Assembly: GCF_009827635.1 (NCBI RefSeq)
Contig: NZ_WTYW01000001.1
Span: 824,001-888,000 of the forward strand
Reading direction: 5' to 3'
DNA from: Parapontixanthobacter aurantiacus
GTDB taxonomy: Bacteria > Pseudomonadota > Alphaproteobacteria > Sphingomonadales > Sphingomonadaceae
Length of the DNA stretch: 64,000 bases
Shown: positions 1-64,000 of the stretch, one piece after another
Layout of the letters: each line of letters opens with the position of its first letter
How positions within the stretch are numbered: the stretch's first letter is position 1
Made by a program: the position numbers and the translations under genes
Notes under the pieces: generated by a model
The model's database searches: none
Told to the model about the DNA's origin: nothing
What the model saw: the letters and a program-made list of their open reading frames with translations, nothing else

Positions 1-1413
<1,413 letters not shown>

Positions 1414-1417
<4 letters not shown>

Positions 1418-3162
1418 ACGAGCGCCTTTGCTTCATTGCCGATGACATTGTCGACCCGGTCGCCATGCAGAAGCATCTCGGTATGCGCAGCCCCGCTCGG
1501 GATCATGGGCAGGCAGTTGGCGTCCTTCGATACCTGGCAGTCGACGATGACCGGACCGTCATGCGCGATCATCGCCTCGATCCCTGCGTCGAGTTCCGCC
1601 TCTTGCGTGATGCGGATCCCCTTCCAGCCATAGGCCTCGGCCAGGCGGACGAAATCGGGCAGGCTGTCGGAATAGGAATTGGAGTAGCGCGAATCGTAGT
1701 TCAGCTCCTGCCACTGCCGGACCATTCCCATATACTCGTTGTTGAGAATGAAGATCTTGACCGGCAGGCGATACTGGCTCGCCGTGCCGAGCTCCTGGAT
1801 GTTCATCTGGATGCTTGCCTCGCCGGCAATGTCGATAACGAGCGCGCCCGGATTGCCGAGTTGCGCGCCGATCGCGGCGGGCAGGCCGTAGCCCATCGTG
1901 CCGAGGCCGCCGCTCGTCAGCCACTTGTTGGGACCGGTAAAGCCGTAATACTGGGCCGCCCACATCTGGTGCTGGCCGACCTCGGTCGTGATGATTGGAT
2001 CGCGCTCATGCGTAAGGGCGAAGAGGCGCTGCACCGCTTTTTGCGGCATGATCGCTTCGCCGCTTTCGGGAAAGGCGAGGCATTCGCGCGCCCGCCAGCC
2101 CGCGATGCGCGCCTTCCATTCGGTGAGGTCTTGGCCGTCGCGATCGCCCCAGGCGGCGATGATTTGTTCGAGTACGCTCGCGCAGTCGCCGACAATGCCG
2201 AGTTCGACGGGAATATTCTTGTTGATCGAGGCACGGTCGATGTCGATGTGGATCTTGCGGCTGTCCGGCGAAAAAGCATCGATCCGCCCGGTCACCCGGT
2301 CGTCGAACCGCGCACCCACACAGACCATGACGTCGGAGCGGTTCATCGCCATGTTCGCCTCGAGCGTGCCGTGCATTCCGAGCATGCCGAGCCAGTCGGG
2401 ATGGTCCGCGGGAAATGCGCCGAGACCCATCAGGGTAGAGGTTACCGGAGCGCCGGTGAGTTCCTGCAATTGCCGCAGCAGCCTGGTCGCTTGCGGGCCC
2501 GAATTGATGACCCCGCCGCCGGTGTAAAGGATGGGTCGCTTGGCTTCGGACAGCATCTCGACCGCTTGCGCGATTTCTCCCGGCGCGGCGAGCATCCGCG
2601 GCTCGTAGCGCCGCCGGGCGTTTGACGACGGAGCATCGAAGGACAGGTTCGTCTCGGCGTTCTGCACGTCCTTGGGAATGTCGATCACGACCGGACCGGG
2701 ACGACCGGTCGTCGCGATGGTGAACGCTTCGGCAATCGTGTCGGCGAGCCGGTCGATGTCCCGCACGAGGTAATTGTGCTTCGTGCAGTGCCTCGTAATG
2801 CCGATCGTGTCCGCCTCCTGAAAGGCGTCCGTTCCGATGAGGGGCGTCGGGACCTGTCCCGTAATGACGACCATGGGAATGGAATCGAGATAGGCATCCG
2901 CGATACCCGTTACGGCATTGGTCGCCCCGGGTCCCGAAGTGATGAGCACGACGCCCGGCTTGCCGGTGGAGCGGGCATATCCTTCAGCGGCGTGCGCCGC
3001 ACCGGCTTCGTGGCGAACGAGAATGTGACGTATCTTCTCGTTCTCGAACAATTCGTCGTAGATCGGCAGCACGGCACCGCCGGGATAGCCGAAGACATAT
3101 TCGACCCCCTGCCGCTCGAGACATTCGACCAGAATGGCCGCACCGTTACGAAATGCCGTCAT
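1414..3162 (-). CDS. ilvB: Acetolactate synthase large (catalytic) subunit
   Basis: Thiamine-diphosphate-dependent catalytic subunit of acetohydroxyacid synthase, the first common step of branched-chain amino acid synthesis. It has 582 residues, the usual length. The N-terminal ThDP-binding part holds [17 protein letters not shown] and the catalytic-glutamate region [18 protein letters not shown]; the C-terminal part carries the [12 protein letters not shown]...[13 protein letters not shown] Mg/ThDP motif, here with GE where many homologues have GD. It is the first gene of ilvB-ilvN-ilvC, and a promoter-like pair lies at 3250-3277. I found no attenuator-type leader peptide. Confidence 0.97.
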
Positions 3163-3249
3163 ATTCCATCGACCGTAGAGTTCTTCGCCGCCAGTTTCCA
3201 GAAAATTGGCCCGACGCGCAGGGGCATACGCGACCGGGCCAGTGCCGCC

Positions 3250-3277
3250 CCTCTAGCAGTCATAAAAATAACGTCAA
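3250..3277 (-). promoter_or_regulatory. Candidate promoter of ilvBN(C)
   Basis: On the minus strand TTGACG (3277-3272) and TAGAGG (3255-3250) are 16 bp apart, a reasonable -35/-10 pair about 90 bp before the ilvB start. It overlaps the last codon of miaA. Recognised by eye only. Confidence 0.4.
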
Positions 3278-4236
3278 CAGGGATAGAGCGGAAATATTAT
3301 TTCTTTTGCTACGTTCAAATTATCATATTCTATGCGAGGCCATTCCTCCGGCGGTTGTCGCCTGAACCACGTGAACTGGCGCTTGGCGTAGTTCCTTGTC
3401 GCTCTCTGCCCGCGCTCGATCATCTCCTCGCGGCTAATTCTGTCCGCAAGCAAGTGAGCGATTTCGGGAACGCCGATGGCGCGCATAACCGGAAGGTTGG
3501 GGTCGAGACCGCGTGCGAGCAGCCGCTCCACCTCCTCTATCGCTCCGCGATCGAGCATCTGCCGGAAACGCCGATCGCACCGCTCGTACAACCATTCCCG
3601 TTCCGGCAGGAGAATTGCAGGTCGTAAATCGACCGAAGACGCGATGCCCCCTTCCTTCTCGCTTCGCCATTCGCCGATGGGTCGGCCGGTGCTGCGGACG
3701 ACCTCCAGCGCGCGCGTCGTCCGCGCATTGTCGGCGGGGGCGAGGCGAGCCGCCGCCTCCGGGTCTTCCGCCAGCAGCGCCCGATACGCATCTTCTTGAC
3801 TGAGGCTTCGCACGGTTTGCCTGACCTGTGGATCGATGGCCGGAACCGGCGCAATGCCGTCGAGCAGGACGCGCATATACAAACCCGTACCGCCGACGAG
3901 GATCGGCAGAACGCTTTCCTCGTGCAGGCGAGCAATGACTTCTTTCGCCTTCGCCGCCCAGTCGGCTGCCGAGCACGGCTGAGCGCCGTCCCATTCCCCG
4001 AACAGGAAATGCGGCACGCGTGCCATCTCGGCGCCGGTCGGGCGGGCGCTCAGCACGCATAGATCGCGATAGACCTGGGCGCTGTCGGCGTTGACGATCG
4101 CGGTCCTGCACCCGCGCTCGCTCAGATGGTCGGCCAGCGCGAGCGCCAGATCGGTCTTGCCGCTTGCCGTCGGCCCTGCGATGAGCCCGAGCAGCGGCTT
4201 GTCCGAGAAAGAAAAAGAGGAATTATCAGTGCCCAT
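3274..4236 (-). CDS. miaA: tRNA dimethylallyltransferase
   Basis: Transfers the dimethylallyl group to N6 of A37 in tRNAs that read UNN codons. The 320 residues begin MGTDNSSF; the P-loop GPTASGKT is at residues 21-28, followed by the substrate-binding stretches NADSAQVYRDL and LVGGTGLYMRVLLDGI. I chose the ATG at 4236 because it places the P-loop as close to the N-terminus as in other MiaA proteins; earlier in-frame codons lie inside serB on the other strand. The start overlaps the start of divergent serB by 8 bp. No clear Shine-Dalgarno sequence precedes it. Confidence 0.94.
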   Translation of the reverse strand: MGTDNSSFSFSDKPLLGLIAGPTASGKTDLALALADHLSERGCRTAIVNADSAQVYRDLCVLSARPTGAEMARVPHFLFGEWDGAQPCSAADWAAKAKEVIARLHEESVLPILVGGTGLYMRVLLDGIAPVPAIDPQVRQTVRSLSQEDAYRALLAEDPEAAARLAPADNARTTRALEVVRSTGRPIGEWRSEKEGGIASSVDLRPAILLPEREWLYERCDRRFRQMLDRGAIEEVERLLARGLDPNLPVMRAIGVPEIAHLLADRISREEMIERGQRATRNYAKRQFTWFRRQPPEEWPRIEYDNLNVAKEIIFPLYPC

Positions 4237-5113
4237 CGCCCGCGTGATAGCAGATCCATCGAGCCTGTCGGCAAGCTTCGAGCGAGCCGTCGGGGAAATC
4301 GAGCAGGCTGGCCTCAGCCTCGCGCTGTCGCAGATCATCGACGAGGCGGAGGGCGTCGTCGAGATGAGTTTCGCCAACGGGACGCCGACGGAAATTCACC
4401 AGATACTGCGCCATGCGATGCCGGGCAGCGACATATTGGTAGGCGAGAAGAGCATCGAGATACCGCAGCTTTTCATCAGCGACATGGACAGCACGATCAT
4501 CGGGCAGGAATGTATCGACGAACTCGCCGACTATGCGGGGCTGAAGCCGCAGATTGCGGAGATTACCGAACGGGCGATGCAGGGCGAGCTCGACTTCAAG
4601 GAGGCGCTGCGCGAACGCGTCGGCCTCCTTGCCGGGCTGGACGAGAAGGCCATCACGGATTGCCTCGCCGAACGAATCGTCCCGAACGAAGGCGCTCGGG
4701 AGCTCGTGTCAACGCTCAAGAGCAAGGGGACGCGCACCGTTCTCGTCACGGGCGGCTTTCATCATTTCGCCGATGAGATCGGCAGGCAACTCGGCTTCGA
4801 CCGGGTGGTGGGGAACCGTCTGGCCGTGTCGGACGGCAAGTTGGCCGGAACGCTCGTCGGTCCGATCGTCGACAGCACGGCCAAGCGCGCGACGCTGGAG
4901 GAAGAACGGCGGGCGCTCGGCGAACACGCGGTCGTCATGGCGTGCGGCGACGGCGCAAACGACATTCCGATGCTCGAAGAAGCACATTACGGCGTCGCCT
5001 ATCATGGGAAGGAAGCCGCGCTGAAGGCATCGAACGGCAGCATTGCTCGCGGCTCCTTGTCAGGGCTGCTCGTACTGCTTCAGATCCCGCGCGACGAATT
5101 CGTCTCGGAATAG
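4229..5113 (+). CDS. serB: Phosphoserine phosphatase
   Basis: HAD-family phosphatase that hydrolyses phosphoserine, the last step of serine synthesis. With a GTG start at 4229 it has 294 residues. That start follows an AAAGAGG ribosome site by 8 nt and gives MPIARVIADPSS. The HAD motifs are FISDMDSTIIGQECIDELA (motif I, nucleophile Asp), VTGGFHHFA (motif II) and CGDGANDIPMLEEA (motif III). The ~80 N-terminal residues before motif I are the variable regulatory part seen in the longer SerB proteins. It is divergent to and overlaps the start of miaA, so each gene's upstream control must lie inside the other. Confidence 0.94.
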   Translation: MPIARVIADPSSLSASFERAVGEIEQAGLSLALSQIIDEAEGVVEMSFANGTPTEIHQILRHAMPGSDILVGEKSIEIPQLFISDMDSTIIGQECIDELADYAGLKPQIAEITERAMQGELDFKEALRERVGLLAGLDEKAITDCLAERIVPNEGARELVSTLKSKGTRTVLVTGGFHHFADEIGRQLGFDRVVGNRLAVSDGKLAGTLVGPIVDSTAKRATLEEERRALGEHAVVMACGDGANDIPMLEEAHYGVAYHGKEAALKASNGSIARGSLSGLLVLLQIPRDEFVSE

Positions 5114-5139
5114 GCGGACGCGGTCAGAAAAATTCGTGC

Positions 5140-5167
5140 TTGGAAAACCTGTTGGCAACGCTATATT
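5140..5167 (+). promoter_or_regulatory. Candidate coq4 promoter
   Basis: TTGGAA (5140-5145) and TATATT (5162-5167) are separated by 16 bp and lie 27 bp before the coq4 ATG, with AAGGG as ribosome site between. Recognised by eye. Confidence 0.45.
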
Positions 5168-5194
5168 AACATCCTTGTCAGTAAGGGTTTTGCC

Positions 5195-6049
5195 ATGACC
5201 GCACCACAGACCTTCGAAACGACCGCCCCGAGCGCCCCGGATGGAACGCCGCTTCGCGATCCTGCGCGCAAGATGCCGCAATACCGCCCCTTGAAGGCGC
5301 TGCATCATTTTCGCGAATTGCTGAAGGACAAGGAAGAGACGAGCCACGTCTTCCGCATTTTCGAATCGCTTCCGTCGAAGAATTACGGGCGACGCGTCGA
5401 ACAGCTGACGCTTAGCGAAGAGGGTAACCGGCTGCGTCAGGTCGAGCCGTCTTTGCCGGAATTGCTCGACGATCACGCCAAGTTGCGGACCTTTCCGAAG
5501 AATTCGGTAGCGCAGGCCTATTGCGACTTCATGGAGCGGGAAGGGCTGTCGGCAGCTGGTCTCGTTGCCGAAGCCGACAAGCTCGGCCGTCCGAAATATA
5601 ACGATCTGTGGCAGTGGTACGTAGAGCGCGCGCGCGATACGCATGACCTGCTGCACATCTTGACCGGCTACGGCCGCGACGCGCTCGGCGAGCAATGCGT
5701 CCTCCTCTTCACGCATGGTCAGCAGCCGAGCCAGGGGCATCTGCTGATCGGTTATGCCGGCGCGCTCAACATCAAGCAGAAGACGCGCGGCAGCAAGGCT
5801 CCGATCATGAAGGCGGTTCGTCAGGCACACCGCACGGGCGTCGCATGTCCCGCGATCGTCGGGCTACCGATCATGGAGCTGCTGGCGACCGATCTCGAGG
5901 ATGCGCGCGAGCTGCTGAACATTCCGGAGCCGCACTGGTATCGCGAATGTCATGCAGTCTGGCGCTCCGAAGGCATCGACCCGTACGATATTCTCGGGCA
6001 GGGCAAGGCGTCCGAAGCACAGGATACTCAGGAACTGTCGAACGCCTGA
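5195..6049 (+). CDS. COQ4-family ubiquinone biosynthesis protein
   Basis: COQ4 homologue, implicated in ubiquinone synthesis as an organiser or ring-modifying component. The 284-residue protein contains the family's metal-binding signature HDxxHx11E: HDLLH, eleven residues, then E (HDLLHILTGYGRDALGE). The flanking segments GLVAEADKLGRPKYNDLWQWY and GHLLIGYAGALN also look like COQ4. The N-terminal ~30 residues are low in structure. It is monocistronic: its own promoter-like pair lies upstream and a strong terminator follows at 6071. The exact biochemical step of bacterial COQ4 cannot be read from sequence. Confidence 0.88.
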   Translation: MTAPQTFETTAPSAPDGTPLRDPARKMPQYRPLKALHHFRELLKDKEETSHVFRIFESLPSKNYGRRVEQLTLSEEGNRLRQVEPSLPELLDDHAKLRTFPKNSVAQAYCDFMEREGLSAAGLVAEADKLGRPKYNDLWQWYVERARDTHDLLHILTGYGRDALGEQCVLLFTHGQQPSQGHLLIGYAGALNIKQKTRGSKAPIMKAVRQAHRTGVACPAIVGLPIMELLATDLEDARELLNIPEPHWYRECHAVWRSEGIDPYDILGQGKASEAQDTQELSNA

Positions 6050-6065
6050 CGCGATGTTCGAAGAA

Positions 6066-6752
6066 TTAAAGCCAGCTCGAGATTGTCTCGAGCGGCTTTT
6101 TCTTCGCTGCGTGATCCGGGACGCTGGCTTCCGGAGCTGGATGACCGGCAACGACGATCATCACCGGTTTCTCCGTTTCGGGCCGCCTGCATATCTCGCG
6201 GAGGAAACCCATCGGACTGGGCGTATGCGTCAGGGTCGCGAGCCCCGCTTTGTGCAGCGTCGCAAGCAGCAGTCCGCACGCGATCCCGACGCTTTCGGTG
6301 ACGTAGTAGTTCTGCGTTTCGCCATCCTCGGCGATGCCGCCCTTACGCTGGGCGAAGACGACGATGAGCCACGGCGCGGTTTCGAGAAACGGCTTCTGGT
6401 CATCGGTGCCTAGTGGATCGAGCGCATCGAGCCACGCCTTGCCGGCCTTCGCTTCCGCGCCATCGAAACCGTAGAAGCGCCGCTCTTCCTGCTCGGCGGC
6501 CTCGCGAATACGACGCTTGATGCCAGGAGAGGAAATGGCTGCGAAATGCCAGGGTTGGTGGTTCGCGCCGCTGGGTGCGGTTCCGGCAGCTTGTATCGCG
6601 AGTTCGATCACTTCCTTGGGGACGCTGTCGCTGGAGAAGTGACGGCATGATCGCCTCGTTGCCAGCGTCTCGCTCAACGAGCGCGCCTTCGCGATGCGCT
6701 CCTCATCGGTCAGGCGGGGCAGGGCGGGGTAAGGCCGGTGACCGTCCGTCAT
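6066..6752 (-). CDS. Nitroreductase-family FMN oxidoreductase
   Basis: FMN-dependent NAD(P)H oxidoreductase of the nitroreductase superfamily (228 residues). Visible family features are RRSCRHFSSDSVP (phosphate/FMN-binding arginines), AIQAAGTAPSGANHQPWHF (FMN site) and the C-terminal GLATLTHTPSPMGFLREIC. The start at 6752 (MTDGHRPYPAL) has GGGGGACATCT before it; longer in-frame sequence upstream lacks family similarity and lies in purL. It starts 23 bp after the purL stop on the same strand. The substrate is unknown. Its last codons coincide with the coq4 terminator. Confidence 0.88.
   Translation of the reverse strand: MTDGHRPYPALPRLTDEERIAKARSLSETLATRRSCRHFSSDSVPKEVIELAIQAAGTAPSGANHQPWHFAAISSPGIKRRIREAAEQEERRFYGFDGAEAKAGKAWLDALDPLGTDDQKPFLETAPWLIVVFAQRKGGIAEDGETQNYYVTESVGIACGLLLATLHKAGLATLTHTPSPMGFLREICRRPETEKPVMIVVAGHPAPEASVPDHAAKKKPLETISSWL
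6071..6101 (+). terminator. Rho-independent terminator after coq4
   Basis: GCTCGAGA, loop TTG, TCTCGAGC, flanked by the extra pairs GCC/GGC and followed by TTTTTC. This is a strong intrinsic terminator for coq4. The same DNA on the other strand encodes the last residues of the convergent nitroreductase. Confidence 0.88.
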
Positions 6753-6774
6753 AGATGTCCCCCGCCTCGGTAAT

Positions 6775-9021
<2,247 letters not shown>

Positions 9022-9031
9022 GGGAGCGCCT

Positions 9032-9712
9032 TTAGCTGCCAACCGAGGAAACTGCCAATCCCGTTTCCGCCCGATGCCAGCGTGTTTTCCCCACCCACCA
9101 TGCGACGAGCGCGACTAGGGTGAAAGCGGCGAGACCGGCGAGAAGGAAGGGCGCATCTGCGCTTTCAGGTGGCGGGCCGAACCAGTTCACCGCCTGCAAG
9201 ACGAGCATCAGGACAAGCAACGTAAATGCCGGTATCGGCGGCCCTTTCGTGCGCTTGAGGTAAAAGGCGAAAGCCGCCGCAACGAGTGACAATTCCAGTG
9301 CGATGGCCGCGACCGGAACATCCCACAGCGCTAGGCCGAAGCGAGCCGGTCCGCCGGCCAGCGTCAGGTCGGGCCGGTGCACGAGAAAGTCGACGAACCA
9401 GTGCGACAGGACCACGCTTCCGGCGAGTATGGCACCAACCATGTCCCTGTTCAGACGCCACACGAGTGCGGCAAAGCCCGTCGCCCAGAACGCCGTTCCC
9501 AACAGGCTGTGAGTATAGGGCAAGTGGTAAAGGTCCAGCGGGTTCATCGCCGTCATGCCCGGAACGATGCGCAAATGCTCCAGGCCGATCAGCGCGAAGA
9601 AAAAGAATGCGAAATCCGTCAATTGTGCCGCCACGAAAAGGAATCCCAGCTGCGGCGCTCGTCTTGAAGAGGCCGCGACGGCGAGGGCGGGAGCCCAGTG
9701 TCCGATGAACAT
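9032..9712 (-). CDS. Integral membrane protein with His/Asp motifs (YdjM/DUF457-like)
   Basis: A 226-residue hydrophobic protein with about six or seven membrane segments. In or next to membrane segments it has conserved-type polar residues: GHWAPALA at the N-terminus, [12 protein letters not shown] around residue 70, and [14 protein letters not shown] around residue 105. That pattern resembles the inner-membrane 'metal-dependent hydrolase' families. The start [10 protein letters not shown] at 9712 was chosen because residues upstream are antisense to xseB. It ends 10 bp before the purL start and may be the first gene of that transcript. No substrate is suggested by context. Confidence 0.7.
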
Positions 9713-9796
9713 GCGTTTCTTCCTCCGCGATAGCGGTGCAGACCGAGACAGGCGCAGCTTGACCATGCGGTTTTGCCGCGTCAATGCTCGCGCCCC

Positions 9797-10048
9797 ATGA
9801 ACGACGTCACGACGGAAATATCCAATCTCAGTTTCGAGGATGCGCTGAAGCAGCTCGAAGGCGTGGTGCGGCAATTGGAAAATGGCGACGTGCCGCTCGA
9901 CGATTCCATCGATCTGTACGAACGGGGCGAAGCCCTGCGCAAGCATTGCCAGGCGCGGCTCGATGCAGCACAGGCTCGCATTCAGCGGATCGTCACCGAC
10001 GATCAGGGCAAGCCGGTGCGCACGGAAGCGTTCGATGCCGACGGCTGA
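9797..10048 (+). CDS. xseB: Exodeoxyribonuclease VII small subunit
   Basis: Small subunit of exonuclease VII, which degrades single-stranded DNA with XseA (not in the window). The 83 residues show the family helical hairpin NLSFEDALKQLEGVVRQLE...GDVPLDDSIDLYERGEALRKHC. The ATG at 9797 (MNDVTTEI) is the best start, since earlier in-frame codons extend into the divergent gene's upstream region. It is followed 16 bp later by ispA, the usual xseB-ispA neighbourhood. Confidence 0.93.
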   Translation: MNDVTTEISNLSFEDALKQLEGVVRQLENGDVPLDDSIDLYERGEALRKHCQARLDAAQARIQRIVTDDQGKPVRTEAFDADG

Positions 10049-10064
10049 GGAAAGCCATAGCGGC

Positions 10065-10964
10065 ATGAGCGAGCGCCTCGCGCGCGCGCTTCAGCGAACG
10101 CAGCGTGAAGTGCGCGATTTCTTCGACCGCTATCTCGAAGTTCCGAACGACGAGCGCGGCCGGCTCGTCGATGCGATGCGCTATGCCATGCTTGGCGGAG
10201 GCAAGCGCGTACGTCCTCTCCTGCTCGTGGCGACTGCCGAACTATACGGCGTCGAACGGGCAGCGGCGGTAAGGGCCGGCTGCGCGGTCGAGGCGATCCA
10301 CGTCTATTCGCTTATCCACGACGATCTTCCGTGCATGGACGACGATGCCGTGCGCCATGGTCAACCGACGGTCCACCTGCGTTTCGACGAGGCGACCGCG
10401 GTGCTTGCCGGCGACAGCCTGCACGCCTTCGCCTTTGAATTGCTGGCCGATCCCGCCATGAGCTCGGACCCGTTCGTCCGTGCCGAACTGATCGAGACCC
10501 TCGCGCGCGCCAGCGGGCACGCGGGAATGGCCGGCGGCCAGATGATGGACATGGCAGCCGAGGCGGAAGGGGCGCGACAATTCGATCTTCAGGCGGTGAC
10601 GCGCCTTCAGCAGATGAAGACCGGTGCGCTGCTTGGTGCCGCGGTCGAAATGGGGGCGATCTTGGCACGCGTCCCGGACGAGGGGCGGGCCTATCTAAGA
10701 GCCTATGCCCGCGACATCGGACTGGCCTTTCAGATCGCGGACGATCTGCTGGACGTCGAAGGCGACGAAGCTAAGGCTGGCAAGGCGCTGCGCAAGGACG
10801 AGGATGCCGGCAAGGCGACCTTCGTTTCGCTGATGGGGGTCGACGCGGCGCGCCGCCAGGCTCACGCGCTGTCCGAGCAGGCGATCGGACACCTCGCGGC
10901 GCATGGAGCGCAGGACAGTCTCCTCGCCGATCTTGCGCGCTACATCGTGGAACGCGACCGCTAA
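10065..10964 (+). CDS. ispA: Farnesyl diphosphate synthase (polyprenyl synthetase)
   Basis: Condenses isopentenyl diphosphate with dimethylallyl and geranyl diphosphate to farnesyl diphosphate, feeding quinones, undecaprenyl phosphate and, in these bacteria, carotenoids. It has 299 residues. The first aspartate-rich motif is SLIHDDLPCMDDDAVRHG, the second FQIADDLLDVEGD, with GGKRVRPLL for diphosphate binding. The ATG at 10065 is used; an in-frame ATG at 10035 inside the xseB end is possible. The length of the first Asp motif fits a C15-type synthase. Confidence 0.93.
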   Translation: MSERLARALQRTQREVRDFFDRYLEVPNDERGRLVDAMRYAMLGGGKRVRPLLLVATAELYGVERAAAVRAGCAVEAIHVYSLIHDDLPCMDDDAVRHGQPTVHLRFDEATAVLAGDSLHAFAFELLADPAMSSDPFVRAELIETLARASGHAGMAGGQMMDMAAEAEGARQFDLQAVTRLQQMKTGALLGAAVEMGAILARVPDEGRAYLRAYARDIGLAFQIADDLLDVEGDEAKAGKALRKDEDAGKATFVSLMGVDAARRQAHALSEQAIGHLAAHGAQDSLLADLARYIVERDR

Positions 10965-10975
10965 GAAGGAACGAT

Positions 10976-11482
10976 ATGAGAGTTGGCATCTATCCCGGAA
11001 CTTTCGATCCGGTCACGCTCGGTCACGCGGACATCATCCGTCGCGGCTCGAAGCTCGTCGACCGTCTTATCATCGGCGTGACGACCAATCCGTCCAAGAA
11101 CCCGATGTTCGATGCCGATCATCGCCTAGCCATGGTGGAGCGAGAGATCGAGGCGATGCATCTCGACAATGTCGAAGTCGTCGGGTTCAACGCCTTGCTC
11201 GTGAATTTCGCGAGGAAGCAGAACGCCACCATCATTCTTCGCGGCCTGCGCGCAGTCGCGGATTTCGAATACGAATACCAGATGGCCGGCATGAACCAGC
11301 AGATCGACGACGACATCGAAACGGTGTTTCTTATGGCAGACGTCTCGCTCCAGCCCATCGCCTCGAAGCTCGTCAAGGAAATTGCCCTGTTCGGCGGTGA
11401 CATCACGCCGTTCGTCAGCCAAGCGGTTCGCGACGACGTCGTCTCGCAGGTTGCGAAGATCGGGCAAAAAGGGGACTATTGA
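10976..11482 (+). CDS. coaD: Phosphopantetheine adenylyltransferase
   Basis: Penultimate step of coenzyme A synthesis, transferring AMP from ATP to 4'-phosphopantetheine. The 168 residues are full length. The nucleotidyltransferase motif appears as YPGTFDPVTLGH at the N-terminus, RGLRAVADFEYEYQMAGMN binds substrate, and PIASKLVKEIALFGGD replaces the ISSTxVRE motif of many homologues. The ATG follows ispA by 11 bp with AAGGA as ribosome site, so both are likely on one transcript. Confidence 0.96.
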   Translation: MRVGIYPGTFDPVTLGHADIIRRGSKLVDRLIIGVTTNPSKNPMFDADHRLAMVEREIEAMHLDNVEVVGFNALLVNFARKQNATIILRGLRAVADFEYEYQMAGMNQQIDDDIETVFLMADVSLQPIASKLVKEIALFGGDITPFVSQAVRDDVVSQVAKIGQKGDY

Positions 11483-11599
11483 ACCGCCGCCCGCGGCCAC
11501 CTCATTCATTGTAATGACAGTCGAACCTGCCTAAGCGATGCAGCCGAAACGCGGACCAGCATCTTCCGCAGTGTCAGAACCAGTAGAGCCGATATCACC

Positions 11600-12283
11600 A
11601 TGAAGACTTTCATCGCTGCCCTTGCACTGTCTTTCCCCGCTTTTGCGCTTGGAAGCGCCGCCTCTGCGCAGATTCAGGATGCGGTGGTTACGCCCGAAGA
11701 ACAGACGGTCAACTACGCAGCGCAGATCAATTACAACATCGCCGAGGATCGCGACAACATCCTGCTGCTCGACCTGTCGAACGGAGAGCGCGTTGCCGTC
11801 CGCCTGATGCCTCAGTGGGCCCCGAACCATGTCGAGCGGATCAAGACGCTGACCCGGCAGGGCTTTTATGACGGGGTGGTGTTCCACCGAGTGATCGATG
11901 GCTTCATGGCGCAAAGCGGCGATCCCACGGGTACGGGGCAGGGCGGCTCCGAGCTTCCGGACCTCGCTGAAGAGTTCAATCCGATCCCCCATGTGCGCGG
12001 CACGATCTCAATGGCCCGCGCCAACGAGGAAGACAGCGCCAACAGCCAGTTCTTCATCGTGTTCTACCCACGGTTCTCGCTCGACAAGCGGTACACGAAT
12101 TTCGGCCGGGTAATTTCGAACATGGACGCGGTGGACGCCATCAATCGTGGCGAGCCCCCCGCCAATCCGACGCGCATCCTTCAGGCTTCCCTCGCGAGCC
12201 AGAACAAGCCCGTGCCGGTGCGGCGCGAAGTACCGGCGGAAACGATCACGGCTGACGACCTCAGCGCACCGATCGAATCCTGA
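11600..12283 (+). CDS. Periplasmic cyclophilin-type peptidyl-prolyl isomerase
   Basis: Catalyses cis-trans isomerisation of Xaa-Pro bonds, helping fold exported proteins. The 227 residues begin with a Sec signal peptide (MKTFIAALALSFPAFALG, cleavage near ASAQ). The cyclophilin domain covers about residues 45-195 with FYDGVVFHRVIDGFMAQSGD, PTGTGQGG and ANSQFFIVF, which hold the catalytic Arg, Gln and Phe. It lies between coaD and queA in a same-strand run. Confidence 0.92.
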   Translation: MKTFIAALALSFPAFALGSAASAQIQDAVVTPEEQTVNYAAQINYNIAEDRDNILLLDLSNGERVAVRLMPQWAPNHVERIKTLTRQGFYDGVVFHRVIDGFMAQSGDPTGTGQGGSELPDLAEEFNPIPHVRGTISMARANEEDSANSQFFIVFYPRFSLDKRYTNFGRVISNMDAVDAINRGEPPANPTRILQASLASQNKPVPVRREVPAETITADDLSAPIES

Positions 12284-12324
12284 CCCTTTTGCGTCTCAGC
12301 CTCATCGCCTAAGGCGCGCGGATC

Positions 12325-13356
12325 ATGCGCGTTGACCTGTTTGATTTCGAGCTGCCGCAGGACAGGATCGCCTTGCGTCCGGTCGCTCCGCGCGACGCCG
12401 CCAAATTGCTGCTCGTCGAGGGCGAGCGGTTGCAGGACCGGATCGTGCGGGACCTGCCGGATCTCCTCGAACCGGGCGACGTCCTCGTATTCAACGATAC
12501 GAGGGTCATCCCCGCAAAGCTGACCGGGTACCGGGGCGACGCGCGGATTGGCGCGACCCTGCACAAACGGCTCGATTTGAGGCGCTGGCAGGCGTTCATT
12601 CGCAATGCCAAGCGACTTCGAGAAGGCGACCGGATCGATTTCGGCTCCGGCGTTGCGGCGATCGCCGAAGAACGCCACGACGACGGCAGTTTCACGCTGG
12701 CTTTCGAGGGTGAGGAACCGGTCGAATTGCTGCTCTCGCGCGCCGGCGAAATGCCGCTGCCGCCCTACATCGCGAGCAAACGCGCGATCGATGAGCGCGA
12801 TCTCAGCGACTATCAGACGATGTTTGCGGCGAATGAAGGCGCGGTGGCAGCTCCGACCGCTGCGCTTCACTTTACGCCGGAACTGGTCGCTGCTCTCGAC
12901 GAGCGCGGCATCGGTCGAGAAACGCTGACGCTACATGTCGGAGCGGGGACGTTCCTCCCGGTAAAAGCGGAAGATACCGACGAGCACAGGATGCATTCCG
13001 AATGGGGACAGATCAGTCCTGAGACCGCTGTCCGCCTGAATGAGGCACGGCAGCAAGGTGGGCGCATCATCGGCGTGGGGACGACGAGCCTGCGCGTTCT
13101 GGAAAGCGCTGCGGATCAGGACGGGACGATCCTGCCGTTCGCGGCGGACACAGACATCTTCATCAAGCCAGGCTATCGTTTCCGGGCCATCGACGGTCTG
13201 ATAACGAACTTCCACTTGCCCAAGTCCACGTTGTTCATGCTGGTTAGCGCGTTGATGGGGCGCGAGCGTATGCTGGCCGCCTACGCACATGCCATCGCAT
13301 CGCATTATCGCTTCTACAGCTATGGCGACAGTTCGCTCCTGCTTCCCGAGAAGTGA
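12325..13356 (+). CDS. queA: tRNA preQ1(34) S-adenosylmethionine ribosyltransferase-isomerase
   Basis: Transfers the ribosyl moiety of S-adenosylmethionine to preQ1 in the tRNA wobble position, forming epoxyqueuosine. At 343 residues it is the usual length. Recognisable parts are [20 protein letters not shown] at the start, [43 protein letters not shown] and [18 protein letters not shown]. It is functionally paired with tgt 850 bp downstream, with an opposed TauE-type gene in between. Confidence 0.97.
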
Positions 13357-13368
13357 TTCTCTTCACGA

Positions 13369-14166
13369 TCAGGACACGAACCAGTCCCAGACGAGTTTTC
13401 CGGTAAGGCCCAGGGACGCAACGATCATCAACGGTCTGACGACTCGCGCGCCATGCTTCATCGCGAAGCGTGAGCCGAGGTACCCGCCGAGCATGGCCCC
13501 GGCGGCCATCGACAGGCCGAGCAACCAGATCATCTTGCCGCTCAGGGCGAAGACGAGCACCGCGGCCCAGTTGGTCGTCGCGTTCAGCAGTTTCGTATTG
13601 CCAACGGCACGGATGAGGCCATTGCCGCGCAAGGCGACGAGCGAGGTCGTGAAGAACTGACCCGTCCCCGGACCAAAGAAGCCATCATAAAAGCCGATAC
13701 CGCCGGCTACGGGCGTATAACCGACCCGCGAAAGGCGCTCGTGAGCATCCTCGTCGTTCATGCGCGGCGAGAATATGAGATAGGCGACCATCATCAACAG
13801 GATGACGGGAATGATGTAGGCCAGAATGCGTGTCGAGACTTGCTGGACCACGAGCGCACCGCTCGCCGAGGCGACGAACACCAGGACGGCGAGCGGCCAG
13901 TTGCCTTTCCAGTCGACGAGACCGCCGCGCGTATAGTTCGCGCAGCTTATCGTCGTGCCGAAGACCGACTGAAGCTTGTTCGTGCCGAACGCGAAATGTG
14001 GCGGCATTCCGGTCGCGAGCAAAGCGGGCATCATCACGAGGCCCCCACCGCCCGCAATGGCGTCGACGAAACCCGTAAAGATGGCGACTGCGGCGAGCGC
14101 GGCGAACATATACGCCTCCGGCGTCCATTCCTGCCCTGCGCTCGCGACGACGAAATCCAATAGCAT
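13369..14166 (-). CDS. TauE/SafE-family sulfite/sulfonate exporter-like membrane protein
   Basis: A 265-residue polytopic inner-membrane protein of the TauE/SafE (DUF81) family. It contains the family's twin glycine-rich repeats: [21 protein letters not shown] in the first half and [22 protein letters not shown] in the second, with [12 protein letters not shown] and [13 protein letters not shown] in equivalent positions, as expected of an inverted-repeat transporter. I chose the ATG at 14166 ([11 protein letters not shown]) after GGCGGGCAA. It runs against queA and tgt and separates them. The family moves organosulfur anions; the actual substrate is unknown. Confidence 0.87.
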
Positions 14167-14204
14167 TTGCCCGCCATGGCTCGCATCGCTACGGCCCGCA
14201 AGCA

Positions 14205-15329
14205 ATGAGTGAGCGGTTCTCCTTTTCCATCCATGCCCGCGACGGCCTTGCCCGGACGGGCAAAATTACGATGCAGCGGTGCACGATCCGCACCCCGGCC
14301 TTCATGCCGGTCGGAACGGCAGCCACCGTCAAAGCGATGAAGCCCGAAACAGTGCGACAGACGGGCGCCGACATCATTCTGGGCAATACCTATCACCTGA
14401 TGCTCCGTCCGGGGGCGGAACGGGTCGCGCGCCTCGGCGGGCTGCACAAGTTCATGAACTGGAAGTTCCCCATCCTGACCGATAGCGGGGGCTATCAGGT
14501 GATGAGCCTGTCGGACCTTCGCAAGCTGACCGAAGAGGGCGTCGAGTTCAGAAGCCATATCGACGGTTCGAAGCACATGCTGACGGCCGAGCGGAGCATG
14601 GAAATCCAGCGGCTGCTCGGCTCGGACATCGTCATGGCGTTCGACGAATGCCCGCGCGCCGACGGGGACCGCGACGCCATCGCTCGAAGCATGGAGATGT
14701 CGATGCGCTGGGCACGGCGTAGCCGCGACGCGTTCGACGCTGGAGGAGAACATGCACAACGCGCGGCACTGTTCGGCATACAGCAAGGCGCGCTGGACGA
14801 GGAGTTGCGCCGCGTGTCGGCGGAGGCTTTGCGGGACATCGGTTTCGACGGCTATGCGATCGGCGGATTGGCCGTGGGGGAAGGACAGGAAGCGATGTTC
14901 GCGACCCTCGATTTCGCGCCCGGACAGTTGCCTGAAGCTGCGCCGCGTTATCTGATGGGTGTCGGCAAGCCCGACGATCTGGTCGGAGCCGTCGAACGGG
15001 GCGTCGACATGTTCGATTGCGTACTTCCTTCACGCTCCGGTCGCAACGGGCAGGCCTTTACCTGGTCCGGACCGATCAATCTGCGAAATGCGAGGTTCGC
15101 GGAAGACCAGCAACCGCTCGATGAGCGATGCACATGTCCGACATGCGCAACCTATTCGCGGGCCTATCTTCACCATCTCGTCAAATCGGGTGAGATCCTG
15201 GGTGCGATGCTGATGACGGAGCATAACATCTCGTTCTACCAGCAACTTATGCAGGCCATGCGAGATGCGATCGAGGAAGGAAGATTTGCCAGCTTCGCGC
15301 GCGCCTTCCGAACCGATTATATCCGCTGA
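14205..15329 (+). CDS. tgt: tRNA-guanine(34) transglycosylase
   Basis: Exchanges guanine-34 in tRNAs with GUN anticodons for preQ1. The 374 residues include the nucleophile region [16 protein letters not shown], the active-site region [12 protein letters not shown], the substrate loop [13 protein letters not shown] and the zinc site RCTCPTC...YLHHL. It begins 38 bp from the divergent TauE-type gene's ATG. With queA it provides the late queuosine pathway. Confidence 0.97.
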
Positions 15330-15500
15330 TCAGCCTCTGTCGCGAAATTCCAGGACGGTTCCCCGGTAGGGAACGAAGCGCCCTCCTGGATCGAGGAAGC
15401 CTGCGCCGATCCGTTCGGCGAAGCGCTGCGCATCGCGCAGGTCATCATACCATTTGCCCACGCGATTGCGGGTGATGAAGCGGTACTCGGTCATGCGCAT
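15330..15500 (-). CDS. Small hypothetical protein convergent with tgt
   Basis: A short protein of 54-56 residues depending on start (MRMTEYRFITRNRVGKWY at 15500, or MTEYRF at 15494). It is rich in aromatic and basic residues, has no membrane segment, and ends GGRFVPYRGTVLEFRDRG. I do not recognise a family. Its stop abuts the tgt stop with no gap. I support it because the compact residue pattern looks protein-like; the upstream in-frame extension is AT-rich and does not. Confidence 0.55.
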   Translation of the reverse strand: MRMTEYRFITRNRVGKWYDDLRDAQRFAERIGAGFLDPGGRFVPYRGTVLEFRDRG

Positions 15501-15734
15501 CGAACGCTCGTTTTTTGCCCCAGTTCCGCGGGATGCGGCGCATATAAAATTTATCAGAATGAGCGTGCAATCGGCCATTCGTGGGCAAGAGAAAATCTCC
15601 GCTTTCCCGGCTCGCCAATCTCGGAAAATTGTTCAATCCCCAAAATTTACCCATCGTTCTCCATCAAATTTAGCTTTGTAAAAATCGGCAGAAGCCATAA
15701 TCATCGTGTGGGATTGTATACGCGAGGGGGCGTT

Positions 15735-17714
15735 ATGAATAAGTGGGTCGCAAGTTTTGCCGCGCTGGCAACGGCATCGGTTTCCGCAGCTGCCGAGGAT
15801 CTGGAAAATACTGCCGCTCGCTTCGGCATGCGGGAGACTATTCTGCAAATCAGTCTTTCGCCATCGGGCGACAAGATTGCTTACGTTTCGGCCGGTCCGG
15901 GACATACCGAGGTCGTCAATATAGTCGATCTGAACGGCGGCGCAGATATCGTGTCCATTACCGGCAATACGGAGCAAATTGCCGATATTACCGGATGCGA
16001 ATGGGTCACCAACTCCCGACTGGTGTGCGAACTCTACGGGGTAGGCAATGCGTCGGGTCTGTTGTTGCCCTTCACGCGAACGATCGCCATCGACGACGAC
16101 GGTAGCGACATGAAGATGATCAGCGAGCGCGACAGTTTCCGCGCGCTCGGCTTTCGCCAGAATGGCGGCGACATCGTTGCGCTCGACGTAGAGGGCGACG
16201 AAGGCCGCATCTTGTTCACGAAAGAGTATGTGAAGGAAACAACGATCGGTACCCGACTGGCCAACGATCAGGAGGGACTGGGTGTTGATTCGATCGATGT
16301 ATTCAAGGGGAGTTCCAGGTCCGTCGAACGGCCCGATGCCCAGGCTTCGCGATACATAGCGGACGAGAATGGCGACATTCGGCTTAAATATCGCGATCTG
16401 GTCGATGGTTCGGGCTATCTCAGTGGAGAGCGCGTATTCATGTACCGCGATGCCGGAAAAAGTTCGTGGAACAGAATGGAACCTGTTTCCGTCAACGGCA
16501 AGGTCAGGGATGATTTCGCACCCGTAGCGGTCGATGCCGGTCGCAATGTCGTTTATGGCTACGCCAAGGAAAACGGTTTCGATGTCATCATCGAAGCGCC
16601 TCTCGACAATCTTGCCAATGGTCGCATCGTGATGAGCCGCGACGACGTCGATGTCGATTCGCTCATTCGCATCGGGCGACAGCGACGGGTCGTCGGTGCA
16701 ACCTACGCTACCGAAAAGCGGGCAATCGACTATTTCGATCCGAAGCTCGACGAGCTCGCCACCGCCCTGGGCAACGCGCTGCCCGAGCATCCGCTCGTGA
16801 ATATTATCGGCTCGTCTGCGGATGAGAACAAGCTGTTGATCGTCGCGTCGAGCGATACCGATCCGGGCATGGTCTATCTCTACGACAAGACGAGCAATCA
16901 GCTGGAACCGCTTCTGGCGGTACGCGAATTGTTGAGCGAACAGGCGATGAGCCGGATGACGCCGGTTTCCTACAAGTCGGCCGACGGAACCGAGATCCCG
17001 GCTTATCTGACCTTACCGATCGGCGCCGAAGCGAAGAACCTTCCCGCGATCGTCCTGCCTCATGGTGGACCCGCGGCTCGCGACGAATGGGGGTTCGATT
17101 GGCTGCCTCAGTTCTTCGCCTCGCGTGGTTATCTCGTGCTGCAGCCCAATTACCGCGGCTCTGCCGGCTATGGCGAAGACTGGTACGGCAAGAATGGCTA
17201 TCAGGCTTGGGAAACCGCCATCAGCGATATCAACGATGCTGGCCGCTGGCTCGTCTCATCGGGCATGGCCGATGGCGAAAAACTTGCCATCGCCGGTTGG
17301 TCTTATGGCGGTTACGCGGCGCTGCAGTCGCAGGTCATCGAACCCGATCTGTACAAGGCAGTGGTCGCAATCGCCCCGGTCACCGATCTCGAATATCTGC
17401 GCGAAGATGCCCGCCGATACACCAACTACTCATTACGTGACGAACAGCTCGGGCAGGGTCCGCACATTGCCGCCGGCAGCCCGTTGCGCCATGCGGACCG
17501 CTTCAAGGCGCCCGTGCAACTATTCCATGGGGACCTCGATCTGAATGTCGATGTGCGCCACTCGCAAATGATGGCGAAGCGGCTGGAGAGTGCCGGAAAG
17601 AACGTCACTTATACCGAGTTCGACGGTCTCCAGCACAATCTCGGCGACAGCAAGGTTCGCATGAACATGCTGATCGCGATCGACAAGTTTCTCGCAAGCG
17701 CGCTCGGAAACTGA
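15735..17714 (+). CDS. Exported S9-family (prolyl oligopeptidase-type) peptidase
   Basis: Serine peptidase of the acylaminoacyl/dipeptidyl-peptidase group. It has 659 residues with a Sec signal peptide (MNKWVASFAALATASVSAAA). A beta-propeller-like region precedes the C-terminal alpha/beta-hydrolase domain. The catalytic triad is readable as Ser523 (GWSYGGYAAL), Asp602 (HGDLDLNVDV) and His634 (GLQHNLGD); the oxyanion-side motif is LPHGGPAARDEWGF. The ATG at 15735 follows GAGGGGG. It stands alone, with a terminator shared with convergent rpsD. The natural substrate is unknown. Confidence 0.92.
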   Translation: MNKWVASFAALATASVSAAAEDLENTAARFGMRETILQISLSPSGDKIAYVSAGPGHTEVVNIVDLNGGADIVSITGNTEQIADITGCEWVTNSRLVCELYGVGNASGLLLPFTRTIAIDDDGSDMKMISERDSFRALGFRQNGGDIVALDVEGDEGRILFTKEYVKETTIGTRLANDQEGLGVDSIDVFKGSSRSVERPDAQASRYIADENGDIRLKYRDLVDGSGYLSGERVFMYRDAGKSSWNRMEPVSVNGKVRDDFAPVAVDAGRNVVYGYAKENGFDVIIEAPLDNLANGRIVMSRDDVDVDSLIRIGRQRRVVGATYATEKRAIDYFDPKLDELATALGNALPEHPLVNIIGSSADENKLLIVASSDTDPGMVYLYDKTSNQLEPLLAVRELLSEQAMSRMTPVSYKSADGTEIPAYLTLPIGAEAKNLPAIVLPHGGPAARDEWGFDWLPQFFASRGYLVLQPNYRGSAGYGEDWYGKNGYQAWETAISDINDAGRWLVSSGMADGEKLAIAGWSYGGYAALQSQVIEPDLYKAVVAIAPVTDLEYLREDARRYTNYSLRDEQLGQGPHIAAGSPLRHADRFKAPVQLFHGDLDLNVDVRHSQMMAKRLESAGKNVTYTEFDGLQHNLGDSKVRMNMLIAIDKFLASALGN

Positions 17715-17720
17715 AAGAAA

Positions 17721-17755
17721 AAGGGCGGCTCCGCTAGGAACCGCCCCTTCTTTAG
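17721..17755. terminator. Bidirectional terminator between S9 peptidase and rpsD
   Basis: GGGCGGCTCC, loop GCTA, GGAACCGCCC makes a stem. Read leftward it is followed by TTTTTCTTTC (strong, for rpsD); read rightward by CTTCTTTA (weaker, for the peptidase). Confidence 0.8.
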
Positions 17756-17776
17756 AACGAATTTTCAGCCGCTGGA

Positions 17777-18391
17777 TCAGCGCGAGTAGAACTCGACGAC
17801 GAGGTTCGGTTCCATCGTAACCGGGTAAGGCACTTCGTCGAGCGTCGGAACCCGATTGAAAGTCACCTTGTCTGTGCCGTCGGGTGCGACATAATCGGGT
17901 ATCTCGCGTTCGGGCAGGCTCTGCGCCTCGATGACGAGGGCCATGTCCTTCGCCTTGTTGCCGAGGCTGATGACGTCGCCCACGTGACACCGGCGGCTCG
18001 GAATGTTGCACTTCACGCCATTGACGTAAATGTGTCCGTGATTGACGATCTGCCGAGCGGCGAAAACGGTCGGTGCGAATTTCGCGCGATAGACGATCAT
18101 GTCGAGCCGCTGTTCGAGCAGTCCGATGAGGTTCTGACCCGTATCGCCCTTCATCCGGGCAGCTTCCTGGTACGTACGGTGGAATTGCTTCTCCGTCACG
18201 TCGCCATAATAGCCCTTGAGCTTCTGCTTGGCGCGCAGCTGCAGGCCGAAGTCGCTCATCTTGCTCTTGCGACGCTGGCCGTGCTGACCAGGTCCGTAGG
18301 AGCGCTTGTTCACGGGGGAATTCGGACGACCCCAGATGTTTTCGCCCATCCGGCGGTCGAGTTTATGCTTGGCGCGCGTGCGCTTCGACAT
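17777..18391 (-). CDS. rpsD: 30S ribosomal protein S4
   Basis: Primary 16S rRNA-binding protein that nucleates 30S assembly and contributes to decoding accuracy. The 204 residues start [21 protein letters not shown], with the S4 RNA-binding domain at about residues 93-155 ([14 protein letters not shown]...[14 protein letters not shown]). The ATG at 18391 follows GGAG at good spacing. The gene stands apart from other ribosomal genes, as is usual in alphaproteobacteria. Confidence 0.98.
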
Positions 18392-18594
18392 GTCTGTTCT
18401 CCAATATGCCAAGACGGGGCCTGTCCCCGCCATTCAACCCGGTATCGCCCGAAAGGCCGTTCTGCCTGACGCGGTTGCCGCTTCACCGGGATGCGGAACC
18501 AATTGCGAAGCCGCGCGGATAGCAGGATCACAAGCAAGGTCAAGTGCCTGCTGCACTCTCGACAAAGCACGCTCGAGCGGCCAGAGGAGCGCGC

Positions 18595-18906
18595 ATGAAG
18601 ACATCTGCCGAGCGACCAGAAGAGTGCACCACGATGGAAGAGGTGCGTCGCGGCGTCGATGCGACGGATCAGGCGCTGATGGACCTTCTGGCTACGCGCT
18701 TCGGTTACATGCGTGCCGCGGCGAGGATCAAGCCCGATCGCGGTCATGTTCGCGACGAGGCGAGGAAGCGCGCTGTCATCGAAGCCGTTTCGCGCCGGGC
18801 GGAACAGGACGGCTTGCCGAAAGCTGCCATTGCCGAATTATGGGACGGCTTGGTCGAAGCCTCGATCGCCTATGAGTTCGAGCATTGGGATGAACTTCGC
18901 AGCTGA
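18595..18906 (+). CDS. Chorismate mutase (AroQ class)
   Basis: Rearranges chorismate to prephenate for phenylalanine and tyrosine synthesis. The 103-residue protein is a single AroQ helical domain: MEEVRRGVDATDQALMDLL, then FGYMRAAARIKPDRGHVRDEARK, and a last helix ending FEHWDELRS. The ATG at 18595 has GAGGAG six bases before it. The conserved Arg/Lys positions of AroQ appear to be present. It could instead act in a siderophore-type reaction (isochorismate-pyruvate lyase fold), but no such genes are nearby. Confidence 0.85.
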   Translation: MKTSAERPEECTTMEEVRRGVDATDQALMDLLATRFGYMRAAARIKPDRGHVRDEARKRAVIEAVSRRAEQDGLPKAAIAELWDGLVEASIAYEFEHWDELRS

Positions 18907-18907
18907 G

Positions 18908-19636
18908 CTAGCGACGCCGCTCTCCCCGCGGGGGGTTTTCGAGGGTAGAGAAGATACCGCGCATGGTGCGCACTTCGAGGTGGTTCCAGTTCGCGCTCGT
19001 CAATACGTTGCGAAGCGTCCGCCGCGATGCCTCCGCACGTTCTTCCGGCAAGAAGTAGTTCTTTTGCGAGAGAAGACGGTCCAAATGCGCGATCAGGCCG
19101 TCAAGCTCCTCCTGAGGGGCAGGGGGCAGGGCATCCGTCTTGGGCGGTTGGACGAGATCCTTCGCTCTCGACCATTCATAAGCGCACAGGATGACAGCTT
19201 GCGCCAGGTTCAGTGAACCGAACTCCGGATTTATCGGTACTGTCAAGATCGTTCGAGCCAGGCTGACATCCGCAGCATCGAGCCCGGAGCGCTCGGGGCC
19301 GAAGAGGATCGCGCTCTTGCCCGCCAGTCCGTGTATCTGTTCTGCGGCTTCGTCCGGACCCACGACAGGTTTGGTATCACCCCGCTTGCGTACGGTCGTA
19401 GCGAATACGAGCGCGCATTCGGCCACGGCGTCGGCGGTAGTTTCGTAAACCCGCGCCCGTTCCAGCACCACGTCTGCCCCCGCGGCTGCCGGTCCGGCGG
19501 CGGGATTGGGCCAGCCATCACGAGGCGCAACGAGGCGCAGGTCGGTAAGGCCGAAATTCAACATCGCCCGCGCCGCCTTGCCGATGTTTTCACCGAGTTG
19601 CGGGCGAACGAGTACGATTGCTGGCTGTTCAGCCAT
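18908..19636 (-). CDS. trmJ: SpoU-family RNA methyltransferase (TrmJ-like)
   Basis: SPOUT-class S-adenosylmethionine-dependent 2'-O-methyltransferase of the TrmJ/LasT group, expected to modify position 32 of tRNAs. The 242 residues contain the knot motifs [40 protein letters not shown] and [21 protein letters not shown]. The start at 19636 overlaps the end of nrdR by 8 bp. It closes the rpiB-glyA-nrdR run. Which tRNAs are modified cannot be seen here. Confidence 0.9.
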
Positions 19637-20132
19637 GCCTTGCTTCGTCCGGAGCGGCTTCCTGCACCGTGCTCGCGAATTCTTCGAAATCCCGCGCCTC
19701 GTCAAAGTCGCGATAGACGGAGGCGAAGCGGATATAGGCGACGCTATCGATCTGTCGCAGCCCATCCATTACGAGTTCGCCAATGCGGGAAGAGGCGACG
19801 TCGCTGTCGCCTGCCGTTTCGACCTGCCGCTGGATGCCGGACACGAGCTGGTCGATCCGTTCGGCGCTAACGTCGCGCTTACGGCAGGCGAGTGCGACCG
19901 AGCGCGCAAGTTTCTCACGATCGAAGGGTTCTCGTCGCAATTCCTGTGCGTTGCCTGAGCCAAGAGCGCCGCTCTTCACGACCATGACTTCGCGCAGTTG
20001 GACGCGCTCGAACGTGGTGAAGCGAGCGCCGCAATGCGTGCACTGGCGACGCCGCCGGATTGCGGTGCTGTCCTCGGTCGGGCGCGAGTCCTTTACCTGG
20101 CTATCGTCATGGGCGCAGAAAGGACATCGCAT
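19629..20132 (-). CDS. nrdR: Ribonucleotide reductase transcriptional repressor NrdR
   Basis: Zinc-ribbon plus ATP-cone repressor of ribonucleotide reductase genes. The 167 residues start [18 protein letters not shown] and complete the zinc site with [14 protein letters not shown]; the ATP-cone spans about residues 45-135. No NrdR boxes or nrd genes were recognised in the window, so it acts elsewhere. It lies 3 bp after the upstream small membrane protein and overlaps trmJ, and is likely part of one operon with glyA. Confidence 0.96.
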
Positions 20133-20135
20133 AAA

Positions 20136-20417
20136 TCAGTCGGGTCGTACGCGCTTGTAGAACGCGTAACCGGCCCCCGCAGCAAGGCCGAGCGGCAAAG
20201 TGACGAAGGGCAGGAGAGCCCCGGCTACGGCGCCGATCGCCGCCCCGGTCAGAACAGGCTTCGTCGAGGGATGAGAAAGACCCTCCTTCGCCATTGCGGA
20301 CGCTTCCCGACGCGCATCGCTAGCGAGGGTGCTGCGATCGCCATAAGCCTGGCGGGTCGGTTTCACTTCGTCTTCGGTTGCGGTCATCGGAGGGGTTTCG
20401 CGATCGAAATCAGACAT
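20136..20417 (-). CDS. Small membrane-anchored hypothetical protein
   Basis: A 93-residue protein starting MSDFDRETPPMTATEDEV. The N-terminal half is charged and probably disordered; the C-terminal part is glycine- and alanine-rich (VLTGAAIGAVAGALLPFVTL followed by GLAAGAGYAFYKRVRPD) and forms one or two short membrane segments with a basic end. I do not recognise the family. It lies between glyA and nrdR on the same strand with short gaps and is presumably co-transcribed. Confidence 0.75.
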   Translation of the reverse strand: MSDFDRETPPMTATEDEVKPTRQAYGDRSTLASDARREASAMAKEGLSHPSTKPVLTGAAIGAVAGALLPFVTLPLGLAAGAGYAFYKRVRPD

Positions 20418-20437
20418 CTTCTTACCTTTCGCAAATC

Positions 20438-21748
20438 TTAGCGTTCCGGGTAAACCGGAAAGCGGGAACACAGTTCTGCGACGCGCTCGCGAACCGATTG
20501 TTCCACAGCTTCGTCCCCTTCCTCGCCATGCTTTGCGAGGCCGTCGACAACCTCCGCGATCAACTTTCCGATGGTACGAAACTCCGCCGGTCCGAAGCCG
20601 CGCGTGGTGCCGGCCGGTGTTCCGAGCCTTATCCCGCTGGTCACGAACGGGCTGCGCTTGTCGAAGGGAATGCCATTCTTGTTGCAGGTGAGCCAAGCCC
20701 GATCCAGGCCCTTTTCGGCGGCTTTCCCCGTCACATCCTTCGCCGTGAGATCGACCAGCATGGAATGATTGTCAGTGCCGCCGGACACGATCCTTAGGCC
20801 CTGTTCTTCGAGTGCGCTTGCAAGCGCCCGCGCGTTCTCGACGACCTTGTGGGCATAAACTTTGAATTCGGGACGAGATGCTTCCTTGAAAGCGACCGCC
20901 TTGGCCGCAACGATGTGCATCAGCGGACCGCCCTGCATTCCGGGGAAGACTGCCATATTCAAGGGCTTCGTCAGCTTCTCGTCGTTCCACAGGATGATGC
21001 CCGAGCGCGGTCCGCGCAACGATTTGTGCGTGGTCGAAGTCACGATATGGGCATGAGGGAAGGGAGAGGCATGCGCGCCGCCGGCAACGAGCCCCGATAT
21101 ATGGCTCATGTCGCAAAGCAGATTGGCGCCTATATCGTCTGCGATCTCGCGAAAACGCGCAAAATCCCATTCGCGCGAATAGGCCGTCCCGCCACAGATG
21201 ATGAGCTTGGGCTTGTGCTCTGCAGCCAGCTTCGCGACGTCATCCATGTCGATCAGTTCGTCGCTTTCGCGCACGCCATAGGCGACCGGATTGAACCATT
21301 TGCCGCTCATATTGACCGGCGAGCCATGCGTCAGATGGCCACCTGAATTGAGGTCCAGCCCCATGAAGGTATCGCCGGGTTCGAGTAGCGCCAGAAAGAC
21401 CGCCTGATTCATCTGGCTGCCGGAATTGGGCTGCACATTGGCGAACTTGCAACCGAACAGGCTCTTGGCGCGCTCGATCGCTAGTTGCTCGACGATGTCG
21501 GCATATTCGCAGCCGCCATAGTAGCGCTTGCCGGGATAGCCTTCCGCATATTTGTTCGTAAATACGCTGCCGGCAGCTTCGAGTACCGCGCGGCTCGCGA
21601 TGTTTTCGCTCGCGATAAGTTCGATCTTGTCGCGCTGGCGACCCAGTTCGCTGTCGATCGCGGCGGCGATTTCGGGATCGGCTTCGGCTAGATTGTCATG
21701 CCAGAAACGGCCGTTGACGAGAGGGGTGTCGGCGAAGGCGGTGCTCAT
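20438..21748 (-). CDS. glyA: Serine hydroxymethyltransferase
   Basis: PLP enzyme that converts serine and tetrahydrofolate to glycine and methylene-tetrahydrofolate. The 436 residues begin [20 protein letters not shown]; the signature [14 protein letters not shown], the glycine-rich [12 protein letters not shown] and the PLP-lysine region [15 protein letters not shown] are all intact. The start at 21748 is preceded by GAAAGAAACC and lies 10 bp after the rpiB stop, so the genes are probably co-transcribed. A glycine riboswitch was looked for upstream and not seen. Confidence 0.97.
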
Positions 21749-21758
21749 GGGGTTTCTT

Positions 21759-22205
21759 TCAGTCAGACGTGACAGGGGGTTGCGAGAGCTTGTCGACGCG
21801 GCGCTGATGACGGCCGCCTGCAAACTCCTCTTCGAGAAAGGCACTGACGCAAGCCTTGGCCATGTCGATCCCGGTCAGGCGCGCGCCCAGCGCCAAACAG
21901 TTTGCGTCATTGTGTTCGCGGGCGAGCTTCGCCGACAGCGGCTCGGATACGAGTGCGCAGCGAATGGCAGGATGGCGGTTCATAGACATCGAGATGCCGA
22001 TGCCGGAGCCGCACAGGGCTATGCCACGCTCGACCGTGCCGTCGGCGACGACATCGGCCAACTTGTAACCATAGTCCGGGTAATCGACGCTCTCGCCGGC
22101 ATCAGGGCCGAGATCGGCGACCTCGTGCCCGGCATCGATCAGCCATTCGCGCAGTTCGGCCTTCAGGCCGACCGCTGCATGGTCCGAGGCAATCGCAATT
22201 CGCAT
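21759..22205 (-). CDS. rpiB: Ribose 5-phosphate isomerase B
   Basis: Interconverts ribose 5-phosphate and ribulose 5-phosphate. The 148 residues have the LacAB/RpiB fold: [34 protein letters not shown], and [23 protein letters not shown], which contains the catalytic cysteine. It is first in the run rpiB-glyA-nrdR-trmJ, a common order in sphingomonads. Confidence 0.95.
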
Positions 22206-22270
22206 GCCGCGCCCATAGGAGAATCACAGGGAATATTCCAGTCGCCTTTCGGGGAAAAATCCCCATCGGG

Positions 22271-23173
22271 TCAGGCAGCGACCTGCCGCTCCGGACGTCC
22301 GACGAAGGCGATATTGGCGAAGCGATGCTCCAGCGAATTTTCGTAGACGCTGCTATTCTTGCCGTAATTGTTGTCGTGCATGAACACCGTCTTTCCGAGC
22401 ATGGCCGCAATGATCGAAACGTGAAGCCTGTCGCTGTGCACTTCCTTCACGCTCGCGAGATAGCGGACGAGGAAACTTACCGCACTGGCGGCGAAGCGCC
22501 GCGTCATGTTGTCGGTCGCGAAAATATCGGACAGGTCGGCATTGTTCGGCGGCAAGGCGTTGCCCGAGCTTTCGATGTCCTTGCGAAAGGCGTTGAGCGA
22601 TCCTGTCTTCTTGCAGGCGCGATACTGCAGCAATCTGAACTCGTGCTTCGCCTGCCGGTAGAGAAACGCCCGGTCGACCCGATCATGCGCCTTCAGCGAA
22701 CGGACATAGGCGAGCGTCTTATCGACGTTCCAGGCGAGTGCCATGTCATCCGAAAGGTAGACGTTCGCCTTCGAAGCCACGGCAGCGCAGTGTTCGTAGG
22801 ACGGAAATTCGCGGCAAATAAGAGTGAAACGGTCGTCCATCCGGCCGAGCAATTCCGGTTCGCCCCGAATGGTATGGGGCAGGATGACAAGTCGCTCGAA
22901 GCGATCGAAATTCGCATTCAGGAAATTGCGCACGTTGCCGTATTGGCCGTTGAAGTTCCCGCCCCCGCCGACGACGACAATACGCTTTTCGGACAGACGC
23001 TCATCGAGACGACCGACCGAATAGTCGATGCCATGCTCTTCGAGGAACTGATAGGTTGCTTCTGCTATCAGGCTGTCGCCCGCATTGCCGGTATTCGGCA
23101 CGTAATGAATTTTCCCGCCCAACCCTTTCAAAAGGCTGGCGATGTCGTCGAACGACAACCTGCGCGATGCCAT
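22271..23173 (-). CDS. Polysaccharide pyruvyl transferase-family protein (ExoV-like)
   Basis: A 300-residue member of the family that adds ketal pyruvate to surface polysaccharide sugars. Features are HYVPNTGNAGDSLIAEATYQFL near the N-terminus, the glycine motif RIVVVGGGGNFNGQYGNVRN, VILPHTIRGEPELL, and a late VHSDRLHVSIIAAMLGK with the conserved His and Arg. No other polysaccharide genes adjoin it, so the target polymer is unknown; a standalone pyruvyl or related glycan transferase is the best reading. Confidence 0.8.
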   Translation of the reverse strand: MASRRLSFDDIASLLKGLGGKIHYVPNTGNAGDSLIAEATYQFLEEHGIDYSVGRLDERLSEKRIVVVGGGGNFNGQYGNVRNFLNANFDRFERLVILPHTIRGEPELLGRMDDRFTLICREFPSYEHCAAVASKANVYLSDDMALAWNVDKTLAYVRSLKAHDRVDRAFLYRQAKHEFRLLQYRACKKTGSLNAFRKDIESSGNALPPNNADLSDIFATDNMTRRFAASAVSFLVRYLASVKEVHSDRLHVSIIAAMLGKTVFMHDNNYGKNSSVYENSLEHRFANIAFVGRPERQVAA

Positions 23174-23340
23174 ATTCTCTCCCCCAAATTTCGAGCTTCG
23201 AGGCCCGTTTATTGTGAAAGAGTTATAGCATCTTAAACGACCAGTTCATTCGAAATTCACTGTGCAGGATCGGGACGATAAGCAAGGTTCGGGGCGCCCA
23301 ATCTGTGCGTCTGAATGGATTAACCAGCTTGCCCTATCGC

Positions 23341-23378
23341 GGACGTCGGGCGCCATTTTCGAAGGCGCCCAAACGTCC
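23341..23378. repeat. Long inverted repeat downstream of rpoD
   Basis: GGACGT-C-GGGCGCC (23341-23354), nine-base loop, GGCGCCC-AA-ACGTCC (23364-23378): thirteen base pairs with a small bulge. No T-run follows on either strand, so it is not a classic intrinsic terminator. It lies 32 bp after the rpoD stop and may stabilise the 3' end of that transcript. Confidence 0.6.
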
Positions 23379-23410
23379 CTTATCGCTAGTGTAAACTTGG
23401 AGCGTGCTAC

Positions 23411-25435
<2,025 letters not shown>

Positions 25436-25438
25436 AAA

Positions 25439-27337
25439 TCAGGTCTGGTCCGTTTCGTGCTCGCCGGGGTCATCCGCCATGGGCGAGGAGTCAGAATTAC
25501 GATCGGCCTTGCCGGCCTTGTGCGAAGCTATCTGCCCGAGTCGCGCCTCGAATTCCAGCTTTCGTTTGAGCAATTGCTGCTGCTCCGCGAAAGCTCCTTC
25601 GGGGTCGCTCGCAAAACGCGCCGTCGCCGCAGCGAGTGCTGCCTCGATGGCGGGTCGTTCGACGAGCAACGACACGGCTTCGGCCAAATCCTCAACTGCA
25701 CTGACCGGATCGATGCCTTCGCAAAGGAAGGAGAAACGGGTTTTGTCCGGCGGAGCAGGAAGGCCGCTTGTGTCCAATATGGTCGGTTGATCGTTCTCTT
25801 CAAGCGTTTCCGCCGATTCGATCAACAGATCGATCGCTTCGGCATATTCGGCGGAGCGATCGGCAAGTCGGGCGAGGGCTTCCTCGTGACGAAATATCTC
25901 GCGGGGATAGCGCGCCAGTCCGTGAATGACCGCAAGCGAAAGTTCGCCCCGCGTGCCGCCGCTACTCGCCCGCACGAGCGCGGTCCGCGCAGTCGCCGAG
26001 AGTTGCGGTATGCTCTGCCGGATCGCTCCGCGACGATTAAAGCCCCCGGCCTTCCACTCGCGTTGCTGCCGTGGCGGATAGGCGAAGGCGGAATAGCGAT
26101 CCAGGAGTTCGCGGCGATAGAGGGATTGGATGTCGGGATGCTTAATCGTCTCGACATGATCGAGAAGCCGAGCCTTCAAGCCCGCCTTGTCCTCGGGCGA
26201 GTTCAGCGGCCGTGCATCGCGTTCGAATTGCCAGAGGGCATCGAGGAGACCGGTCGCCTCGCCGAGCAGCTTCTCCATCGCAGCCGCTCCGCTGGCTTGC
26301 AGGAGGTCGTCCGGGTCCTGTCCGGCGGGGAGGCGGACTATGCAAAGCGAATGGGCAGGCCTCAAAAGCGGAAGCGCCCGGGCAATCGCTCGCATGGCTG
26401 CGCGCTGTCCTGCATTGTCTCCGTCGAAGCACAGGATGGGACGTTCGACCTGACGCCAGAGCAATTCCAGTTGCGTCTCGGTCAGCGCCGTGCCCAAAGG
26501 GGCGACTGCCTCGCCGAAGCCGTGCTGCGCGAGGGCGATGGCGTCCATATAGCCCTCTACGACGATCATGCGGCTCGATTGGCGGGCGGCAGGGGCGGCG
26601 CGATGCAGATTATAGAGCGTGCGTCCCTTGTCGAAGAGCGGCGTGTCGGGAGAATTGAGGTATTTCGGCGCCTTGGTATTCTCGTCGAGAATGCGTCCGC
26701 CGAAGCCGATTGGTCGACCACGGGCATCCTCGATCGGCAGCATCAGCCGTCCGCGGAACCTGTCATAGGGTGCCTTGTCGTCTACCGCGATGCGCAGGCC
26801 TGCCTCGATCAGCATAGCTTCCGGAAAGCGGGAGAGCGCACGCTTCAACGCCTGCCGGTCTGTCGGTGCAAAGCCGAAGCCGAATTGCCGTGCGACTTCG
26901 TGTGAAATGCCGCGCCTTTGCAAATAGGCTCTGGCTTCCGCGCCCTGCGCAGATGCAAGATTGTCGCGAAACCAGTCCTGGGCGGCGGCGCATACGTCGT
27001 GCAGACTGGCCCGTTCCTCCGCCCGGCGCGCGGCCTGCGGATCGGGGGCGGGGACCTCCATGCCCGCTTCGGCAGCGAGTTCCTTCACCGCATCCATGAA
27101 GGGCAAACCCTGCTGGTCGGTCATCCAGCGGATGGCATCGCCATGCGCCTCGCAGCCGAAACAGTGGTAGAAACCCTTCTCGTCATTGACGTAAAAGCTG
27201 GGCGTGTTTTCGTTATGAAACGGGCAACAGGCTTTCCATTCGCGGCCTACGCGCTGCAACTTTGTCGTGCGCATGACGATGCTCGACAGCGTCACGCGCG
27301 CGCGCAATTCGTCCAGCCATTGCGGGGATAGGGCCAT
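25439..27337 (-). CDS. dnaG: DNA primase
   Basis: Synthesises RNA primers at the replication fork. The 632 residues show the CHC2 zinc finger (CCPFHNENTPSF...HCFGC, residues ~37-62), the RNA-polymerase core, and the Toprim domain with VVEGYMDAIALAQ and CFDGDNAGQRAAMRA holding the metal-binding acids. The C-terminal helicase-binding part is divergent. It sits between yqeY and rpoD on one strand. A second, shorter CHC2/Toprim primase at 44155 belongs to the mobile element. Confidence 0.97.
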   Translation of the reverse strand: MALSPQWLDELRARVTLSSIVMRTTKLQRVGREWKACCPFHNENTPSFYVNDEKGFYHCFGCEAHGDAIRWMTDQQGLPFMDAVKELAAEAGMEVPAPDPQAARRAEERASLHDVCAAAQDWFRDNLASAQGAEARAYLQRRGISHEVARQFGFGFAPTDRQALKRALSRFPEAMLIEAGLRIAVDDKAPYDRFRGRLMLPIEDARGRPIGFGGRILDENTKAPKYLNSPDTPLFDKGRTLYNLHRAAPAARQSSRMIVVEGYMDAIALAQHGFGEAVAPLGTALTETQLELLWRQVERPILCFDGDNAGQRAAMRAIARALPLLRPAHSLCIVRLPAGQDPDDLLQASGAAAMEKLLGEATGLLDALWQFERDARPLNSPEDKAGLKARLLDHVETIKHPDIQSLYRRELLDRYSAFAYPPRQQREWKAGGFNRRGAIRQSIPQLSATARTALVRASSGGTRGELSLAVIHGLARYPREIFRHEEALARLADRSAEYAEAIDLLIESAETLEENDQPTILDTSGLPAPPDKTRFSFLCEGIDPVSAVEDLAEAVSLLVERPAIEAALAAATARFASDPEGAFAEQQQLLKRKLEFEARLGQIASHKAGKADRNSDSSPMADDPGEHETDQT

Positions 27338-27385
27338 GCGTTCCTACTGCCCGACAGATGCACGCGAGTCGAGCGACGGGCGGTG

Positions 27386-27838
27386 TCAGGACAGGCTTTC
27401 CTTCACCATCGGTCCAGCCTTGCTCATGTCGAGCAGGACGCCGTGCCGAGCCTTCAGTTCGGCCATGACCTTACCCATGTCCTTCATCGACTGCGCGCCA
27501 ACGGTGTTCTTCGCTTCCTCGACTGCGACGCGCATCTGCCCCTCGTCGAGCATCTGCGGAAGAAATTCTTCGATCACGGCGAGTTCGGCGCGTTCCTTCG
27601 CGGCAAGTTCTTCGCGCCCGCCATCCTCGTACATCGTAATCGATTCGCGGCGCTGCTTCGCCATCTTGAGGAGCACGTCGGTCAGCAGATCGTCGTCGTC
27701 CGGGACCGACGTCGCGGTCCGCATCTCGATGTCGCGATCCTTCACTTTCGCGCCAATGAGACGTAGCGCGGCTGTGCGTTGCTTGTCGCCCGCCTTCATG
27801 GCGGCAATCGTTTCCTTCTGTATGTTCTCGCGGATCAT
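27386..27838 (-). CDS. GatB/YqeY domain protein
   Basis: A 150-residue standalone YqeY protein, related to the tRNA-binding tail of the amidotransferase subunit GatB. Typical features are the start MIRENIQKETIAAMKAGDKQR, the middle LAVIEEFLPQMLDEGQM and the end MKDMGKVMAELKARHG. The molecular role is not established. It lies upstream of dnaG and rpoD, a place taken by rpsU in enterobacteria. Confidence 0.92.
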   Translation of the reverse strand: MIRENIQKETIAAMKAGDKQRTAALRLIGAKVKDRDIEMRTATSVPDDDDLLTDVLLKMAKQRRESITMYEDGGREELAAKERAELAVIEEFLPQMLDEGQMRVAVEEAKNTVGAQSMKDMGKVMAELKARHGVLLDMSKAGPMVKESLS

Positions 27839-27982
27839 GGCTTTACCTGTGGATGATTTCGGTCTGTGGCGGGAATTAGCGCATCAAGGCCGATGGCGAT
27901 AGGTTGACGCTCGCCAGGTCCGGGACTAGCGGTGGCGACTTAGCAACCATCGCCGGAAACAATTTCAACGGAGCGCCCGATC

Positions 27983-29164
27983 ATGGCCCTGTCCGCCTCT
28001 CATCCTGCACGGCCGAAAGAGGCGACCGGATGCCTTGTCATGGCGGACGGAACGGTCGTCTGGGGCAAGGGCTTCGGCGCCATCGGCAGCGCGGTGGGCG
28101 AAGTCTGCTTCAACACCTCGATCACCGGCTATCAGGAGGTCCTGACCGACCCGTCCTATGCAGCGCAGATCGTGACCTTCACCTTTCCCCATATCGGCAA
28201 TGTCGGGACAAACGAGGAAGATCTCGAGAGCCAGGTCGAGAGTGCGGTCGGCTGCATCGTGCGCGAGGAGGTCACGCCCGAAAGCAACTTTCGCAGCGAA
28301 CAACACTTCGCCGAATGGATGGCCGCGCATGGAAAGATCGGTTTGTCGGGGATCGACACGCGGGCGATGACGCGCCTCATCCGGCTACAGGGTGCGCCCA
28401 ACGCGGTCATTGCGCATGATCCCGGCGGGAATTTCGATCTCGATGCCTTGAAGGCGAGGGCGGCGCAGTGGAGCGGGCTTGAGGGGATGGACCTTGCCGG
28501 TCTCGTGACGCGCGACGGTCGCGCGACGTGGAACGGCGGAGCCTGGGCGCTCGGCAAGGGCTACCGGACCGTCGGCGGCGAAGGGCTGCCGCATGTCGTC
28601 GCCTTCGATTACGGCGCGAAAAACAACATCTTCCGCAAGCTGGCGGAAGCCGGTGCGCGGGTGACCGTCGTGCCCGCCAAGACGTCGCTCGAGGATGTCC
28701 TCGAATTGCAGCCCGACGGCGTGTTCCTTTCGAACGGTCCGGGAGACCCCGCGGCGACCGGCGAATACGCCGTGCCGGTCGTAAGGGGACTGCTGGAGCG
28801 CGACATTCCGATCTTCGGCATCTGCCTGGGCCACCAGATACTGGCACTGGCCGCAGGGGCGAAGACGATGAAGATGTTCCAGGGGCATCGCGGGGCGAAC
28901 CATCCCGTTCAGCGCGTGGGCGGAACCTGGGCCGAAAACGAGAACCTCGTCGAGATCACCAGCATGAACCATGGCTTTGCGGTCGATGGCGAAACTCTGC
29001 CGGAAGGTGTGGTGGAGACGCACCGCTCGCTGTTTGACGGCACGAATTGCGGGATCAGCATCACGGGCAAGAAGGCGTTCGGAGTGCAGTACCATCCGGA
29101 AGCCTCGCCGGGTCCGCAGGACAGTTTCTATTTGTTCGAGAAATTCGTGGGGATGTTGGGTTGA
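27983..29164 (+). CDS. carA: Carbamoyl-phosphate synthase small (glutaminase) subunit
   Basis: Hydrolyses glutamine and channels ammonia to CarB, making carbamoyl phosphate for arginine and pyrimidines. It has 393 residues. The N-terminal CPSase domain includes GYQEVLTDPSYAAQIVTFT; the class I amidotransferase domain has the nucleophile FGICLGHQILALAAG and the His/Glu pair in YHPEASPGP. Its stop overlaps by 4 bp (TTGA) the likely start of an unrelated gene that separates it from carB. Confidence 0.97.
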   Translation: MALSASHPARPKEATGCLVMADGTVVWGKGFGAIGSAVGEVCFNTSITGYQEVLTDPSYAAQIVTFTFPHIGNVGTNEEDLESQVESAVGCIVREEVTPESNFRSEQHFAEWMAAHGKIGLSGIDTRAMTRLIRLQGAPNAVIAHDPGGNFDLDALKARAAQWSGLEGMDLAGLVTRDGRATWNGGAWALGKGYRTVGGEGLPHVVAFDYGAKNNIFRKLAEAGARVTVVPAKTSLEDVLELQPDGVFLSNGPGDPAATGEYAVPVVRGLLERDIPIFGICLGHQILALAAGAKTMKMFQGHRGANHPVQRVGGTWAENENLVEITSMNHGFAVDGETLPEGVVETHRSLFDGTNCGISITGKKAFGVQYHPEASPGPQDSFYLFEKFVGMLG

Positions 29165-29757
29165 GTTCCGAGGTGTCATCAAACACCTCAGACCTTGACT
29201 ACGAAATCTTGTCTGCGGTTCGAGACGTTGGGACGCAATATCCTGCATTGGATGACGGACCGCTGTTACCGCAACAAGAGGGATGGGTAACTAGTTCTCG
29301 AGTGCGCGAGCAAATTGGCGCTAAGAGCCTCGAAACCAGAAAGGGTCTTCAACATTTGGTGGTCGAAAAGATGCTACAGTCATCACGTTTGGGCGGCGTA
29401 GAAGTCTTTCGGTTATCGGGGCTTGGAGCTCGTGCGCTGGAAGTTTGGGAGGATGAACACCAGCGCTTGGGAGAAGCCATTCGTGTTTCAAGCAGTGACT
29501 GGACGGGATTAGTCTCCCCTATCCAGATTAAGCAGGTGCTTAGTATAGTGAGTCAGATCGAAGACTGTGCTGAAGCAATAAGAGAAAACGAAGTTAGGTC
29601 ACAAATTTTAGGCTTAGCATTGGCCATTAAGACCCTACTGGACCTGCCGCAGCCACCTCGACAGGGACTCGTAGAGCTTATTCGCGACCCTGCATTCGCT
29701 AACATCGTTCAGATTGGAACCTTCTTAGCGGCCATAACAGCAGCATTGAGAGCATAA
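29161..29757 (+). CDS. Foreign-looking hypothetical protein between carA and carB
   Basis: A 198-residue protein of no family I recognise. From the TTG at 29161 (overlapping the carA stop as TTGA) it reads [16 protein letters not shown]; a GTG at 29173 is a second choice. Residues ~45-100 ([20 protein letters not shown] then [18 protein letters not shown]) look like a winged helix. The C-terminal ~20 residues ([15 protein letters not shown]) form one hydrophobic segment. Its stop and the carB start overlap as TAATG. The DNA is clearly AT-richer than carA and carB and uses rarer codons, which indicates recent acquisition. Expression is expected to be coupled to both car genes. Confidence 0.7.
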
Positions 29758-32700
29758 TGCCCAAACGTAACGACATCTCCTCGATCCTCGTCATCGGCGC
29801 TGGCCCGATCATCATCGGACAGGCCTGCGAGTTCGACTATTCCGGCACGCAGGCGATCAAGGCGCTGCGCGAAGAGGGTTACCGCGTCATCCTCGTGAAC
29901 TCGAACCCGGCAACGATCATGACCGATCCGGACATGGCTGATGCCACCTATGTCGAGCCGATCACGCCGGACATCGTGGCGAAAATTATCGCGAAGGAAC
30001 GCCCCGACGCGGTGCTGCCCACAATGGGCGGTCAGACCGCGCTCAATTGCGCGCTCGACCTCGCCAATAACGGAACGCTCGAAAAATACGGCGTCGAAAT
30101 GATCGGCGCAAAGGCTGACGCCATCGACAAGGCGGAGAACCGGATGCGGTTCCGCGAGGCGATGGACGCGATCGGCCTCGAAAGCGCTCGCAGCGGCACG
30201 GCGCATACCGTGGACGAGGCTTTCGCGGTGCTCGAACGCACGGGCCTACCGGCGATCATCCGGCCTAGCTTCACGCTCGGCGGGACGGGCGGCGGCATCG
30301 CCTACAACCGGAGCGAGTTCGAAAGCATCGTGCGCGCGGGTCTCGAAGCCTCGCCCACGACCGAAGTGCTGATCGAGGAATCGCTGCTCGGCTGGAAAGA
30401 GTTCGAGATGGAAGTTGTGCGCGACCGCGCCGACAATTGCATCATCGTCTGCTCGATCGAGAATGTCGATCCGATGGGCGTTCATACGGGCGACTCGATA
30501 ACCGTCGCTCCGGCGCTGACTTTGACAGACAAGGAATACCAGATCATGCGCTCGGCGAGCATCGCCGTGTTGCGCGAGATCGGCGTGGAAACCGGCGGCT
30601 CGAACGTGCAGTTCGCGGTCAATCCGAAGGACGGGCGGCTCATCGTCATCGAGATGAACCCGCGCGTCTCTCGCTCCAGCGCGCTCGCTTCCAAGGCGAC
30701 CGGCTTTCCCATCGCGCGGATCGCCGCGAAGCTGGCGGTCGGCTACACGCTCGACGAATTGCGTAACGAGATCACCGGGGCGACGCCTGCCAGTTTCGAA
30801 CCTACCATCGACTATGTCGTGACGAAGATCCCGCGCTTCGCCTTCGAGAAGTTCAAAGGCGCGAAGAACGATCTTTCGACCGCCATGAAGTCGGTCGGCG
30901 AAGTCATGGCGATCGGACGCAACTTCCAGGAATCCATGCAGAAGGCCCTTCGCGGTCTCGAAACCGGACTAGACGGGTTCAATCGCGTCGTGGAACTCGA
31001 AGGGGTCAGTCGCGACGTCCTGACCGCTGCACTCGCCCAGCGCACGCCCGATCGCATCCTGCAGGTGGCGCAGGCGTTCCGCGAAGGCCTGTCCGTCGAG
31101 GACATCCACACGGTGACGTCCTACGACCCGTGGTTCCTCCGGCAGATCGAGGCGATCATCTACGAGGAAAGCATGCTGTCCCATCAGGGACTGCCCAATA
31201 CCGCAGAGGAGTTGCGGCGGCTGAAGGCGATGGGCTTTTCCGACAAGCGCCTGGCGACGCTCGCGGTCCGTTCTGTCGGGGTCGCCGGAGGGCTGGCCGA
31301 AACGCAGGCGAAGCGGTCGGGCCTCCTTCACGATACCCTCCGGGCGATGGCAGGGGCGACCTCGGAAGACGAGGTCCGCCGCCTGCGGCACAAGCTCGGC
31401 GTGCTGCCCGTCTTCAAGCGCATCGATAGCTGCGCCGCGGAATTCGAGGCCATCACCCCGTACATGTATTCGACATACGAAGCGCCGACCTTCGGAGAAC
31501 CGGAGGACGAGGCCAGGCCGACCGACGCCAGGAAAATCGTGATCCTCGGCGGCGGGCCTAACCGGATCGGGCAGGGGATCGAGTTCGACTATTGCTGCGT
31601 GCACGCCTGTTTCGCACTTGGCGATCCGGCCCGCGAAAGCGACGGGCAACCGGGCGCGGGCTTCGAGACGATCATGATCAACTGCAACCCGGAGACGGTC
31701 TCAACGGATTACGACACGTCCGACCGCCTCTATTTCGAACCACTGACCGCCGAGGACGTGTTGGAAATCCTGCGCGTCGAACAGCAGGCGGGAACGTTGG
31801 TCGGCGTGATCGTCCAGTTCGGCGGACAGACCCCGCTCAAGCTGGCGCAGGCTCTGGAGAACGAGGGTATCCCAATCCTCGGAACCTCGCCCAATGCGAT
31901 CGACCTTGCCGAGGACCGCGAACGCTTCGCCGCGCTGGTCAACAGTCTGAAGCTGAAGCAGCCCGCCAACGGTATTGCCCGCAGCCGGGACGAGGCGGCT
32001 GCGGTCGCGCGCCAGATCGGCTATCCGGTGCTGCTGCGCCCATCCTACGTCCTGGGTGGCCGGGCGATGGAGATCGTCGACAGCGAAGCGCAGCTCGACA
32101 ATTACATCGCGACCGCCGTCAACGTGTCGGGCGACAGCCCGGTGCTGATCGACCAGTTCCTGCGCGATGCGATCGAATGCGACGTCGACGTGCTGGCCGA
32201 CGGCACGGACGTCCGCGTTGCTGGTGTCATGCAGCATATCGAGGAAGCCGGTGTCCATTCGGGCGACAGTGCGTGCACGCTGCCGCCCTACAGCCTGTCG
32301 GACGACATCGTCGCTGAACTCGAGCGCCAGGCCGAGGCCTTGGCAAGGGCGTTGAAAGTCAATGGTTTGATGAACGTGCAATTCGCGGTCAAGGATGGCG
32401 AGGTGTACCTCATTGAGGTCAACCCCAGGGCTAGCCGCACCGTGCCGTTCGTCGCCAAGGCCACCGGCGTGCCGGTCGCCGGCATCGCGGCACGCATCAT
32501 GGCAGGAGCGAGGCTGACGGAATTCGCGCCCTTCGATCTTCGTCCTTCGCACATGGCGGTGAAGGAAGCCGTGTTCCCCTTCGCCCGCTTCCCCGGAAGC
32601 GATCCGGTGCTGACACCGGAGATGAAGTCGACCGGCGAAGTCATGGGTATCGATCGCGATTTTCCTCGCGCATTCCTGAAATCGCAGATCGGGGCGGGGC

Positions 32701-33110
32701 AGAAGCTGCCGCGCTCGGGCACGCTCTTCGTTTCTGTCAAGGACAGCGACAAGGCGATCATCCTGCCCGCCGTGAAGACGCTGCTCGAGGCAGGCTTTAC
32801 GATCGTCGCGACGGGCGGCACCGAAGCCTATCTGAGCGAGCACGGTCTCGCCGTCGAGCGGGTCAACAAGGTCGCCGAAGGGCGTCCCCATATCGTCGAC
32901 CGGATCGTGGACGGCGATGTCGATCTCATCTTCAACACGACCGAGGGCTGGCAATCGCTACTCGATTCCGCATCAATCAGAGCCTCGGCGCTCGACCGGA
33001 AGGTTCCCTATTACACCACGGCGGCGGCTTCGCTGGCTGCGGCGCAGGCGATCAGGGACGTTTCGCCCGACGAACTTGAAGTCCGCTCGCTGCAAGACTA
33101 TTATAGCTGA
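29757..33110 (+). CDS. carB: Carbamoyl-phosphate synthase large subunit
   Basis: Two-domain ATP-grasp enzyme that makes carbamoyl phosphate from bicarbonate, ammonia and two ATP. The 1117 residues hold the first half from [20 protein letters not shown], the second from [20 protein letters not shown], and the C-terminal MGS-like allosteric domain ([19 protein letters not shown]...[12 protein letters not shown]). It is slightly longer than the ~1070 residues of E. coli. Its ATG overlaps the stop of the intervening gene by one base. Confidence 0.98.
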
Positions 33111-33231
33111 ACGAATTTACGCCCTCCACGACAACTTGAACGGGAACCCTTGGCGCCTGATCGCGTACGAGCCGTCTCGGAATTGTCGATGAAGGGCAGC
33201 GACAAGCCGAATTAAAGAAGAAGGATTTCCG

Positions 33232-33699
33232 ATGGACAAGGTGCCGATGCTGGCGGAAGGTTACGAACGCTTGACCGCCGATCTGAAGGCCTTGCGTGCC
33301 GAACGCCCCAAGATCGTCGATGCGATCGAGGAAGCGCGGGCGCATGGGGATCTTTCCGAAAACGCCGAGTATCACGCTGCCAAGGAGCGGCAGGGACAGG
33401 TCGAGGCACAGATCGCCGACCTAGAAGATCGCACCAGCCGTGCACAGATTATCGATCCGACGACCCTTTCGGGCGACAAGATCATCTTCGGGGCGACCGT
33501 CACGCTGCTCGACGAGGACGACAAGCCGGTGAAGTATCAGATTGTCGGCCAGACCGAAGCCGATGCAGCGAAGGGGCGCATTTCCTACAGCTCGCCGCTG
33601 GGCAGGGCGCTTATCGGCCGGTCCAAAGGGGACGAGATCGAAGTGACCGTACCGTCGGGCGACAAGTTCTATCTCGTCGAGAAAATCGAGTTCATCTGA
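33232..33699 (+). CDS. greA: Transcription elongation factor GreA
   Basis: Binds the RNA polymerase secondary channel and stimulates transcript cleavage to rescue stalled complexes. The 155 residues form the N-terminal coiled coil ([22 protein letters not shown]) with the acidic tip [14 protein letters not shown], and the C-terminal FKBP-like domain ending [20 protein letters not shown]. The ATG follows AAGGA. It lies about 120 bp after carB. Confidence 0.96.
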
Positions 33700-33718
33700 T
33701 CGCCGTTCGCGTGTCGGA

Positions 33719-34207
33719 TCACCCGACGTGCTTCTCCATGGCGTAGTTATAAATCGGCACGGGTCCCGACGGTCCTTCGATTGTGAAGTCGCGTCGGTGC
33801 TTCAACTCGTAACCGGCGCGCAGAAAGACCGGGTGGGCGAGCTCGCTGGCTTCGGTATAGAGCAGCCTGATTTGCCATTTCTTCGCCAAGTCTTCGGCTG
33901 CCGCCAGTAGCCGCAAAGCCAGACCCTGACCGGTCCAGCCGGGATGCGTGTAGAGCTGGTCGAGATGGCCGTCCGGCTCTAGCAAGGTATAGGCTCGTGG
34001 GCGATCGTCCTTGCAAACTGCGACGAGTATGACTGCACCGCTTGCTGCGCGTTCGCGGAAACGCTGCACATTCATGTGACCCGCTGCCCATGCCGCGGTC
34101 TGTTCGGCATCGTAGGCCTGGGCCCCGATGCGTTGAATAGCGGCTTGCGTTATCCGATAAAGGTCATCCGCGTCTTCGTCTCGAAAATCGCGGATGCGAA
34201 CCGTCAT
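33719..34207 (-). CDS. GNAT-family N-acetyltransferase
   Basis: A 162-residue acetyltransferase of the Gcn5 superfamily. The acetyl-CoA loop reads QLYTHPGWTGQGLALRLLAAAE; the C-terminal RLLYTEASELAHPVFLRAGYEL is the usual last strand and helix. The start is MTVRIRDFRDEDAD. The ATG overlaps the stop of the DUF4170 gene by 4 bp (ATGA), so they form a coupled pair. The acceptor is unknown; the tail resembles the PA4866/YafP-type enzymes only in general fold. Confidence 0.87.
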   Translation of the reverse strand: MTVRIRDFRDEDADDLYRITQAAIQRIGAQAYDAEQTAAWAAGHMNVQRFRERAASGAVILVAVCKDDRPRAYTLLEPDGHLDQLYTHPGWTGQGLALRLLAAAEDLAKKWQIRLLYTEASELAHPVFLRAGYELKHRRDFTIEGPSGPVPIYNYAMEKHVG

Positions 34208-34434
34208 CCTGCAGGATCGAGCAGCTTGTGCAGGTGCACGATGACATATTTCATTTCTGCATCGTCGACCGTGCGCTGGGCGTTGCTCCGCCAGCTTTCT
34301 TCCGCCCGGTCGTAATCGCTGAATATACCGGCGACGTGGATGCTTTCCGGATCCTGAAAGGTGATGTCGCGCGGATCGGTAACCCGGCCCCCCATGACCA
34401 TGTAGAGCTGCTGCTTGACTTCCTGTTCCTGCAT
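34204..34434 (-). CDS. DUF4170 domain protein
   Basis: A 76-residue protein that fits the DUF4170 family, small alphaproteobacterial proteins of unknown role. Diagnostic-looking parts are YMVMGGRVTDPRDITFQDPE and SIHVAGIFSDYDRAEESWR, ending KYVIVHLHKLLDP. It is probably cytosolic. It is translationally coupled to the acetyltransferase that follows. Confidence 0.82.
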   Translation of the reverse strand: MQEQEVKQQLYMVMGGRVTDPRDITFQDPESIHVAGIFSDYDRAEESWRSNAQRTVDDAEMKYVIVHLHKLLDPAG

Positions 34435-34484
34435 TTCGATCGATCCGGCATTGCGTGGTTGCGAATAGAAGGCCGCTCATAACA

Positions 34485-34519
34485 AAAGCGGCGCAACTGG
34501 CAATGCCGTGCGCCGCTTT
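34485..34519. terminator. Hairpin terminator upstream of the DUF4170 pair
   Basis: AAAGCGGCGCA and TGCGCCGCTTT pair over an about 13-base loop. Read leftward the stem ends in TTTTGTT. It probably ends the transcript of the minus-strand gene at 34539. Confidence 0.7.
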
Positions 34520-34538
34520 CGCTAAGTCGTCGCGTTGA

Positions 34539-35114
34539 TCAGTGCTTTGCGCGGTGACGCAGATCGCGATAGCTTCGCTTCGCCTTGCGCGTCAGGTTCC
34601 GCTTCGTGCTGTTCGCGCTGTCGGCCAGCGTTCCCGCACGATAGGCAGCCCCGCGGCGGAAAGTACGTGCGCGATCGCCGACGTGATCTCCGAAATCCTC
34701 GATCGCATCGCCGCTGTTGCGTGCAAGATCTTCGGCACCGTCGAGAACGTTGGCCCCGAATGCCATGATCGCTTCGGAAGCCAGGGCAGCAAGCGCACCG
34801 GTCTTAGCCGCTCCGCGACGTGCGGCCCGGCGACCCGGACGCGTCATAGCACCGATGGCCAGACCGATGCCGATGGCACCTGCAATCGTCGCGATCGGAT
34901 GTTCTTTGGCAAAGTCGGTGATGTTGTCCGCAGTTTCCTTCGCATAATCGCCGAGCGAGCGTTCCTCGTTACGGCGTTCGCCGGCTTCGATGCGTTCGCG
35001 CAGCAGGTCGCGCCGTTGTTCGGCAGTCATTTCCGTGCTCGAGGCGGTCTGCGCATCGTTGGCAGGAACTGCGGCATCCGTTGTGTTCGGGGTTGCTGTT
35101 GTCGTGTCGTTCAT
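34539..35114 (-). CDS. Small membrane-anchored DUF883/YqjD-like protein
   Basis: A 191-residue protein with a Thr/Ala-rich N-terminus (MNDTTTATPNTTDAAVP), a charged helical stretch (AEQRRDLLRERIEAGERRNEE), one glycine-rich membrane segment (IATIAGAIGIGLAIGAM) followed by arginines, and a basic C-terminal tail (NLTRKAKRSYRDLRHRAKH). This order resembles DUF883/ElaB-YqjD proteins, some of which tether ribosomes to the inner membrane. The start at 35114 has AAGGAT upstream. It is first in a row of related small proteins at 34539-36654. Confidence 0.7.
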   Translation of the reverse strand: MNDTTTATPNTTDAAVPANDAQTASSTEMTAEQRRDLLRERIEAGERRNEERSLGDYAKETADNITDFAKEHPIATIAGAIGIGLAIGAMTRPGRRAARRGAAKTGALAALASEAIMAFGANVLDGAEDLARNSGDAIEDFGDHVGDRARTFRRGAAYRAGTLADSANSTKRNLTRKAKRSYRDLRHRAKH

Positions 35115-35156
35115 GGGGTTATCCTTCAAATATCTGTTGTTTGTAGCGAGGGCCGG

Positions 35157-35516
35157 TCAGGCGTAGGCCTCGCGGTCATATGCGTCTTCGTCGTCGTCCC
35201 AGTCATCGTCATCGTCCCATTCCTCGTCTTCGTCGTATTCCTCGCCGAACAGGGCCGAGAGAATGGGATTGCGGGCAAACCAGAGACCGATGGCGGCGAT
35301 AAGTGCTGCAAGAGCACCCTTGTGGTCGGAAGCGACAAGCAGAGCCTCGTCATAGACGTCCGTCGCACCTTCCTTCAGCTTGTCTGCACCGCGTTCCGCG
35401 ATGCCCTTCTGCTGGTAGTTTTCCTTCAAGTGCTTGATGTCTGCCCGGACCAGACCGTAAGCGGCATCACGAAGGACGCGATCTTCGCGCAGTTGCTGTT
35501 CGAGGTCCTGGGTCAT
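35157..35516 (-). CDS. Small acidic-tailed envelope protein
   Basis: A 119-residue protein: an N-terminal helical part (MTQDLEQQLREDRVLRDAAY), one hydrophobic segment (GALAALIAAIGLWFARNPIL) and a strikingly acidic tail of Asp, Glu and Trp (about residues 93-113). I do not recognise a family. The ATG overlaps the stop of the holin-like gene by 4 bp, so they are coupled and may form one membrane complex. Confidence 0.75.
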   Translation of the reverse strand: MTQDLEQQLREDRVLRDAAYGLVRADIKHLKENYQQKGIAERGADKLKEGATDVYDEALLVASDHKGALAALIAAIGLWFARNPILSALFGEEYDEDEEWDDDDDWDDDEDAYDREAYA

Positions 35517-35977
35517 CGCAGGTTCTCCGTCGGGCGGTTGTCGGCGAGAACGTTGCGCAATCTGTCGATCTTCGACTTGAGAGCAAATCCCGTAATCGCT
35601 GCAAGCACCAGCAACACGCCGACCACGATACCGGTCGCCGCCCAAGCTCCGACCGCCGGAATGAGAGCGATGAGAACGCCGATAACCAGCGCAATCAATG
35701 CCAAATGCACGATAGCGAGCAGACCGGCGGCGTAGCCAGCGATCTGACCGCTACGGTTGGCTGCATATTTCGCACGGGTCTTTTGGAAGGCGAGTTCGGC
35801 TTGAACATAAGCGGTGCCGTCTTCGTACAACGCCTTTGCGTCGTCGATCAGAGAGGGCGGGTCAGGGTCATACCCTTCGGCATCAGCACGGCGGGCCGCG
35901 ACAGGATCATAGTCGCCGGTCGCATCAACCGGGTCGTCCGAACTGCCAAAATCGTGGGTTTCTCTCTCCGACAACAT
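35513..35977 (-). CDS. Phage-holin-like (Holin-X type) membrane protein
   Basis: About 154 residues from the ATG at 35977 (MLSERETHDFG); a TTG six codons earlier is possible. A charged N-terminus is followed by a helix (LYEDGTAYVQAELAFQKTRAKY) and two adjacent membrane segments (IAGYAAGLLAIVHLALIALV; GAWAATGIVVGVLLVLAAIT), the layout of the 'phage holin family' proteins of bacterial chromosomes. The name does not imply lysis; context is a cluster of stress- or envelope-type proteins. Confidence 0.78.
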   Translation of the reverse strand: MLSERETHDFGSSDDPVDATGDYDPVAARRADAEGYDPDPPSLIDDAKALYEDGTAYVQAELAFQKTRAKYAANRSGQIAGYAAGLLAIVHLALIALVIGVLIALIPAVGAWAATGIVVGVLLVLAAITGFALKSKIDRLRNVLADNRPTENLR

Positions 35978-36060
35978 CGCTTCGTTTCCAGTCAATTATC
36001 TCGCCTTTGTTGGTCTTTTCATGACGGTTGGAGCATACGTTCCAGCCCAGTGCGGAAAGA

Positions 36061-36082
36061 GGGGCGGGTATCGACCCGCCCC
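36061..36082. terminator. GC-rich hairpin after the 36097 gene
   Basis: GGGGCGGGT-ATCG-ACCCGCCCC, a perfect nine-pair stem. Read leftward it is followed by CTCTTTCC, a modest T-tract. It probably terminates the minus-strand gene ending at 36097. Confidence 0.7.
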
Positions 36083-36096
36083 TGAATTCCAATTTG

Positions 36097-38103
<2,007 letters not shown>

Positions 38104-38133
38104 GAGATTTCAAGTGTATCAGGGAAGGGCGGG

Positions 38134-38436
38134 TCAAGAGGTTTCGACCTCGTGCTCCGCCTCCTTCTCGATCTCTTCCATCTTCTCGATCTTGCGCTTG
38201 TTTTTCGGGCTGAGGAGATATTGCCAGACGCCCCACAGGTTCACGATGAGCAGAATGGCGTTCTGGATCGTAAGCGGCATGCCTCCGCCGGTGAGGCCAA
38301 CGATGACCCACGCTATCGCCACCACGCTGAACAGGACGAAAGCCCAGCCGGTCGCGCGTCGCCCGATATCCGCAGCAATCATCGCGGCAGCGATGACCGC
38401 GCCGATCGCGGCAAACCATTCGAGCGGACCGTTCAT
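38134..38436 (-). CDS. Small membrane protein, unknown
   Basis: A 100-residue protein with three hydrophobic segments (AAIGAVIAAAMIAADIG; WAFVLFSVVAIAWVIVGLTG; NAILLIVNLWGVWQYLL) and a charged, probably helical tail (KNKRKIEKMEEIEKEAEHEV). Similar small proteins in sphingomonads carry no assigned function. Convergent to eno; ends 30 bp from it. Confidence 0.75.
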   Translation of the reverse strand: MNGPLEWFAAIGAVIAAAMIAADIGRRATGWAFVLFSVVAIAWVIVGLTGGGMPLTIQNAILLIVNLWGVWQYLLSPKNKRKIEKMEEIEKEAEHEVETS

Positions 38437-38532
38437 GTCGAAGCTGCCTTTCGTCCGGTGTTTCGGTCGAGCGGGGCGACACCCGCGAAACCTATCGACG
38501 GGCAGCGGCGGTTCTCGTTCCGCTAAAGTAGT

Positions 38533-38955
38533 TTAAGCTGCGAACCGGTCTTGCAGGGCCAGCAGGGCCAGCGCCGCTTTTGCTGATTCGCCGCCCTTGT
38601 CCTTCTGCTCCGGGTCGGCGCGGACCATCGCCTGCGCGTCGTTCTCCACGGTGAGGATACCGTTGCCGATCGCAATCCCGTCCATCGTCAGTGCCATGAT
38701 TGCGCGTGCGCTTTCGCCGGCGACGATCTCGAAATGATAAGTTTCGCCCCGGATGACGACGCCGATGGCGACGAATGCGTCATAGCTTTCGCTCTCCGCC
38801 GCCAGCGCGATCGCGCCCGGTATTTCGAGTGCGCCGGGCACGGTCAGCACTTCGACCGAATGGCCTTCTGCTTCGCATACGCGCCGTGCCCCTGCGATAA
38901 GCAGATCGTTATATTCGTCGTAGAACCGCGCCTCGACGATCAGAATACGAGCCAT
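38533..38955 (-). CDS. ribH: 6,7-dimethyl-8-ribityllumazine synthase
   Basis: Joins the pyrimidine and dihydroxybutanone phosphate to form lumazine, the riboflavin precursor. The 140 residues include [49 protein letters not shown] (active-site His) and [13 protein letters not shown]. The start lies 5 bp after the ribBX stop, so both enzymes for this condensation come from one transcript. Confidence 0.95.
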
Positions 38956-38960
38956 GCTGT

Positions 38961-40220
38961 CTACTCCGGGATAGCTTCTTCGGCGACGATATTCAGGCCG
39001 TAGCCGTCGATCGCCACGACGTTGCGGTGTGAATTGGTCAGAAGGACCATGTCCTCGATATCGAGATCGGCTAGGATTTGCGCGCCTATCCCGTAATTGC
39101 GGAAGTCGCCGCTCGCGGAACTGGGCGGTTCGTCGCCAGCGCTGGCCGCTCGCGAATTGATGAGGATGACGATGACGCCCGCGCCCTCTTCCCCGATCCG
39201 GCTCATGGCGCGCTGCAACACCCGCTTCTTCGGTCCGGAGCGACCCAGCACATCGTCGAGGATGCTGATCGTATGCATCCTCACGAGCGTGGGGCGGTCA
39301 GGCGTCACGTGTCCCTTCTGCAGAACGTAGCTGGCGCTGCCGTCGATCTTGTTGCGATAGGTCAGGAGTTGCCAGTCGCCGCCATAGTCGGACTTGAACT
39401 GCTCTTCGTGCAGTCGCTCGACCAGATGATCGTTGCGTCGGCGATATTCGATGAGATCGCGGATCGTCCCGATCTTCAGCCCGTGCTTGCGCGCGAAACC
39501 GATCAGGTCGTCGAGACGTGCCATCGAGCCGTCGTCATTCATGATCTCGCAGATGACGCCGGAGGGGTTGAGGCCAGCCAGGCGCGCGATGTCGACCGCC
39601 GCTTCCGTGTGGCCGGCGCGAACGAGGACTCCCCCCTCGCGCGCGACCAGGGGAAAGACGTGCCCCGGCGTGACGATGTCGTCTTTCGTCTTGGTCGAAT
39701 CGATGGCGACGGAGATAGTGCGGGCGCGGTCCGCGGCGCTGATGCCTGTGGTTACGCCCTCGCGCGCTTCGATCGAGGTCGTGAAGGCCGTTTCGAACAT
39801 CGTCCGGTTCGACCGGCTCATCGGTTCGAGCCCAAGCGTGTCGACTCGCGCACGATCAAGCGAAAGGCAGATGAGCCCGCGCCCGTGCGTCGCCATGAAG
39901 TTGATTGCGTTGGGCGTCGCCATCTGCGCAGGGATTACCAGATCGCCTTCGTTTTCACGATCCTCGTCGTCGACGAGTACGAACATCCGCCCGTTGCGCG
40001 CTTCGTCGATAATTTCCTCGATGCCGACGAGAACCGGCGAACTGTCGTTGTCGGCAAGGAATCGTTCGAGCTTGCCCAGCGTTTCGGTCGTGGGATTCCA
40101 GCTGTCGGAAAGACAGTCGCGCAGGGAATTCGCGTGAAGCCCGGCGGCGCGGGCTATGCCGGCCTTGGTAAAGGCTTTGCTTTCGACGAGTTGCCTTATC
40201 TGTTGGGGTAAGTCGGTCAT
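38961..40220 (-). CDS. ribB: HTH-fused 3,4-dihydroxy-2-butanone 4-phosphate synthase with degenerate RibA domain (RibBX type)
   Basis: The DHBP synthase makes the four-carbon substrate for lumazine. The 419 residues are three parts. Residues ~1-60 are an XRE-like helix-turn-helix ([20 protein letters not shown], then TLGKLERFL). Residues ~70-275 are RibB, with the motifs [17 protein letters not shown] and [27 protein letters not shown]. The C-terminal ~140 residues are RibA-like ([33 protein letters not shown]) but lack all three zinc cysteines of GTP cyclohydrolase II, so that activity is not expected. Proteobacterial RibBX proteins are known with such an inert domain. Two palindromes precede the gene; the fused HTH is their obvious candidate reader, which would be autoregulation. 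No Shine-Dalgarno is visible. Confidence 0.9.
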
Positions 40221-40233
40221 ATCAGGTGCGCTA

Positions 40234-40249
40234 TCACATTGGAATGTGA
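40234..40249. promoter_or_regulatory. Palindromic operator box 1 of ribBX-ribH
   Basis: TCACATTGGAATGTGA: arms fully symmetric, only the central GG breaks symmetry. It lies 14-29 nt upstream of the ribBX ATG. It shares the core CACATT-NN-AATGTG with box 2, exactly 30 bp centre to centre. Confidence 0.78.
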
Positions 40250-40263
40250 ACGGCAACGAACTA

Positions 40264-40279
40264 GCACATTCGAATGTGC
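40264..40279. promoter_or_regulatory. Palindromic operator box 2 of ribBX-ribH
   Basis: GCACATTCGAATGTGC, a perfect 16-bp palindrome, 44-59 nt upstream of the ribBX ATG. The 30-bp spacing to box 1, near three helical turns, places both on one DNA face. No FMN riboswitch was seen in the 79-bp gap. Confidence 0.78.
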
Positions 40280-40299
40280 ATTATTCTTATGCGCGCTTG

Positions 40300-40650
40300 C
40301 TAAACGGACCGTCGTCTGGTGACAGGCTTCCGCGGCATCGCATATGTTCCGCTTACCGTCGTCCGGTAATCATCGGGATTGATCGGAAAAGTAAAGAGAA
40401 GGCCGAACATTCGATCTTCCGACCATACGACTTTTGCCGCAATCGGCTCATGGTCCTTGATCTGCACCTCCACCTCCAGATCGCAGGGCAGGTCGAGGAC
40501 GCCGATGCCCTTCAGTCCGGTGGCAGAAATGTCCTTGATCCTGAACGTCCGCCACTCGTCATCGAGCCGCAACTTGCCTGTCGCGAGTATTTGCGAGCGC
40601 CCCCGGTTGTGAAAGAGTGCGCTGAAGGTTTTGCCGGTAATCGGAAACAT
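40300..40650 (-). CDS. PilZ-like domain protein
   Basis: A 116-residue single-domain protein starting MFPITGKTFSALFHN. The PilZ core is suggested by LRLDDEWRTFRIKDISATGLKGIG, which carries the D-x-S-x-x-G motif, and a following strand-rich part (LEVEVQIKDHEPIAAKVVW). The upstream RxxxR half of the cyclic-di-GMP signature is imperfect (NRGRSQ), so binding of the nucleotide is uncertain. It lies upstream of ribBX on the same strand with the palindromes in between. Confidence 0.72.
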   Translation of the reverse strand: MFPITGKTFSALFHNRGRSQILATGKLRLDDEWRTFRIKDISATGLKGIGVLDLPCDLEVEVQIKDHEPIAAKVVWSEDRMFGLLFTFPINPDDYRTTVSGTYAMPRKPVTRRRSV

Positions 40651-40775
40651 GCTCAACGCGTAGCATCGGCAAACTTTTTAATATCTTAAGGGGCCAGCCG
40701 CAAACGTCTTAGTATTTGCTAAGACGTCCGGAAACAGACCCGAGCGGCCCGCAAAAATCGCAGATCAGGGAGGGG

Positions 40776-40822
40776 GTGGTGGACGCACTAGGGTTCGAAC
40801 CTAGGACCCGCTGATTAAGAGT
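40776..40822 (-). repeat. attL: displaced 3' half of tRNA-Lys
   Basis: A 47-bp copy of the tRNA-Lys(CTT) 3' half (anticodon loop, variable and T arms, acceptor strand with CCA), matching 60920-60966 without gaps at 44 of 47 positions. The last 20 bases (40803-40822) are identical. The three differences are a compensated T-stem pair (tRNA position 51-63) and T-loop base 59. It lacks the 5' half and is not a functional tRNA. Confidence 0.93.
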
Positions 40823-40935
40823 TTTGTGGCCCTCGTTTCAACGAATTTCAGCCACTTTCCGAAAGCCGCACAAATTCGGTCCTATTCCCGTTGTGTTCTC
40901 GCAGTTGTTTTCGGTTGGCTTCCGTTAGGTTCCGG

Positions 40936-40948
40936 TATATCGATTACG
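40936..40948. promoter_or_regulatory. TATATCGATTACG motif upstream of integrase
   Basis: The 13-bp TATATCGATTACG recurs exactly at 52466-52478 before the late operon. It begins with a -10-like TATAT. It ends 23 bp before the integrase ATG at 40972, or 2 bp before a possible GTG start at 40951. Confidence 0.45.
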
Positions 40949-40971
40949 CAGTGATTACGTGGACTGCGATC

Positions 40972-42273
40972 ATGGCCCGACTGAAGCTTACTTTGACGAC
41001 TGTTCCCAAGGCAGCGATCCCCGAGAAAGGCGACGCCTATTACTGGGACACTGAACTTCGGGGCTTCGGTCTTCGCGTCACGCCACGCGGTGTTCGATCC
41101 TATGTGCTTCAGTATCGTTTGCCGGGTCGCAATGCGCGCAGGCTCACTATCGGTATTCATGGTTCGCCATGGACGCCGGAAAAGGCGAGGGGGCGCGCCG
41201 AAGAACTGCTGTACGATGTTAAGCGCGGAGACGATCCGGTTCTCGCTGCACGCAAGCGTGCACGCGAGGCGGTCGATTTGGAATTTTCCAAGTACGTGGA
41301 CACGTTCACGGACGCCTATCTTAAATCGGAATGGCGGGATTCGTGGGCGGATGCAAAGCGCCAATTGGAACTGCATGTCATTCCGCACCTGAGGGGGCAG
41401 GCGCTGCCTGAGATTGAAAAGGCCGATCTGGCGCGTGTCATTCGGCGGTTGAGCGATAGGCCCGCTCTTGCCCGCAACACGCATGCGACGCTTCGTAAGC
41501 TGTTCGCTTGGGCTGTCGATCAAGGTGACCTAGTTTCCAGTCCGATCCCTGCTGCCCCGCCAGGTGTGAAGGCCAGAAAGCGCGTCCTGTCACCCGATGA
41601 AATTGTTGCGCTCTGGCAAGCGAGCTTCGAACTGGCCCGCCCGATGGGGCAATTCGTGCGATTGTTGGTAACTACTCTACAGCGACGCGGAGAGGTCGCC
41701 GGATTGCCATGGGCTGAGTTAAACAGCCTAAAAAAAGTCTGGATGCTTGATGGCGAACGCGCGAAGAATGAGGACGATCATCTTGTGCCGCTCAACCCGC
41801 TTGCCGTTGCGGTCCTTGCTGAAATGGCGAACGCTACCGGGCATGAGGCGAAGCGTTGGCCGCGTAAGGGGCTGGTGTTCTCAACTACCGGCGCAACGCC
41901 GATTTCCGGGTTTTCAAAGGTTAAAAAGCAACTCGACCGCGAGATGCTTCCGATCCTTCAGGATATGGCGGACAAGCGGGCCGATGCGCTCGGAGACGAA
42001 CGTGAGCTTGTGTTGCTTCGACCGTGGCGCTTTCATGACATTCGCAGAACCGGAACGACGCAGATGCAGGCACTGGGTGTTCCGATTGAGGTGACCGAGA
42101 AGGTCATAAATCACAAGTCTGGCGAAACTGCGGGCATCCGTGGCGTCTACAACCTACACGCTTACACCGATGAGAAGCGCGACGCACTCGAAGCGTGGGG
42201 TGCATATTTGGAGAAGCTCATTGCGCGCGCGAGCGCGCCGAACGTGATCGCACTCGCCAAAGGGCGGGCGTGA
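40972..42273 (+). CDS. P4-type tyrosine site-specific integrase
   Basis: Integrates and excises the element at tRNA-Lys. The 433 residues show an N-terminal arm-binding DUF4102-type domain (DTELRGFGLRVTPRGVRSYV), a SAM-like core-binding domain (~100-190) and the catalytic domain. The catalytic residues are Arg in TTLQRRGEVAGLPWAEL, the HxxR in FHDIRRTGTTQM, His in VINHKSG and the tyrosine in GVYNLHAYTDEKRDALEAW. Start ATG 40972 (MARLKLTLTTV); an in-frame GTG at 40951 is possible. It stands directly inside attL and reads inward, as is normal for such islands. Confidence 0.95.
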   Translation: MARLKLTLTTVPKAAIPEKGDAYYWDTELRGFGLRVTPRGVRSYVLQYRLPGRNARRLTIGIHGSPWTPEKARGRAEELLYDVKRGDDPVLAARKRAREAVDLEFSKYVDTFTDAYLKSEWRDSWADAKRQLELHVIPHLRGQALPEIEKADLARVIRRLSDRPALARNTHATLRKLFAWAVDQGDLVSSPIPAAPPGVKARKRVLSPDEIVALWQASFELARPMGQFVRLLVTTLQRRGEVAGLPWAELNSLKKVWMLDGERAKNEDDHLVPLNPLAVAVLAEMANATGHEAKRWPRKGLVFSTTGATPISGFSKVKKQLDREMLPILQDMADKRADALGDERELVLLRPWRFHDIRRTGTTQMQALGVPIEVTEKVINHKSGETAGIRGVYNLHAYTDEKRDALEAWGAYLEKLIARASAPNVIALAKGRA

Positions 42274-42363
42274 TGGCGGCGTGGCTAGGGTAGCTCCCGA
42301 AAACCCGGACTCCGACCGGGCTGCCGCGCCATCTTAACTATCGGAGCACACGCGGAGGTGTGT

Positions 42364-43212
42364 ATGACGAGGTTTCGTTGGCCGGGATGGGTGAATCGTC
42401 AACTTTGGCCAGATCAACCTGAGGGTTATATCTTTTTAGCCCGTGCGTTTGATCTGCTAGGAGCGACCATATGGGCAGATTGGACCGGCCACGAGGTAGA
42501 AGAAGCAGAAAAGTCTGTAGGGCGGCGGATACCATCTGCGGAGGACTCCTACATGGACGGCACGCCGCGCTTTGGGATTCACCGTGAATTTGGTCCGGAC
42601 GTAATAAAGGCTGCCGGGTCAGGACACCCCAATCCGAAAGTTCCCATTCCCGAACCCCTCTGGCGCGCTGTCGCTGCCGATAATGATCGTCGCCTTGATC
42701 GGGTTCAATCGGCAGTCATTCGGCGCGATGGGGTTGTGGCGGAATGCCACGACTTGGCTTTGAGCGGAACTTTGAAGTTTGCGTGGCGTCGAAAAGGCGG
42801 AGGGAAAAAGCCGATTCCTGTTGCGCCCGAGGAATGGGAAATCGATTATCCCTTCGTTCCGTTCGCTACTCTTGGCTACGGCGAAGATCTAGGGCTTTCG
42901 TCACCAGTGCCCAATGGTTGGCTATTCGTGACCGCAGCAAGCCTGAGCGATGTTCTCGGCGTTTCAGGGTCATACCACGTTTCCGGCAGTCATGAGAAAG
43001 TGGGAGAGCGGCCAATTCAGCCATCCTCTGAGAAGCTGAAGGCGCTTGCAAATGAGTTGGATGCAGAGGGAATCCCGATACGCGAAGTGAAATCGCATCA
43101 TATCAAAGATCGCTGGAAAAATGAGGATGGGCCGCGACCCAAGGTGACTGCAATAACATCTCTAATGGCTGGCTTAGGCAAGGGTGGACGCCCGCCCGAC
43201 ACCGAGCGATAA
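42364..43212 (+). CDS. Hypothetical protein of the element, early region
   Basis: A 282-residue soluble protein, unrecognised. The ATG at 42364 follows GGAGGTG. The first third is Trp- and Pro-rich (RFRWPGWVNRQLWPDQPEGY); the middle is a strand-rich region (VAPEEWEIDYPFVPFATLGY); the end (VKSHHIKDRWKNEDGPRPKV) is basic, as in DNA-binding tails. Two small hairpins (43213-43239) follow, with no strong T-run. It lies between integrase and regulator, a place often used for accessory or excision functions, but no such role is shown. Confidence 0.7.
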   Translation: MTRFRWPGWVNRQLWPDQPEGYIFLARAFDLLGATIWADWTGHEVEEAEKSVGRRIPSAEDSYMDGTPRFGIHREFGPDVIKAAGSGHPNPKVPIPEPLWRAVAADNDRRLDRVQSAVIRRDGVVAECHDLALSGTLKFAWRRKGGGKKPIPVAPEEWEIDYPFVPFATLGYGEDLGLSSPVPNGWLFVTAASLSDVLGVSGSYHVSGSHEKVGERPIQPSSEKLKALANELDAEGIPIREVKSHHIKDRWKNEDGPRPKVTAITSLMAGLGKGGRPPDTER

Positions 43213-43287
43213 GACGGAAAACCGTCAGTTAGAATAACTGTTGCGTCAGTTTTAAATGATGGTCGAAACAGTTCTTCTGCTTTCAAT

Positions 43288-43340
43288 GAGGTTCCGCGAA
43301 GCATCGCCGCATTACGGAGCGATGCAATTAAGCGGACCTC
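43288..43340 (+). promoter_or_regulatory. Extended hairpin immediately before the AlpA-like gene
   Basis: Outer arms GAGGTTCCGC (43288) and GCGGACCTC (43332), inner arms GCATCGC (43301) and GCGATGC (43319) form a two-stage imperfect hairpin. It ends 3 nt before the ATG and occupies the place of the ribosome site, of which no other copy is visible. It could be a translational control element or a DNA operator. Confidence 0.5.
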
Positions 43341-43343
43341 ATC

Positions 43344-43556
43344 ATGGAAAACGACGACGACAAGCTGCTTACAACTGAACAGCTCGCATCTCTGCGCAAT
43401 GTGCCTCCCAGCCGCATCGAAAAGGAACGCCTGAAAGGTGAAGGGCCGGCCTTTATTAAAGATGGCCACTTAGTCCGATACAGGCTCGGCGATTACCGCT
43501 CTTGGATCGCCTCGAAGCAACGGTTCACATCTACCTCTGAGCAAGCGGCAGCGTGA
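43344..43556 (+). CDS. AlpA/MerR-type small helix-turn-helix regulator
   Basis: A 70-residue protein of the AlpA/excisionase-like fold. LLTTEQLASLRNVPPSRIEK forms the HTH, and LKGEGPAFIKDGHLVRYRLGDYRSWI is the wing typical of such regulators (GPAFIK...YRLGDYxxW). In P4-like islands AlpA activates integrase or excision genes. It opens the replication module; the next gene starts 3 bp downstream. An extended hairpin precedes it. Confidence 0.85.
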   Translation: MENDDDKLLTTEQLASLRNVPPSRIEKERLKGEGPAFIKDGHLVRYRLGDYRSWIASKQRFTSTSEQAAA

Positions 43557-43559
43557 CGG

Positions 43560-43898
43560 ATGTCGGATCGGAAAGGTTCGCGTCCAAACCGTAAAGGACG
43601 CGGGGGCCGCGCAATTCTGTCCATTAAGACGGATGCACAGCCCCCCAAAGATTGCTCTCGGCTCCCCAGCACTGAGCAGAGCTCATTTACCGAAAAACTG
43701 ACGCCGCTGCAACTGGCGGAAGTCGATCTCTACGTGTCGTCTCGTCGGGACATGGAGATTAGGCGGCGCACCCTTCCCGAGACGAAGGAAGAATGGTTGC
43801 GCTCCGGCACTATCGGTTCGGGCAGGTTGTCGCAGCATGATGCGGATCGCCTGTGGAACAAGGCAAAGGTGGCTCTGGTTGAAGGGGGTGTCCGATGA
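43560..43898 (+). CDS. Hypothetical element protein, replication module
   Basis: A 112-residue protein with a strongly basic, Gly/Arg-rich N-terminus (MSDRKGSRPNRKGRGGRAIL) and a helical C-terminal half (LTPLQLAEVDLYVSSRRDME; LSQHDADRLWNKAKVALVEG). Not recognised. Its stop overlaps the next start (ATGA). Nucleic-acid binding is possible from the basic N-terminus, but this is inference. Confidence 0.7.
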   Translation: MSDRKGSRPNRKGRGGRAILSIKTDAQPPKDCSRLPSTEQSSFTEKLTPLQLAEVDLYVSSRRDMEIRRRTLPETKEEWLRSGTIGSGRLSQHDADRLWNKAKVALVEGGVR

Positions 43899-44158
43899 CC
43901 GCCCCCCTCGACGAGTTCTATCACGCGTTGCAGCCTTGGGATGGCAGGTGGTTCGTCAAATTGCCCGACGCCGGACCTCGCTTGCTGACGCTCACCCAGC
44001 ATACGGCGCTCCAAATACTTCGCGGACGTACCGGTCTGACGAACTGGGATGCCCGCCTTCTCCAGACTATCGCCACGACTGAGGGCGAACTGTCCAGCCT
44101 GCAACGGCATTACCTCGATCGACTGGCCCGCGAACATGACGAACGGGTGACGGCATGA
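43895..44158 (+). CDS. Small hypothetical element protein before the primase
   Basis: An 87-residue mostly helical protein (MTAPLDEFYHALQPWDGRWF; LQRHYLDRLAREHDERVTA). Not recognised. It overlaps both neighbours by 4 bp (ATGA at each end), so it is translated as part of the replication operon and is likely a partner of the primase or helicase. Confidence 0.72.
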   Translation: MTAPLDEFYHALQPWDGRWFVKLPDAGPRLLTLTQHTALQILRGRTGLTNWDARLLQTIATTEGELSSLQRHYLDRLAREHDERVTA

Positions 44159-45069
44159 CCGGGCGGCTCGATCTGGAAGCCATCCGCGAGAGCAATCCGC
44201 TTCCGACGGTCGTGGGCGGCGTCGTTGAACTCAAGCGCGCAGGGAGGGAGTGGAAAGCCTGCTGCCCGTTCCATAGCGAGCAAACCCCATCCTTCACAAT
44301 ATACAGCAACGGTCGTCGCTTCATGTGCTTCGGGTGCGGAGCGGAAGGTGATGTTTTCGACTTCGTATCGCGCATCGAAGGTATCGGCCTGCGCGATGCT
44401 GCCTTGCGGCTCGGCCAGGGGGAGGTGGTTACCACGAACATCGCTCCCCTTCCTCCGGCGAATGACGAAGGCGATCGGACCGAGGAAGCACGGTCGATCT
44501 GGCGCAACGCCGTTCCGGCGACGGGAACTCCGGTGGAGGCCTATCTGCGCTGGCGTGGTATCTCGATCCCAATTCCCGAAACCATCCGCTTCGCACGGCT
44601 GCAATACGGGAAGCGCGGGCGGGAATATCCTTGCCTCGTCGCGGTCGTAACCGGCCCGGATAACCGGCTTTGCGGTATCCAACGCACTTACCTTGCCGAC
44701 GATGGCCGGGGGAAGGCTGACGTTCCGAAGCCGAAGCTGTCGCTCGGTCGTGTCCGGTGCGGCGCGATCCGACTGGCACCGGTCTCTCGCCACCTGACAG
44801 TGTGCGAAGGCCTTGAGGATGGCCTGTCGTTGCAGGAAGCGATTGGCGGGCCTGTCTGGGTGGCCTGTGGCGCATCGAACCTGCCGTCGATGAGATTGCC
44901 GGATTTCGTGCGGGACGTAGCAATCGGAGGCGACAACGATGCGTCCGGTAGGGCCGCTGCCGAGAATGCTGCGCGGACAATGAGCGCGAGGGGTCATGGC
45001 GTGCGGGTTTTCTATCCCAGCCCGCCCCACAAAGATTTCAACGAAGAACTAAAGGAGTCGCGCGGATGA
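44155..45069 (+). CDS. CHC2 zinc-finger/Toprim primase of the element
   Basis: A 304-residue primase-like protein. The zinc finger is CCPFHSEQTPSF...FMCFGCGAEGDVFDF (residues ~36-70). The Toprim acids are in LTVCEGLEDGLSLQEAIGG and AIGGDNDASGRAAAENA. It lacks the helicase domain fused in phage P4 alpha and gp4-type proteins; the adjacent DUF3987 protein probably supplies that role. The ATG overlaps the previous stop and its own stop overlaps the next start. It is distinct from chromosomal dnaG at 25439. Confidence 0.9.
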   Translation: MTGRLDLEAIRESNPLPTVVGGVVELKRAGREWKACCPFHSEQTPSFTIYSNGRRFMCFGCGAEGDVFDFVSRIEGIGLRDAALRLGQGEVVTTNIAPLPPANDEGDRTEEARSIWRNAVPATGTPVEAYLRWRGISIPIPETIRFARLQYGKRGREYPCLVAVVTGPDNRLCGIQRTYLADDGRGKADVPKPKLSLGRVRCGAIRLAPVSRHLTVCEGLEDGLSLQEAIGGPVWVACGASNLPSMRLPDFVRDVAIGGDNDASGRAAAENAARTMSARGHGVRVFYPSPPHKDFNEELKESRG

Positions 45070-46589
45070 GTGCTGCGACGATGAAAGCCGCTTATGAGAA
45101 TGCGGAAGTGATTTCGATCTGGCCGCAAGCCGATATGTCGGTTCTGAACGAAGGACGACGCAGCCCAGTCGCGATGCCGGCCGATCTGTTCGGTCCTGCG
45201 TGGCCCTTGCTCGTGACGGTGGCTGAAGGGGTCTGCACCGCTCCCGATTATCCCGGAATGGCGCTGCTGGCTTCCTGTGCAAGCCTTATCGGGGGCAAGC
45301 GCCGCATTCGGCCTTATGACACCGCGGCGTGGAGCGAACCGTGCATCCTGTGGTGCGGCGCTGTCGGTGACCCCAGTTCGCGCAAGTCGCCTGCGCTCGA
45401 TCAAATAACCGCGCCCTTGCGAACGTTGGAGCAGGCAAAGGCCGACGATCACAAAGATGCGTTGCGCGAGTTCCAGGAACGCAGTGAATGGAACAAGCAG
45501 ACGAGGAAGCGCTGGCAGGACGAGGTTGCCGAAGCGATCAAGAACGGCCTCGACAAGCCCAAGATGCCGGAGGATGCCGAAGATCCCGAAGAGCCGCATC
45601 GACGGCGTACGCTCACGATGGACAGCACGCCGGAAGCGTTGGGCGCGATCCTGCAAGGCAACCCTCAAGGCGTTCTTTCCTTTCGTGACGAGCTGGCTGG
45701 ATGGCTCACTTCGCACGAACGATACAGTCCGGGAGGACGAGAGTTCTGGCTTGAGGCATACGGAGGCCGCCCGTTCGTAATCGATCGGAAGGGAACGAAG
45801 GGTCCAATCTCGATACCGTTCAACGGGGTCTCTGTCCTCGGGGGCATTCAACCTGCGAAGATGGCGGACGCATTGTTGTCGTCGCCGGATGACGGACTGG
45901 TCGCTCGCTTCCTGTGGGCATGGCCCGATAAGGTGCCGAGCGTTCGCCGCCCTCGCGAAGCGGCCGATCTGGGGCGGCTACAACGGGCATACGAACGACT
46001 GGACAGCCTTTCTTGGGCAAAGACCGCCGAAGGGGCAAATATTGCCCTGACGCTTCCCCTAGCGCCGCCTGCGGCTGATCTGTTCGAGGCGTGGCAAGCC
46101 GACAATGCAGCGATCGATCAGGATGCTTCCGCGCTGTTCAAGTCCTTTGTCGGCAAGATGGACGGAGCGGTTCTGCGGCTGGCGCTGGTCGGAGAGTTCA
46201 TCAGCTGGGCCTTTTCGGACGATCCGGAACCTTCCGAAGTATCAGCCTACGCCCTCGCCGCAGCCGCCCGGTTCGTGGACGACTATGCAAAGCCGATGTC
46301 AGAAAGGGTCTACGGCGATGCTGCGCTTCCTGCTGTCGAACGGCACGCGGCATTGCTCGCCCGGTATATCCGTCGCTACCAGTTCAAGACGATCAACCTG
46401 CGAACGCTGAAACAATCGCCTCACAAATCGCGCCTGTCGGCTCTACGGCAAGGCGACACGATGCGGGCGGCAGCGGAATATCTCGTCGATGCCGGATGGC
46501 TTCAGCCGGCTCCACGACGGGAAGGTGATACCACGGGGCGAACCAGTCTCGACTTTGCCGTCAATCCGCAAGTGCTGGAGGCTGAATGA
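45066..46589 (+). CDS. DUF3987 P-loop ATPase (replication helicase-like)
   Basis: A 507-residue DUF3987 protein. CGAVGDPSSRKSPALDQITA is the Walker-A-type motif, and GVLSFRDELAGWLTSHERY with FWLEAYGGRPFVIDRKG contains the Walker-B-like acids. A coiled-coil insert (FQERSEWNKQTRKRWQDEVA) follows the Walker A region. The C-terminal ~80 residues are winged-helix-like. With the upstream primase it forms a split primase-helicase, as in many integrative elements; it is likely needed for replication after excision. Confidence 0.87.
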   Translation: MSAATMKAAYENAEVISIWPQADMSVLNEGRRSPVAMPADLFGPAWPLLVTVAEGVCTAPDYPGMALLASCASLIGGKRRIRPYDTAAWSEPCILWCGAVGDPSSRKSPALDQITAPLRTLEQAKADDHKDALREFQERSEWNKQTRKRWQDEVAEAIKNGLDKPKMPEDAEDPEEPHRRRTLTMDSTPEALGAILQGNPQGVLSFRDELAGWLTSHERYSPGGREFWLEAYGGRPFVIDRKGTKGPISIPFNGVSVLGGIQPAKMADALLSSPDDGLVARFLWAWPDKVPSVRRPREAADLGRLQRAYERLDSLSWAKTAEGANIALTLPLAPPAADLFEAWQADNAAIDQDASALFKSFVGKMDGAVLRLALVGEFISWAFSDDPEPSEVSAYALAAAARFVDDYAKPMSERVYGDAALPAVERHAALLARYIRRYQFKTINLRTLKQSPHKSRLSALRQGDTMRAAAEYLVDAGWLQPAPRREGDTTGRTSLDFAVNPQVLEAE

Positions 46590-47098
46590 TGGGCTGGCGC
46601 GAAGAAGCAAAAGCCATCTTGGAGGCTGGGCACAATAGGCACGAATGGCACGAAAGGCCCCAAATCGGACCAAACGTGCCAAACGTGCCTAACGTGCCGG
46701 GGGGTGTGGTTCGTCCTGAACGAGTTCTGCGTTACTGGCACGAACGAATGAGCAACCTCGATCCTGACCAGCCGCCGGACGGCATAGCGGCACGAGACTG
46801 GTCACAGATGGTCGAAGATGCCTGCTGGCTGTACGAGGCTCACGCACGCTATGCGGTCCGAAACGGCTGGAAAGCGTCCGGCCTGTTCGGCGTCCGCCTC
46901 GATTACCCACCCGGCGGTGGACTGGCTCAAGTCCTGCGGGGGAGTCGATCGCTAGCGTTCGACGGCCCGATCGCCCACGTTCGCCAGTTCGGGGTCAGGA
47001 TGACACGCAATCCGGCGTGTGGGCATGGGCTGCCGATAATTTGGGAACTGACGGATGAAGGACGGCTAAAATTGTCATCATCAAACGAGTTTGACTAA
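46586..47098 (+). CDS. Hypothetical element protein with NVP repeats
   Basis: A 170-residue protein, last gene of the coupled replication operon (ATGA overlap with DUF3987). The N-terminal part has short repeats (RHEWHERPQIG then NVPNVPNVP) encoded by a 9-bp tandem array; the rest is soluble, with WHERMSNLDPDQPPDGIAAR and a strand-rich end. Not recognised. The repeats may serve DNA rather than protein function, since they sit next to replication genes. Confidence 0.7.
   Translation: MMGWREEAKAILEAGHNRHEWHERPQIGPNVPNVPNVPGGVVRPERVLRYWHERMSNLDPDQPPDGIAARDWSQMVEDACWLYEAHARYAVRNGWKASGLFGVRLDYPPGGGLAQVLRGSRSLAFDGPIAHVRQFGVRMTRNPACGHGLPIIWELTDEGRLKLSSSNEFD
46638..46698. repeat. 9-bp direct repeats, iteron-like
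   Basis: Two tandem GGCACGAAN units (46638, 46647), then three tandem units AAACGTGCC, AAACGTGCC, TAACGTGCC (46672-46698). The GGCACG half is inverted relative to CGTGCC. All are in the coding frame of the 46586 gene. Array size and position after the primase and helicase genes resemble a replication-origin iteron cluster. Confidence 0.5.
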
Positions 47099-47302
47099 CG
47101 CGGACCTCGCTTGGGAATTTCCGAAGAAGTCGCACAACTCAACTAGTTTGCGCACCTACTCATCGCTTAAGCGAAGTTTTTTTGATTTGCATTGACTAGT
47201 GATCGCCGACGTAGACAACCCCGCGCTATAAGGTTTGTTCCTAAAAAAGGCTAATGCCCAAGAATCATCGATAGTGCGGAGGATTGGACGGGACGCACTA
47301 TC

Positions 47303-48085
47303 ATGTTTCAATGCCGGGATACGCATGGCGAACTTCTGCTTGCCACGCCACCGAGGGTAAACACCCAATCGAGCTTATCGCTTTACGAGGGCCTTGTGCG
47401 GGAAAATGCGAGTGAAAGCGAAAAGGACTTTTCCATCGATCTGATAGTCACCGGAGCGCAACGTGCCTCCGTGTGCAGTCTCATCAATGAAAAATACGGG
47501 TGGCGAGGCTATGGGTCCAACCATGATTTGGGTGCGAACGGGCATTGTTCCACATTCGTAGCGCTTCTGGAAGGTTCGCTGGTTGGCACCTTATCATTGA
47601 CGATCGATAACGGAGATCAATTGGCCTCTGAAGCGAGTTTCCCCGATTTCATCGCTCAATTTCGCTCATCGCCGGGCGTCAAGTTATGCGAACTCACCAA
47701 GTTCGCTTTCTCATCGAAATCCACTCCGATGAACATTTTAGCGTCCCTGTTCCATACGATCTTTATATACGGAACCACACGTTACGAATGCACAGACCTT
47801 CTGATTGAGGTCAATCCGCGTCACATTCGCTTTTACGAGACGATGCTGGGTTTTAGTAAGGTCGGCACGATGCGGACTAATTGTTCGGTTGGTGCGCCTT
47901 CCCAACTTATGCGGCTGAACGTCTGCGATATCGGCAAGTACATTCAGGAACATGCGGGCTGCCGAGCGCCATCGGGCAGGTCGCTCTATCCGTATTTTCT
48001 GACGGCGGCACAGGAATGTTTGATACACGAACGGATGGCTGACCTTGGACCAAATTCGCGTTTTGATATTCTGAATGCCTCTTGA
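47303..48085 (+). CDS. FeeM-type N-acyl amino acid synthase (GNAT/autoinducer-synthase fold)
   Basis: A 260-residue acyltransferase of the FeeM / exosortase-associated acyltransferase type. Expected reaction: acyl transfer from acyl carrier protein to an amino acid, giving an N-acyl amino acid. Diagnostic stretches: SLINEKYGWRGYG, LVGTLSLTIDNGDQLASE, VKLCELTKFAF and LLIEVNPRHIRFYETMLGF. It follows 200 bp of AT-rich non-coding DNA and is AT-richer than the replication genes, so it is cargo. A hairpin terminator separates it from the convergent PEPxxWA-CTERM gene. Product and acyl chain are unknown. Confidence 0.85.
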   Translation: MFQCRDTHGELLLATPPRVNTQSSLSLYEGLVRENASESEKDFSIDLIVTGAQRASVCSLINEKYGWRGYGSNHDLGANGHCSTFVALLEGSLVGTLSLTIDNGDQLASEASFPDFIAQFRSSPGVKLCELTKFAFSSKSTPMNILASLFHTIFIYGTTRYECTDLLIEVNPRHIRFYETMLGFSKVGTMRTNCSVGAPSQLMRLNVCDIGKYIQEHAGCRAPSGRSLYPYFLTAAQECLIHERMADLGPNSRFDILNAS

Positions 48086-48113
48086 TCGGCAATTGTTTCG
48101 ATGAAAGTTGAAG

Positions 48114-48142
48114 AAAGGGCAGCGGAAAACCACTGCCCTTTT
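48114..48142. terminator. Bidirectional terminator between FeeM-type and PEPxxWA genes
   Basis: AAAGGGCAG and CTGCCCTTT pair over a ten-base loop; TTTT follows rightward and TTTC leftward. It serves both convergent cargo genes. Confidence 0.82.
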
Positions 48143-48166
48143 ACATTCTTATTTCCGTCTCGACGC

Positions 48167-48739
48167 TTAGAACGCGTAATTCACGCGTACCGCCGAGTCC
48201 TTCCTCCGCCGCATCGAGAAACCGATCGCCGCGAAACCGAGGATCATCATTAACCAAGTAGCGGGTTCGGGAACCGCCGCCGCCAGGGGCGTGAATGTAA
48301 GATTGCCGCCATAGGAAGCATTGGTGTTCGCGGTGTAATCAACCGTAAGCGTGTTGACGTTACCCGAGAAGATCGGAATATCACTGAGGCCGCCACGGCC
48401 ATTCATAATACTGACGACGAAATCCGAAACGCCGTTATTAAAGACAACCGAATTGAAATTGAGTCCATTGGTTTCTTCAACCGAGAAGCTGGTGGTGATC
48501 GAGCCGCTACCTAAACCGATAAGATCGCCAGTCACTGGGCCGATCTGGAAGATAAACTGGTCGATATCGGAGCCGCTCAGTCCACCATTTCCGATAACAG
48601 CAGATACTGGATCAGTGCCAGTCGTTCCGTCACCGAACACCCGGAACTCCGGATCGCCTGGAACAAAGGTAGCAGCATTGGCCGCCGGTACGATTACAAA
48701 GGCCGAGGCCATTGCAGCTAACATGCGAAGTTTTCTCAT
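48167..48739 (-). CDS. PEPxxWA-CTERM sorting-domain protein
   Basis: A 190-residue exported protein. An N-terminal signal peptide (MRKLRMLAAMASAFVIVPAANA) is followed by a beta-rich, Gly/Asn/Asp-rich body with few charges, and the C-terminal sorting signal VPEPATWLMMILGFAAIGFSMRRRK: motif, membrane segment, basic tail. Such proteins are processed by an exosortase and exported to the surface; no exosortase is in this window, so it must use a chromosomal one. It has a ten-residue tail after the basic cluster, longer than usual. Adjacent to the FeeM-type gene. Confidence 0.92.
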   Translation of the reverse strand: MRKLRMLAAMASAFVIVPAANAATFVPGDPEFRVFGDGTTGTDPVSAVIGNGGLSGSDIDQFIFQIGPVTGDLIGLGSGSITTSFSVEETNGLNFNSVVFNNGVSDFVVSIMNGRGGLSDIPIFSGNVNTLTVDYTANTNASYGGNLTFTPLAAAVPEPATWLMMILGFAAIGFSMRRRKDSAVRVNYAF

Positions 48740-48914
48740 AACAAAGAACCTTTCGAAAAGTTACCGGATGCACGTGCCGATTCGATAGTGTTACCACATT
48801 CTTAACGACGATGGAGTCTGAAAAAAATCGGGGCGCAGCTAACCACTCTCTATTTGGGACAAATGAGCTTTACGGCTGCGTGCACGCGCACAAGAAAAGG
48901 CTTTATCGGTTTAC

Positions 48915-48943
48915 AAAAAAGGGGCCGGCCCGAAGGCCAGCCC
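48915..48943 (-). terminator. Strong terminator after the 48963 gene
   Basis: On the minus strand GGGCTGGCC, loop TTC, GGGCCGGCCCC, followed directly by TTTTTT. It ends the two-gene minus-strand unit that starts at 50027. Confidence 0.85.
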
Positions 48944-48962
48944 ATCGTCCAACTTTAATGTT

Positions 48963-49367
48963 TCAGCTTAGGTGAACCGGCTGGCTCCACCGTTCGCAGT
49001 CCTCGTCGAACTCGAACGCCTTGTGGGGCGAATATCCGGCGAAGAAGGCAGCTGGTCCGCTCGATCCACGATCATCGCTGGCTAGGCAGTAATCCTCGTC
49101 GCTTTCCTCGATGCCATCAGCCAGCGGACAACCTGCACCCTGTAAGCGTCCAGGAACGCTGTGGGTGCAGAACTCGTCCTCTCCCATGGTTCCGTCCAAT
49201 TCGTCGCCATTAGGCTCCAGATCGGGATCAGGGTCCATCCAGTCCAGCCGGTCGATCAAGTGTTCGCATAGGTCGGCCAGTTCGGATCGCGAAAGGTGGC
49301 GAATTGCGCTCTCGAGAAGCACAGGCGAAGGGAGGGCCGAAGCCCTCCCGATGTTGTGCGCGCCCAT
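48963..49367 (-). CDS. Acidic hypothetical element protein
   Basis: A 134-residue, strongly acidic soluble protein starting MGAHNIGRASALP. The N-terminal third is helical (LESAIRHLSRSELADLCEHL); the rest is Asp/Glu-rich with four cysteines (DEFCTHSVPGRLQGAGCPLA). Not recognised. It starts 3 bp after the stop of the Tat-signal gene and is followed by a strong terminator. An 8-bp perfect stem with a CGAA loop (49330-49349) lies just inside its start. Confidence 0.68.
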   Translation of the reverse strand: MGAHNIGRASALPSPVLLESAIRHLSRSELADLCEHLIDRLDWMDPDPDLEPNGDELDGTMGEDEFCTHSVPGRLQGAGCPLADGIEESDEDYCLASDDRGSSGPAAFFAGYSPHKAFEFDEDCERWSQPVHLS

Positions 49368-49370
49368 GGT

Positions 49371-50027
49371 TCACGCTGCCGCCGGAAGAAGGCGGGCGAT
49401 GTCCGCGAAGGTCTGTGCGACATAACGGGCGGCCCAGCTTTCCATATCGCCATCCTGATCCCGTAACTGATCGAGTTTCCAATGCAGGGCTGCAAGGTCG
49501 GGCGCAGGCATAGCCATAAGGGCGGAGTGGGTTGCGCAAACGCGGTCGCAAAGTTCTTCTGCCATGTCGTCGGCCTCGTCCATTGCGAAGCTGCTGCGAA
49601 CCCGGCGAACCTGCTCGTCGCGCCGGTCGGCTGCGGCGGCAACGTCCTGGCACAGCTTGCGGTGCGCGCGAAGATCAGGGCGATCATCGAAGTGCATCCT
49701 CCCCGAAGCAAGGTCGGCAACGGTGCGCCGCGCTCTACGGACGAACGACGCGTTGTCGGTCGTAATTGGACCCGGTGTGCCGGTATAGGGATCGCTGGGG
49801 AACGCTTCGTGCGGGACGCGCTCGCAAGCTGCCTTGCAACGATCGGACGTGATGCGCCATTCGGCGAGAAACGCCGCATCCTCGGACTTGGCGGCGAGAT
49901 AGGCGCGCATAGCCTTTTCCCATGCCGTGCGGTCGGATACTGCGGAGGCAGTTGCAGGAAGTGCTACTGCGACGGCGCAGAGAGGTGCGACTTTCAAAAG
50001 GTCGCGTCGTTTTGTATTGGTGCTCAT
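49371..50027 (-). CDS. Exported hypothetical protein with twin-arginine-like signal
   Basis: A 218-residue protein. The N-terminus TNTKRRDLLKVAPLCAVAVA, ending LPATASA, is a Tat-type signal peptide with cleavage after ASA. The mature part is helical with regularly placed charged residues (WEKAMRAYLAAKSEDAAFLA; DEADDMAEELCDRVCATHSA). Not recognised. It shares its 153-bp upstream region with the divergent XRE regulator, whose paired operators may therefore control it. Confidence 0.75.
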   Translation of the reverse strand: MSTNTKRRDLLKVAPLCAVAVALPATASAVSDRTAWEKAMRAYLAAKSEDAAFLAEWRITSDRCKAACERVPHEAFPSDPYTGTPGPITTDNASFVRRARRTVADLASGRMHFDDRPDLRAHRKLCQDVAAAADRRDEQVRRVRSSFAMDEADDMAEELCDRVCATHSALMAMPAPDLAALHWKLDQLRDQDGDMESWAARYVAQTFADIARLLPAAA

Positions 50028-50114
50028 AGTCGTGCCCTTCTCACTAAGGGTGGCGATTAGGCTGGCTGGGAAGGTAGTAGCTCCCGGTCAGCCGCCTTGG
50101 CCTCATGCCTTGGC

Positions 50115-50131
50115 TGATAGAATATCTATCA
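50115..50131. promoter_or_regulatory. Operator-like palindrome 1 before the XRE gene
   Basis: TGATAGAATATCTATCA: six-base arms TGATAG/CTATCA, perfectly complementary, over AATAT. It is in the intergenic region shared by the Tat-signal gene and the XRE gene. Confidence 0.65.
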
Positions 50132-50161
50132 TACCGATCTCTATTGCGTCAATCCCCTTTC

Positions 50162-50178
50162 TGATATATTCTCTATCA
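50162..50178. promoter_or_regulatory. Operator-like palindrome 2 before the XRE gene
   Basis: TGATATATTCTCTATCA matches palindrome 1 in length and both arms except one base (TGATAT for TGATAG). It ends 2 nt before the XRE ATG, so binding would block its own translation start region. Confidence 0.65.
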
Positions 50179-50180
50179 TC

Positions 50181-50399
50181 ATGAAAGCACCTCACTGTAA
50201 GATGGCGCGGTCAGGCCTTGGCTGGTCGGCGAAGGATTTGGCGGCGAACGCGAAGGTTGGTTATGCGACCGTAGCTCGTTTCGAGTCAGGCGGATCGATC
50301 AATGCTGAAAGCTGCAAGAAATTGGCCGCGACGTTGAGACAAGCTGGCGCACAGTTTACGCATGCCAAGGGGCGTGTGGGTGTCTCGGTACCCGAATGA
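50181..50399 (+). CDS. XRE-family regulator
   Basis: A 72-residue lambda-repressor-like DNA-binding protein. GLGWSAKDLAANAKVGYATV is the HTH, followed by ARFESGGSINAESCKKLAATL as helices 4-5, the form of small phage and plasmid XRE proteins. Two near-identical 17-bp palindromes lie upstream, the second touching the start codon, so autoregulation and control of the divergent gene are likely. Confidence 0.88.
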   Translation: MKAPHCKMARSGLGWSAKDLAANAKVGYATVARFESGGSINAESCKKLAATLRQAGAQFTHAKGRVGVSVPE

Positions 50400-50495
50400 T
50401 TGGCGGAGTTTTTGGACACCGTAAAAAGGGGGAGGGGGATCGCCAGTTATAGATGGCGACCCGTAATTACGGGAAAATACGCGAAGGCTGGACGA

Positions 50496-50792
50496 TCAAT
50501 TAATTCGTGTGAACCCCTCGGGCGGTGGGGGAACCATAACGGCAGTGCCACTTTGGCATTCAATGTCGTTGACTATATCGTCGATCGTCGCTTCTCGTGT
50601 TTCAGGATCGAGCCCTTCAGCAGCAACAGCAAATTTCTCTAACCCCAAGCTAACGTCGGTGCGATCGGAAGCGCAAATTATGTCGCGAACGGCGCTTAGA
50701 CTTTGCCTGTAGGCTCGTTCTTCGTCGGCCTGACTGTTGCAGCCCGTCAAAAACAAGGTGGCTAAGGCCACCGCGGCAGCGATCAATCTCAT
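50496..50792 (-). CDS. Small lipoprotein with PPPPEGF tail
   Basis: A 98-residue lipoprotein: MRLIAAAVALATLFLTGCNS has a lipobox (LTGC), so the mature protein is lipid-anchored through Cys18. The mature part is charged and helical with two further cysteines (DIICAS, DIECQS). The C-terminus VPPPPEGFTRIN resembles the PPPPPGFT motifs of the 1600-residue protein at 54037. Function unknown; it might act on the envelope in superinfection or entry, but nothing shows this. Confidence 0.72.
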   Translation of the reverse strand: MRLIAAAVALATLFLTGCNSQADEERAYRQSLSAVRDIICASDRTDVSLGLEKFAVAAEGLDPETREATIDDIVNDIECQSGTAVMVPPPPEGFTRIN

Positions 50793-50811
50793 GATCCATG
50801 TATGCGCCGAA

Positions 50812-50904
50812 CTATGCCCTTCGTCCAGTTCGCTGCTTTGGCTCTAAAACCACTTCGACTTTTCGCGATCCGCAGCGATAGCATTTCGCCTTATTTTCCA
50901 GCCA
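50812..50904 (-). pseudogene. Truncated second copy of the zinc-ribbon C-terminus
   Basis: Read leftward it encodes NKAKCYRCGSRKVEVV, nearly identical to the tail KAKCYRCGSRQVEVV of the intact gene at 51305. An in-frame stop lies about four codons before the match, and no start is present. The DNA match covers about 55 bases. It is a fragment left by duplication or recombination, or the end of a lost paralogue. Confidence 0.65.
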
Positions 50905-51304
50905 ATTGTATCAATTTGAGACTGGGCAAACTTACGACTGCTTGGCACGATAATTTGACACTATAAAGGCGACGCACTTGAGCCGTAAATCATTGCGGGT
51001 CGGCTTAAGTGTTTTGACTAAGAGCGGGCTGTTGTCCTTCCCTATGGCAGCAGCCCCTTTTTTTGCGGCGAGTTGACTTGTTCGCTCATGAAGCCTGCCG
51101 TACCGTCAAAGAGTCATTCGGGTCGCCAGGATGGTCAACATCCTGCCAGATGACAGAGCCGTCGTGTCGCCTCCTGTCACGGCGGCTTTTCTCTTTTTGG
51201 GGGGTGTGGGCCAGCTGAGCAAATGAACGGAGATGCCGGCCCCACGATGTTGCAATGCACCGTCGCAACGCATTCGCTGTAATCAGTGCTTTGCCAAAGA
51301 TCGG
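50905..51304. other. AT-rich non-coding stretch
   Basis: About 400 bases without a gene I can support, apart from the terminator at 51158-51197. It contains short, poorly coding reading frames only. Together with the neighbouring zinc-ribbon fragment it looks like a recombination scar in the cargo region. Confidence 0.5.
51158..51197 (+). terminator. Isolated intrinsic terminator in AT-rich DNA
   Basis: GCCGTCGTG and CACGGCGGC form a stem with one G-T type mismatch over an 11-base loop, followed by TTTTCTCTTTTT. No intact gene ends here on the plus strand, so it may belong to a lost gene or a small RNA. Confidence 0.6.
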
Positions 51305-51526
51305 TTAACGCTCTGAAATAACCACTTCGACCTGCCGTGATCCGCAACGATAGCACTTCGCTTTACTGGCCAGCGCCGCAAATGTCTCTTCGCCACATGC
51401 CATCCGGCAGGCCTGTCGCAGTTGCCGAAGGTCGGGTTGCGCCTCGTGTCCGCATTCACATCGTAGCGTGAGGGCTAGATCGTCACGCAAGCAATGAGAG
51501 ATGCAGGTTGGCGCCTTCCAGGACAT
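51305..51526 (-). CDS. Small zinc-ribbon protein
   Basis: A 73-residue protein with cysteine pairs LRCECGHEAQPDL and KAKCYRCGSRQVEVV, spaced as a four-cysteine zinc ribbon, and a helix between (LRQLRQACRMACGEETFAAL). I have no family name for it. Its C-terminal part is duplicated 460 bp away as a broken fragment. Probably an element- or phage-borne regulator or host-interaction protein. Confidence 0.72.
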   Translation of the reverse strand: MSWKAPTCISHCLRDDLALTLRCECGHEAQPDLRQLRQACRMACGEETFAALASKAKCYRCGSRQVEVVISER

Positions 51527-51653
51527 TGCGCCAGTTGGACGAATGGCGACCGTGTAGGAAAACGTTAATGTGCCGGATTATCCAAAGCGTTCCCAGTGGA
51601 TATTTGCGAGTTAGAACCGGGTTCGCCCACCTAATCTGGTATGTAAGCTAAGC

Positions 51654-52304
51654 TTAGCCCTTGAAGCATTTTCGCCCGGTTATCTTCTTTGATCCTGTCC
51701 CGCGAAACTCTTCGAAGACTGCCTCAAAGACGCACTCAGAGATGGGAAGAAATGTACCTGAACTTCCCGAACTTCTGACATTTGATCTATAGACTATTTC
51801 GACCTTTTCCTGCGTCGACCTAGAAGGATCGACGATCTCGAGAACAAAAAAGCGATCGTAAACGGTCCGTGTTCCATTGCCCGAACCCACAAAACCAAAA
51901 GACGGCATCTGCGTAGACGTACCTGAAAAAGTGGCCGATCCGGCTGATGAGTTCACGGTACCGGAATGGTAAGTGGTTCCGCCCCCTGTTTGGCCGAATA
52001 TGGGATATGAAAAACTTTCTGACCGAGGGTCACCGACACCATAATCGAAGAAAGCCCATAACTCCGCATGTGTAGGATCTTCGACAATCTGGAAACCTTG
52101 GGCCTCCATACGTGCTTTCACCGTTTGCCTATAGGTCGAAAATTCAATGTCACCTTCCTGATCATTTAGAGGAACAAGTGCTAATTTAATTCCTTGCGGT
52201 GCTGTTGGCAGTGCATCGAACTTAGCAACTTCAGAGAATACTGGTGTCCCCCCTATGCAACCGCTCAAGGTCAAACATATCGCTGCAAAAAAGCTTTTCT
52301 TCAT
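51654..52304 (-). CDS. DUF4136-like lipoprotein
   Basis: A 216-residue outer-membrane-type lipoprotein. MKKSFFAAICLTLSGCIGGT has a lipobox (LSGC). The body has the DUF4136 pattern (LALVPLNDQEGDIEFSTYRQ; DPTHAELWAFFDYGVGDP), a glycine/serine/threonine-rich loop (TYHSGTVNSSAGSATFSGTS), and an end with a Cys pair (ECVFEAV...GRKCFKG). An ATG one codon upstream (52307) could be used; GGGGGG precedes both. It is AT-richer than the flanking phage-type operon. Divergent to it, with 186 bp between. Confidence 0.78.
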   Translation of the reverse strand: MKKSFFAAICLTLSGCIGGTPVFSEVAKFDALPTAPQGIKLALVPLNDQEGDIEFSTYRQTVKARMEAQGFQIVEDPTHAELWAFFDYGVGDPRSESFSYPIFGQTGGGTTYHSGTVNSSAGSATFSGTSTQMPSFGFVGSGNGTRTVYDRFFVLEIVDPSRSTQEKVEIVYRSNVRSSGSSGTFLPISECVFEAVFEEFRGTGSKKITGRKCFKG

Positions 52305-52465
52305 CATACCCCCCATCGGATCGCCGAAGTTGCGCGCTTTAATAGCACAAGTTTCCTTAGGAGTTTCTAACACAGCGTCTGGTTCGTGACGAGAGCGCGG
52401 ATAACCACGCGCGAGGAACCGTTTGTTATCGACAAAATCGATTAAATAGTGTAAGACAAATCGCA

Positions 52466-52478
52466 TATATCGATTACG
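52466..52478. promoter_or_regulatory. TATATCGATTACG motif before the late operon
   Basis: An exact 13-bp copy of the motif at 40936-40948 upstream of integrase. It ends 12 bp before the ATG of the ribbon-helix-helix gene. Candidate shared promoter or activator site. Confidence 0.45.
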
Positions 52479-52490
52479 GGCGGGGACGCG

Positions 52491-53045
52491 ATGCGAACGG
52501 AAATGCTCAACTTTCGGGTCACCCCCGAGCTCGTGGAAGCGCTGACACGAGCAGCGCAGGCCGAAAAGGTAAGTCGCTCCGAATTGATGCGCCGGGTCCT
52601 TACGGAGAGAATTGGCAGTCGTGGGGTCGAGGTTGCGCCCTTTGATCCCATCGAGACCCCCAAGCTGGCCGCGAGAGGCCATATAGCCGCCCAACGGTCG
52701 ATGGCCTGCCATGCTTGGGAGACCGTCAACCAGAACGAGCATGATCCAGCCCTGCGCGTCATCGGCTTCGTCGAGGCGCTGACCTTCGCCCGGATGGCCG
52801 CGTTGCAGGGTGAGCAGCGGGACGCCGAAGTGTTCGTGTTCCTCCTGTCGCAGTTCGCCGCGTTCCAGAACGAGCAGGGTCGCTCCGACATCGGCACGCG
52901 CTTTGAAGCAGCGGCGCTCAACGCAGCGAACATCCTCGCCGACGAAGGTAACGAGGCGATGGCCGACATGATCGCCCGTTCAGGCGACACACTTGACCCT
53001 GCCATTTTCGCAGAAGCACGACGCCAGAGGGAGGCTGTCCGATGA
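52491..53045 (+). CDS. Ribbon-helix-helix N-terminal protein, first of the late operon
   Basis: A 184-residue protein. Residues 1-42 (MRTEMLNFRVTPELVEALTR; SRSELMRRVLTERIG) are a ribbon-helix-helix DNA-binding domain; the remaining ~140 residues are helical (MACHAWETVNQNEHDPALRV; MAALQGEQRDAEVFVFLLSQ) with no known family. The stop overlaps the next start (ATGA). Opening the operon for the polyvalent protein, it may be a regulator or a DNA-packaging co-factor; the sequence does not decide. Confidence 0.82.
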   Translation: MRTEMLNFRVTPELVEALTRAAQAEKVSRSELMRRVLTERIGSRGVEVAPFDPIETPKLAARGHIAAQRSMACHAWETVNQNEHDPALRVIGFVEALTFARMAALQGEQRDAEVFVFLLSQFAAFQNEQGRSDIGTRFEAAALNAANILADEGNEAMADMIARSGDTLDPAIFAEARRQREAVR

Positions 53046-54040
53046 CACTCGATACCCGTATTCCATTAATGGCGGCCCAAGGGGCGCAGGTGAACCTGGC
53101 CGACATCGCGCAACAGGCCGAACGCTACAAGGCACTGCGCGCCCAGCGGGAGGCGTTCGAAGCCGAGACCGAACGCAAGACCAATGCGCGCAAGTCGCTG
53201 GCCGACCTGATACTGTCGCAGCATGAACAGGCACCGGGAACGCGGTTTGGCGAGGAACGCCCTGCGGTTCCGCCTGAAGGCCTACCGGACAATCGCGCGA
53301 TCACGCCCTACCCTCTGACGAACCCGGCGGCGATGGGCATGAGCGATACGCCTGCAACCCGCATCGCCATGAGCGGCCAGCCGCAGCAGGAAGAAAAGCC
53401 CGATCCGTGGGCGGAATACGTGAAGTACGACCCGGAAGGCGCGATCGACTTTCGCGCAAGCACGGCGGAATGGCAGCAAAAGCAACTGGAAACGGCGAGC
53501 GACCTGAACGAGCAATCGATGCAGTTGCTCGGCGGCGTTCACGACCAGCCCAGCTACAACCGGGCGCGTGCGATGGCCTACCGGCTCTATAGCCAATACG
53601 GTATCGATCCTGCGCAGTTACAGCTGCCTGACCAGTATTCGCCCGAACTCGTTCGCGAGTTGCAGATGCAGGGAATGGAGACGCGCAAGCAGCTTCAAAC
53701 CGTCCTCGACGAGCGCAAGCTGGATTGGGACATCGAGGATGACCAGATCGACAACGAGCGCATGGACCGAAACACGGACAGCCTCATCGACACGCGCGAG
53801 GAGCGGCTGGACGAATACCGCCGCGCGAACCGGGTGCGGGAAGCGACGACGCGGCGCGGTCAGGACTTGACCGACACGCGGGTGAGGCGCGGACAGGACA
53901 TCAGCAGCCGAGACCGCCGCCGGGGGCAGGACATTCGGCCAACGCGTGGTAACCGGCAGGGACCGGCGCGACCAACCGCGACCGATGCGAACGGGAACAA
54001 GATCCAGTTCGACGGCAAGAAATGGGTTCCGGTCAAGTGA
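53042..54040 (+). CDS. Coiled-coil phage-type internal virion protein candidate
   Basis: A 332-residue, highly charged helical protein. The N-terminal half has MTLDTRIPLMAAQGAQVNLA, typical of proteins that precede ejection proteins in podophages. The C-terminal half is a coiled coil (ELQMQGMETRKQLQTVLDER) leading to repeats around RRGQDLTDTRVRRGQDI and ending ANGNKIQFDGKKWVPVK, a common phage virion-protein tail. Its stop overlaps the giant gene's GTG (GTGA). I infer a partner of the giant protein in the virion or during injection; there is no enzymatic motif. Confidence 0.72.
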   Translation: MTLDTRIPLMAAQGAQVNLADIAQQAERYKALRAQREAFEAETERKTNARKSLADLILSQHEQAPGTRFGEERPAVPPEGLPDNRAITPYPLTNPAAMGMSDTPATRIAMSGQPQQEEKPDPWAEYVKYDPEGAIDFRASTAEWQQKQLETASDLNEQSMQLLGGVHDQPSYNRARAMAYRLYSQYGIDPAQLQLPDQYSPELVRELQMQGMETRKQLQTVLDERKLDWDIEDDQIDNERMDRNTDSLIDTREERLDEYRRANRVREATTRRGQDLTDTRVRRGQDISSRDRRRGQDIRPTRGNRQGPARPTATDANGNKIQFDGKKWVPVK

Positions 54041-57000
54041 GCCTGCCGCCCCTTCCGCCGGGGTTCACCCTCGTCGAGTCTGCAGAGGAAATGCCGAAGA
54101 AGAAGGCGAAGCGCATTCCGCCGCCGCCCCCCGGCTTTACGCTGGTCGATCCGGAAGCGACGGATGGCGATACGGTGAAAGCGGGAGAAATACGCGTTCG
54201 CCTGCTGGGCGTCGATGCGCCGGAACTCAGACAGCAGGGCTGGGACCGCGATGGCCAGCCCATCCCGATCGGAGAACAGTCACGGGCCGCACTGGCTGAC
54301 CGGCTCGGCAATGGTCCGGTCGTCATGGGCGATACGGCGCATATGTCCTACGGACGCCCGGTCGCTCCGCTGACGATGGATGATCGCGATGCAGGACTGG
54401 CGATGCTCGAAAGCGGCAATGCGGTGGTCGTGCCGCAATACCTTCAGGATCAGCCGCAACGCCTTGCCGACTATGCGGCTGCGGACAGGGGCGCTCGCCT
54501 CAACCGGCGCGGTCCGTTGCATTCAACGGTCAACCAGTCGCCGGAGGAGTTTCGCGCCGATCCGGACTATGTTCCGGAGCGCGAGACCATCGCGAAGTTC
54601 TGGGACACGCCGACGCCAAACAGCGGCTTGTCGGCGGAAGCCGAACAGGAATATCTGGCACTGCTGAAGACCGGAACGGCTGACGAGATCATTGCCTTCC
54701 TTGCCCGCAACGGTCACGCGACCCGCGAGGACGAGTTGCGCGACTGGGTGGCGAAGCGCGATGCCGATCCCTCCTCGGTCAACGCTTCCGTGCTCTACGA
54801 AAGCGGCGTGCGTATTCCGATCGATTCCGGCGACGGCGCAGGCGGGGCGGCGGTGCGCGGTTTCGCGGAAGGCTTTCTGGCTGGGGGTCTTGATGAGGCT
54901 GGCGCCATTGTCGATACGCTGGGCGGAACGGCTGGGCGCGAAAGCGTCTGGAACAGCGACCGGCGGCTGGCCGATATATGGCTCAACAACCAACAGCAGA
55001 ACGCAGCGATCCTCGACTACGATCAGGGCAACCATCCCTATGCCGCGACCGGCGGCGAGATTGCCGGGGCGCTGACCTCGGGTGTGGTCATTCCCTACGG
55101 ACAGGCAGCACGCACGGTCCCGCAGTTGGCGAAGGTCGGCGCGGTTTATGGTGGTGCGGAAGGCTTTCTCGGAACGGACGGTTCGACGGCTGACCGGCTG
55201 ACGGGTGCGGCCATCGGGGTTCCGGCTGGGGCTATTGTCGGAGCGGTTGGTGGTAAGGCGATCGAATACGGCGCTCCGATCGTTGCGCGCGGTTATCGTG
55301 CTGTGACGGGCAGGAACGGCGACAGGGGCACGAAGGCGGCAGGAGAGGCTGTCGAGGGCTATGGCGAGGAACAGGCGCTCGATGCAGCGCTGGACATGCC
55401 GCAGGGGCGCGATATTCCCCCGCCCCCTCCCGGCTATCGGATCGACGCAATGCCGATGGAAATGGAGGCCGCGCCCTCGGTCTCGGCAATCCCGGAAGGC
55501 ACGACACGCCGCCTGCTCGATCCGGCAACCGACGCCGAACGTCTGGCAGCTGCACAGAACGTCCAGCCAAACGATGTTCTGCCGTTGCCGGGTAATGCGG
55601 TCGATGGGGTCGAGGAAGCTGCTGCGATCGATGCAGGACGCTTCGCACAGGCGAAGCCGCTGGATGAACGCAAGGCCTTGGAACGCACCACCATCCGTTC
55701 CTATGACGGCAAGGAGGTTCCCAAGGTCGGCCCGCTCGACATGGTGGGCTGGCTAAGGACGCAGGGCGGTCTGCGGGACGAAGGCGGCGAACTGTCGTTC
55801 ATGGATCTGAACAATGCGCCTCGTCGCGGTCTCGATCATGTTGGACAGGAGGCACGGTTCGGTCCGCTGGTGAACGACGAGGGCATGAGCCTCGACGATG
55901 CCGCCTTGCAGGCATGGGAAGCAGGTTACTTCCCGGAACTCTCGGACCGTCCGGACATCAACACGTTCCTCGACGCGCTGTCCGATACCTACAACGGTGG
56001 TGCCGGTCGTCGCTTCCGTCCCGAAGATGCGCCGGAAGTGGAAGCGTTCGATGCGCTGCGGACAGAACGCCTGCAACTGGAACAGGAGATTACCGAGCGA
56101 GGGCCAATCTACGAGGATCGCGGCATTGCCTCGGACGATGCACCGTTTCCGCCGGTCGAGGCTTACGAGGAATGGCCATCCGATGCGATCGAGCGGGTCG
56201 GCAATATCGATGTATCGAAGCTGGAGACCCCGCAGGACATACGTCGCGCGCTCAAGACCTCCTACAATGCCGTGGGCGGGTTCGATGCGGCGACACGCGG
56301 ACGGGTGACACAGGCCGAGACCGAACGGCTGGCCTCGGAATTGAACATGACTCCCGAACAGCTGCTGTCGCGCCGAAAGGGCCAGGCGTTCAACGCGGAA
56401 GAGGCATTGGCCGCACGGCAGATACTGGCGAAGAGCGCGAACGAACTGGTGAACGCGGCGAAGCGGCTGAAAGCGAGGGGCGATGACCCCGGTGCGGAGG
56501 AACTCGCGCGGTTCCGGCATATCTGGACGCGCCATGTCGCCATTCAGGAATCGGTTGCGGGCATGACGGCGGAAGCCGGTCGAGCATTGCAACAGTTTCG
56601 CCAGGCAGCGGACAGTCGGCAGTTTCGTGGCGATGTTCTCAACGCTCTCGTTCGCGCGGGTGGTGGCGGCGATCGTTTGCAGGACACTGCGGACATCATC
56701 ATCGATGCAGCGGAGCTCTCGCCGGGTAAGTTCAATGCGCTGGTGAAGAAGGCGGCGAACCCCAAGTTCAAGGACAAGGTTGCCGAACTCTACATCAATA
56801 TGTTGCTGTCGAACCCTCCTACGCACATCGTCAACATGGTCAGCAATAGCCTCACGGCCATCGCGCAGGTTCCTGAATACGCCACTGCTTCTGTCATCGG
56901 TGCAGCACGCAAAGCCGTCCTCGGCAAGGCGGCGAAAGAGCAAATTCTGGGCAGCGAAGTGGGAGCGCGCGCTTTCGGACTTATCCAAGGCGCGAAGGAA

Positions 57001-58839
57001 GGGGCAAAGCTTTTCGCAAGAGGATTGCGGACCGGCGAAGCCGACGACTTCGTATCGAAGGTCGAGGGTGACGAGTACAAGGCCATTAGCGGGAAGAAAG
57101 GCGAAGTCATCCGTCTCCCTACGCGGTTTCTGACGGCAGAGGATCAGTTCTTCAAGGGCATCGCGCGGCGGATGGAACTGAACGCACAGGCCCTCCGCAT
57201 TGCTCACCGAGAGGGATTGAAGGGGGAAGAACGCGAAGCCCGAATTGCGGAACTGCTGGCTGATCCAACGGACGAGATGTTCGAACGTGCGCTGGAATAC
57301 GGACGCTACCTGACATTTCAGACCAAGCTTGGACCTTTCGGCCAAAAGATTTCCGGAATGACCACTGATAGTTTGTTCGCGAAGGTCATCATTCCGTTCG
57401 TGCGAACTCCGATCAACCTGCTGAAATTCGCCGTCGAGCGCTCTCCGGCCGCACCGGCCCTCGCAGAATGGCGGAAGGAATTCGTGGCGGGCGGTTCGCG
57501 GCGCGATCTGGCGATTGCGAAGGCCATGCTGGGAAGCGGCTTCGCAGCGGTGATCTATGAGGCTGCGCTGGATGGACGGGTGACAGGCAGCACGCCGCCA
57601 AACTCCGGGAAGGCGCGGCTGCTCTATGCCGATGGCTGGGAGCCTTATTCCATCAAGGTGGGCAACCGTTGGATCAGCTACTCTCGGATGGACCCGTTCT
57701 CGACAACGATCGGCATGGCAGCGGACCTCGCAACGCTTCCCGACAATTTAAGCGAACGGCAACGCGACGATAAGTTAATGATGGTCACTGCCTCGTTCAT
57801 GAGCAATCTGGCGAGCAAGGTATGGCTGTCCGGGGTCTCTTCCTTCGTCGAGGGCTTGAGCGATCCGGGGCGTTATGCGGATAACTGGCTCAACCGGACT
57901 GTCGGTGCCTTCACCGTGCCAGCCGGGGTTGCAGGCGTTGCTAGGGCTATCGATCCTGTCTCACGCAAACGGGAAAGCATCGGGGAAGCCATCCGCTCGC
58001 GCATTCCGGGATTGAGCAGCGATCTCCTTCCCCGTCGCGATGTCTTTGGCAGGCAGATCGAGTTCGATAGCTTGGGGCCTGATATCCTGTCGCCATTCTG
58101 GCAGTCGGAAGCGAAGAACGATCCCGTCGTGGCCGAAATGCTGAGGATCGGAAAGAACGTGAGCGCCCCCGGTAAGCAATATACCGAGAACGGGGAGAGG
58201 AAAGACTACACGCCGGAAGAGTACGATCGCTACCACGAATTAGCTGGACGGCTGACGCACGAGGGATTGGCCGAACTGATTGCGTCGGACGAATATGCCG
58301 CGATGAACATTGCGCAGCAGAACAAGGCGGCGAAGAAAGCGATTCGTGAAGCCCGTGAGGCAGCACGCGAAGAACTGTTCGGCAATGGAGACGGGGCAGA
58401 AGCCGCCGGGGGGTCGGATGGGGCGATTCCTCCCCCGCCTCCGGGCTTCGCGATAGAAGGGGAAAGCGGGGGCCGCAATGTGTTCGCGGACCTGAAGGAC
58501 GCTATCCCCGGCATTCGCTTCACCAGCGGCTATCGCGACCAGGCCTACCAGGACGACATGCGGCGCAGAGGATATAAACCCGCATGGAATAGCGAACACC
58601 TCGACGGTTCCTCGCTCGACATGCTGCCGCCTCCCGGCAAGTCGATGGAATGGCTGAAGGCACAGGTTCGCCGCTACGATCCCAAGGCGAAGCTGCTAAT
58701 CCATGATGGACACCTGCACGCCAGTTTTCCGGGCTACTACGGCGCTCCAACATTCGAGGGCGCGCGGGACGCAGGGCTGAAGAACCCGCTCGAAGGCATG
58801 CCACCACCGCCTCCGGGTTTCACGCTGGAGGTGCAATGA
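54037..58839 (+). CDS. 1600-residue polyvalent/ejection protein (nuclease-like, polyvalent-domain and M15 peptidase-like modules)
   Basis: A phage-type polyprotein-like protein. From GTG 54037 (GTGA overlap; ATG 54022 is an alternative) five proline motifs occur near residues 4, 28, 461, 1463 and 1588: LPPLPPGF, PPPPPGF, PPPPPGY, PPPPPGF, PPPPPGF. Residues ~42-145 resemble a staphylococcal-nuclease fold (TDGDTVKAG, IRVRLLGVDAPEL, YGRPVAPL). A Gly/Ala-rich segment near 270-400 may insert in membranes. Residues ~905-1000 hold YINMLLSNPPTHIVNMVSNS, the mark of phage large polyvalent proteins. Residues ~1485-1570 resemble M15 D-Ala-D-Ala carboxypeptidases: SGYR, S-x-H1521-x-x-G-x-x-x-D1528, H1559-x-H1561. 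It is intact and likely injected with DNA, crossing peptidoglycan. Confidence 0.85.
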   Translation: MSLPPLPPGFTLVESAEEMPKKKAKRIPPPPPGFTLVDPEATDGDTVKAGEIRVRLLGVDAPELRQQGWDRDGQPIPIGEQSRAALADRLGNGPVVMGDTAHMSYGRPVAPLTMDDRDAGLAMLESGNAVVVPQYLQDQPQRLADYAAADRGARLNRRGPLHSTVNQSPEEFRADPDYVPERETIAKFWDTPTPNSGLSAEAEQEYLALLKTGTADEIIAFLARNGHATREDELRDWVAKRDADPSSVNASVLYESGVRIPIDSGDGAGGAAVRGFAEGFLAGGLDEAGAIVDTLGGTAGRESVWNSDRRLADIWLNNQQQNAAILDYDQGNHPYAATGGEIAGALTSGVVIPYGQAARTVPQLAKVGAVYGGAEGFLGTDGSTADRLTGAAIGVPAGAIVGAVGGKAIEYGAPIVARGYRAVTGRNGDRGTKAAGEAVEGYGEEQALDAALDMPQGRDIPPPPPGYRIDAMPMEMEAAPSVSAIPEGTTRRLLDPATDAERLAAAQNVQPNDVLPLPGNAVDGVEEAAAIDAGRFAQAKPLDERKALERTTIRSYDGKEVPKVGPLDMVGWLRTQGGLRDEGGELSFMDLNNAPRRGLDHVGQEARFGPLVNDEGMSLDDAALQAWEAGYFPELSDRPDINTFLDALSDTYNGGAGRRFRPEDAPEVEAFDALRTERLQLEQEITERGPIYEDRGIASDDAPFPPVEAYEEWPSDAIERVGNIDVSKLETPQDIRRALKTSYNAVGGFDAATRGRVTQAETERLASELNMTPEQLLSRRKGQAFNAEEALAARQILAKSANELVNAAKRLKARGDDPGAEELARFRHIWTRHVAIQESVAGMTAEAGRALQQFRQAADSRQFRGDVLNALVRAGGGGDRLQDTADIIIDAAELSPGKFNALVKKAANPKFKDKVAELYINMLLSNPPTHIVNMVSNSLTAIAQVPEYATASVIGAARKAVLGKAAKEQILGSEVGARAFGLIQGAKEGAKLFARGLRTGEADDFVSKVEGDEYKAISGKKGEVIRLPTRFLTAEDQFFKGIARRMELNAQALRIAHREGLKGEEREARIAELLADPTDEMFERALEYGRYLTFQTKLGPFGQKISGMTTDSLFAKVIIPFVRTPINLLKFAVERSPAAPALAEWRKEFVAGGSRRDLAIAKAMLGSGFAAVIYEAALDGRVTGSTPPNSGKARLLYADGWEPYSIKVGNRWISYSRMDPFSTTIGMAADLATLPDNLSERQRDDKLMMVTASFMSNLASKVWLSGVSSFVEGLSDPGRYADNWLNRTVGAFTVPAGVAGVARAIDPVSRKRESIGEAIRSRIPGLSSDLLPRRDVFGRQIEFDSLGPDILSPFWQSEAKNDPVVAEMLRIGKNVSAPGKQYTENGERKDYTPEEYDRYHELAGRLTHEGLAELIASDEYAAMNIAQQNKAAKKAIREAREAAREELFGNGDGAEAAGGSDGAIPPPPPGFAIEGESGGRNVFADLKDAIPGIRFTSGYRDQAYQDDMRRRGYKPAWNSEHLDGSSLDMLPPPGKSMEWLKAQVRRYDPKAKLLIHDGHLHASFPGYYGAPTFEGARDAGLKNPLEGMPPPPPGFTLEVQ

Positions 58840-59018
58840 TGGCCGGACCTATTGGCGCTATTGACCCTATTGGCTCGCGTGCCGCTACCGGACCTTTTGT
58901 GCCTATTGTTCCTTTTGTGCCGGACAGTCTTGGCGACTTTTCGATCGATGAGGAGTTCGACGCCTTCGACTGGCTGCGCGAGTTTCCTCGGCCGATGAGC
59001 GATTACGACGATGGCTGA
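58836..59018 (+). CDS. Small Pro/Val-rich element protein
   Basis: A 60-residue protein: repeats PIGAIDPIG and FVPIVPFVP, then an acidic end (FDAFDWLREFPRPMSDYDD). It overlaps both neighbours (ATGA at the start, 8 bp at the end) and so belongs to the operon. Not recognised. The N-terminal half is encoded by short direct repeats (58849-58921). Confidence 0.6.
   Translation: MMAGPIGAIDPIGSRAATGPFVPIVPFVPDSLGDFSIDEEFDAFDWLREFPRPMSDYDDG
58849..58921. repeat. Short tandem and spaced repeats in the 58836 gene
   Basis: Three tandem 9-mers CTATTGRCN (58849-58875), then CCTTTTGTGCC at 58893 and again at 58911. A second 9-bp-period array in the element, sharing GTGCC with the units at 46672-46698. 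Confidence 0.5.
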
Positions 59019-59445
59019 CGATCCGAAAACAAACGGTCGGAAAACGGATGGCACGTTCGCTGAGGGCAATTCGCTGGGCGGTCGCAAGCCCGGTGCGCGC
59101 AACAAGGCGACGCTGGCCGTCGAGGCTTTGCTGGAAGGCGAGCACGAGCAGCTGACCCGCGCCGCAATCAGCAAGGCGCTGGAAGGCGACACGGCTGCGC
59201 TGCGTCTGTGTCTCGATCGCATTGCACCGCCACGCAAGGACAGCCCGGTGACGTTCGACCTTCCACCCATTTCGACTGCCGAAGATGCGCTGAAGGCTTC
59301 TGCTGCATTGCTGAAGGCCGTCGCGGCTGGGGAAGTGACGCCCGACGAGGCAGGACGGGTCATGGCATTGCTGACGGCGCACAAGGCGCTGGTGGAAGCC
59401 GGGGATCTGGAAATGCGGATTGCAGCATTGGAGAACAAGCAATGA
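59011..59445 (+). CDS. DUF5681 domain protein
   Basis: A 144-residue member of DUF5681, common in prophages and islands. The N-terminal KTDGTFAEGNSLGGRKPGAR with RNKATLAVEALLEGEHEQLT is diagnostic; the C-terminal part is helical (VTPDEAGRVMALLTAHKALV). Its position and DNA-binding-like basic N-terminus recall small terminase subunits, but no large terminase is present, so a packaging role is only a possibility. Stop overlaps the next start by 4 bp. Confidence 0.86.
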   Translation: MADDPKTNGRKTDGTFAEGNSLGGRKPGARNKATLAVEALLEGEHEQLTRAAISKALEGDTAALRLCLDRIAPPRKDSPVTFDLPPISTAEDALKASAALLKAVAAGEVTPDEAGRVMALLTAHKALVEAGDLEMRIAALENKQ

Positions 59446-59663
59446 GCAGGCATCTGCATCGACGTGTGACGGTCCTGGAAGCCGGTCTCGGTTCTCACCT
59501 ATGGAACCTGACCGACGAGCAGCTTGAAGCGCGGATGGTCGAGGTATGCGAAGCGATCGAGCGCCATCCCGATCGTCTGCCGGGAATGCAGCCCGACAAC
59601 TGGCGCGATCTTATTGCGGCACGGAACTGGAAAGCATTGGAGGGAACGTCATGCGCAATTTGA
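59442..59663 (+). CDS. Small helical element protein
   Basis: A 73-residue soluble protein starting MSRHLHRRVTVLEAGLG with an acidic helix (TDEQLEARMVEVCEAIERHP). It overlaps the DUF5681 stop (ATGA) and overlaps the next gene by 13 bp. The first residues match those of the next protein in pattern (R-V-x-x-L-E), suggesting two short related proteins. Unknown function. Confidence 0.65.
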   Translation: MSRHLHRRVTVLEAGLGSHLWNLTDEQLEARMVEVCEAIERHPDRLPGMQPDNWRDLIAARNWKALEGTSCAI

Positions 59664-59830
59664 GGACAAGGGTGCAGGCGCTGGAAGGCACGATGCCGGT
59701 AGGGGTTCAGCGCTGGCACCGGATCATTGTGGGCGAGGGTCAGACGGAAGCGGAAGCGCGTGCTGCTTACGAGGCCAAGCATGGGGCGATCGGTGAAGAT
59801 AGCTGCGTCGTATTCCGGGTGGTCGTGTGA
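59651..59830 (+). CDS. Small element protein ending the late operon
   Basis: A 59-residue protein (MRNLRTRVQALEGTMPVGVQ; GQTEAEARAAYEAKHGAIGE) that overlaps the preceding gene by 13 bp. It is the seventh gene of the overlapping run 52491-59830. Not recognised. No clear terminator follows in the 106 bp before the convergent TIR-like gene's end. Confidence 0.65.
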   Translation: MRNLRTRVQALEGTMPVGVQRWHRIIVGEGQTEAEARAAYEAKHGAIGEDSCVVFRVVV

Positions 59831-59936
59831 TATGTGGTGGAGTTGTGTCCGGTAATCTAGCCATCGCAGATACAGCCCTTTCCCTTCGTGCACGCCCTAT
59901 CCAACGACGAATCACGAAGACGGTTGATGATCTAGA

Positions 59937-60812
59937 CTATGCGGGCCGGTCTTGTTGATCGGCGCGGAGTTTTTCAGCGTAACGATAGCCGGCGTCCGTG
60001 ATAAAGTAGACTTGGCCCTTTCCTGAGCGATCTTCGATAAAAAACTTGGACTCGAGTTGATCGACTGCGCTTTTCCATGCGGCTCTTCCTCGAGCGTCAC
60101 AGCCTTCGGCAAAATTTATCCCGTTTGTCTGTATCAAGTCGCCATTGAGGAAGTGCCCAACCATCACAACGCCCTGATTGTCGTTGATCCCTGCCTTTAG
60201 CAACGTCTTCGCTTCTTCACTGATTTGATGCTCGTCTTCATCAGGAAGTCCGGGCAGGTCGCTGATCGAAAAACCTGCAACTGCACGTTGGAGGTTCTTC
60301 AGATAAGGATCGTCACGAAGGGTCAACTGCAGGTGACGAGCAAAAGCGACCCTAAATTCGTCTTGCGTGTCGTAGCTATGAATTAGCCCTTGTTCTGCGC
60401 ACCAAGCTTTAAAGTCCTGCAACGCATCGTATTGACTTCGATCTAAGGAATCGGGAGCCACGGGCTGCTGCGAGAAGTACACCATGACCGGCTTACCAGC
60501 AGCCATGTGGCGTCGAATCTCTTCGACGGTCCCGCTGGCCGCTTCGCCAGTTGGTGTACCTAATCGCGTCCAGAATACGCCCACCAAGAGATCGCAATGC
60601 TCCAATACACGGTCGTTGATCAGTTTTTGGGGCCGGTCACCTAAAGCCGGTGCTGAATGAGTCTCCCAACCAACTGGTAAAAGCACGCACCGGCGGTCTG
60701 CGGCATGCACATCATTCCATGTATGGATCGTTTCGCGAATTGCTTGGCGCTCTCGTTGCACGTCGCCTGGCGAAGCAATCATCACGTTGATAACTTTCGC
60801 ATCAAAACTCAC
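59937..60812 (-). CDS. DUF4062/TIR-like protein with C-terminal winged helix, defence candidate
   Basis: A 291-residue protein, GTG start at 60812. The N-terminal ~170 residues have the DUF4062 layout: first strand VINVMIASPGDVQRERQAI, LEHCDLLVGVFWTRLGTPTG, then GTVEEIRRHMAAGKPVMVYF, a TIR/Rossmann-like fold with a Glu in a conserved position. The C-terminal part (VDQLESKFFIEDRSGKGQVY; FITDAGYRYAEKL) looks like a winged helix. Proteins of this kind often act in anti-phage or abortive responses. It lies beside attR, on the opposite strand to the element operons and AT-richer, the usual place for accessory cargo. Function not proven. Confidence 0.72.
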   Translation of the reverse strand: MSFDAKVINVMIASPGDVQRERQAIRETIHTWNDVHAADRRCVLLPVGWETHSAPALGDRPQKLINDRVLEHCDLLVGVFWTRLGTPTGEAASGTVEEIRRHMAAGKPVMVYFSQQPVAPDSLDRSQYDALQDFKAWCAEQGLIHSYDTQDEFRVAFARHLQLTLRDDPYLKNLQRAVAGFSISDLPGLPDEDEHQISEEAKTLLKAGINDNQGVVMVGHFLNGDLIQTNGINFAEGCDARGRAAWKSAVDQLESKFFIEDRSGKGQVYFITDAGYRYAEKLRADQQDRPA

Positions 60813-60919
60813 GAGCGAATGACCCGAGTTTCGAGCGCGCTGATTACGTCTCGATTAAGTGGCAAGGTGAGTGACCGTGTTGAAATTCATCAAACACCCG
60901 CTAAGTGCTTGTTTTGAAA

Positions 60920-60996
<77 letters not shown>

Positions 60997-61105
60997 GTTC
61001 CGGGGCTAGGTCGACCCTTCAGGAGCGCCGCATATAGCGTGAATTCGCGGCGATGGAAGAGGCAAGTGCAAATTTCGTCATCGCTGTCGTCTTTGCTGAC
61101 GAAGA

Positions 61106-62218
61106 TCAATCCAGTCCCCGCCGATGTGTGCGCCGGTTCCAGTGGTAGACCTGCATCAGGATGCCGATGCAGATCATGTTGGTCAGCATGGACGATCCGC
61201 CATGGCTCATGAAAGGCAGGGGAATGCCAACCACCGGCGCCAGGCCCATCACCATCATCAGATTAATGGCCACGTAGAAGAAGATCGTCGCCACCATTCC
61301 CGCAGCGAGCAACCGGGCAAACCGGTCCTCGGAATTGCTCGCGACTTTCCAGCCCCAGCGCAGGATCAGGGCAAAGATCCCGATGACGAGCAGGCCGCCG
61401 ATAAAGCCCCATTCCTCCGCCATGGTGGCGAAAACGAAGTCGGTCTGCGGTTCGGGCAGATAATTGAGGTGGCTCTGCGAACCCTGGTTGAACCCCTTGC
61501 CGGTAAGCCCGCCCGAGCCGATCGCGATCTTCGACTGGGTGATGTGATAGCCTGAGCCTAGCGGATCGCTTTCCGGATCGAGGAAGGTGGTCACGCGGCG
61601 TTGCTGATAAGGCTGAAGGGCGAAGGTATAGAGCACGGGGATGGCGGCTAGTCCGGCGATCCCGGACGTTACGAACCAGCGCATCGGCAAGCCGGCAAGG
61701 AACATCACCACGACGCCGCCGAAGGCGAGGGCGAGCGACGTCCCGAGGTCTGGCTGCAACAGTACGAGCGCCATGGGCAGAGCAATGATCGCGCCAGCCG
61801 GAACCAGTGCCCGCCAAGTACCGACCATGCCGACTGGCAAGGTGTCGTAGAAGCGCGCAAGGGTCAGCACGATCGCAGGCTTCATCAATTCGGACGGCTG
61901 AAGGGTCATGAAACCAAGATTGAGCCAGCGCTGGCTTCCGCCTCCGACGAAGCCGATAGCCTCGACGGCCACGAGCAGCAGCAGGATGATCAGATAGATC
62001 GGATAGGCGAGAAGCTTCATCGCATCGCGCGTGAAGAAAGTGATGATTACCGCCATCACCAGGAAGATGCCGAACCGTATCAGATGCGATTGCGCAAACG
62101 GCTGCATGTTGCCGCCTGCCGCGGAAAAGAGCACTGCCGCGCCGAAGCTTGCCAGCACAAAGAGCGGTATGAGCATCTGCCAGGGTTGGCGTGCGATCGG
62201 AGCGGGGACGATGCTCAC
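61106..62218 (-). CDS. rodA: Rod shape-determining peptidoglycan glycosyltransferase RodA
   Basis: SEDS-family glycosyltransferase that polymerises lipid II for cell elongation with PBP2. The 370 residues, from a GTG at 62218 overlapping the mrdA stop (GTGA), have about ten membrane segments. Family motifs: GGSQRWLNLGFMTLQPSELMK, LLQPDLGTSLALAFGG, GKGFNQGSQSHLNYLPEPQTDFVF, GIPLPFMSHGGSSML. It ends about 110 bp from the tRNA-Lys. Confidence 0.96.
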   Translation of the reverse strand: MSIVPAPIARQPWQMLIPLFVLASFGAAVLFSAAGGNMQPFAQSHLIRFGIFLVMAVIITFFTRDAMKLLAYPIYLIILLLLVAVEAIGFVGGGSQRWLNLGFMTLQPSELMKPAIVLTLARFYDTLPVGMVGTWRALVPAGAIIALPMALVLLQPDLGTSLALAFGGVVVMFLAGLPMRWFVTSGIAGLAAIPVLYTFALQPYQQRRVTTFLDPESDPLGSGYHITQSKIAIGSGGLTGKGFNQGSQSHLNYLPEPQTDFVFATMAEEWGFIGGLLVIGIFALILRWGWKVASNSEDRFARLLAAGMVATIFFYVAINLMMVMGLAPVVGIPLPFMSHGGSSMLTNMICIGILMQVYHWNRRTHRRGLD

Positions 62219-64000
62219 GTCGTTGGCCGACCCTGCGTGTCGCCGGGCGCGAAGGGGTCCTCGCGCGGGGTGATAACGCCGTCGGCCATGGATTCCGACT
62301 GGCGAACGGCGAGCCGGGCCTCGGCTTCGACCTGCGCGAAGATGTCTTCTTCGCGCCGCGGCACGGGGGGAACTGTCTCGCCTGCCTCGGCCGCATAGGC
62401 AGCATATTGCTTGTTCAGGCGCTCCTGAGCGGTGCCGCCCCACTGCTTTTCCAGCGCCAGCAGTGCGTCCATCCCCTTCTGCGGATCGAACAGATAGGTC
62501 ATTACGTCGCGTGCGATCGGATAGGCAGCGCCCGATCCTCCGCCATGTTCGATCACCACCGCCCCGGCATAGCGCGGCTTGTCAAACGGGGCGAAGAAGA
62601 TGAAGAGCCCGTGGTCGCGAAATTTCCACGGTCCGCTCTTGCCGTCCGAAAGGCTCAATCCGACGACCTGCGCCGTCCCGGTCTTGCCTGCCATGAGGAC
62701 TTCCTCCACCGGCAGGCGCGCCCGCCCGGCGGTCCCCGGCCCATTGACGACGTCGCTCATCGCCTGACGCACATAGGCCTTGTATTCAGGGGACACGCCC
62801 ATGCTTTCGAACTTCGGTGTGCTTCCGTCGAGGACGAGGCGCGGCATGACGATCTCGCTCGTCGCGAGGCGCGAGGCCATCACGGCAAGCTGCAACGGGC
62901 TGGCGAGCATATAGCCCTGGCCGATCGTCGCATTCACCGTATCGAAGGCCTGCCATTCGCGTTCGAACTTGTTGAACTTCCACTCGGGATCCGGGACCGT
63001 GCCGTAGAACTGTGTCGTAACGGGCAGGGGGAACTCCTGCCCCATCCCGTAACGGCGGGCCATGGTAGCGATCGGGTCCATCCCGATAGCCTGCGCGAAG
63101 TGGTAGAAATAGACGTCGCAGGACTGATAGATGCCCTTGGCGAGATCGACGCGCCCGTGACCGCGCCTGTTCCAACAGCGAAAGACGCGATTGCCGACCC
63201 GCAGACCGCCGCCGCAAAAAACGCTCTCGTTGGGTTTGAGGCCCGCCTTGAGAAAGGCCATGCCGACCATCGGCTTGACGGTCGAGCCGGGCGGATAAAG
63301 GCCGGACAGAACCTTGTTGCGCAAAGGCACGCGCACATCGTCGCGCAGCATGGAATATTCGAGGCTACCGATGCCGGCGGAAAAGCTGTTCGGGTCGAAA
63401 CTCGGCATGGAGGCCATGCAGAGTAGATCCCCCGTCAGACAATCCATCACGACCACCGACCCGGATTCGAGGCCGATGCGCCGCGCCGCATAGTCCTGCA
63501 GCGGGCCGTCGATCGTCAGCTTGACGGGATCGCCCTGAATGTCGTCGCGCGTTTCGAGATCGCGCACGATTCGACCGGAAGCGGTCACTTCGACCCGCCG
63601 CGCCCCTGGCTCCCCGCGCAGCTGTCGCTCGAACTGTTTCTCCAGACCGTCCTTGCCGATCTTGTAACCCGGCGTGATGAGAAGGGGGTTGTTGTCCTCC
63701 TCATATTCTTCGGCGGAGGCTGGTCCGACATAACCGATAAGGTGGCCCACCGACGGGCCAGTCGGGTAGAAGCGCGAAAATCCGCGCTGCGGCACGACGC
63801 CGGGAAGGTCGGGAAGACGGACACTGATCGCAGCGAATTGCTCGTAATCGACGCCGGTCGAGACCTCGACGGGCTGGAACGGGCGCGCCTCGTCGATGCG
63901 CGCATTGAGATCGGCCATCTGGTCGGGACCGAAATCGAGGATTTCGCCCAATGTCCTGACCGTGTCTTCGCGATCCGCAAGCCGTTCGGGAATGACGTCG
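62215..64000 (-). CDS. mrdA: Penicillin-binding protein 2, 5' part cut by window edge
   Basis: Elongation transpeptidase paired with RodA. The 594 visible codons lack the N-terminal membrane anchor, which lies beyond base 64000. Present are the pedestal (FYPTGPSVGHLIGYVG), the transpeptidase motifs SxxK (YPPGSTVKPMVGMAF), SxD (YQSCDVYFYHF) and KTG (VLMAGKTGTAQVV), and a long C-terminal tail rich in Glu and Pro (VPPVPRREEDIFAQVEAEAR). The stop overlaps the rodA GTG by 4 bp. Confidence 0.96.
   Translation of the reverse strand, partial: DVIPERLADREDTVRTLGEILDFGPDQMADLNARIDEARPFQPVEVSTGVDYEQFAAISVRLPDLPGVVPQRGFSRFYPTGPSVGHLIGYVGPASAEEYEEDNNPLLITPGYKIGKDGLEKQFERQLRGEPGARRVEVTASGRIVRDLETRDDIQGDPVKLTIDGPLQDYAARRIGLESGSVVVMDCLTGDLLCMASMPSFDPNSFSAGIGSLEYSMLRDDVRVPLRNKVLSGLYPPGSTVKPMVGMAFLKAGLKPNESVFCGGGLRVGNRVFRCWNRRGHGRVDLAKGIYQSCDVYFYHFAQAIGMDPIATMARRYGMGQEFPLPVTTQFYGTVPDPEWKFNKFEREWQAFDTVNATIGQGYMLASPLQLAVMASRLATSEIVMPRLVLDGSTPKFESMGVSPEYKAYVRQAMSDVVNGPGTAGRARLPVEEVLMAGKTGTAQVVGLSLSDGKSGPWKFRDHGLFIFFAPFDKPRYAGAVVIEHGGGSGAAYPIARDVMTYLFDPQKGMDALLALEKQWGGTAQERLNKQYAAYAAEAGETVPPVPRREEDIFAQVEAEARLAVRQSESMADGVITPREDPFAPGDTQGRPTT

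Follow-up and report, generated by a model that had tools for sequence, protein, structure and literature searches.

The window, a 64,000-nt stretch of a Parapontixanthobacter aurantiacus contig (NZ_WTYW01000001.1), contains a 20.1-kb element that lies in tRNA-Lys, with a 47-nt repeat from the 3' part of that gene at its two ends. Its features are listed below, with positions counted in the window; the peptides of the giant protein are called heads, and the C-terminal end of the protein encoded upstream is called the tail.

40776-40822, unstranded: left att copy, 47-nt direct repeat, 94% identical to 60920-60966
40891-42273, +: tyrosine integrase of the element (PF00589, PF13356, phrog_1)
43344-43556, +: AlpA/excisionase-like HTH protein (phrog_66, E 5e-6)
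44155-46589, +: primase and helicase genes (phrog_510, phrog_2373)
53042-54040, +: putative 332-aa ejection protein, gp15/gp20-like, whose gene overlaps the 5' end of the giant gene; helical body in the AF2 model
53975-54037, +: class-1 C-terminal tail of that protein, TATDANGNKIQFDGKKWVPVK, proposed from AF2 and co-variation as the receptor of PPPPPGF peptides
54022-58839, +: putative giant internal virion/ejection protein (gp16-like), 1605 aa from the ATG or 1600 aa from the GTG at 54037
54046-54066, +: head copy 1, PPLPPGF(TLV), residue 4
54118-54138, +: head copy 2, PPPPPGF(TLVD), residue 28
54193-54513, +: SNase domain, residues 53-159 (Pfam PF00565, E 2.3e-8)
55417-55437, +: middle copy, PPPPPGY(RID), residue 461
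57109-58290, +: conserved internal-virion-protein core (PHROG 6651, internal virion protein, E 6.9e-33)
58429-58449, +: copy 4, PPPPPGF(AIE), before the M15-like module, residue 1465
58468-58740, +: possible M15-like peptidase module
58801-58821, +: copy 5, PPPPPGF(TLEVQ*), at the C-terminus, residue 1589
59011-59445, +: DUF5681 protein (Pfam PF18932, sub-threshold, E 4e-4)
60920-60966, unstranded: right att copy, inside tRNA-Lys (60921-60996, -)

The element has the gene content of PICI-like islands, namely an integrase, AlpA, a primase/replicase, discrete att sites and no structural head genes, and searches of it against Pfam and PHROG matched no portal, capsid or TerL (large terminase) family. 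Judged by this gene content it is probably satellite-like, and the DUF5681 protein is possibly small-terminase-like. Close homologues were found in about 20 genomes of the same bacterial family, within elements of roughly 15-24 kb whose similar gene content was judged by inspection of gene calls, and some of these elements carry tail-fibre-like genes.

The giant gene (54037-58839, +) translates to 1600 aa, or to 1605 aa if the ATG at 54022 is used instead, and dN/dS near 0.11 between homologue pairs shows that its family is maintained. The earlier note, made from the letters and open reading frames alone, had divided the product into an SNase-like module, a polyvalent-domain core and an M15-like peptidase end. 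Pfam bore out the first of these. The core is conserved and corresponds to PHROG 6651, not to a named LPD domain; Pfam, NCBIfam and PDB searches with the whole protein returned SNase only, or nothing, SNase being the sole Pfam match, with no LPD domain. A PPPPPGF-headed protein elsewhere (L106) carries LPD38. The core matched 58 phage records, many of them annotated internal virion protein D, and shares about 25% identity with T7-like marine internal virion proteins. As for the peptidase end, PF08291 fell just under the cut-off in homologues L045 and L054, ChiX matched at E 0.13, and HxxG...D and HxH residues are visible, which weakly suggests an M15-like identity. Core homology, together with a position directly after a gp15/gp20-like gene, argues for a podoviral gp16-like internal virion or ejection protein, which would be present in virions and ejected into the cell.

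Five copies of PP[LP]PPG[FY] punctuate this protein (residues 4, 28, 461, 1465 and 1589). They lie where the earlier note had placed five PPPPPGF motifs, except that copy 1 has the sequence PPLPPGF and the last residue of copy 3 is Y, and, as it had remarked, all five differ from each other in codons. They are not expected by chance, because none of 3000 composition-preserving shuffles gave the motif copies. A marine 200-aa protein with [AI]IPPPPG[FY]RIDVKTT also fits the motif pattern and was excluded as belonging to an unrelated single-copy family.

Motif sites and upstream tails among relatives

Three roles had been offered for the motifs, as processing sites, linkers or docking signals, and shifting motif positions had been named as evidence against them. 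Among relatives the sites are conserved (a pair close to the N-terminus, a single site following the N-terminal region, a further one or two ahead of the M15-like module and a last one at the C-terminal end), and it is the peptide occupying them that changes, between PPPPPGF, LPxGFxLD, D[PE]W[AS]EFE (e.g., DPWAEFE), WPGxxV and DDSDFEIVS. The P and Trp types require five switches on the core tree. The N- and C-terminal copies change type together, and most copies distal to the gene junction (mid, pre-M15 and C-end) agree in type with the junction heads. In L011 and L049 the ends are Trp-type but the middle copy is still P-type; such departures of the middle copy from the end type are a point against the docking reading given below. 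A distant homologue in a full podovirus-like contig (L097/L100) showed none of these repeated motifs.

The bracketing of modules by motifs, as the earlier note described it, recurs in L054, L091 and L092, where the M15-like module has relocated to the N-terminus and LPxGFxxE copies lie on either side of it. Such bracketing would suit proteolytic processing sites that release the nuclease, core and wall-hydrolase modules, and ejection proteins can be processed, as is P22 gp7 (PMC4992974). Sister proteins, however, hold chemically unrelated peptides at the same sites, no protease was found in the element except the M15-like module itself, and processing would leave the matching of the motifs to upstream tails unexplained. 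We give this role almost no credence, and the idea of deliverable modules let go as fragments is likewise unsupported.

The upstream protein is called gp15/gp20-like from its position, size and helical model, and had no family match; it forms one homologous cluster across all 21 elements, and phrog_598 DNA ejection genes adjoin in L047 and L091. A single-sequence AF2 run modelled the body as helical, followed by a disordered linker and, at the C-terminus, an element of three short strands, with pLDDT 81-88 at residues ~310-332, the C-terminal tail. On this model the tail may be a WW-like, three-stranded mini-domain on a flexible linker; sequence search met no similarity of the tails to WW or other known families or structures, and neither tail profile (class 1 or class 2) had a PDB sequence match.

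Over the 21 elements, the last ~25 residues of the upstream protein fall into two classes. Class 1 (TATxxxGxkixWnGkxWVPv), degenerate in L010 and L054, accompanies P-like and DFEIV heads (12/12), and class 2 (sTPaEArkLPkGTkFrtPDGrVk) accompanies Trp heads (9/9), so that peptide type matches upstream tail class in 21 of 21 elements. Locus L093, with its DFEIV head beside a class-1 tail, counts against the docking reading. The motifs do lie at module borders and termini, where flexible, Pro-rich spacers or linkers with no need of a partner might be expected, and AF2 confidence is low at the motifs, but it is low over the whole model of the N-terminal 526 aa (mean pLDDT 33, from a three-row alignment). 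Plain linkers fit poorly with the exact GFx[LIV][DE] core, with copies at the extreme C-terminus and with co-variation with the tail of another protein, and we regard them as barely plausible. The third role, docking signals, is strongly favoured by the co-variation with the upstream tail in these elements and in unrelated phages.

Tails and heads in unrelated phages

IMG/VR was scanned heads-first, with matches counted by eye, and then tails-first. The earlier note had proposed a search for such motifs in other phage proteins, and P-heads are present in unrelated viral contigs. Heads-first, a matching tail lay upstream in 15 of 16 P-head and 6 of 6 DPWAEF cases, and in the exception (L133) the class-1 tail lay one gene farther upstream. 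Tails-first, in unrelated contigs, class-1 tails (ATNPxTGE...WNGxWVP) led to a P-head in 40 of 41 cases and never to a Trp-head (0/41), and class-2 tails (LPxGTxFxxPDG) led to a Trp-head in 88 of 90 and never to a P-head (0/90); of the two class-2 loci that depart from the rule, L278 has a mis-called start and L242 bears a novel repeated head, APIPLDENG. Among 2248 control genes, 1% satisfied the P-head rule and 26% the looser Trp rule. Exactly two head copies were present in 34 of the 41 class-1 partners. A DNA pattern for WNGxxWVP matched mainly tail-fibre repeats.

One upstream body cluster (76 = 51 + 25) and one downstream body cluster (66 = 46 + 20) each contain both tail classes, and in each the loci divide perfectly into those with and those without a P-head; head type matches the tail class of the partner independently of the protein bodies. 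Roles can also be exchanged: in 49 further loci the class-1 hairpin sits at the N-terminus of the downstream protein, as its head, and the upstream protein ends in P.G[FYAMW] in 47 of these 49. Among named phages, Pan3 is an example. No role swap was seen for class 2. Since either half can occupy either side of the same protein pair, the two are most simply complementary binding partners.

As tails and heads mostly flank one gene junction, genetic linkage contributes to their matching, and the junction could be a boundary sequence that is transferred whole, as a DNA recombination cassette, its peptides having no joint function. P22-like phages are indeed highly mosaic at this junction (PMC10883804). 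However, codon identity between loci is merely background, at 0.32-0.47 for the motifs versus 0.32-0.43 for the same residues elsewhere, in agreement with the claim of the earlier note that the motif is kept at the protein level. Further, copies of the same type lie 4.5 kb away, the polarity of the pair can swap, P22 and Sf6 are functionally incompatible (PMC10883804), and matching persists in non-adjacent pairs with one or two genes between, of which only two cases were seen (L052, 1228 nt; L133, 624 nt). A junction cassette thus fits poorly, and we consider it very unlikely. The motif strings were found in no phage paper in the open PMC literature; subscription papers, outside this scope, may discuss junction mosaicism.

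Matched groups extend to P22-like phages, where the upstream protein at one locus (L499) is PF16928, the P22 injectosome translocase. Among named phages the groups are (i) P22 and BTP1, (ii) Sf6, L, ST104, ST160, S9-5, HK620, 611R6 and CUS-3, (iii) Emek and phiSG1, and (iv) E212. P22 and ST160 have bodies that are 92%/80% identical, yet differ in both tail and head; conversely, P22 and BTP1, with bodies only 45%/36% identical, have tails that are 82% and heads that are 72% identical. The heads of CUS-3 (CP000711) and HK620 are 98% identical and their gp20 proteins near-identical. No description of matching terminal peptides in gp20 and gp16 was found in the P22 literature examined.

Docking reading and comparable systems

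We put at roughly three in four the probability that the PPPPPGF copies and the upstream tails are matched docking peptides between consecutive ejection proteins. The PPPPPGF[T/A][L/I][V/E] copies would be the docking peptides of an ejected internal virion protein, and they would pair with the class-1 tail borne by the product of the gene directly upstream (53042-54040). By direct binding, several peptides would engage several tails and so hold the gp16-like protein and the gp15/gp20-like conduit protein together, either in the virion or during assembly of the ejection conduit, and the joined proteins would carry DNA into the cell. The element would thus bring its own matched ejection pair. 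A gp20 to gp16 ratio of ~30 to 12 (PMC4992974) would be compatible with several tails per gp16.

Published P22/Sf6 hybrids fit the docking reading, because function needs gp16 and gp20 from the same phage: P22 that carries Sf6 gp16 alone, or Sf6 gp20 alone, does not function, and P22 with both does (PMC10883804). The hybrids also bear on whether tail and head instead bind a common third virion component (portal, a gp7/gp14-like protein or the coat interior), as packaging or targeting peptides. In its favour, P22 gp7 strongly affects gp20 incorporation, and the E-proteins lie near the portal (PMC4992974). However, Sf6 gp16 is still packaged in P22 virions without its own gp20, and these virions are non-functional (PMC10883804), which argues that gp16/gp20 pairing matters after incorporation. 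Role-swapped pairs, too, are most simply complementary partners. Known packaging and targeting peptides, those of encapsulin and T4 cargo, provide a precedent for a third component, which we nevertheless judge unlikely.

Beyond this locus, we lean towards a wider proposition, in which tailed phages wire consecutive ejection proteins by a few docking-peptide codes that are orthogonal and can be exchanged (P/WVP, Trp/LPxGT and three P22-like pairs at the least). In one of these codes a WW-like mini-domain would read PPPPPGF-type ligands and the halves would be swappable between proteins, and satellite-like elements would carry their own coded pair. Few virion proteins are as divergent as ejection proteins, and, T7 apart, little is known about the mutual recognition of their parts. 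A code readable from the peptides would tell in advance which of these proteins are compatible, account for the P22/Sf6 incompatibility, help to locate ejection genes in dark genomes and open the gp15/gp20-gp16 interaction to direct tests with short peptides. It also flags a family of satellite-like elements that encodes its own DNA-delivery proteins.

The P22 gp20/gp16 pair (Lederbergvirus; PF16928, Inj_translocase) is like the pair described here in gene order, in its matched tail and head classes, in its essential gp20 C-terminus (the last 33 aa) and in requiring gp16 and gp20 from one phage (PMC10883804), but the peptides of P22 and Sf6 are other than PPPPPGF/WVP. Similarly, in the T7 gp15/gp16 ejectosome an N-terminal part of the large protein, the gp16 'molecular tape', binds and orders the gp15 conduit, cementing gp15 and stabilizing its C-terminal region (PMC8954989). 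Unlike the repeated PPPPPGF, which T7 gp16 lacks, the tape is an extended internal segment (residues 157-228); that it is not at the extreme N-terminus counts against the docking reading (PMC8954989).

Phage-inducible chromosomal islands and other phage satellites resemble the element in integrase, AlpA-like regulator, primase and possibly a small-terminase-like gene, in a size of 15-24 kb and in that capsid, portal and TerL were not found; unlike them, the element carries an ejection-protein cassette. In modular polyketide synthases, docking domains of orthogonal classes link successive proteins, the C-terminal element of the first pairing with the N-terminal element of the second. The phage pairs share this arrangement but have other sequences, serve virion DNA ejection and can swap polarity. 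The PxPGF and PPGx ligands of eukaryotic ALG-2, GYF, WW and EVH1 domains have a core nearly identical to that of the heads, and the predicted phage receptor would be a three-stranded, Trp-bearing mini-domain; the phage tail is only ~23 aa, and the resemblance is a lead rather than membership of these families.

An element family with its own ejection genes

The satellite-like element in the window (40776-60966) and other loci (L044-L068, L088-L093 and L103) constitute one family of integrative elements of about 15-24 kb. Its gene set comprises an integrase, an AlpA-like HTH gene, a primase/helicase or prim-pol, an ejection cassette and DUF5681, and no matches to portal, capsid or TerL were found in the window's element or these loci. 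We consider these elements candidate phage satellites, with genes of their own for ejection proteins.

Apparent or possible cargo

Window 47303-48085, FeeM-type N-acyl amino acid synthase (PF21926, E 6e-39)
Window 59937-60782 (-), DUF4062-like gene, adjoining the right att site
L048 5462-6064, SOS-response-associated-peptidase-like gene (MCNLYR...)

The synthase gene, which lies within the window's element, is apparently cargo, and the DUF4062-like gene is possibly defence cargo. Genes similar to that of L048 are also present in L053 and L057, apparently a recurrent cargo of several elements.

Further head and tail motifs

Additional repeated N-terminal head types (proposed docking peptides) were DDSDFEIVSsP, FKPILLRSQQ, IPxSLKxK, APIPLDENG and FDDL[VI]PA, carried by the following loci:

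L093 8616-12425
L095 8885-12295
L001-L003, L242 and L590

A single-copy motif, [AI]IPPPPG[FY]RIDVKTT, occurs in a marine viral protein that is conserved, roughly 200 aa long and apparently unrelated (many of L108-L223). In L569, L573, L252, L285 and L328, an M15-like peptidase reading frame shortly follows a class-1 or class-2 tail motif, an arrangement suggesting that these tail-bearing proteins have an added wall hydrolase.
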